This document shows positions 1-27,238 of a DNA stretch of 27,238 bases, one piece after another. Position 1 is the stretch's first letter, and each line of letters starts with the position of its first letter. A program made the position numbers and the translations under genes. Below the pieces are notes generated by a model. It made no database searches. It saw nothing but the letters and a program-made list of their open reading frames with translations, and was not told where the DNA came from. The DNA is from a virus. Location: the IMG/VR virus record IMGVR_UViG_3300008266_000380, positions 1 through 27,238 of that record. One strand, 5' to 3'.

Positions 1-101
1 TCGCCGTCACCTAACCATTCCCCGTACCAGGGAGATTCAAGTAAAGCGTCGATGATTCGTTGCGTGATTAGTGTTCTGAGGGTCGTTGTTATTGTGTCCA
101 T
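1..101 (-). CDS. Partial leftward hypothetical protein (N-terminus only)
   Basis: The ATG on the minus strand lies at 99-101 and the frame is open for 33 codons to the window edge, so the C-terminus is missing. The visible N-terminus (MDTITTTLRTLITQRIIDAL) is Thr-rich and then amphipathic, followed by an aromatic-acidic stretch with two Trp. It resembles no family I can name. A GGAG ribosome-binding site sits 7 bases upstream, inside the AATGGAGA motif that also precedes the next two leftward genes. An in-frame ATG inside that motif would add four residues, but is less likely because in the third gene the same ATG is out of frame. It is probably the third gene of a small leftward operon. Confidence 0.6.
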   Translation of the reverse strand, partial: MDTITTTLRTLITQRIIDALLESPWYGEWLGDG

Positions 102-119
102 GTTTTTCTCCATTCGTTG

Positions 120-428
120 TTAGTCAGTAATCCGTACGAGTAAAACGTCCCCGCTTTCTGAGATGTCGAGATGCCAAAACGAGTCACCTCTTTTTACTTT
201 TGTATTGGTCAGTACCTCGTCCCATACTTCCCAGTACAAATCGCCGTTTTGGTGTGGTCCCATTTCTAGGATCTCTCTTTGTTGATCGGTCATCATGTCG
301 TGAGCGGTACACATGACTGCATACCGTTGGGGCACGTAAATGCCGTGTGAGCCGTCTACCAAACAAATTGAGTCATGTACCGGAAAACCCCATTTGGTGT
401 CTTTTTGTTCTTTTTGTTTGTTGTTCAT
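120..428 (-). CDS. Small hypothetical protein, leftward operon
   Basis: 102-residue protein of unknown function, beginning MNNKQKEQKD. It is acidic overall with several Trp, a Met-rich middle (MCTAHDMM) and no membrane segment or recognisable motif. I chose the ATG at 428 because AATGGAGAGG directly upstream supplies a GGAG ribosome-binding site, as it does for both flanking leftward genes. An in-frame ATG at 440 overlaps the stop codon of the preceding gene (TAATG) and would add MERD; coupled initiation there is possible. Small unknown leftward genes opposite a late operon are typical of early host-takeover genes in phages, but that role is inference from position only. Confidence 0.7.
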   Translation of the reverse strand: MNNKQKEQKDTKWGFPVHDSICLVDGSHGIYVPQRYAVMCTAHDMMTDQQREILEMGPHQNGDLYWEVWDEVLTNTKVKRGDSFWHLDISESGDVLLVRITD

Positions 429-439
429 GTCCCTCTCCA

Positions 440-655
440 TTACTTTACAAGGCGTAAAATTGAGTCAGTCGAACAGAGCTTCATCAAATCACGGTACTCA
501 CATACGCTCAGTAATTGAGCATCAGGTGCGTATGTGTTGATTAACTCTCTGAGCGTGTCGAATTTCTCGGGTGTCTCGTTAATGTCGTAGTCCTCGCACA
601 CACAGGTATCAACGTAATCAGCTAAAGATTCTAAAGTGTCGAAGTATTTGTTCAT
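440..655 (-). CDS. Small acidic hypothetical protein, first gene of leftward operon
   Basis: 71-residue acidic protein beginning MNKYFDTLESLADYVDTCVC. It contains four cysteines (C18, C20 and two near the C-terminus) that do not form a recognisable zinc-ribbon spacing. The start at 655 is supported by GGAG within AATGGAGAAA upstream. The ATG inside that motif is out of frame here, which shows that the motif acts as a ribosome-binding site rather than a start. The stop codon overlaps an ATG of the next gene (TAATG). It is the first gene downstream of the putative leftward promoter at 705-732. Function is unknown; an early phage protein is the best guess. Confidence 0.7.
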   Translation of the reverse strand: MNKYFDTLESLADYVDTCVCEDYDINETPEKFDTLRELINTYAPDAQLLSVCEYRDLMKLCSTDSILRLVK

Positions 656-692
656 GTCCGTTTCTCCATTCGTTAATCAGTCTAATCACTGA

Positions 693-718
693 CTATGTAT
701 ACATAGTATAGTACTATG
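693..718. promoter_or_regulatory. Overlapping operator-like palindromes
   Basis: Bases 693-706 form a perfect 14-bp palindrome (CTATGTA / TACATAG). It overlaps a second inverted repeat, CATAGTA (702-708) and TACTATG (712-718), with a 3-base spacer; an inner 10-bp palindrome lies at 708-717. The pair covers the -10 region of a possible leftward promoter and lies upstream of a helix-turn-helix gene at 925. Tandem dyads of this size are what a Cro/CI-like dimer would bind. The symmetry is seen in the sequence; binding is inference. Confidence 0.5.
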
Positions 719-732
719 ATGACATTGTGCAA
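705..732 (-). promoter_or_regulatory. Possible leftward sigma70-type promoter
   Basis: Read on the minus strand, TATACT (705-710) is a good -10 hexamer. TTGCAC (727-732) lies 16 bases upstream and is only a weak -35 match (TTG conserved). Transcription would start about 45 bases before the ATG of the leftward gene at 655. The -10 lies within the operator-like palindromes, which would allow repression by occlusion. Confidence 0.35.
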
Positions 733-891
733 GGGAAAAGATTCAAAAAGATCGCGTGATGATTGTGTAACGTGGTCGCGGGGTTATGAACTATTCGCAA
801 AAAAATTAAAAAAAACGAAGAATCTTTTGAATAAAAACGGGGTCTAGATCGTCATACAGAACAGTTACGTAGAAACACGTACTACGTTGCA

Positions 892-906
892 TCACTCGCA
901 CAGTGA
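892..906. promoter_or_regulatory. Short dyad upstream of the regulator gene
   Basis: TCACT (892-896) and AGTGA (902-906) form a 5-bp inverted repeat with a 5-base spacer, 18 bases before the start codon of the helix-turn-helix gene. It could be an autoregulatory site or a small mRNA hairpin near its translation start. The repeat is short and could be chance. Confidence 0.25.
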
Positions 907-924
907 GCGCACAATGAATCCATA

Positions 925-1215
925 ATGGCTTACAAAAGATATGGTGAAAACATTAAGATGAATCCTAAGTACCCGTTTATAGGGTCCTATCGACACGCTG
1001 TGCCCTATTCTCGTGGCAATCCATACTATCAGGTGCGTAAGAGATTAGGCCTCACTCAAGCCGCTCTAGGCGCTCTATTGGGGTGTACGTGGCAAGCGAT
1101 TCAATACCGTGAAAAGAGTAAGAGACTGTTTCACGTGATGGAGCTTATGGTACTCGCCGACATCTCCAAGATGAGTGACACTGAGTTTATGCAGATGTTA
1201 CGTGATATCGCATAG
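925..1215 (+). CDS. Small XRE/Cro-like helix-turn-helix regulator
   Basis: 96-residue protein. After a basic, Tyr-rich N-terminal arm (about residues 1-34) comes a Cro/C1-type HTH: YYQVRKRLGLTQAALGALLG (34-53) gives helix 1 and helix 2, and CTWQAIQYREK (54-64) fits the recognition helix. The C-terminal third (about 70-96) is probably a dimerisation helix. The family binds operator DNA as dimers, and the overlapping palindromes at 693-718 are natural candidate sites. The ATG at 925 has only weak ribosome-binding signal; an internal ATG at 958 preceded by GGTG is an alternative start that keeps the HTH intact. It lies between divergent early genes and the late operon, so it may set the early/late switch; that role is inferred. 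Confidence 0.7.
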   Translation: MAYKRYGENIKMNPKYPFIGSYRHAVPYSRGNPYYQVRKRLGLTQAALGALLGCTWQAIQYREKSKRLFHVMELMVLADISKMSDTEFMQMLRDIA

Positions 1216-1473
1216 TTATAATAAATTGACCGATAAGTGTCCTTATATGACGTTACGCCAAAGGTGTATACTTGTTAGGTAAGTGCCTGAATCGATTCAA
1301 AAAGTATGCAGGGAATCTCGCTAATAGGGCTACGTTTCTCTTTTTGGTTTCAAATCGGAAACGCAGAGGTACCGGTTACATGTATATCCCTCTCCCCACA
1401 AAAAAATCCCGATCTACTATGAACCCATAGTGCTGTTATAACTATCCCCGTCTATATGTAATCAAACACAGTT
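1216..1473. other. Non-coding stretch upstream of the packaging/late operon
   Basis: No convincing gene here: the longest ATG frame (38 codons from 1306) lacks a ribosome-binding site. The stretch holds -10-like hexamers TATAAT (1217-1222), TATACT (1267-1272) and TATAAC (1437-1442), none with a good -35 at normal spacing. TGTATACT at 1265-1272 is one base off the TGTATACA core of the palindrome at 693-706. CGTTTC (1333-1338) and GAAACG (1358-1363) form a weak hairpin. The late-operon promoter is most likely in this stretch, but I cannot choose a site. A phage-encoded polymerase or activator with its own promoter sequence is also possible. Confidence 0.4.
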
Positions 1474-1896
1474 ATGAGTGACGAAACAAAAGAGTTAGAA
1501 GTTTTACCACCTGTGATGCAGCCTAAGCCTCATACGAGGGACCATCAGCGTAATGAGGATTTAGCGTGTCAGGTGCGGGATTTGGGACGGTTAGGGTTGT
1601 CGAAGGGTAATGCTGCGTTAGCTGCGAGGATAAGTGTGTATCTGTTGGATAAGTATTACCTGGAGGATTACTTGGAGGGTGTTGCGTCGATGCAGAGAGG
1701 TTTAGCGAGTGTGGCGATAGCTGAGGCGATGAATGGGAATACGCCGATATTGTTGCATTTGATTAAGACTAAGTTGGGTTGGAGTGAGCAGCAGATTATT
1801 GAGCATGTTGGTGAGATACGTGCTGTGGTGAGTGCCAAGCCGATGAGCAAGGAAGAATTTGTTCAGAAGTATCTGTCGAAGGATGAAGAGACGTAG
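1474..1896 (+). CDS. terS: Putative terminase small subunit
   Basis: 140 residues. Small terminase subunits recognise the phage DNA and feed it to the large subunit. After a disordered N-terminus, residues 35-62 (starting RDLGRLGLSKGNAALA) look like the HTH of small terminases. Residues 88-103 (GNTPILLHLIKTKLGW) match the family pattern in which a Gly-Asn/Asp pair is followed by a hydrophobic helix, Lys-rich, ending in GW. The length is typical. It lies 1.3 kb upstream of the large subunit, with accessory genes between them. The coding strand is strikingly G-rich and C-poor compared with its neighbours, which may indicate separate acquisition. The call rests on pattern and position, not on a search. 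Confidence 0.65.
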   Translation: MSDETKELEVLPPVMQPKPHTRDHQRNEDLACQVRDLGRLGLSKGNAALAARISVYLLDKYYLEDYLEGVASMQRGLASVAIAEAMNGNTPILLHLIKTKLGWSEQQIIEHVGEIRAVVSAKPMSKEEFVQKYLSKDEET

Positions 1897-1907
1897 TATG
1901 TAGACAT

Positions 1908-2019
1908 AGACCGTTGGTTCCGTTAGTGGTGACCGTTTTTGCTGTTTCCCAGGTCCGGTATCAGATTTGTGGTTTGTCCGAAGATTAACAGCGTCAGGCA
2001 ACCGACAACGGTCTTTTTT
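1908..2019 (+). ncRNA. Candidate structured RNA closed by a long-range stem and U-tract
   Basis: AGACCGTTG (1908-1916) pairs perfectly with CAACGGTCT (2006-2014), and a run of six T follows (2014-2019). Three further pairs (GTT 1917-1919 with AAC 2000-2002) extend the stem past a 3-base bulge. Inside, GCTGTT (1941-1946) pairs with AACAGC (1987-1992). The result is a nested structure of about 110 nt with a terminator-like 3' end, in the only sizeable non-coding gap of the packaging region. It does not fit a tRNA. It could be a small phage RNA, an attenuator, or simply a long-loop terminator before the DUF551 gene. The pairing is seen; the function is unknown. Confidence 0.4.
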
Positions 2020-2033
2020 GATTGGAGGCATGA

Positions 2034-2402
2034 ATGACTAAGACACCTGAGCAGATGGCAGAGGATTGGCTTTTAGGTCGCTGGTATGCGGTCCATGACC
2101 CGACAATCTCGGGTGAAAGCAAAGTTGCCTTTCTTGCTGGCTACAAGGCTGGTCAAGAGCATCCATTTCAGTTTCAAACAAAGATGTGGGTTGACCCGAT
2201 TGGACCACAAGACCGTTGGATCAGCGTAAAGGAGCGGCTGCCGGAGGATGGGCAAGATGTTTTGGCTTGTGTCAATGGACAGGTGCTTATCAGCTATGTT
2301 CACGGCATGAAGGGATTTAGTAACGAGTGGGGATTAGCTGAGAACGGCGAAACGATATGGCCTTCTCACTGGATGCCGCTACCTGAGCCGCCGGGGGAAT
2401 AA
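2034..2402 (+). CDS. DUF551-domain protein
   Basis: 122 residues. The C-terminal half carries the DUF551 hallmarks: WISVKERLPEDGQDVLA (residues 63-79) at the start and SHWMPLPEPP (111-120) at the end. The N-terminal half (AEDWLLGRW, FLAGYKAGQ) resembles the short helical module often found before DUF551 in phage proteins. DUF551 proteins are common in phages and prophages; the molecular role is unknown. GGAGG at 2024-2028 gives a strong ribosome-binding site, just after the U-tract of the candidate RNA. The stop overlaps the next start (TAATG). Confidence 0.88.
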   Translation: MTKTPEQMAEDWLLGRWYAVHDPTISGESKVAFLAGYKAGQEHPFQFQTKMWVDPIGPQDRWISVKERLPEDGQDVLACVNGQVLISYVHGMKGFSNEWGLAENGETIWPSHWMPLPEPPGE

Positions 2403-2632
2403 TGTTCAGGCATATAGACTTTACAAAAACTACTAAAGGTATTCCGAAGAAAGGCGAAGAAACAGCCGAAGATATAAAGTATTGGAAAGCCATAATAAAA
2501 GCACGAGACCAGCATAGTAAAAAAATAGAATCGCAAGGTTACTGGGAGCGCATGTACGACTTGGATGGAGCAGCAATCTCTGAGGAACTTTATGCCATTC
2601 CTGGTTGGTGGTTTGAGGAGAACGACAAATAG
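2402..2632 (+). CDS. Small hypothetical protein
   Basis: 76 residues, charged, with Lys-rich and Glu-rich stretches and a C-terminus ending GWWFEENDK. There is no Cys motif, signal peptide or membrane segment. Its ATG overlaps the stop of the DUF551 gene (TAATG), so translation is probably coupled. The central part (DIKYWKAIIKARDQHSKKIE) would form a charged helix. I recognise no family; the position suggests an accessory gene of the packaging region. Confidence 0.7.
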   Translation: MFRHIDFTKTTKGIPKKGEETAEDIKYWKAIIKARDQHSKKIESQGYWERMYDLDGAAISEELYAIPGWWFEENDK

Positions 2633-2648
2633 TGAGCGACATTAAGGA

Positions 2649-2828
2649 ATGAAAGAGAGGCGTTTCCGAACGGTCTATTATCGCTGTCCTAAATGCTATC
2701 AACTAGGGATATACGTGACTAACACTAAGTTTGTGCGATGTGGGACAAAACGGTGTGAGGTTAGGTTCTGTTACATACGCAATCAAGTTAGTAGAGCTGA
2801 GTACGAGCGTATAATGTGGGGTTTGTGA
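2649..2828 (+). CDS. 59-residue zinc-ribbon-like microprotein
   Basis: A short ORF reading MKERRFRTVYYRCPKCYQLG and ending MWGL. Cys pairs at 13/16 (CPKC) and 31/36 (CGTKRC), plus C41, are spaced as in a treble-clef or ribbon zinc site. It is very basic (many Arg and Lys), so nucleic-acid binding is plausible. An in-frame stop lies two codons upstream, fixing the ATG at 2649; AAGGA abuts it but the spacing is poor. Its stop overlaps the ATG at 2828 of the next Cys-pair protein (TGATG), which supports real translation. It is the first of three consecutive CxxC microproteins. Confidence 0.6.
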   Translation: MKERRFRTVYYRCPKCYQLGIYVTNTKFVRCGTKRCEVRFCYIRNQVSRAEYERIMWGL

Positions 2829-3031
2829 TGGGTCTAGAACATAGCGTAAAGGATGAGTCAGAGCACACTCGTAGGTGTCCGTGGTGCAATCACATCAGTA
2901 CCGTAAGCGTTGTGGATGGTAAGGATAATTACTTTTACTGCCAAAACCCTGCGTGTAGTGTAGAGCGTATATACGGTGATAATGCCGTTATGACTGGTAG
3001 CTATGACCCAAGAGACAGAGAAATACTTTAA
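2828..3031 (+). CDS. Zinc-ribbon microprotein
   Basis: 67 residues with C17-PWC20 and C38-QNPAC43, an arrangement typical of small zinc ribbons (CxxC then CxxxxC). I prefer the ATG at 2828, which overlaps the stop of the upstream microprotein. An in-frame ATG at 2816 would add MGFV. The last 29 bases overlap the next gene in another frame. Such ribbons usually bind nucleic acid or act as small structural or adaptor folds; nothing shows which. It sits immediately upstream of the large terminase with two sibling Cys-pair proteins. Confidence 0.65.
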   Translation: MGLEHSVKDESEHTRRCPWCNHISTVSVVDGKDNYFYCQNPACSVERIYGDNAVMTGSYDPRDREIL

Positions 3032-3188
3032 GTGTCCTGAGTGTGGTGCCGTTGCTGAAGTGAGCGACGATTTAGAGCCAGGCGAGTTTGAGGTCTGCTT
3101 GGAGTGTTTGGAAGAGGTAGACGTAAGAACTAATCCAGCTATCTGGGAAGAGTTTTGGATGTACTGCCAAAAGCTAAAACATGGATGA
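3003..3188 (+). CDS. Acidic zinc-ribbon microprotein before the terminase
   Basis: 61 residues starting MTQETEKYFKCPECGAVAEV. C11-PEC14 and C32-LEC35 form a classic zinc-ribbon pair spaced 17 residues apart, and a conserved-looking CPECG knuckle is visible. Unlike the first microprotein of the trio it is strongly acidic (many Glu and Asp), so it is more likely a protein-binding than a DNA-binding ribbon. It overlaps the previous gene by 29 bases and the large terminase gene by 8 bases, implying tight translational coupling with both. Confidence 0.7.
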   Translation: MTQETEKYFKCPECGAVAEVSDDLEPGEFEVCLECLEEVDVRTNPAIWEEFWMYCQKLKHG

Positions 3189-4605
3189 TTACCTCGCTGA
3201 CAGACGAATTGATGAGAACATCGTCTGGGCTCCGCAGCCAGGTCCACAAGAGGCGTTAGTACACTGTCCCATAACTCTTATAGGCTACGGTGGCGCACGA
3301 GGTGGTGGTAAGACCGATGGGGTACTAGGTAAGTTTGCAATCGTTCAAGAACAACTTGGCCAGGACTTTAACGCCATATTCTTCCGTAAAGAGCTACCCC
3401 AGGCAGACGACCTTATCGAACGTGCCAAGCAGATATACTTACCGCTAAAAGCTCATTGGCAGGACCAAAAGAAGCAATTCACGTTTCTTAACGGTGGTCG
3501 GTTACGGTTTAGGCCACTAGCTGACGATTCGGACGCTGAGAAGTATCAGGGACAAAACCTAAGCCATTGTGCTGTAGAAGAGGCAGGAAACTATGCTGAC
3601 CCTGCGCCAATATGGAAGCTGTTTGGAGCCTTGCGAGGTAAAGGTGGTGGTCAGGTCATACTTACCTTTAACCCTGGCGGTATTGGTCACTCGTGGCTTA
3701 AAGAGCTGTTTATAAGACCGGCACCAAAGGGAATGAAGTTGTTAAGGAAAGACCTGCCTAACGGTGCTGGCTTTGATTACATTTATATCCCGTCACGGGT
3801 ACATGATAACCAAATACTGTTAGCAAAAGACCCAGAATACATTAACCGCTTGCACATGGTCGGTAGTCCAGAACTGGTGCGAGCGTGGCTAGAGGGAGAC
3901 TTTGAGATCCATGAGGGTAGTTACTTTCCTGAGTTCAGTAGCAAGCATATCGTTAGTCCTTTTAACGTGCCTAAACATTGGCCTCGGTATCTTGGTTATG
4001 ACTGGGGTTTTCGTAGTCCTTTTGCCGCTGTATGGGGTGCTGTTAGTTCTGGCAGGGATGACGCAGGAAACGAGGTCCCATACCCAAAAGGAAGCATTGT
4101 TGTCTACCGAGAGCTTTGGGGCAAAGGAGTCGACAACGTCGAGCAAGCAAATCGAATTGCTTCTCTTTCCGTGGGAGAAAATCCACTAGGCTATGCCGAC
4201 CCGTCAATTTTTAAGCATGACGGTGGACCGAGCATAAATGACCAGCTCACCGCCGTTTTTAGCAAGTACAAGCATCCACCGTTTAAAGCGGCAGACAATG
4301 ACCGGCTATCGGGTTGGTCGCAGATACGACAAAGGTTGGTTAATAAACCACCCTTGCTGTATATTTTTGCTACGTGTCCGTATCTTATCCAGACCCTTCC
4401 AGCTTTGGCCATCGACAAACGGAAGCCAGAGGATGCCGACAGCGCAGGAGATGATCACTGTTGCGATGCCTTACGATACATGTGTAAGGCTAGGTTGATT
4501 GATAGCAAGTGGGAACAACCTGCGGAAGTGTTCAACAAAGGTGTTATTAAGTTACAAGCGTATATTGCGCACATGCGCCAACAAGCCAGTAGGCCAAAAA
4601 TATGA
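3181..4605 (+). CDS. terL: Terminase large subunit (packaging ATPase-nuclease)
   Basis: 474 residues, normal family length. The N-terminal ATPase has Walker A GGARGGGKT (37-45), Walker B CAVEEAG (130-136, catalytic Glu pair 133/134) and coupling motif LTFNPGG (161-167). The C-terminal RNase H-like nuclease has its acidic residues in GYDWGF (D274), YADPS (D340) and the late segment around 424-429 (GDDHCCDALRY). The enzyme pumps DNA into the prohead through the portal and cuts concatemers. The ATG lies inside the 3' end of the upstream microprotein gene, and the stop overlaps the portal start by 4 bases (ATGA). All key residues are present, so the gene looks intact. DNA end type (cos, pac or terminal repeats) cannot be told from here. 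Confidence 0.97.
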   Translation: MDDYLADRRIDENIVWAPQPGPQEALVHCPITLIGYGGARGGGKTDGVLGKFAIVQEQLGQDFNAIFFRKELPQADDLIERAKQIYLPLKAHWQDQKKQFTFLNGGRLRFRPLADDSDAEKYQGQNLSHCAVEEAGNYADPAPIWKLFGALRGKGGGQVILTFNPGGIGHSWLKELFIRPAPKGMKLLRKDLPNGAGFDYIYIPSRVHDNQILLAKDPEYINRLHMVGSPELVRAWLEGDFEIHEGSYFPEFSSKHIVSPFNVPKHWPRYLGYDWGFRSPFAAVWGAVSSGRDDAGNEVPYPKGSIVVYRELWGKGVDNVEQANRIASLSVGENPLGYADPSIFKHDGGPSINDQLTAVFSKYKHPPFKAADNDRLSGWSQIRQRLVNKPPLLYIFATCPYLIQTLPALAIDKRKPEDADSAGDDHCCDALRYMCKARLIDSKWEQPAEVFNKGVIKLQAYIAHMRQQASRPKI

Positions 4606-7130
4606 GTGATGAATCAGTAATCAAACGCTTCTCAGGTGCTTATTGGAAGAGTCAAATTAACTTGGCTTTAGAGCGTCGAAAGAAGTTTATTGAGGCCGCT
4701 GAAGAGTCAATCCGTGTTTATAACGCTCAAAAGGACATTGGTATCATGCGTGATACCGAGCGTCGATTGAACGTGTGGTGGTACTGCGTTAATACCCTGC
4801 TACCTGCCTATTACAGCTCAACACCGAAAGCAGAGGTTACTTTGCGAAAGCGGTCTGGTGGTGTGCTTCATGAGGCATCAGCCGTTATTCTTGAGCGTAA
4901 CATACAGTACCAGATGGATATGGAGTTTAACTTCGACCAGGTAGGGTACACAGCTGCGTTACAGTTCCTCCTTACTGGTCAAGCCGTTCTCTGGGCTCGT
5001 TATGCTTTTGAGTCGGAAAACAAAACCGAGGAGATGGTACTCTTCCGTAATCCTGACGGCACGTTTGTTGATTCAGACAATGAAACATACGAAGGACCAA
5101 CAGACGTTCTTGTGCCAGGTCCAGGCAACACAGTCATTGTTCCAGTTGACGTTGAAGTAAAAGAGGATGAGCGAGCCATCCTAGAGACCGTTCAGTACAA
5201 CGATTATATTTGCTCAGACGCCAGAAACGAGTCTGAGGTTGAATGGCGTGGTCGTAGAGCTTACCTCACACGTAAGCAAGCTACAGACTTGTTTGGTGAA
5301 GAAGTCGCAAACAAACTTAAATACGACAGCTTCCCAGAGGCTATAAAGAAAGACTTTAACCGTGACAGAGAGAAGTACGAAGGCAAAGCAGAAGTTTACG
5401 AGATTTGGTGCTACGAGTCAGAGCGAGTGTATTGGATCCAGATGACTGGCGAGAAATCGCTACTCATGGAGTCTGAGCCACCAATTGAGTTTGAGAAGTT
5501 TTATCCGTGTGTAGTTATCGCTCAAAGCCAAGACCCAGATTCAGTTATTCCTGTATCTGACTATTCTCACGTTAAAGACCAAATTCTTGAGATTGAGCGG
5601 CTTACAACCCGTATCCATGCCGTTACTCAAGCAATCCGCACTAACGCCGCTTACGATTCAGCTATTGGTAGCCAGATTGAGCAGCTTATGATCGGCGACC
5701 TAAAGATGGTGCCGACAATCAATTGGCCGTCATACAAGGCTCGTGGTGGATTAGCTAACTCGATTGAGTTTATGCCTATTGCGCCGTTCGTAGAGGCTTT
5801 GGCTACATTACAGACAGCACGACAAACAGCATTGGCGCAGCTTTATGAGACTCTTAAAGTATCCGACTTGCTACGTGGTACAAGTGCCGAATACAAGACA
5901 GCAACCGCAAACAGACTCGAAAACGCCTGGTCATCCCTGGGTCTTATTGTACGTCAGAACATGTTTACGAAATTCATTTCTGACGGTATCGGCAATCTTG
6001 GAACAATCGTTACGACGATGTTTGAAAAGAATAAGATTATGAACGTTGGCGATGCGCCACAGGTTCTTATCCCTCTTATTCCAACACCACCACCGCCGCC
6101 GGCTCCAGACCCTAACTTGCCACCAGAGATGCAGCCTCCACCTCCACCACCTGTTGATCCTGCGATTATGGTTGCAGCTATGGAGGATCAGATCATGGCT
6201 TTGTACCGTGATGATGATCAGTTTAACTACCGTATCCAGATTGCGTCTGACAGCATGGTGGCTATCGACCAGGCTCAAGACCAAGCAGAAGGTGCGCAAC
6301 TCATGGCGACTTGTGGTGAGTTCTTCAACCAGATGCGGTCTTTAATAGAGCAATATCCACCGCTATTAGAGTTTTCGATTCAGTTATTCCAAAACGTTAT
6401 TAAGCGATTCAAAGGAGGTAAGGAACTGGATGGAATCTTTACCAAGGCTTTGGCACAAGTTGGAGAAATCTCTGCGGCTAGGGAAGAGGCGGCTAAACAA
6501 CCACCTCCTCCAGACCCTAAGACGATTGAGATACAGGGCAGGATGCAAATTGCGCAGATTGAGGCACAGGCTAGGTTGCAAGCTGCGCAAATGGAGATGA
6601 GTGATGCTCATGATAAGAACATCATTAGCTTCCAAGAATCGCAACTAAAGATGCAACGTGAGCAGCTTGATGCGCAGTTAAAGATCCAGGCTCAACAGTT
6701 CGACGAGTACGTTAAGCAACAAGAACTTGGATTGGCCCAGCAGGAAGTTCAGGTCAAAGCTAATGCTGTCCAGGTTGATATGCTTAAAGTACAAGCTATG
6801 TCAGCTAGTGATGCTAACAAGCAGGCGATTCAGCAAGAGACAAACCGCATGGCGCAGATTCTAGACATTCAAAAACTAGAACTTGAAAATATGCGTATTC
6901 GATTGGCCGAGTCTGAAAAGCTAATGGAAGAGCGCCGTTTGTCTGGTGAGCAAGAGCTTGAGAGACTTCGGATGGCTATGCAGTCGATACAGACTGCACC
7001 AAAGTCAGAGTCGCAACCAGTTGTGATTAACAACATCATACCAAAAGCGTCAAAGCGAGTTGGTAAGGTAACGATGGATGAGTTAGGTAACCCGTCAATC
7101 GAGCTGAACAATGTGGATGATGAGGCGTAA
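4602..7130 (+). CDS. Portal protein with long coiled-coil C-terminus
   Basis: 842 residues, larger than most portals. The portal is the dodecameric ring at one capsid vertex through which DNA enters and leaves. The N-terminal two-thirds resembles podovirus (P22-type) portals: RRLNVWWYCVNTLLPAYYSS (about 54-73), then a long alpha/beta clip-stem region with EIERLTTRIHAVTQAIR. A Pro-rich linker at about 490-520 (runs of five and six Pro) follows. After a further helical part, residues about 640-800 are a Gln/Glu/Met-rich helix with few breaks, predicted as coiled coil and matching the barrel extension of long portals, though unusually long. It overlaps the terminase stop by 4 bases. Confidence 0.93.
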   Translation: MSDESVIKRFSGAYWKSQINLALERRKKFIEAAEESIRVYNAQKDIGIMRDTERRLNVWWYCVNTLLPAYYSSTPKAEVTLRKRSGGVLHEASAVILERNIQYQMDMEFNFDQVGYTAALQFLLTGQAVLWARYAFESENKTEEMVLFRNPDGTFVDSDNETYEGPTDVLVPGPGNTVIVPVDVEVKEDERAILETVQYNDYICSDARNESEVEWRGRRAYLTRKQATDLFGEEVANKLKYDSFPEAIKKDFNRDREKYEGKAEVYEIWCYESERVYWIQMTGEKSLLMESEPPIEFEKFYPCVVIAQSQDPDSVIPVSDYSHVKDQILEIERLTTRIHAVTQAIRTNAAYDSAIGSQIEQLMIGDLKMVPTINWPSYKARGGLANSIEFMPIAPFVEALATLQTARQTALAQLYETLKVSDLLRGTSAEYKTATANRLENAWSSLGLIVRQNMFTKFISDGIGNLGTIVTTMFEKNKIMNVGDAPQVLIPLIPTPPPPPAPDPNLPPEMQPPPPPPVDPAIMVAAMEDQIMALYRDDDQFNYRIQIASDSMVAIDQAQDQAEGAQLMATCGEFFNQMRSLIEQYPPLLEFSIQLFQNVIKRFKGGKELDGIFTKALAQVGEISAAREEAAKQPPPPDPKTIEIQGRMQIAQIEAQARLQAAQMEMSDAHDKNIISFQESQLKMQREQLDAQLKIQAQQFDEYVKQQELGLAQQEVQVKANAVQVDMLKVQAMSASDANKQAIQQETNRMAQILDIQKLELENMRIRLAESEKLMEERRLSGEQELERLRMAMQSIQTAPKSESQPVVINNIIPKASKRVGKVTMDELGNPSIELNNVDDEA

Positions 7131-7132
7131 CC

Positions 7133-9025
7133 GTGACTGACAATGTTGATGTTAGTAACAGTCCGACCAGTGTAAATCCTGACATTCCTGTTCGTACCTT
7201 AGACAAAGGCGGCGAGCAGATTCAGGTTGTAGCAATAGACTACGGTGGTGCCGGTTCAGAGAATCTCACAGTTCCAGACTTTGCGACTGAGAACACTCTT
7301 CAAAGTATTAACGCTGCGATTGCTGGCGGGTTGTATTTCAACATCACAACAAACTCCGACATTCTTGGTGTCGGCGTTACAGGTCGTCGCAATAATGAGA
7401 TTGAACTAAGTTTCTTTGACTCGTTTGACACTAACCTTATTACAAACACTACTGCTGCTGGTGGTTCTGCTACAATCTCTGGTGGTCACGCTCGGTATCG
7501 CACAGGAACAAATGTAAATGGTGCTGCACGAGGCGAGTCAGTATACAAATGCAACTACAGACCTGCGCACGAAGAGTATGCGTTTTTTACAGCAGCATTT
7601 ACGACAGGTGTTGCAAATTCATTCCAACGCATTGGTATTTATGATGCTGACAACGGTGCGTTCATTGGATATGAAGGCACATCTTTTGGCGTAACGCTAC
7701 GCTCTGGAACGGTTGACACAACGATTGCCCGAGCAAGTTGGAACGGCGACCCTCTCGATGGGTCTGTTGGATCTATCTTTACTCGTGCTGGCATTCCAGA
7801 AGCTATCAACCTCACCTACTCCAACCTTTATCGTATTCGTTTTGCGTGGCTTGGATCTGCTTCGTTTATCTTCGAGGTCTTTAGTCCAGATGCGAAGTGG
7901 GTAACGTTTCACACTATTCGCATCCCAAACAGTCAGCTTGCACCGTCGATACAAACGCCAAATCTTCCAATGAAGATTGAGTGCGTAAAAAGCGCCGATG
8001 GAGTTACAGACCTTTCAATTTACACGGCGTGTTGGGCAGCAGGAACAACCTCTGACTACAATCCAATCACAGAAACATTGACGGATTATAGTCTGGCAAA
8101 TCTTACACGCTCGGTTATTACAGGCCGTTCAAGCACTGGTGGCGGTACGTACTACAACGTAAAGGTAAATCCGTCCGGTTCGCTTATTACTGCCATTGGC
8201 GACATTACTGGCGTTGTCGGTCAGAACACGATGGCAAACAGCTTGCCAGTTGTTATTGCGAGCAATCAAACTGCTGTGCCTGTGTCCGATAACGGTGGGT
8301 CAATTACGGTTGATGGAACGGTTGCGGCAACACAATCAGGCACCTGGAACATTAACAACATTACTGGCACTGTTACGTTGCCAACAGGCGCAGCGACAGA
8401 AACAACACTTGCCGCAAAGGCTACTGAGTCAACGCTACAAAGCATTGATGGTAAGATTACCGCTTGCAACACTAACTCTGTAACTATTAACGCACCACTA
8501 CCATCTGGCACAAACAACATTGGTGATGTGGATGTTTTGACCTTACCAAACGTAACACTTGCGTCTCAAACTAATCCGTTTACGTCAGCAATTCCTGTTT
8601 CAGACAATGGCGGTTCTATTACCGTTGATGGCACAGTTGCAGCTACGCAATCAGGCACCTGGAACGTTACAGTCAATACCGCACTCCCTGCTGGCACTAA
8701 CAATATTGGTGACGTTGATGTACTGACACTTCCAGATGTAGCAATCAAAACGTACTCAAGCAGCTCAGTCACCAGCGTAGTTTCTGCGGCTGTAAGTACA
8801 AGCATACTAGCCAGCAACGCTAATCGTCGCATGGCAATTATGGTGAACGACACCGACAAGAACGTTTATGTAAAACTTGGTGCAACGGCAAGCACTACTA
8901 GCTTTTCGTATAAACTTACGCCAGGTCAAACCTTAGAGTTGCCGATTCCAGTTTATACAGGTGCGATTGATGCAATTTGGGATACGTCTCCGACTGGCAG
9001 CATGAGAGTGACGGAGATTAGCTAA
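7133..9025 (+). CDS. Large beta-rich virion protein (fibre or decoration) with internal repeats
   Basis: 630 residues from a GTG start 3 bases after the portal stop. The composition (Thr, Ser, Gly, Asn, Val) and short beta repeats are those of phage fibre or head-fibre proteins. Residues about 130-320 resemble a jelly-roll/lectin-like domain (SFFDSFDTN, FRFAW-like segments). Residues 370-530 carry two copies of a 25-residue unit (VPVSDNGGSITVDGTV-type) and two copies of TNNIGDVDVLTLP. The C-terminus (NRRMAIMVNDTDKNVYVKLG to the end) is a small beta domain common at the end of phage structural proteins and probably a trimerisation or docking module. Its position between portal and scaffold is unusual for a tail fibre, so a capsid-attached fibre is also possible. 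Confidence 0.7.
   Translation: MTDNVDVSNSPTSVNPDIPVRTLDKGGEQIQVVAIDYGGAGSENLTVPDFATENTLQSINAAIAGGLYFNITTNSDILGVGVTGRRNNEIELSFFDSFDTNLITNTTAAGGSATISGGHARYRTGTNVNGAARGESVYKCNYRPAHEEYAFFTAAFTTGVANSFQRIGIYDADNGAFIGYEGTSFGVTLRSGTVDTTIARASWNGDPLDGSVGSIFTRAGIPEAINLTYSNLYRIRFAWLGSASFIFEVFSPDAKWVTFHTIRIPNSQLAPSIQTPNLPMKIECVKSADGVTDLSIYTACWAAGTTSDYNPITETLTDYSLANLTRSVITGRSSTGGGTYYNVKVNPSGSLITAIGDITGVVGQNTMANSLPVVIASNQTAVPVSDNGGSITVDGTVAATQSGTWNINNITGTVTLPTGAATETTLAAKATESTLQSIDGKITACNTNSVTINAPLPSGTNNIGDVDVLTLPNVTLASQTNPFTSAIPVSDNGGSITVDGTVAATQSGTWNVTVNTALPAGTNNIGDVDVLTLPDVAIKTYSSSSVTSVVSAAVSTSILASNANRRMAIMVNDTDKNVYVKLGATASTTSFSYKLTPGQTLELPIPVYTGAIDAIWDTSPTGSMRVTEIS
8276..8350 (+). repeat. Intragenic 75-bp repeat, copy 1
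   Basis: Codes for residues 382-406 of the 630-residue virion protein (VPVSDNGGSITVDGTV and on to GTWN). The protein is nearly identical to copy 2 at 8591-8665, 105 residues downstream, while the DNA differs mainly at third codon positions apart from an 18-base identical end. This indicates a repeat kept by selection on the protein. Confidence 0.85.
8591..8665 (+). repeat. Intragenic 75-bp repeat, copy 2
   Basis: Codes for residues 487-511 (IPVSDNGGSITVDGTV and on to GTWN) and matches copy 1 at 8276-8350 in all but the first residue. Each copy is associated with a TNNIGDVDVLTLP segment (after copy 2, and just before copy 2 for the other), so the duplicated unit is larger than 75 bp. Confidence 0.85.
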
Positions 9026-9711
9026 TGCCTGTTTTCAATCCTAATCCTCTTAGTGAACAGCAGTTTTACGGTGGAACCTCCGGTGGCACAGCGACAGCAC
9101 AAACAATTACCTGCACTCCGGCACCAGGTGCTTACGCAGCAGGTCAAAAATTTAGGTTTAAGGTAGGTAGCGGTTTAGGCTCAACAGGAGCGGTTGTCAC
9201 AGCACACACTCTAAACGTAAATGGATTAGGCGCAAAAAATATCGTCAATAATGAAGATGCGACAAATCCAACATTGGGAACATGGATTGCAGGTGCCATC
9301 GTTGAAGTAATGTATGACGGCACGAATATGGTGATTATAAACGACCCTGGTGGATGGATTGACAACAGTCCAACGGTTACCGCTGCGTCAGGGTCAATTA
9401 CCGCTCAAACTGTAATTCGTAGTCAATTTCGCAAAATCGGCAAAGTAATTATGTACTCTGGTGTGATTAACGGCATTAACACTTCAGGTGTTGGAACTAC
9501 TATTGATGTGTCGTTGCCTGTTAATTCGTCGCCTACTCTTCTTTGGCTGACCACAATCCAGGTCTTCGACGGCAGCGCACAGCAGGTGCCAATAGTTAAT
9601 AATCAAGGCGGCGTAACAACCATGCGAATTGGTCCAGCTTTGGCTGGCGGTTCGTGGGGAACCCGTAGCGGCGTGTCTGTCCGTTGGAACATATATTACC
9701 CTAGCGTGTAG
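9025..9711 (+). CDS. Tail-fibre-type protein, paralogue of the fibre at 24622
   Basis: 228 residues; the ATG overlaps the stop of the previous gene (TAATG). Residues about 16-115 (SGGTATAQTITCTPAPGAY to INDPGGWID) align well with residues about 94-195 of the fibre protein at 24622-25533, sharing AGQKFR, TAHTL, KNIVNNED, NPTLGTW, YDGTN and NDPGGW. The C-terminal half has FRKIGKVIMYSGVING and IDVSLPVNSS, again shared with the paralogue (QFRKTGKTVII, IDVSLPVNS); this looks like a receptor-binding or trimerising fibre head. It lacks the N-terminal virion-binding segment of the longer paralogue, so it may attach to the product of the upstream gene. Confidence 0.75.
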   Translation: MPVFNPNPLSEQQFYGGTSGGTATAQTITCTPAPGAYAAGQKFRFKVGSGLGSTGAVVTAHTLNVNGLGAKNIVNNEDATNPTLGTWIAGAIVEVMYDGTNMVIINDPGGWIDNSPTVTAASGSITAQTVIRSQFRKIGKVIMYSGVINGINTSGVGTTIDVSLPVNSSPTLLWLTTIQVFDGSAQQVPIVNNQGGVTTMRIGPALAGGSWGTRSGVSVRWNIYYPSV

Positions 9712-9712
9712 C

Positions 9713-10027
9713 ATGAGCCTTTTACTCCTGCTAAACCCAAAGCAGTATGGCGGCGTTGCAGAAACACCAGACACCAGTGACATTCTGGATGTTTACCGCA
9801 AACGCCGTAAAAAGCGTGAGGATGAGCTATTAGAGGAGGAAATTGCCGCTCAGTTGCTCAAGGCACGTCAAACAGACGTTTCAATACCAGCCAACGTAGA
9901 CGTTATTAAGCTAGGTGCAATTCTTCGTGAAAAGTTGTATGAAAACATAAAGCCAGACGAAGTACAGGGTTTGGAGCGCACAAAACGCATCAAGCTGCTG
10001 TTGTTAGCCCTGGTAATGGATGACTAA
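9713..10027 (+). CDS. Small conserved phage protein of unknown function
   Basis: 104 residues starting MSLLLLLNPKQYGG, an N-terminal signature I know from many small podovirus/siphovirus proteins next to structural genes; no function is established. I chose the ATG at 9713, two bases after the previous stop, because the signature begins there; the frame extends back to 9629 only inside the fibre gene. The middle is strongly charged (YRKRRKKREDELLEEEIAAQ), probably one long helix, and the C-terminus (IKLLLLALVMDD) is hydrophobic. The short hydrophobic start is not a convincing signal peptide because it runs straight into Asn-Pro. Confidence 0.75.
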   Translation: MSLLLLLNPKQYGGVAETPDTSDILDVYRKRRKKREDELLEEEIAAQLLKARQTDVSIPANVDVIKLGAILREKLYENIKPDEVQGLERTKRIKLLLLALVMDD

Positions 10028-10338
10028 TGAGCAAGTATAAACTGTTCCAATACTGTCCAGTTCAACAAAAAGTAGTACCTATTGAAGAAGTTCAAAAAGA
10101 GCGTTTTTGTAGGGACTTATTTATTCAAGACGAGATGCCTCCAACGAGGAATCCGTTAAACCCCAAAGAAATATACACAAGTAAATCAAAGCTAAGAGCA
10201 GCCTACCGTGCCGCTGGTGCGGTTGAGGTTGGCGATGCCTATGACCGTGGGTACGTTCCAGAAAAGGAAACTCAACGGTCTGAAAAGCAACTTGTGGACA
10301 AAATGATGCGTAATTTACGGGAAAGATATGGCCGATAA
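10027..10338 (+). CDS. Conserved hypothetical phage protein
   Basis: 103 residues, with ATG overlapping the previous stop by one base. Segments LFIQDEMPPTRNPLNPKEIY and SKSKLRAAYRAAGAVEVGDA resemble a small family found in short-tailed phages near the scaffold gene, in which an MPxTRxP motif is followed by a helical SKSxxR segment and EVG. The role is not known. Two cysteines (C9, C28) do not form a zinc pair. The C-terminus is basic and charged. Its 3' end overlaps the scaffold gene by 11 bases, so it is expressed with the head genes. Confidence 0.7.
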   Translation: MSKYKLFQYCPVQQKVVPIEEVQKERFCRDLFIQDEMPPTRNPLNPKEIYTSKSKLRAAYRAAGAVEVGDAYDRGYVPEKETQRSEKQLVDKMMRNLRERYGR

Positions 10339-11365
10339 TACAGAAATACAAGACACTGAAGTGCAGGTTGAGCGATCAGCACCAGAGCGTATGAGTATAC
10401 GTGACGCCTTGCAGCAACAGTTCGATAAACCAGAAGATACCCAAAACGAGGCTGAACCCGAGGCAGAAGCACAAGAGGAAAACCAAGAAGTCCAAGATGC
10501 TGTCGAGCAAGTTATCGAGACTCAAGAGAAACCCGCACTCTTGCCACCAGCAGACATGCGTAAAGAGGAAAAGGAGGCTTTTCTCAATCCCACACCAGAA
10601 AACGCTCATATCCTGCAATCATACCTTAATAGACGTGCTTACGAGACACGAGCCGATTATAGCCGAAAAATGGCTGAAGTTGAGGAACTTCGTAAGAATA
10701 CATCCTCAGTTTACGACACCATAAAACAGTACGAGCAGGATTATGCCAAACAGGGTATTAGCCTCGGGGACATAGCCAAGCGGTCTATAGCGTGGGACCG
10801 AGCTATGCAGAACAATCCTGTCGAGACGGCTAGGGAATGGCTTGAATCGTATGGATTGTCGGTAGACGACCTGGCTGGTCAGTATCAACAGCAGCAAGCA
10901 CCGGTTCAAAACTACCTTACCCGTGAGGATGCCGAGCGAATCGCAGAGGAACGGGTTCAGTCCTTGATGCAGCAGCAGGAACAAAAAGCCGTTGAGTATT
11001 ACAATCAAAGGGTCGTAGAATCTTTCATGAATAGTAAACCCGTATTTCGCGACCCAGAAACAGCCGCACAAATTGAGGCTGATATGAGTCCAGTAGTACA
11101 GGCACTCACAGGAACCGGACGCTACAGCTCACCCGAAGAAATCCTGGAGACGGCCTATAACTACGTCATAAACGGGAACCCTGCTTATTCCAGCCTCGTT
11201 TCTAAGATGGCTGCTAAGCCGGTAATTCAAGAACAGAAGGCAGCGGTCGAAAAGGCCAAGGCTGCGTCGAAATCAATATCTGGCTCCGCTGGTTCAGGGA
11301 CACCCAGGGTACAAACAAAAGACATACGGGATAATCTGCGACGGCGACTCCACGGTGGAGATTAA
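10328..11365 (+). CDS. Capsid scaffolding protein
   Basis: 345 residues located directly before the major capsid gene, the standard place for the scaffold. The sequence has the family's features: a highly acidic disordered N-terminus (about 30-65, rich in Glu and Gln), long Gln/Glu-rich helices (LNRRAYETRADYSRKMAEVE, about 98-117; AERIAEERVQSLMQQQEQ later) and a short basic C-terminus (IRDNLRRRLHGGD). In P22-like systems that basic tail binds the coat protein. Scaffold guides prohead assembly and then leaves. There is no protease domain or separate protease gene nearby, so exit without cleavage is likely. Confidence 0.85.
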   Translation: MADNTEIQDTEVQVERSAPERMSIRDALQQQFDKPEDTQNEAEPEAEAQEENQEVQDAVEQVIETQEKPALLPPADMRKEEKEAFLNPTPENAHILQSYLNRRAYETRADYSRKMAEVEELRKNTSSVYDTIKQYEQDYAKQGISLGDIAKRSIAWDRAMQNNPVETAREWLESYGLSVDDLAGQYQQQQAPVQNYLTREDAERIAEERVQSLMQQQEQKAVEYYNQRVVESFMNSKPVFRDPETAAQIEADMSPVVQALTGTGRYSSPEEILETAYNYVINGNPAYSSLVSKMAAKPVIQEQKAAVEKAKAASKSISGSAGSGTPRVQTKDIRDNLRRRLHGGD

Positions 11366-11373
11366 GCCATAGA

Positions 11374-11402
11374 GGTTATCCCGAAAATTATAAGGGATAA
11401 CT
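11374..11402 (+). promoter_or_regulatory. Hairpin overlapping the capsid gene ribosome-binding site
   Basis: GTTATCCC (11375-11382) pairs perfectly with GGGATAAC (11394-11401); a G-T wobble adds one pair. The loop is 11 bases and A/T rich. The 3' arm includes the only Shine-Dalgarno-like bases (AAGGG, 11392-11396) before the capsid ATG at 11406. No U-tract follows, so it is not a terminator. It may control capsid translation, be an RNase III-type processing site, or stabilise the mRNA. The structure is seen; its use is inference. Confidence 0.55.
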
Positions 11403-11405
11403 AAA

Positions 11406-12362
11406 ATGGCAAATCTTGAGGAAGCAGTAGTAGCGACCCTCTTTGACCAGTCAGATGCAATCGCAGATGAGGTGCTTCACCATAATCCGCTTCTTGCTTC
11501 GCTGGATGAGCAGGGTCTTATTCGTAAATTCTCCGGTGGATATGAGCTTCGTAAGCCAATCATGTACAATGATGCGGCTGTAGGTGGGTTCTACTCCGGT
11601 TTCTCATCTTTCAACCTTGATGCTATCGATGACGCTACTGCGTTTCGATTCGCTATCAAGCAGGTATATGAGCCTGTAGCAATCAGTGGCCGTGATCGTC
11701 GTGCTAACCGTGACGAGGCTATGCTTCTTGACCTTGCTGAGATGAAGATGAAGGCAGCAATTGCTCGTCTCAAGAATACCGTTTCTACCTCGCTTCGTGG
11801 CGATGGAACTGGAAGCGGAGGACTTGAGTTCGACGGTATCAAGAAGGCGGTTTCGACCTCACCTTCTTCTGGTACTTACGGAACAATTGACCGTACTTCT
11901 AACACCTGGGCACGTAACCTTGCGGTAAACGTAACCCTTTCGGCTTCTAACGTTCAGGAGCAGATCACTGATGCTATCAGCCAGATCACTCGTGGTGACG
12001 AGCAGCCGGACCTTGGTCTCATGGACCGAACAGCTTGGAAGTACCTTCACAGCTCACTCACAGCAATTCAGCGTATTCAGCTTCCTGTAAAGAAGGCTGT
12101 TGCTGGATTCCGTGTTCTTCAGTACGACGGATGCGATTTCGTATTCGACGGTGGATACGGCTCTTCTGTGCTTGAGACAAACAGCTGCCGACTTCTTAAC
12201 ACGAAGTATTGGTCGTTTGATGTGGTTCGTGGCGCAGATTTCAAACCGCTTGCTCCAGAGATGGCTCGACCGGTTGACCAGGATGCTTTCTTCACGGTTA
12301 TTATCGTTGAAGGAAACCTCTGCTGCTCCGCACCTGCACTTCAGGCTGTTATTTACGCTTAA
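11406..12362 (+). CDS. Major capsid protein (HK97 fold)
   Basis: 318 residues. It begins with a helix (LEEAVVATLFDQSDAIADEV) and then shows the typical order of a short HK97-fold coat protein: E-loop region about 40-75 (GGYELRKPIMY), spine helix about 97-125 (DEAMLLDLAEMKMKAAIARL), GGLEFDGIKKAV (about 137-148), the GTYGTIDRTSNTWARN segment and an A-domain ending AVIYA. The GTYGxIDRT-W-R segment is characteristic of a family of podovirus and siphovirus coats. There is no N-terminal delta domain, in line with a separate scaffold. Codon choice (CTT, CGT, GGT, TCT) is more uniform than in neighbouring genes, as expected for the most abundant protein. Confidence 0.93.
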   Translation: MANLEEAVVATLFDQSDAIADEVLHHNPLLASLDEQGLIRKFSGGYELRKPIMYNDAAVGGFYSGFSSFNLDAIDDATAFRFAIKQVYEPVAISGRDRRANRDEAMLLDLAEMKMKAAIARLKNTVSTSLRGDGTGSGGLEFDGIKKAVSTSPSSGTYGTIDRTSNTWARNLAVNVTLSASNVQEQITDAISQITRGDEQPDLGLMDRTAWKYLHSSLTAIQRIQLPVKKAVAGFRVLQYDGCDFVFDGGYGSSVLETNSCRLLNTKYWSFDVVRGADFKPLAPEMARPVDQDAFFTVIIVEGNLCCSAPALQAVIYA

Positions 12363-12380
12363 TTGTAGGAGGAACAGAAT

Positions 12381-12869
12381 ATGTCAGGTTCAGGATCATT
12401 TGGAGTAAATTACAAGAGAACTTTCGATGTTGCGACAGTTCCGTCGTTGCCAGCTAAAATTGGTGACACAGGTTCGTGTCCAGAAGGAACTTTCTTGTTC
12501 GTTCAGGCCGATGGCGCAATCGCTCAGTATGCTTTCGTCAAGATTTCTGACGATGGTCAAGCTGACGAGCTTACAACTACCAATGCAGGTTCAAACAACC
12601 TTCAGGTAGGTGTTGCTCAGGTTGCCGCTGCCGACAACGAGTACCTTTGGGTATGGGTTGGAGGAGTTGGTGGAGGAGGAGTTGGTACAGGTATCAAAGG
12701 CAAAGTAGCTGCAAGCTACGCTGCTGATGCTAACCTCAACACCACAGCCACCGATGGCGTAGCTGATGATAGTTCGACAACGCTTATCAAGAACGTCGTA
12801 GGACTTACGACTGTTGTTGGTGCTGGCACTGTTGAGCTGAAGTCAACTGGCTACCTCACGGTTAACTAA
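12381..12869 (+). CDS. Probable capsid decoration protein
   Basis: 162 residues with a strong ribosome-binding site (GGAGG at 12368-12372). Small, beta-rich, Gly/Ala/Thr-rich, with a Gly-rich loop (VGGVGGGGVGTGIKG, about 93-107) that resembles a flexible surface loop. It lies directly after the coat gene and before a strong terminator, so it should be made at levels close to the coat protein, which fits a decoration (cement) protein that binds the outer shell. No motif proves this; a minor head protein is the alternative. Confidence 0.65.
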   Translation: MSGSGSFGVNYKRTFDVATVPSLPAKIGDTGSCPEGTFLFVQADGAIAQYAFVKISDDGQADELTTTNAGSNNLQVGVAQVAAADNEYLWVWVGGVGGGGVGTGIKGKVAASYAADANLNTTATDGVADDSSTTLIKNVVGLTTVVGAGTVELKSTGYLTVN

Positions 12870-12876
12870 GGTTAAG

Positions 12877-12902
12877 GCGGGGTAGAAATACCCCGCTTTT
12901 TT
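12877..12902 (+). terminator. Strong intrinsic terminator after the capsid/decoration genes
   Basis: A perfect 8-bp GC-rich stem (GCGGGGTA / TACCCCGC, 12877-12884 and 12889-12896) closed by a GAAA tetraloop is followed directly by six T (12897-12902). This is a textbook Rho-independent terminator, 8 bases after the decoration stop and inside what is otherwise one gene series, so partial read-through must feed the downstream genes. Confidence 0.92.
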
Positions 12903-12913
12903 ACGAGGATTTT

Positions 12914-13219
12914 ATGCCAACAGTTACAAACCTTATTGGACTTGGTTTGCCACCGGAGCAAGCTGTGCAGATTTGCGACGGAGTTAATTCTGCTGTCGTA
13001 AACGCTACGGCTGCTGGTGTGCGCACTAAGCAAGCAATCAACAACGTAAACGATACAACTCCTACTGCCGCAGAGCTTACAACTTCGTTCGGTGCTCCAG
13101 CTACAGTAGGAAGTGGATTTGTAGGCGTAGTAAAAGATAACGATGCTGACACTAACTGCTTTGTAGTTGTGTCAAACGGAACGTCTTTCTTCTACCTCAA
13201 GTTTACGAAGGCTCTATAA
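12914..13219 (+). CDS. Small probable virion protein
   Basis: 101 residues lying alone between two intrinsic terminators. It is beta-rich, Thr/Val/Ala-rich, with a C-terminal strand pattern (CFVVVSNGTSFFYLKFTKAL). The N-terminal part (LGLPPEQAVQICDGVNSAVV) looks helical. I know no function; size, composition and position suggest a minor structural or spike-associated protein. The weak GAGGA upstream (12905-12909) serves as ribosome-binding site and overlaps the end of the terminator region. Confidence 0.7.
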   Translation: MPTVTNLIGLGLPPEQAVQICDGVNSAVVNATAAGVRTKQAINNVNDTTPTAAELTTSFGAPATVGSGFVGVVKDNDADTNCFVVVSNGTSFFYLKFTKAL

Positions 13220-13225
13220 CAAGAT

Positions 13226-13254
13226 GGGGAGGCTCGTACAGCTCCCCGTTTTTT
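13226..13254 (+). terminator. Second intrinsic terminator in the late operon
   Basis: GGGGAG (13226-13231) and CTCCCC (13242-13247) form a 6-bp GC stem with a 10-base loop, then G and six T (13249-13254). It begins 7 bases after the previous stop codon and 11 bases before the next gene. Together with the terminator at 12877 it brackets a single 101-codon gene. Confidence 0.85.
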
Positions 13255-13264
13255 AAGGTGATTT

Positions 13265-13522
13265 ATGCCAGATTTTACACCCTCCAATCCAACCGCTCTT
13301 TTCTCCGCTCGACGCCTTGCTGCGGTAACTCCATCTGACTCAACAGACCTTACAGGCGTTAGAGCTTTGTGGGTTGGCGGCACAGGCAATCTTAGTATCA
13401 AATGTGTAGACGATAGTGCTGCGGTTACGATTGCAATACCGATAGGTGGGGTGCTCCTACCTGTATTTGCAAGTCGAGTCATGGCTGCAACAACTGCAAC
13501 GTCTATCGTAGCATTGTACTAA
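13265..13522 (+). CDS. Spike-base-like small virion protein (RCAP_Rcc01079 type)
   Basis: 85 residues. The pattern ARRLAAVTPSDSTDLTGVRA, LWVGGTGNLSIK, IPIGGVLLPVFASRV and a C-terminal TTATSIVALY matches the small phage family named spike base protein, RCAP_Rcc01079 family, first recognised in a Rhodobacter gene transfer agent. In that system it helps form the base for head spikes. The length is right for the family. Its placement between the capsid genes and a LamG-like protein fits a spike or fibre attachment site on the head. The identification is from memory of the pattern. Confidence 0.75.
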   Translation: MPDFTPSNPTALFSARRLAAVTPSDSTDLTGVRALWVGGTGNLSIKCVDDSAAVTIAIPIGGVLLPVFASRVMAATTATSIVALY

Positions 13523-13523
13523 A

Positions 13524-14312
13524 ATGATTATCGGCATTGGAGGGTTTGCAATTACAAGAGTTGGAGGCGCAGCTCCCTTGTGGACTCCAGCGGCTTTAGG
13601 CGCAAACCTTGGCCTTTGGTTTGATGCCGATGATGCCAGCACGTTTACGTTAGTTGGAACAGCGGTCAGCGAGTGGCGTGATAAATCAGGAAACAACCGA
13701 CACGCTACGCAAGTCACCGCAGCCAGCCGACCTGTTTACACTACGGGTGCGTTGAACGGCAAACCAGTGGTAACCTTTGACGGTGTAAACGATTTCCTTA
13801 GTCCATCGGCTTTTACAGGTAGTAGGATACAAAGTTCAGCGATTGTAGTGGCTACGACCGCACCTACAACCGATCAGCATATTCTTGACGAAAGCAATAG
13901 TATTGCTTACGGCGGAGGTTTGTTACTGAGATTCGTCAGCACGAGCAAAGTACGATATTGGGCTCAAGATGCTGTTCCGATCACTGATAGTACAACTTCG
14001 GTTACATCAGGTGCTTACAACATAGCAGTAGGTGTAGAAAGCACATCCTCCCGTATTTTAGCGTTAAATGGAACTATAGAGGCTACGGTAACGCCGGGTA
14101 CCTCGGCTCGTAATGCTGCCAACCCTCGTATTGGAACATCAGTTCTATTTGGTCAGCCATTGAAAGGATCGTTGTCGGAAATAGTGATTGCGGCAACAAA
14201 TCTTTCCACTACAGACCGACAAAAATTAGAAGGATATTTAGCTTGGAAGTGGGGACTGGTGAGCAAACTGCCAGTTTCTCATCCCTATAAATCTGGACCG
14301 CCAACTTTGTAA
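13524..14312 (+). CDS. LamG/concanavalin-like domain virion protein
   Basis: 262 residues; the ATG follows the previous stop by one base. After a hydrophobic start comes LWFDADDAST (31-40), EWRDKSGNNRHATQ (50-63) and VVTFDGVNDFL, the opening of a LamG-like jelly-roll often seen in phage and bacterial surface proteins. The end (DRQKLEGYLAWKWGL followed by LPVSHPYK) is the usual C-terminal signature of this family. Such domains bind sugars. With the spike-base gene just upstream, it may be the sugar-binding head of a capsid spike. No catalytic residues are recognisable. Confidence 0.8.
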   Translation: MIIGIGGFAITRVGGAAPLWTPAALGANLGLWFDADDASTFTLVGTAVSEWRDKSGNNRHATQVTAASRPVYTTGALNGKPVVTFDGVNDFLSPSAFTGSRIQSSAIVVATTAPTTDQHILDESNSIAYGGGLLLRFVSTSKVRYWAQDAVPITDSTTSVTSGAYNIAVGVESTSSRILALNGTIEATVTPGTSARNAANPRIGTSVLFGQPLKGSLSEIVIAATNLSTTDRQKLEGYLAWKWGLVSKLPVSHPYKSGPPTL

Positions 14313-14347
14313 GCGAATTTGTGGAGATCCCAAGTTTTATGTTTCGG

Positions 14348-14359
14348 TGTATACATAAT
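14348..14359 (+). promoter_or_regulatory. Possible operator or promoter element
   Basis: TGTATACATA (14348-14357) is identical to ten bases of the palindrome at 693-706, and CATAAT (14354-14359) resembles a -10 box. It lies in the 75-base gap before the gene at 14388, one of few gaps in the late operon. No acceptable -35 is at normal distance. A second late promoter or a binding site for the phage regulator are both possible. Confidence 0.25.
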
Positions 14360-14387
14360 GGCATAGGCAATCTTTTATAGGAGAAAT

Positions 14388-15065
14388 ATGCCACAAATAG
14401 ACTGGAACGCTTTAATGACGGGACAGAGCCAGCAAAAGAAGCGGTACTCTGGTGCCAACGTCAAGTTCTTCAACGCTTACAACGAAAACCGAGAAAAGTC
14501 CTTAAAAGAAGGCAGAGCTATATTTGATGAGATTCCCTCAATCTCTATCCAGTGGCCTGGCGGCGACGAGACTGTGCGCAAGATTGAGCCGCAGGACGTG
14601 CAGGAGTACCCTGAGCTTTACAAGGCTTTCATGGCTGGTAATGAGCCTATTGAAAGCGGTACACCCTTGGTCGAGTGGCCTCCTATCAATGGTTCGGCTG
14701 TGCGTGAGCTGCAATACCTTGGGTTTAAGACCGTTGAGCAGTTGGCAGAGTCTAATGACAGCTTGCGACCGAAGCTAGGACCCTTGTTTAAGTTCGTGAA
14801 GTTAGCGCAAGATTGGCTTGCGGCATCGAAGTCATCACAAGCCGATGTGGTCAGCCTCAAGCAACTACTTGAGCGAGAACAGAAGCGCACCGCAAAGCTA
14901 GAACAACAACTAGAATTACTCATGCAGCGTGTCGAGGCCAATGAAGGTACAGACTTGCGTGATGTAAGAAAGGAGGTGATCCGAGAATCTGAGGTTGAGG
15001 ATGTACTCATCGACGACCCTATTGAGGATGCACCAAAGCGGCGAGGTAGACCGAAAAAAGTATGA
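14388..15065 (+). CDS. Conserved phage protein with helix-hairpin-helix-like segment and AT-hook-like tail
   Basis: 225 residues with a good ribosome-binding site (AGGAG at 14379-14383). The centre, GTPLVEWPPINGSAVRELQY then LGFKTVEQLAE (91-121), is a signature I associate with conserved head/tail-region proteins of short-tailed phages; the AVRELQYLGFKTVEQLA part reads like a helix-hairpin-helix. A coiled coil follows (about 150-185, LKQLLEREQKRTAKLEQQLE). The acidic C-terminal part ends in KRRGRPKKV (217-225), an AT-hook-like minor-groove binding tail. It may contact packaged DNA or the portal, but its real function is unknown. It overlaps the next gene by 4 bases. Confidence 0.75.
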   Translation: MPQIDWNALMTGQSQQKKRYSGANVKFFNAYNENREKSLKEGRAIFDEIPSISIQWPGGDETVRKIEPQDVQEYPELYKAFMAGNEPIESGTPLVEWPPINGSAVRELQYLGFKTVEQLAESNDSLRPKLGPLFKFVKLAQDWLAASKSSQADVVSLKQLLEREQKRTAKLEQQLELLMQRVEANEGTDLRDVRKEVIRESEVEDVLIDDPIEDAPKRRGRPKKV

Positions 15066-15925
15066 GTTTAGCAACGATTGTTCAGAATGTAGCAAACGAG
15101 TGCGGCTATACGGTCGAGACTAATATCGTATCGTCCACTGAGACTACAACTAAACAGTTGTTGGCAATTACTCAGCGCATGAACAGGGAAATCTTTGAGG
15201 CTTATCCTTGGCCTAAATGTTATGCGTCTGGAAGTATTACTCTGGTAGGAGGGCAAGCAACATACGCTCTGCCCTCCGCCTTTTCTTGGTATCAATACGA
15301 AACATTCTGGAACAGTTCTACCCGTTGGCGAATCCTTGGTCCACTGAGTGAGCAAGAGTATGGCGAAATCAGAGGATTTGGACTCAACACAACGGTCTAC
15401 CAAAGGATGCAAATCCGAGGCATTACAAATACTGAGTTACTTATTAGCCCGACTCCTGGAGCTAATAATAACGGTGATATTATTGTGTTTGAGTATATTG
15501 CTGATCGAAGCGTTAAGCCAAAAACTTGGACTACCGCCACGGTTTTTGCCGCAAACACCTACTGTTTCTACAACGGAAATTATTACAACACCGCCGCAGG
15601 AGGCACTACCGGAGCTACCCCGCCGACACATACAAGCGGATCTGTTTCTGACGGAGGTGTAACCTGGGATTATTACAACGGTCCTTACAGCACATTTCTT
15701 GCTGATACCGATGTAAGCGTATTTAATGAAAAGTTAGTCGAGCAAGGTGTGTTAGAGCGTTTTGCTGAGATACACGGATTAACAACCGTTCAGCAACGCT
15801 TTCCAGCACAACTACACGAAGAGTACAGCAGGGATAACCCTGGCAAGATTATATATGCCGGTGGTCATACTCGTGCTGAACTTTTTGCTAGAAGTGGAAC
15901 GGCTGTATTTGGGACTTGGATCTAA
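15062..15925 (+). CDS. Head-to-tail adaptor (P22 gp4 / T7 gp11 type)
   Basis: 287 residues. The N-terminal helices (SLATIVQNVANECGY and TKQLLAITQRMNREIFEAYP, up to residue 49) followed by GSITLVGGQATYALPSAF match the pattern of podovirus adaptor proteins that bind under the portal ring and carry the tail nozzle. Residues about 160-205 form an inserted beta module (FAANTYCFYNGNYYNTAAGG, PPTHTSG, DGGVTWDYY) of the kind found as a carbohydrate-binding-like insertion. The C-terminus returns to helices (NEKLVEQGVLERFAEIHGL). It starts inside the previous gene (ATGA overlap) and its stop overlaps the next ATG. Confidence 0.75.
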   Translation: MSLATIVQNVANECGYTVETNIVSSTETTTKQLLAITQRMNREIFEAYPWPKCYASGSITLVGGQATYALPSAFSWYQYETFWNSSTRWRILGPLSEQEYGEIRGFGLNTTVYQRMQIRGITNTELLISPTPGANNNGDIIVFEYIADRSVKPKTWTTATVFAANTYCFYNGNYYNTAAGGTTGATPPTHTSGSVSDGGVTWDYYNGPYSTFLADTDVSVFNEKLVEQGVLERFAEIHGLTTVQQRFPAQLHEEYSRDNPGKIIYAGGHTRAELFARSGTAVFGTWI

Positions 15926-17094
15926 TGGCTATAGCAGGACCTACAACACAACAAGGTGACCCAGAGCTTACCTACCGAGACCCTAACGCCTATATTGCGT
16001 GGCTACGCTCAAAAGGCGTTCCTCCGCAACAGGTGTATCAAATGGTGACTGACCGGTTTGGAGTTCCTAAAACGCCACAGGAAAGAGCTAAAGAGCAAGC
16101 CTCTCAACAGCAACAGGCGGGTTTGGCGCAAACCGGTGGGGCATTAGCTGGCATTTTAGGTGCTGGTTATTTAGGTAGCCAACTCAGCGGGCTAGGTGGT
16201 GCGGCTGGTGCAACAGGTGCAACAACTGCTGGCACTACAGCTGCGGGGACTGCTGGAACAGTAGCAACTCCTACTCTTGTTGGCGCGACTAAAGTAGGTG
16301 CTGGAGCTGGTACAGCCGCTTCTGGTAGTACGCTTGGAACTATCGGCTCCGTTGCATGGCCTGTAGCTCTCGCAGTAGGCACGTTATCAAATGCTTGGGA
16401 AACAGGCATGAAAGACATTCTCAGGGGACGAGGAGATCGTGCAGATTGGATAAATCAAGGTATTAACGTAACTACAGGCTTTTTACCGAATACAGCTTTG
16501 CGCCTTGCTGGCAAACGCTCTATTGGACAAATGATGACGACTGGAAAATCAGACGCACAACTTATGCGGGATGATTTCCGAGGGTTGCTAAAACAAACTG
16601 GCGTTGCTGACAAAAACTACAAAGTAACTTTAGCTGATGGGTCTAAGTTTGATATTGGTCTTGATGGCAAGACCCGTTACCAGAACGTTGGCGAAAACAT
16701 TGACGGCAAAACAAGCCGACAAGCCTGGGATGTAGACTTCAGTAATCCTCTTGCAAAGTTTGCGACTGACCAAATTGATCCGATGATTCGCAACATTTAT
16801 GCGGAGACGGATGGCAAGGTGAAGCCAGAACAGTACACTGGTATTCTTGTAAATGCTGTAACGTCGAACGCTAAGTCAGAGCAGGACGTATTAGCAAATA
16901 TACAATCAATGCTAGGAAAATCGGATTTAGCTAAGAAAGCTGGCGTAGGCGTAGCAACACCTTCCAAGCCAATAGCACGACCACCGAAGGGTCAAACAGT
17001 TCGTGTATCTCCTGGCATGTATATGAACTACAAAGGCGAGGTTAAGCCAGCTAAAACGATGAGCCAGTCACTAAGAGAAAACTACAGGAAATAA
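15925..17094 (+). CDS. Gly/Ala-rich probable internal virion protein
   Basis: 389 residues; I chose the ATG at 15925, overlapping the adaptor stop (TAATG), over an upstream TTG. The N-terminus (residues 1-50) is soluble and has DPNAYIAWLRSKGVPPQQVY. Residues about 70-150 are Gly/Ala/Thr-rich and hydrophobic (GALAGILGAGYLGSQLSGLG), likely to insert in membranes. The rest is a mixed domain (WINQGINVTTGFLPNTALRL, LADGSKFDIGLDGKTRYQNV). This composition is seen in small ejection proteins that line the DNA translocation path. Residues 360-373 (RVSPGMYMNYKGEV) are echoed in the next, broken ORF. Confidence 0.65.
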   Translation: MAIAGPTTQQGDPELTYRDPNAYIAWLRSKGVPPQQVYQMVTDRFGVPKTPQERAKEQASQQQQAGLAQTGGALAGILGAGYLGSQLSGLGGAAGATGATTAGTTAAGTAGTVATPTLVGATKVGAGAGTAASGSTLGTIGSVAWPVALAVGTLSNAWETGMKDILRGRGDRADWINQGINVTTGFLPNTALRLAGKRSIGQMMTTGKSDAQLMRDDFRGLLKQTGVADKNYKVTLADGSKFDIGLDGKTRYQNVGENIDGKTSRQAWDVDFSNPLAKFATDQIDPMIRNIYAETDGKVKPEQYTGILVNAVTSNAKSEQDVLANIQSMLGKSDLAKKAGVGVATPSKPIARPPKGQTVRVSPGMYMNYKGEVKPAKTMSQSLRENYRK

Positions 17095-17095
17095 T

Positions 17096-17230
17096 ATGAA
17101 ACGAGGCGCACTCACACGCACACCAACAGCACGAAGCACTTCAAAAGCCGAACGTGGTCGAGTCTATGCCGGTGGTTCTCCAAACTTCGACGAGAGCACC
17201 GGACGATATACAACACCTCCCCGTGGGTAA
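17096..17230 (+). pseudogene. 44-residue ORF: 5' part of a gene interrupted by an in-frame TAA
   Basis: Starts MKRGALTRTPTARSTSKAER and ends TTPPRG at a TAA (17228-17230). The reading frame continues past the stop without a break: fifteen further codons read ERISPGVYRTPSGQV and then meet the ATG at 17276 of the next ORF in the same frame. The RISPGVY-G-QV stretch matches RVSPGMY-G-EV of the upstream protein (360-373), which shows that the bases after the stop were coding. The two ORFs are therefore probably one 177-residue gene broken by a nonsense change, or joined by stop read-through. The first part is basic, Arg/Thr-rich and of unknown function. A sequencing error is also possible. Confidence 0.55.
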
Positions 17231-17275
17231 GAGCGCATCAGTCCTGGTGTATATCGCACACCAAGTGGACAGGTA

Positions 17276-17632
17276 ATGAGCGGTCAAGGACGAGTTTTGC
17301 CGTCCCAACCACAGGGTCAGCGACTTGCAGGAGCCATGATACCTCCTTTGTCTGCTTCGTCACCGGCGGCACTTATAAGCAAACGACCTCTTGCTCCAAA
17401 TGAACCTGCGCCGATGGTTCCTCCTCCTGTCGACATGCAAAAGCCGTGGATGAACTTCCAGCCTCCACAGATGCCGCAGATCCCACAACGACCTCAGTTA
17501 AGCATGGGAGAGGTGTCTAGAATGTCTGGGGATGAGATACAGCAGTACATTGATCAACTTCAACGATTGAAGCAAGCGCAGCAACAACCAGCTCCAGTAG
17601 CTAATTACGGCATACCGCAACAGCAAGGATAG
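17276..17632 (+). CDS. Pro/Gln-rich small protein (3' part of an interrupted ORF)
   Basis: 118 residues from the ATG at 17276; AGG at 17271 is too close to be a good ribosome-binding site. It is disordered and Pro-rich (PPQMPQIPQRPQ, APMVPPPVDM), then has a short helix, SGDEIQQYIDQLQRLKQAQQ (about 83-102). It shares its frame with the 44-residue ORF at 17096, separated by one TAA and fifteen readable codons. If that stop is natural, this gene re-initiates internally. It lies between an ejection-type protein and the nozzle gene; a small linker or minor virion protein is plausible. Confidence 0.6.
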   Translation: MSGQGRVLPSQPQGQRLAGAMIPPLSASSPAALISKRPLAPNEPAPMVPPPVDMQKPWMNFQPPQMPQIPQRPQLSMGEVSRMSGDEIQQYIDQLQRLKQAQQQPAPVANYGIPQQQG

Positions 17633-17634
17633 TC

Positions 17635-19194
17635 ATGGGTTTTGAAGGCTTTACCATGTCACCTCCGTATGGAGGGTTGGACGTAGTAAGTCCCATAGAC
17701 AACATGGATCCAGCCTATGCGCTGGAGTTGGTAAACGTGTTTCCAGGTGCAGGTGCTCCCACTGTACGGCTGGGATATACACAGTTTGCAGATACATCCT
17801 CGTCTGCTGCTCTCTCCTTTGCACAGGCGTTGCACCTTGCTGACGGAACAAGTCAGTTAGTCGTGGGAACAGCAAGCAAACTGTATGCAATCACCGCTGC
17901 CGGGGTTGTAACAGACATTACCGGAGCTGCAACGATAACAAGTGCTGACTGGCAATCTGTTACTTATGCTAATCGCATGTACCTTTGTAATGGTGTGAAC
18001 CCGCCGTTAGTTTACAGTGGTACAGGCACAGTAAGCACTACGACCTTTACCGGTCCAACTTCAATGTCGAGTCTTATCAATGTTACAGCGCACAAAGAGC
18101 GTTTGTACTTTGTGGAAGCGAATACGGCAAAGGTCTGGTATGGCGGTTTGCAAGTAACTGGAACCGGTGGGACTCCGGCACTTACTTCGTTTGATTTGAG
18201 CTATGTATTTACTCGTGGTGGCTTTCTCGTTGGCATTGGTAGTTTTAGTCAAAGTACGAACGTAGCGTCTCAAGACTACTTTTGGGCATGTAGCAGCGAA
18301 GGCGAAATAGTTTTCTACAGTGGCACTTATGCAGGTGACCCAGGCACGTGGGGACTTGTTGCCAGGTATTTTATTGGCAAGCCTTTAGGTTACAGAGCTT
18401 TTATTCGTTACAACAATGACGTTTGGGTGATTACAGCTCAAGGCATTGTACCACTTTCCGGATTGATGCAGGGTGATCCAGAAGCGGCTCTAAACATGGT
18501 GAGCGCCAGAATTAACCCTATTATTACTGAGTACGCAAATCTTGTTTCTTTTGATCATGAGTGGACTGGTTTTTTCTGGCCACAAGGTCGACGCATTTAC
18601 GTATCAATACCGATCACAGGTAGCGGCTGTAAGTTCCTCGTTTACAGCATTGATACGAAAGGTTGGACAATCTTTCAGTTGTTTGATGACAACCATGCGT
18701 TGTCGAGCTGCGTGTTTCAAAACCTGCCTTACTATGGTTCTTCCCTTGGTATTGTTTGGAAAGGAGAGACAGGGCAAGCAGATGCGGTTACTAGCACTAC
18801 AAGTCAAAGTATAATCTTCTCTGGCAGAAGTGCGTTTAGCTTCTATAACAGTCGTGGCAATTACAAAGCGTTTAGAGACATAAGACCACTAATGCGCACA
18901 AAGCGTGGCATTACCTTGTCTCTTGGCCTTGACACTGATTTCAAACGACAACAAACCGTCACTACAGTTGCGACTCCTGCTGGCGGGTTTACGCCTTGGG
19001 GTAGCACTGGAGGCAGTCCTACGTATACGCCTTGGGGCAGTCCTTGGTCCTCAGACGTGGAGTATGTGTTTGACCGGTTTGCAACCAAAGGGCAAGGCCA
19101 TTGTGCTGCGGTGCGGTTTGGTGGCTCCCTGAAAAACTCAACTTTGCAAATACTAGGCTTTGAAATACGATTCGACATGGGTGGACAGGTATAG
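17635..19194 (+). CDS. Tail nozzle / beta-propeller hub (P22 gp10 type)
   Basis: 519 residues made of repeated beta-strand units without long helices, consistent with the propeller fold of podovirus nozzle and hub proteins that close the tail below the adaptor. Indicators: the start (YGGLDVVSPIDNMDPAYALE, then LVNVFPGAGAPTVRLGY), repeated blades such as TAHKERLYFVEANTAKVWY, NDVWVITAQGIVPLSG, RRIYVSIPITGSGCKFLVYS, and a C-terminal beta domain (FRDIRPLMRTKRGITLSLGL). The NMDPxxALxLxNVFP opening is very characteristic of this family. The order adaptor, small proteins, nozzle, ejection proteins agrees. Confidence 0.85.
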   Translation: MGFEGFTMSPPYGGLDVVSPIDNMDPAYALELVNVFPGAGAPTVRLGYTQFADTSSSAALSFAQALHLADGTSQLVVGTASKLYAITAAGVVTDITGAATITSADWQSVTYANRMYLCNGVNPPLVYSGTGTVSTTTFTGPTSMSSLINVTAHKERLYFVEANTAKVWYGGLQVTGTGGTPALTSFDLSYVFTRGGFLVGIGSFSQSTNVASQDYFWACSSEGEIVFYSGTYAGDPGTWGLVARYFIGKPLGYRAFIRYNNDVWVITAQGIVPLSGLMQGDPEAALNMVSARINPIITEYANLVSFDHEWTGFFWPQGRRIYVSIPITGSGCKFLVYSIDTKGWTIFQLFDDNHALSSCVFQNLPYYGSSLGIVWKGETGQADAVTSTTSQSIIFSGRSAFSFYNSRGNYKAFRDIRPLMRTKRGITLSLGLDTDFKRQQTVTTVATPAGGFTPWGSTGGSPTYTPWGSPWSSDVEYVFDRFATKGQGHCAAVRFGGSLKNSTLQILGFEIRFDMGGQV

Positions 19195-19196
19195 TT

Positions 19197-20099
19197 ATGG
19201 CACAAAAGAAAGCTACAAAAGGCGCTCTTGGGAAAGACCCAGGCAAAAAAGATGCGACTCCGTTTGACCCTGCTCGTGCGACGAAGCGGGTTGAGTACCT
19301 TAAACGTGTACGACCAAACGACCCTGAGATTCGTCGACTACAAGGCAAAATTAAGAAATCAGGTTATCAGGCAAACAATGTAGAAGTGCCACCTACGCAA
19401 CCTTCTCAGGAGGAAAGAGTCGTACAGGCTGGTGGTGACGTGTTTGAGCAAATGGCTGGATACGCAAAGCAGTTTGACCCACGTACATTCCAGGCTCAAT
19501 ATGAGCCGGTTTACTCTCAGGAGATGGAGCGAGCTAGGCAGAACGTCCTGGGTCAGTTTGAACGCCGTAACGCTGAAGAGTTCGCAAGACAGAGCCAAGA
19601 AACAGAACGTTCGATTGCAGAGCGTGGTTTAGACCCTGCTGGCGAGGCTGCTAAAGCGTTAAGAAAACAGACGACCGAGAGGCAAGACCTTGCTCGACAA
19701 GAGGCTCTAAGTGCCGCTGAAAGCGCCGCACAAGGCGTACAGCAGCAGATGTATGGTCAGGCTACGGGAACTGCTTTGTTGCCAGGACAGCTTGCAGGTC
19801 AGTACATGGACCCGTACATGTTGCAGCAGCAACAAAGATTTGCTGGTCAGCAGCAACAACAACAATTTGAGCAGCAAAAAGCACTTGCGGCACAGCAACA
19901 GAAGTATGCTTTAGAGCAAATTGCTAAGACTCCTCGTGGTGGTGGAGGTGGTGGCGCACAGCCAGACTATTGGAGTCAGTATTTAATGGGGTCGCTAAGC
20001 CAAGGATATTCACAACAGCCACAAATCAATCCCTACGCCGCAGCGGCGCAAGGTGCAGCAACCGGAGCTACGCTCGGATTAACTAGGCAATTAGGATAA
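19197..20099 (+). CDS. Gln-rich internal virion/ejection protein
   Basis: 300 residues. A basic N-terminus (residues 1-65, Lys-rich) is followed by helices with many Gln, Glu and Arg (about 90-190) and a low-complexity Gln stretch (about 205-245) carrying runs of up to six Gln. The C-terminal part has a Gly run (GGGGGG) and an Ala-rich end (AAAAQGAATGATLGL). It lies between the nozzle and two further ejection-type proteins. Such helical, Gln/Ala-rich proteins are ejected with the DNA in P22- and T7-like phages. Family membership is unclear, and the role is inferred from composition and position. Confidence 0.65.
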   Translation: MAQKKATKGALGKDPGKKDATPFDPARATKRVEYLKRVRPNDPEIRRLQGKIKKSGYQANNVEVPPTQPSQEERVVQAGGDVFEQMAGYAKQFDPRTFQAQYEPVYSQEMERARQNVLGQFERRNAEEFARQSQETERSIAERGLDPAGEAAKALRKQTTERQDLARQEALSAAESAAQGVQQQMYGQATGTALLPGQLAGQYMDPYMLQQQQRFAGQQQQQQFEQQKALAAQQQKYALEQIAKTPRGGGGGGAQPDYWSQYLMGSLSQGYSQQPQINPYAAAAQGAATGATLGLTRQLG

Positions 20100-20103
20100 C
20101 TGT

Positions 20104-21354
20104 ATGGCAGGTGAGGACTTATACAGCGCATTAGGTGGATTGCAATACAGTCCCTACGAGACGCCTTTCGGTACAGCAGCCGCAACTGTTGGCGCTGCTA
20201 CTCCTGGACTAATCAATCCTTACGGTGGGACGGGTCAAGCCATTGGTATCGCATTAGGTGGAACGTTAATCTCTGCCTTGCTTGGTTATCAGGCACGTCA
20301 GCAAGCTGCTGAACAATCCTTACAAGCGGCTCGCTTAGGAACTGCACTTCTTGGTGCTGCAACACCACAAGAGCGTCTAAGCATTATTGAGACTGCACCT
20401 GACGCTCAGATGCAAAGTAAATTGCTTGGAGTAAACACGCAGCTTCTTGGCCAAGAGCGTTTAGTTCAGGCTTTGCGACAACAGAAGCAAGCTGAAGCTG
20501 AGGCAGAAGCGCCAAGCAAGATGCTGTTAGCTGCTTTGCAAGGCGGTCTAGTTAGTCCGGCAAAGGTAGAACAGTTATTGCAGGGTCAAAAAGTTCCTGG
20601 TGTATCTGCCGCAAAGACAGCAGAGCAAACGTTGGCAGAGGCAATTTCACAGCCAGCAGCTAAACTTCCAGAGGTTGCGACTGAAACATTGAAGGCACCT
20701 ACGCCTCCTACAGTTGAACAGCTTACCGAAGCTGATGCACAGCTCTTGTCGCCAAAGGAGTATGAGCAAAAACAGGCTCGGATTGTTCGTCAGCAAAGAG
20801 ACTTAGAACTTTGGGGACAGCAAAAGCGATTTGAGCAGGAAAATGCAAAAGACCAAAAGCGAATCTTTCGAGAAGCTAGTAAAGAGTTAGCTGACAGTGC
20901 AACAGCAAAAGAGTATGAGCGAGTTGATCAGGCTTTAAAGGTAGCTGAAAACATCGCAAAGAAGGAAAGTCCTCCGATTGGTGATGTGCAAAAATTGATT
21001 GCCATAGCTCAAAAAACAATAGACCCAAGTCAGGTTACGCTTGGCGAACAAGAGCTGTATTCTAAGGTTGATCCCTTGTGGACTCGTTGGAACACACAAA
21101 TAAAATCAAATCTGTTTGGTTCGCCGCAAATTAGTAAAAAGGCAATTAACGATACTGTTGAGTTCATACGCAACATTCACGGCGTTCTTGGTGAAAAATA
21201 CAACACTACCGCTGCAAATGTGGCAAAACAATATGACATTCCAACTGCGGATGCCATCATGCGAGCACCTCGATACTCAACACCAACAAAAAAACGTGCT
21301 CCGACACCAGAAGAAGCAGCAGCGCATTTACGATCAATCGGAGTGGAGCCGTAA
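20104..21354 (+). CDS. Ala/Gln-rich internal virion/ejection protein
   Basis: 416 residues. The N-terminal region (about 20-75) is Gly/Ala-rich and hydrophobic (GQAIGIALGGTLISALLGYQ), a likely membrane-inserting segment. The rest is helical, rich in Ala, Gln, Glu (residues 60-190, 215-290), with a Pro/Thr linker. The C-terminus (TPTKKRAPTPEEAAAHLRSI) is basic. The pattern resembles mid-size ejection proteins of podoviruses. It begins 4 bases after the previous gene and ends 2 bases before the transglycosylase gene, so the three are one module. Confidence 0.65.
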   Translation: MAGEDLYSALGGLQYSPYETPFGTAAATVGAATPGLINPYGGTGQAIGIALGGTLISALLGYQARQQAAEQSLQAARLGTALLGAATPQERLSIIETAPDAQMQSKLLGVNTQLLGQERLVQALRQQKQAEAEAEAPSKMLLAALQGGLVSPAKVEQLLQGQKVPGVSAAKTAEQTLAEAISQPAAKLPEVATETLKAPTPPTVEQLTEADAQLLSPKEYEQKQARIVRQQRDLELWGQQKRFEQENAKDQKRIFREASKELADSATAKEYERVDQALKVAENIAKKESPPIGDVQKLIAIAQKTIDPSQVTLGEQELYSKVDPLWTRWNTQIKSNLFGSPQISKKAINDTVEFIRNIHGVLGEKYNTTAANVAKQYDIPTADAIMRAPRYSTPTKKRAPTPEEAAAHLRSIGVEP

Positions 21355-21356
21355 CC

Positions 21357-24300
21357 ATGGCTGATGAAGTAGACTTTTCTCAGTACAGTATTGATGAGCT
21401 TAAAGCTATTGCACGAAGTGCGCCTCCTACAGAGGAAGCAGGATTGCTTGATTGGGCTTTAACAAGACCAGACGGCACAAAAACTTCTATTGGCCAAATA
21501 GCAGCAGACATACCGATTGGCGTAGCAAGAGCTGGTGCTGGCCTTGCTGATATTTTATCTCTTGCAGGTCGTTCTTTGACCGGACAGGCATTTCAACGTA
21601 GCACTCCAACGTTTTCGGCGGCTGAATCGTTACAAAAAGGTTTGAAACAAATCGGTTACGGTGAAGAGACGCCGTTGCAAAGAGCGGTAAGTTTTATGAC
21701 GCCGATTGCACCAGCAAAACTCGGACAACAAGCATTAGCCGGGCTTTTGTCTTATGGAGGTGCTGAAATAGGTAAAGAAAGTGGAGGCGTTCCTGGAGAA
21801 ATTGCTGGTGCCGTGTTAGCTCCAACAGCAGGACAGCTAAGCATATCTGCTCTTCGTGGCGTTGCTCCTATTGCGCAAATCTTAGCAGGAAGCACTCCTG
21901 CGATGGAGCGAGCTGTTTCTAGAGAGTTAATTGCTGCTGCGGGTCCAGAAGGTGTGGAACGTTTGCGAGCAGCACAAACTTTGCCGGAAGCGTTGGTGTC
22001 TCCCTTAGGGCAACCGATTACCGCAGCAGAAATTGCACAAACACCTGGACTTGCAAGTGTGCAATATCAATACGGGAAAGAAATTCCAACCGGTCAATTA
22101 CTGACAGATACCGCAGCGGCACGTAAGGCTGCTCAAGAAATGGCGTTATCTGAGCTTGGTCGAGTGCCTCAACGAGGCGAATTAGCCGCTGGATTACGTC
22201 AGGTCGCTACACAAGCTGCGGCTGAAAAAGCTGCTAAAGAAGCAAACGTTTTAGAGAGTTTAGGACTAACGGAGGAGCTTCGTCGAGTTACTCCGGCAGA
22301 GCGTGGGCAGAGAATCCTGGAACAACTTAATTTAACCAAGGAATCTGATGTTGTTAAATCCATCGACACAGATATTACCTCAAAGATTCCGACTGCCGCT
22401 CAAGAACCAAGCAAGCTGGTAAAAGCACTTGGCGAAAGTCTTGCTTCAAAAATTGCTACTGCCAGAGAAGCAGCAAAAGAAGCTGGTCGCACCGCTTTCA
22501 AGGATCCTGAGGTATATAACGTATCAGTTGATCTGCCGGATATTCGCAAGGATGTAAAAGGTATTGTCTCAGACTGGAAGCGAGATCCCTCTCAGCGCAT
22601 TGACGATGCACGAATCACGCAGCAGATAAAACAATTAAAAGCCTTGGCTATTCCAACTAAAGACCTGCCTGAAGGTGTTGTTGCCACAGCTCGCATTGGT
22701 GAACTGCACAACATTCAAGTAGAGCTTGGCAAGGTAATTGCAAAAGCTAAAACGGGAGAAGCAACGCCAGGACAAGCACTAGCAAAATCGCTTTATAATT
22801 ATGTCGGGAACATCATTGACAAAGCACCTGGTTCTGAAAAATTACTAGAAGCAAAAAGCAAATGGCGATCATATTTTGACACGTTTGTATATGATCGAGA
22901 ACGTCAAAAAACATCTCCGCTTAAAGCTATCATTGGTAAAAGCCCAGAAGATGTTGTTACTTTTCTCACGAGTAAATCTGTCAACGTAGAAGCACTTAAA
23001 AAAGCTGGCATTGATCTTACTGATATAGAAACACAAAAACTTAGTGAATTTGTAAATCTCCCAAATGCTAAAAAGAAACTTCAGTGGATTGAAACAAATC
23101 GACCAAAACTTTCTGAAACAGGTTTCTGGCCAAGCATTGAAAAGTACGCAGAGCAACTCAAAACTGTTGCTGGCGAACCTTCTACGGTAGCTGCAAAACG
23201 AGTTAGTGAGGTTGTTGATTTGGCCCTTCGCAATCCTGAAAACGCTGCTGATATTGTCAGCCGTACTGGTGGTAAAGAATTGCGAGATGAATTGCTAACA
23301 CGATTAGAAAACCAAGGGAAAAAAGCGCAAACGTATCTTCGTAGCAATTTGGATACGTTCAAAGCTGTATTTGGGTCGGATGTCAATAAAATCTCGGAGT
23401 ATGCAACGTCAGTTGGAACACCGGACGAGTTTGCTGCATACGCCAAAATTGAAGATGCCACGATTCCAAAAACTATCTTTAGTAATGCGCAACGCACTAA
23501 AGATTTTATGGCAAAATTTAAAGGCACCGAAGCTGAATCATTAGCTCGTGGCCGTTTTATAGCGGATTTGAAGCCAGAGCGTGCAGGACTCGCAGAACGT
23601 CTCAACAATCAAGATCAGATTGCTCGGGCATTGTTTGGTGATGATTTGAATAAAGTACAAACGGTGGTTAACGACATTGAAAGTTCTCGCTTGCCGTTTG
23701 AAAAAGCAACTACCGCAACGGGTCGTCAATCCATTACGGGACAGGTCGGCACTACAATGGGATATATTTTTAGCCAACGTGCGCTGATTAAGAGCATGAA
23801 ACTTGGCCAAGTAATGTCGCCTACTCTCGCTTTGTACGATCCACTTCAAGCACTTTCTACTTTTGCGGTTGGACGCTTAGGAGCATTACGAGATTCGCAA
23901 ATGAATGAAATTGCGATTAAGATGCTGAAGGATCCAAAGTTAATTGACTTAGCGGCTGCTCCACCTACAGTTGATAACGTAAAACGTTTCACTGAACAAC
24001 TTACTCAACTTGGATATTTTGCAACAAAAGCGAAAGGTGACAAACAAATAACCGCACCCGAATCTTCTTTAAGCACAAGTGCAGAAACACCGCAAACATC
24101 AGAAACATTAGAAACCGACGAGGTAGACTTCAGTCAGTATTCTGTGGATGAGCTAAAAGCTATTGCTCGAATGGCTGAGAAAACACCAGCGCCAGTAGCA
24201 CCAACACAGCCTGTGGCCAAACAAAACATCAGCGCATTGATTGCAGAACAACCACCAATCATCCAGGCGATTATCAAGACAGAATCGGCGGGCAAGCCAA

Positions 24301-24614
24301 AAGCTGTAAGCGGTAAAGGTGCACGAGGACTGATGCAGCTCATGCCTGGAACAGCTAAGGAACTTGGCGTAGACCCTAACGACCCTGCGCAGAATATCGA
24401 AGGTGGCACACGCTACTTCAATCAGATGAAGGACCAATTTGGCGATACTAAACTGGCATTAGCTGCGTATAACTGGGGTCCAGGTAATCTCAAGAAAGCG
24501 CAAGCAAAGGTTGAGGCGAAGGGTAAGAAACCAACGTGGGAAAATGTATTAAAGTATGTCTCTGTGCCTAACGAGACAGAGCAGTATGTAAAGAAAGTAT
24601 TGAGTTTAGCGTAG
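21357..24614 (+). CDS. Large ejection protein with C-terminal lytic transglycosylase
   Basis: 1085 residues. The last ~120 residues are an SLT (soluble lytic transglycosylase) domain: catalytic Glu 976 in KTESAGKP, GARGLMQLMP (988-997) and AAYNWGPG (1036-1043). The enzyme cuts peptidoglycan so that DNA can pass. Here the domain is at the C-terminus, unlike T7 gp16, where it is N-terminal. The body is helical and Ala/Glu-rich, with an N-terminal hydrophobic segment (about 40-75). The motif DEVDFSQYSIDELKAIAR occurs twice, at 3-20 and 921-938 (one change), the second just before the SLT domain. It is the last gene before the fibre. Confidence 0.88.
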   Translation: MADEVDFSQYSIDELKAIARSAPPTEEAGLLDWALTRPDGTKTSIGQIAADIPIGVARAGAGLADILSLAGRSLTGQAFQRSTPTFSAAESLQKGLKQIGYGEETPLQRAVSFMTPIAPAKLGQQALAGLLSYGGAEIGKESGGVPGEIAGAVLAPTAGQLSISALRGVAPIAQILAGSTPAMERAVSRELIAAAGPEGVERLRAAQTLPEALVSPLGQPITAAEIAQTPGLASVQYQYGKEIPTGQLLTDTAAARKAAQEMALSELGRVPQRGELAAGLRQVATQAAAEKAAKEANVLESLGLTEELRRVTPAERGQRILEQLNLTKESDVVKSIDTDITSKIPTAAQEPSKLVKALGESLASKIATAREAAKEAGRTAFKDPEVYNVSVDLPDIRKDVKGIVSDWKRDPSQRIDDARITQQIKQLKALAIPTKDLPEGVVATARIGELHNIQVELGKVIAKAKTGEATPGQALAKSLYNYVGNIIDKAPGSEKLLEAKSKWRSYFDTFVYDRERQKTSPLKAIIGKSPEDVVTFLTSKSVNVEALKKAGIDLTDIETQKLSEFVNLPNAKKKLQWIETNRPKLSETGFWPSIEKYAEQLKTVAGEPSTVAAKRVSEVVDLALRNPENAADIVSRTGGKELRDELLTRLENQGKKAQTYLRSNLDTFKAVFGSDVNKISEYATSVGTPDEFAAYAKIEDATIPKTIFSNAQRTKDFMAKFKGTEAESLARGRFIADLKPERAGLAERLNNQDQIARALFGDDLNKVQTVVNDIESSRLPFEKATTATGRQSITGQVGTTMGYIFSQRALIKSMKLGQVMSPTLALYDPLQALSTFAVGRLGALRDSQMNEIAIKMLKDPKLIDLAAAPPTVDNVKRFTEQLTQLGYFATKAKGDKQITAPESSLSTSAETPQTSETLETDEVDFSQYSVDELKAIARMAEKTPAPVAPTQPVAKQNISALIAEQPPIIQAIIKTESAGKPKAVSGKGARGLMQLMPGTAKELGVDPNDPAQNIEGGTRYFNQMKDQFGDTKLALAAYNWGPGNLKKAQAKVEAKGKKPTWENVLKYVSVPNETEQYVKKVLSLA

Positions 24615-24621
24615 GAGATAT

Positions 24622-25533
24622 ATGGGCTGGAGCGGAGGGACATACTCTAAAGGAAATAGCGCCACAGGCGGTTGGGCTGGTGATGCCTCTCTTGGCATTG
24701 GCATTGAGGCTGGTCGTCATGACACGCAAGACAATGACTTTGCCACTGGCATTAACAACTGTATCGCTAAGGACGGACAGAACGCTGCTACTGCTGATCT
24801 CCCAATGGGAGCGTTTAAGCACACCAACGTAGCTAATGCGACTGCACGTAATAACTACGCTGCTGTTGGACAGGTGCAGGACGGTGACTTCATCTGGCTG
24901 GGTACTGCTGGTGGTACTGCTACAGCACTTACGGCAAGTGCCACTCCAGATATTACAGCCTACAAAGCTGGACAAAAGTTTCGACTTATTACCGCCTCTG
25001 GTTCGACCGGATCAACGGCAACTGCACATACGCTTGCAATTGACGGATTGCCTAGTCCAAAAAATATCGTGAATAACGAGGACAGCACTAATCCCACGCT
25101 CGGCACGTGGGTAGCAGGTGCGATCATGGAGCTTGTGTATGATGGTACTAATTTTAGGATTACGAACGATCCTGGGGGATGGTTGACCTGGACTCCAACG
25201 CTTACTCCAGGTGGATCGATGACTTTTACCTCTGTCGTCAGAACAATTACGCAATTTAGAAAAACAGGTAAAACAGTAATTATTCACTACAATATCAATG
25301 GAACTACCGGAGGTACAGGCTCCCCCTGGATTGATGTTAGTTTGCCTGTCAATTCGACATTTACAGGCGATTTACTTCCAGTGCTTACTTATGACGCCAT
25401 TTGGTTAAGTTCTTCAGCTTCTTTTACCTCTGTTGCTGCCTTTCGGCATTTTGCAACAGTCTCGACAGGCATTAATTTTAATTTAGGCACTGGGAAATAT
25501 ATAAATGCAATCGTTTCTTACAGGAGTGTGTAA
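24622..25533 (+). CDS. Tail fibre/spike protein
   Basis: 303 residues with a strong ribosome-binding site (AGGAG at 24613-24617). The N-terminal 90 residues (GWSGGTYSKGNSATGGWAGD, then IEAGRHDTQDNDFATGIN and GAFKHTNV) are the virion-binding start typical of many podovirus fibres. Residues about 94-195 are paralogous to the fibre at 9025, sharing AGQKFR, KNIVNNED, NPTLGTW and NDPGGW. The C-terminal 100 residues (FRKTGKTVIIHYNING, IDVSLPVNS) are a shared trimeric receptor-binding-type domain. It follows the ejection module and precedes a fibre-assembly-like gene, so it is the best candidate for the main host-binding protein. Confidence 0.85.
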   Translation: MGWSGGTYSKGNSATGGWAGDASLGIGIEAGRHDTQDNDFATGINNCIAKDGQNAATADLPMGAFKHTNVANATARNNYAAVGQVQDGDFIWLGTAGGTATALTASATPDITAYKAGQKFRLITASGSTGSTATAHTLAIDGLPSPKNIVNNEDSTNPTLGTWVAGAIMELVYDGTNFRITNDPGGWLTWTPTLTPGGSMTFTSVVRTITQFRKTGKTVIIHYNINGTTGGTGSPWIDVSLPVNSTFTGDLLPVLTYDAIWLSSSASFTSVAAFRHFATVSTGINFNLGTGKYINAIVSYRSV

Positions 25534-25535
25534 TT

Positions 25536-25781
25536 ATGGACTGGCTAAATTTATTACCGCCACAAATATCTGCCAACGAAGCAAGCGATTCATTTCTTGA
25601 ACAAATAATTCGACATTATCGCAACACGCAACTTGCCGCATCTGACTGGACACAGCTCCCAGATATTGAAACGGACAAAGTTGATGTTGCAGCGTGGCGT
25701 GTCTATCGCCAGGAGTTGCGGGACATGATGAACAAAGGCGTACCACCGAAAGAGATTGTCTTTCCTACGCCTCCAATATGA
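25536..25781 (+). CDS. Tail-fibre assembly/chaperone-like small protein
   Basis: 81 residues; the ATG is 2 bases after the fibre stop, with AGGAG upstream (25521-25525). The second half has the pattern RNTQLAASDWTQLPDIE followed by VAAWRVYRQELRDM and a PPKEIVFPTPP end. This pattern (LaxSDW, YRQxLRD, FPxPP) is frequent in small proteins encoded next to phage tail fibres, where they act as assembly proteins or tail chaperones. The N-terminal half is not similar to anything I recognise. The position after a fibre gene supports the call. Its stop overlaps the next ATG by 4 bases. Confidence 0.65.
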   Translation: MDWLNLLPPQISANEASDSFLEQIIRHYRNTQLAASDWTQLPDIETDKVDVAAWRVYRQELRDMMNKGVPPKEIVFPTPPI

Positions 25782-26197
25782 AGCAGTTAAGGCTTGTCAG
25801 AGTTACGGAGCACAACGGCGCTACGTTTGGCGTTCTCTGTATCGACGATGCGCCTGAGTTTGTTACGCTTGAAGATGCGTGGCGAGACAATGAAACGAAC
25901 ATTAGTTGCATACCTCAAGGCCGTTACAAGATAGTCCGGCACAAGTCGCCTAAGTTTGGTTTGGTATACAAGGTTTGTGACGTACCTGAGCGTGAACATA
26001 TTTTGATCCACGCAGGTAATACCCACAAGGATACACACGGCTGTATTTTACTTGGGATGCAATACGGTAAACTTGGTCCTGAATCTGCTGTCCTTGCAAG
26101 TCGGTCTGCGTTTTTGCAGTTCATGGAGAAGATGCAGGACACTCCAGAAGCACAACTGATTATCATTGATGCTTATGGTGGAGGCCGTGTCCATTGA
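25778..26197 (+). CDS. DUF5675 family protein, possible cell-wall enzyme
   Basis: 139 residues from the ATG at 25778, which overlaps the previous stop (ATGA); a longer frame start at 25694 lies inside the previous gene and is less likely. The pattern (FGVLCIDD, TLEDAWRDN, CIPQGRYKI, then HILIHAGNTHKDTHGCILLG at 74-93) is that of DUF5675 proteins, widespread in phages and often near lysis genes. H78, H87 and C89 in HAGN and THGCI resemble the catalytic His and [S/T]HGC of YkuD L,D-transpeptidases. Activity on peptidoglycan is inferred. It is the only candidate endolysin here apart from the secreted ORF at the edge. Confidence 0.8.
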   Translation: MKQLRLVRVTEHNGATFGVLCIDDAPEFVTLEDAWRDNETNISCIPQGRYKIVRHKSPKFGLVYKVCDVPEREHILIHAGNTHKDTHGCILLGMQYGKLGPESAVLASRSAFLQFMEKMQDTPEAQLIIIDAYGGGRVH

Positions 26198-26436
26198 CGG
26201 AGCAAGATTTAACACAATTCAAAACGTGGCTAGACCTAGCTGTAAAAGCAGCCATTGGCGTTGTCATATCGATTGTCGGAATGGATTACCGGTCTGTTAA
26301 GAACAGCTTAAAAGAGCTGGAAGAGTCGAAGTATCGCACCACGATGGAAGTGCAGATTATCCAGGCCGAATTGACCCATATAAAGAGCCAGCTTGAGCGA
26401 CTCGATAAGAAGATTGATAAGGTTTTAGACAAATGA
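26194..26436 (+). CDS. Small membrane protein with coiled coil (holin- or spanin-like)
   Basis: 80 residues, starting with TTG at 26194; that codon overlaps the TGA stop of the DUF5675 gene (TTGA), which makes this rare start plausible. A hydrophobic segment, LAVKAAIGVVISIVG (residues 15-29), is short for a membrane span. It is followed by a charged helix with heptad pattern (KNSLKELEESKYRTTMEVQI, and on to LERLDKKIDKVLDK). This N-terminal anchor plus coiled coil resembles small phage holin-like or i-spanin-like proteins. It overlaps both neighbours by 4 bases. A classical multi-span holin is not seen in the window. Confidence 0.6.
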   Translation: MTEQDLTQFKTWLDLAVKAAIGVVISIVGMDYRSVKNSLKELEESKYRTTMEVQIIQAELTHIKSQLERLDKKIDKVLDK

Positions 26437-27238
26437 AATTCCTGATTGTGCTGTTAGCATTTATGGCTACGGCACAAGCACAAGGCGCTAGTTACCTTGC
26501 CCTGTGTCATCCTTCTACCGACTGCAAGGCCGTTAAACGCACCTGGAGCGGCCAGGATACGATTATTACAGGTTGGCTAGAGCAAACCTTTGGCTCACAG
26601 TGCAAGTGCGCTGACGAGCTTTTACAGAGCCGTAAAGCCAAAGTCATACGAGTCCATCTGATAAACTCACCGTGTATGCGAAATGGCCGGTGTGGGAAGT
26701 ATGAGCTGCTTTATGGCGAGACGGCTGATTCAGCGAGTAAGAAGGTGCGGCGTGGCAATCGTCAGTTTTTGCACAAGTTCGACAGAATAGTTCGTAGGTT
26801 TCGGAACCGATTAAACAGAGCGACAGGTAGTGTTCAGTGTTTTGTGTCGCCGTGTCTTGAGTGTGACCTTGATGGAAGAGCTAGAACCCTACTTGCCGCT
26901 CGTGTATCTGCTATGCTGCCTGGCTGTAACATTGTGGATAATCCTTTCAGAACCGCCTGTTTGCCAGGGTACGTCTGTGAGAAGCATGGAGCAAGTCCTA
27001 GACTTACTGCGCCATGTATCGTTGATTTAGACGGCGTTGATGGGACTGATATAAACGTTGACAAGTTTGCCAAGCGTTATCGACACTGTGACATAGCCTT
27101 CTATTGGGAACATTGGATGAACTGTATTCGGGGTCCGTTTGTGGACCCACGGAAACGTGATTGCAAGTACGATAGAAGTATGTACGACTATACAAAGGGT
27201 ATTTTATGCCATTCTTTCTTGGGTCAATCATTCGACAC
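26433..27238 (+). CDS. Secreted Cys-rich protein (partial, runs off right edge)
   Basis: The frame opens at ATG 26433, overlapping the previous stop (ATGA), and stays open for 268 codons to the edge without a stop. The N-terminus (MKFLIVLLAFMATAQA) is a clear Sec signal peptide with predicted cleavage after residue 16 (AQA). The mature part holds 17 Cys, far more than any other protein here, consistent with disulphides in the periplasm. Strand-like segments AKVIRVHLINSPC, VQCFVSPCLECD, GCNIVDNP, APCIVDLDGVDG and HCDIAFYWEHWMNC recur at roughly even spacing, suggesting an alpha/beta barrel-type glycoside hydrolase fold; I cannot confirm this. It follows the lysis-region genes, so a secreted lysin is possible. 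Confidence 0.75.
   Translation, partial: MKFLIVLLAFMATAQAQGASYLALCHPSTDCKAVKRTWSGQDTIITGWLEQTFGSQCKCADELLQSRKAKVIRVHLINSPCMRNGRCGKYELLYGETADSASKKVRRGNRQFLHKFDRIVRRFRNRLNRATGSVQCFVSPCLECDLDGRARTLLAARVSAMLPGCNIVDNPFRTACLPGYVCEKHGASPRLTAPCIVDLDGVDGTDINVDKFAKRYRHCDIAFYWEHWMNCIRGPFVDPRKRDCKYDRSMYDYTKGILCHSFLGQSFD

Follow-up and report, generated by a model that had tools for sequence, protein, structure and literature searches.

A disulphide-rich, predicted exported TIM-barrel-like protein of phage lysis cassettes, and comparative evidence for a gene overprinted in its +1 frame

A gene at the right-hand edge of an environmental phage sequence encodes a cysteine-rich protein with a predicted export signal and a predicted barrel fold. 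We tentatively read this protein as a third component of the lysis cassette of a Gram-negative phage, namely an accessory envelope-degrading enzyme acting beside the endolysin and the holin, and put the probability of this reading at about 0.45. Gram-negative lysis is usually described in terms of a holin, an endolysin and spanins. The DNA analysed (hereafter, the window) is the IMG/VR virus record IMGVR_UViG_3300008266_000380, a stretch of 27,238 bases that may be an incomplete genome. Its cassette is listed in Table 1, together with a small gene lying inside the barrel gene in another frame.

Table 1. Coordinates of lysis-region features in the window.
Feature	Position	Strand	Remarks
Tail fibre assembly chaperone, final structural gene before the cassette	25536..25781	+	PF16778, E 9.3e-14; phrog_4912, E 4.2e-14
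DUF5675 protein	25778..26197	+	PF18925, E 5.4e-34; conserved IHAGNTHKDTHGC motif
80-aa protein	26194..26436	+	One N-terminal-side membrane span and C-terminal coiled coil; TTGA/ATGA overlaps on both sides
TIM-barrel-like protein, predicted exported, disulphide-rich	26433..27238	+	272 aa when complete
Sec signal peptide of the barrel protein	26433..26483	+	MKFLIVLLAFMATAQAQ; cleavage near AQA; read directly from sequence
Nested gene, single-span membrane protein	26872..27030	+	MEELEPYLPLVYLLCCLAVTLWIILSEPPVCQGTSVRSMEQVLDLLRHVSLI; +1 frame inside barrel gene; 52 aa
Two-span holin gene, start	27206..27238	+	MPFFLGSIIRH...; first 11 codons, cut by window edge

The barrel ORF opens with an ATG at 26433 that shares an ATGA with the stop codon (TGA) of the gene before it, and runs without a stop for 268 codons (26433-27236) before its frame leaves the window, just as an earlier note on this DNA had described. 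That note had also advised obtaining the sequence past 27238 and allowed that an early stop, or the lack of a globular fold, would speak against its proposal. The missing end was found in contig L003, which carries a complete, 99%-identical protein of 272 aa whose mature portion is the same as in the window; as detailed below, it gave a model with a pLDDT of 93. By this comparison four residues and the stop codon lie beyond the window edge, and the alignment places the end of the gene at about 27251. Among relatives at 74-86% identity, dN (~0.08-0.17) lies far under dS (~0.9-1.3). Thus, the ORF is not a chance one, and codon comparison indicates that it is under strong purifying selection. Two other sequences, L018 and L021, are both ends of one contig (3300034023_000185, 35,040 bases), with the barrel gene apparently incomplete at each, which implies an assembly break inside this gene. 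This contig and others of ~33-37 kb point to a genome of about 35 kb and to an incomplete window.

Four scans of IMG/VR each recovered as many as 178 stretches encoding barrel relatives, from which 105 distinct complete proteins, one of them cellular, were drawn. The family gave no usable match in Pfam, PHROGs, NCBIfam, PDB chains or INPHARED (50,697 phage records), and weak matches of single members (e.g. phrog_17176, E 0.0038) were put down to chance. Searches of Pfam, PHROG and other profiles provided no sequence link to known lysin families, nor was a description of such a barrel protein or nested gene found in the open full-text literature, subscription journals being outside the scope of the search. 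The cellular homologue (L103, 9914-10849) comes from a Deltaproteobacteria MAG and is 29% identical (profile E 1.5e-41). Its contig shows no visible phage genes, and by our reading of the ORFs its neighbours are AAA ATPase-like, Hsp20-like and Lon-like genes; for this reason, the ancestral role of the barrel protein may have been something other than lysis. The L103 protein appears to be exported by its N-terminus, and it keeps the candidate catalytic residues and 8 of the 18 cysteines described below. A survey of 46 genomes from the phylum of the L103 genome produced no further cellular homologue.

Export of the barrel protein is predicted from its N-terminus. A hydrophobic stretch is present in all 104 family members tested (membrane spans, throughout this work, were read from Kyte-Doolittle averages); the relaxed -3/-1 rule is satisfied by 103 of them, and 87 have an AxA no more than 7 residues from the conserved mature start. 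The earlier note had proposed a signal peptide for the window protein, whose hydrophobic N-terminus ends in AQA. A lipobox (LAAC) occurs in a single homologue out of 104, that of L173, which is a predicted lipoprotein.

The note had further counted 17 cysteines and supposed that many would form disulphides, and both points are supported. The window ORF has cysteines at 25, 31, 57, 59, 81, 87, 136, 141, 144, 165, 176, 182, 195, 219, 231, 244 and 259; the complete L003 protein adds an eighteenth at 270, and 18 cysteine columns are conserved across the family. Losses were tallied over the 105 distinct complete proteins, the cellular one included. Cysteines 259 and 270 are both absent, with no other loss, from 14 sequences; 141 and 144 are missing jointly with 259 and 270 from 5, and 136 and 165 are jointly absent from 3. 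Since cysteines disappear pairwise, the pattern supports the presence of about nine disulphides, several of whose pairings can be read from it. The L103 homologue keeps eight cysteines and lacks 25, 57, 141, 144, 176, 182, 231, 244, 259 and 270. Strict pairing is broken in two proteins, L173 (without 231, 244 and 270) and L208 (without 244, 259 and 270), and the C-terminus of the latter looks disrupted around the missing residues. We rejected a cytoplasmic or virion protein in view of the signal peptide and the paired cysteines.

The gene occupies a constant position. In 76 of 77 distinct loci it is preceded by the tail fibre gene, the DUF5675 gene and the gene for the 80-aa protein, the single locus without the upstream DUF5675/80-aa set fitting the cellular L103. 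A gene for a two-span protein of 60-63 aa follows directly in about 95 of 105 loci, mostly overlapping the barrel 3' end by some 10-60 nt in another frame. In the window this overlap is in the +2 frame; the complete copy of the downstream gene (L003, 5722-5913) matches Pfam PF23987, Phage_holin_10, the Pam3 gp28 family (E 3.8e-8, 33.7 bits against a cut-off of 27). Hence the barrel gene sits between an endolysin-type gene and a Phage_holin_10 gene, in the lysis neighbourhood that had been claimed for it. In profile searches the 80-aa protein gave weak matches to coiled-coil families only. No DUF5675 phage without a barrel gene was found: 69 of 73 new loci have one, and the four that do not are short, with fewer than 750 bases after the DUF5675 match.

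In the divergent phages L185, L200, L206, L214 and L223, DUF5675 was not found. Instead, a gene for an SLT-type transglycosylase (PF01464, 3.2e-14 in L185) precedes and overlaps the barrel gene. These cassettes have a coiled-coil one-span protein before the SLT gene and a 56-57-aa membrane protein after the barrel gene. In L173 the gene that precedes the barrel gene encodes a T4-type phage lysozyme (PF00959, 6.3e-7), and the next gene after it encodes a 75-aa membrane protein that weakly matches a holin. Thus, a separate endolysin-type gene (DUF5675, SLT or T4-type lysozyme) lies upstream in every phage cassette examined. Because the endolysin gene is exchanged while the barrel protein stays, the latter is probably not the endolysin but a constant third partner in the cassette, and the suggestion of the earlier note that it may itself be a signal-driven lysin is not supported. 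Conversely, the fact that SLT or phage lysozyme takes the equivalent place in divergent phages makes the DUF5675 protein, from its context, most likely the endolysin of the window cassette. The coiled-coil one-span protein of the divergent cassettes is unrelated to the 80-aa protein and has its span at the C-terminus instead; analogy suggests that the two may share a function, either XhlA-like or holin-regulating.

Some further observations concern wall-active proteins in these phages. The DUF5675 motif HAGN...DT.GC recalls YkuD L,D-transpeptidases; hhalign between the two gave a weak alignment over the THGC motif (probability 12.5, score 29), and we regard a YkuD-type active site as a lead, not a result. 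Homologues of DUF5675 occur even in tiny Gokushovirinae/Microviridae genomes, where one is unannotated, and another is encoded a short distance after the late activator gene of Vibrio phage martha 12B12. The window also encodes a late protein of 1085 aa (21357-24614) whose sequence towards the C-terminus resembles that of an SLT lytic transglycosylase (IIQAIIKTESAGKPKAVSGKGARGLMQLMPGTA...); it is probably a virion-associated cell-wall enzyme, and its length varies strongly among relatives (711, 862 and 1021 aa). Finally, the early region of L119 (13792-15000, minus strand) encodes an SLT domain protein, either exported or anchored (PF01464, 1.6e-21), whose gene is clustered with those of a small membrane protein and another exported protein and with a short ORF resembling a lipoprotein. 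This cluster could be a second lysis set or an entry-related one.

The structure of the mature L003 protein was modelled with AlphaFold2 from an alignment of 65 sequences, giving a model with a pLDDT of 93.1 and a pTM of 0.91. A first model, made from 13 sequences, had a pLDDT of 67, and the fold search run with it was not relied on. Predicted strands span mature residues 2-3, 26-32, 52-61, 117-125, 148-152, 164-168, 178-181 and 204-207; each of the four segments that the earlier note had called strand-like contains one of them (52-61, 117-125, 178-181 and 204-207). Foldseek returned mostly TIM barrels as best PDB matches (the glycoside hydrolase GH5 Cel5, PslG, a mannanase, fucosidases and LeuA), the best having a non-significant E of 0.023 (TMq 0.45) and none a TMq above 0.48. 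Far closer to the model are three phage proteins without assigned function in BFVD, from uncultured Caudovirales phage: A0A6J5M538, A0A6J5SYH0 and A0A6J5MYV4 (TM-scores 0.86, 0.79 and 0.73; E 5e-18 to 5e-12), which differ in length from the barrel protein and are 21-23% identical to it.

Polar residues invariant among phage and cellular homologues include H75, R83, E143, E183, H185, D198, D200, N230 and R242; H75, E143, E183/H185 and D198/D200 are unchanged even in the ~29% identical cellular homologue. E143 also stays where the flanking C141/C144 pair is gone (SPxLESD). The model places several of these residues at or near strand ends, with H75 at beta-3, E143 just past beta-4, E183/H185 at beta-6 and D198/D200 at beta-7. 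With reference to the catalytic Glu pair of GH clan A, a Glu follows beta-4 in the model, as it does in the Cel5, PslG, mannanase and fucosidase barrels, whereas the end of beta-7 carries Asp; the 18 cysteines are a further difference from GH TIM barrels. Comparison of the barrel profiles (A4/A5) with a GH5 alignment by hhalign indicated no relation (probability 0.1-0.2), and none of the 65 members had a GH family match in Pfam. The model therefore supports one part of the proposal that the protein is a TIM-barrel hydrolase, a barrel-type fold being predicted; the hydrolase part is conjectural, with PDB matches at E of 0.02 or more and TM below 0.5 and no GH5 profile similarity. We read the model as an irregular TIM-barrel-like fold, probably that of an enzyme, of no assignable GH clan.

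A second coding sequence, which formed no part of the earlier description, lies in the +1 frame within the barrel gene. It was analysed in 68 relatives less than 90% identical, with 200 synonymous-codon shuffles providing the expectation. The nested ATG is kept in 63 of the 68 (shuffle mean 37, maximum 46), and 67 have 40 or more open codons in this frame (mean 7, maximum 14); start, open frame and membrane span occur together in 62, against 1.8 expected and a maximum of 6. The product is exactly 49 aa long in 63 of the 67 that reach 40 aa, the window copy having 52. Synonymous differences in the span region amount to 0.42 of expectation, compared with 1.10 elsewhere (z -11.9), and this dip persists at identity cut-offs of 70, 60 and 55% (z -11.4, -7.9 and -5.0). 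Over the four cut-offs, the ratio of observed to expected synonymous divergence is 0.42-0.61 inside the nested overlap and 1.07-1.10 outside. Where the holin gene overlaps the barrel 3' end, there is a second, smaller dip, which provides a positive control within the data. Close relatives have a dS of 0.28-0.43 in the nested region and of 1.15-2.0 outside it; L019, which is the most distant of six compared, shows little contrast (1.08 versus 1.34). A GGAG-like element about 10 nt upstream of the nested start is favoured (the window copy reads CTTGAG), and the E143 codon is GAG in 61 of the 68, compared with 61% gene-wide, mostly with a G before it.

A chance open frame was rejected on the strength of the codon shuffles. 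Shared codon ancestry is dismissed as the source of the dip, the same pairs showing none elsewhere and the dip persisting below 55% identity, while RNA structure alone would not explain the avoidance of stops combined with the conservation of start and length. Together, these comparisons give strong support to an overprinted gene. Its product has no canonical lipobox. L103 has no nested ORF and L173 no hydrophobic span at that place, which makes the barrel protein appear older than the nested one.

How might such a protein contribute to lysis? That the barrel gene is kept while the endolysins beside it are exchanged speaks for a role not covered by the endolysin. In the mechanism we favour, the protein would be made late and secreted by Sec, oxidised in the periplasm by the host Dsb system, and would cut a glycan or glycan-linked envelope component untouched by the endolysin, so that the outer layers would fail as soon as the holin has fired. 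Both small membrane proteins, the nested one and the 80-aa one with its coiled coil, might help or modulate the holin, or else link the exported protein to the inner membrane. Weighing against an enzyme are the non-significant Foldseek values in the PDB, the missing Pfam and hhalign GH5 matches and the Asp at beta-7. As a third lysis enzyme acting on outer envelope layers, the protein would resemble mycobacteriophage LysB in concept. LysB is an esterase with an alpha/beta-hydrolase fold, found in phages of mycolic-acid hosts, and has no relation to the barrel protein.

A different, unlikely possibility is that the protein replaces spanins, disrupting the outer membrane non-enzymatically with an inner-membrane partner (the nested or the 80-aa protein) in convergence with Rz/Rz1. 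It occupies a suitable slot beside the endolysin and the holin, and as in lambda Rz/Rz1 the gene of an exported cassette product contains another gene in its +1 frame, for a membrane-associated protein; the barrel and nested genes are indeed an embedded pair within a lysis cassette. Among 677 phages surveyed, 528 have two-component spanins, 182 of them embedded, while 91 have none recognised (PMC6139136). The gene-in-gene layout resembles these embedded spanins, and dependence on Dsb disulphides, common among spanins (PMC6139136), would have its counterpart in the barrel disulphides. An outer-membrane lipoprotein subunit is lacking, however: unlike Rz/Rz1, the barrel protein has a cleavable signal and no lipobox in all but the L173 homologue, whose LAAC would suit a spanin, the nested product has no lipobox, and a coiled-coil bridging domain is absent. 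Moreover, the barrel is predicted to be globular, with conserved acidic residues and no coiled coil, and by our own reading the charges flanking the span of the 80-aa protein suggest an N-out/C-in topology, wrong for an i-spanin. The early regions of several relatives contain short ORFs resembling lipoproteins, and true spanins may be encoded elsewhere in these genomes.

Two other readings seem to us improbable. One, put forward in the earlier note, is a second peptidoglycan hydrolase, a muramidase- or glucosaminidase-like enzyme driven by its export signal. GH-type barrels do top the fold search, and a glycosidase would complement DUF5675 if the latter is a peptidase, but other phages pair the barrel protein with SLT or T4-type lysozyme; since these neighbours already cleave glycan, a second peptidoglycan glycosidase would be redundant. 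A cleaved, free periplasmic muramidase would also lyse the cell early unless restrained, and sequence provides no tie to known lysin families. SAR endolysins (P1 Lyz, phage 21 R21) and signal-peptide endolysins share Sec export, a cassette location and the involvement of cysteines with the barrel protein. Unlike the SAR proteins, with their uncleaved, weakly hydrophobic domain, it has a cleavable signal (AxA at the conserved boundary in 87 of 104), a separate endolysin gene and no lysozyme family match. The other reading, which we consider equally doubtful, is a lysis-timing or superinfection factor that would act without catalysis, by binding a receptor or the holin on its periplasmic side, in the manner of the T4 antiholin RI. 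RI is likewise exported and disulphide-bonded; the barrel gene lies beside holin genes, and the nested small membrane protein could be a partner. Yet the barrel protein is much larger than RI, and the conserved His, Asp and Glu residues at modelled strand ends, kept in the cellular homologue, argue for catalysis.

On the favoured reading, a third lysis component with an accessory enzymatic role, the lysis cassettes of well over a hundred environmental phage contigs include an additional exported component that belongs to no known family. The cassette also provides contextual evidence for DUF5675, a common phage "unknown", as an endolysin, and the nested gene is of a kind that gene callers likely miss. 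It is conceivable, if unlikely, that the barrel and nested genes form a new, non-spanin system of outer-envelope disruption, an independent counterpart of embedded Rz/Rz1. If so, an exported, disulphide-knit barrel would work together with a partner in the inner membrane whose gene occupies the same DNA in a different frame.
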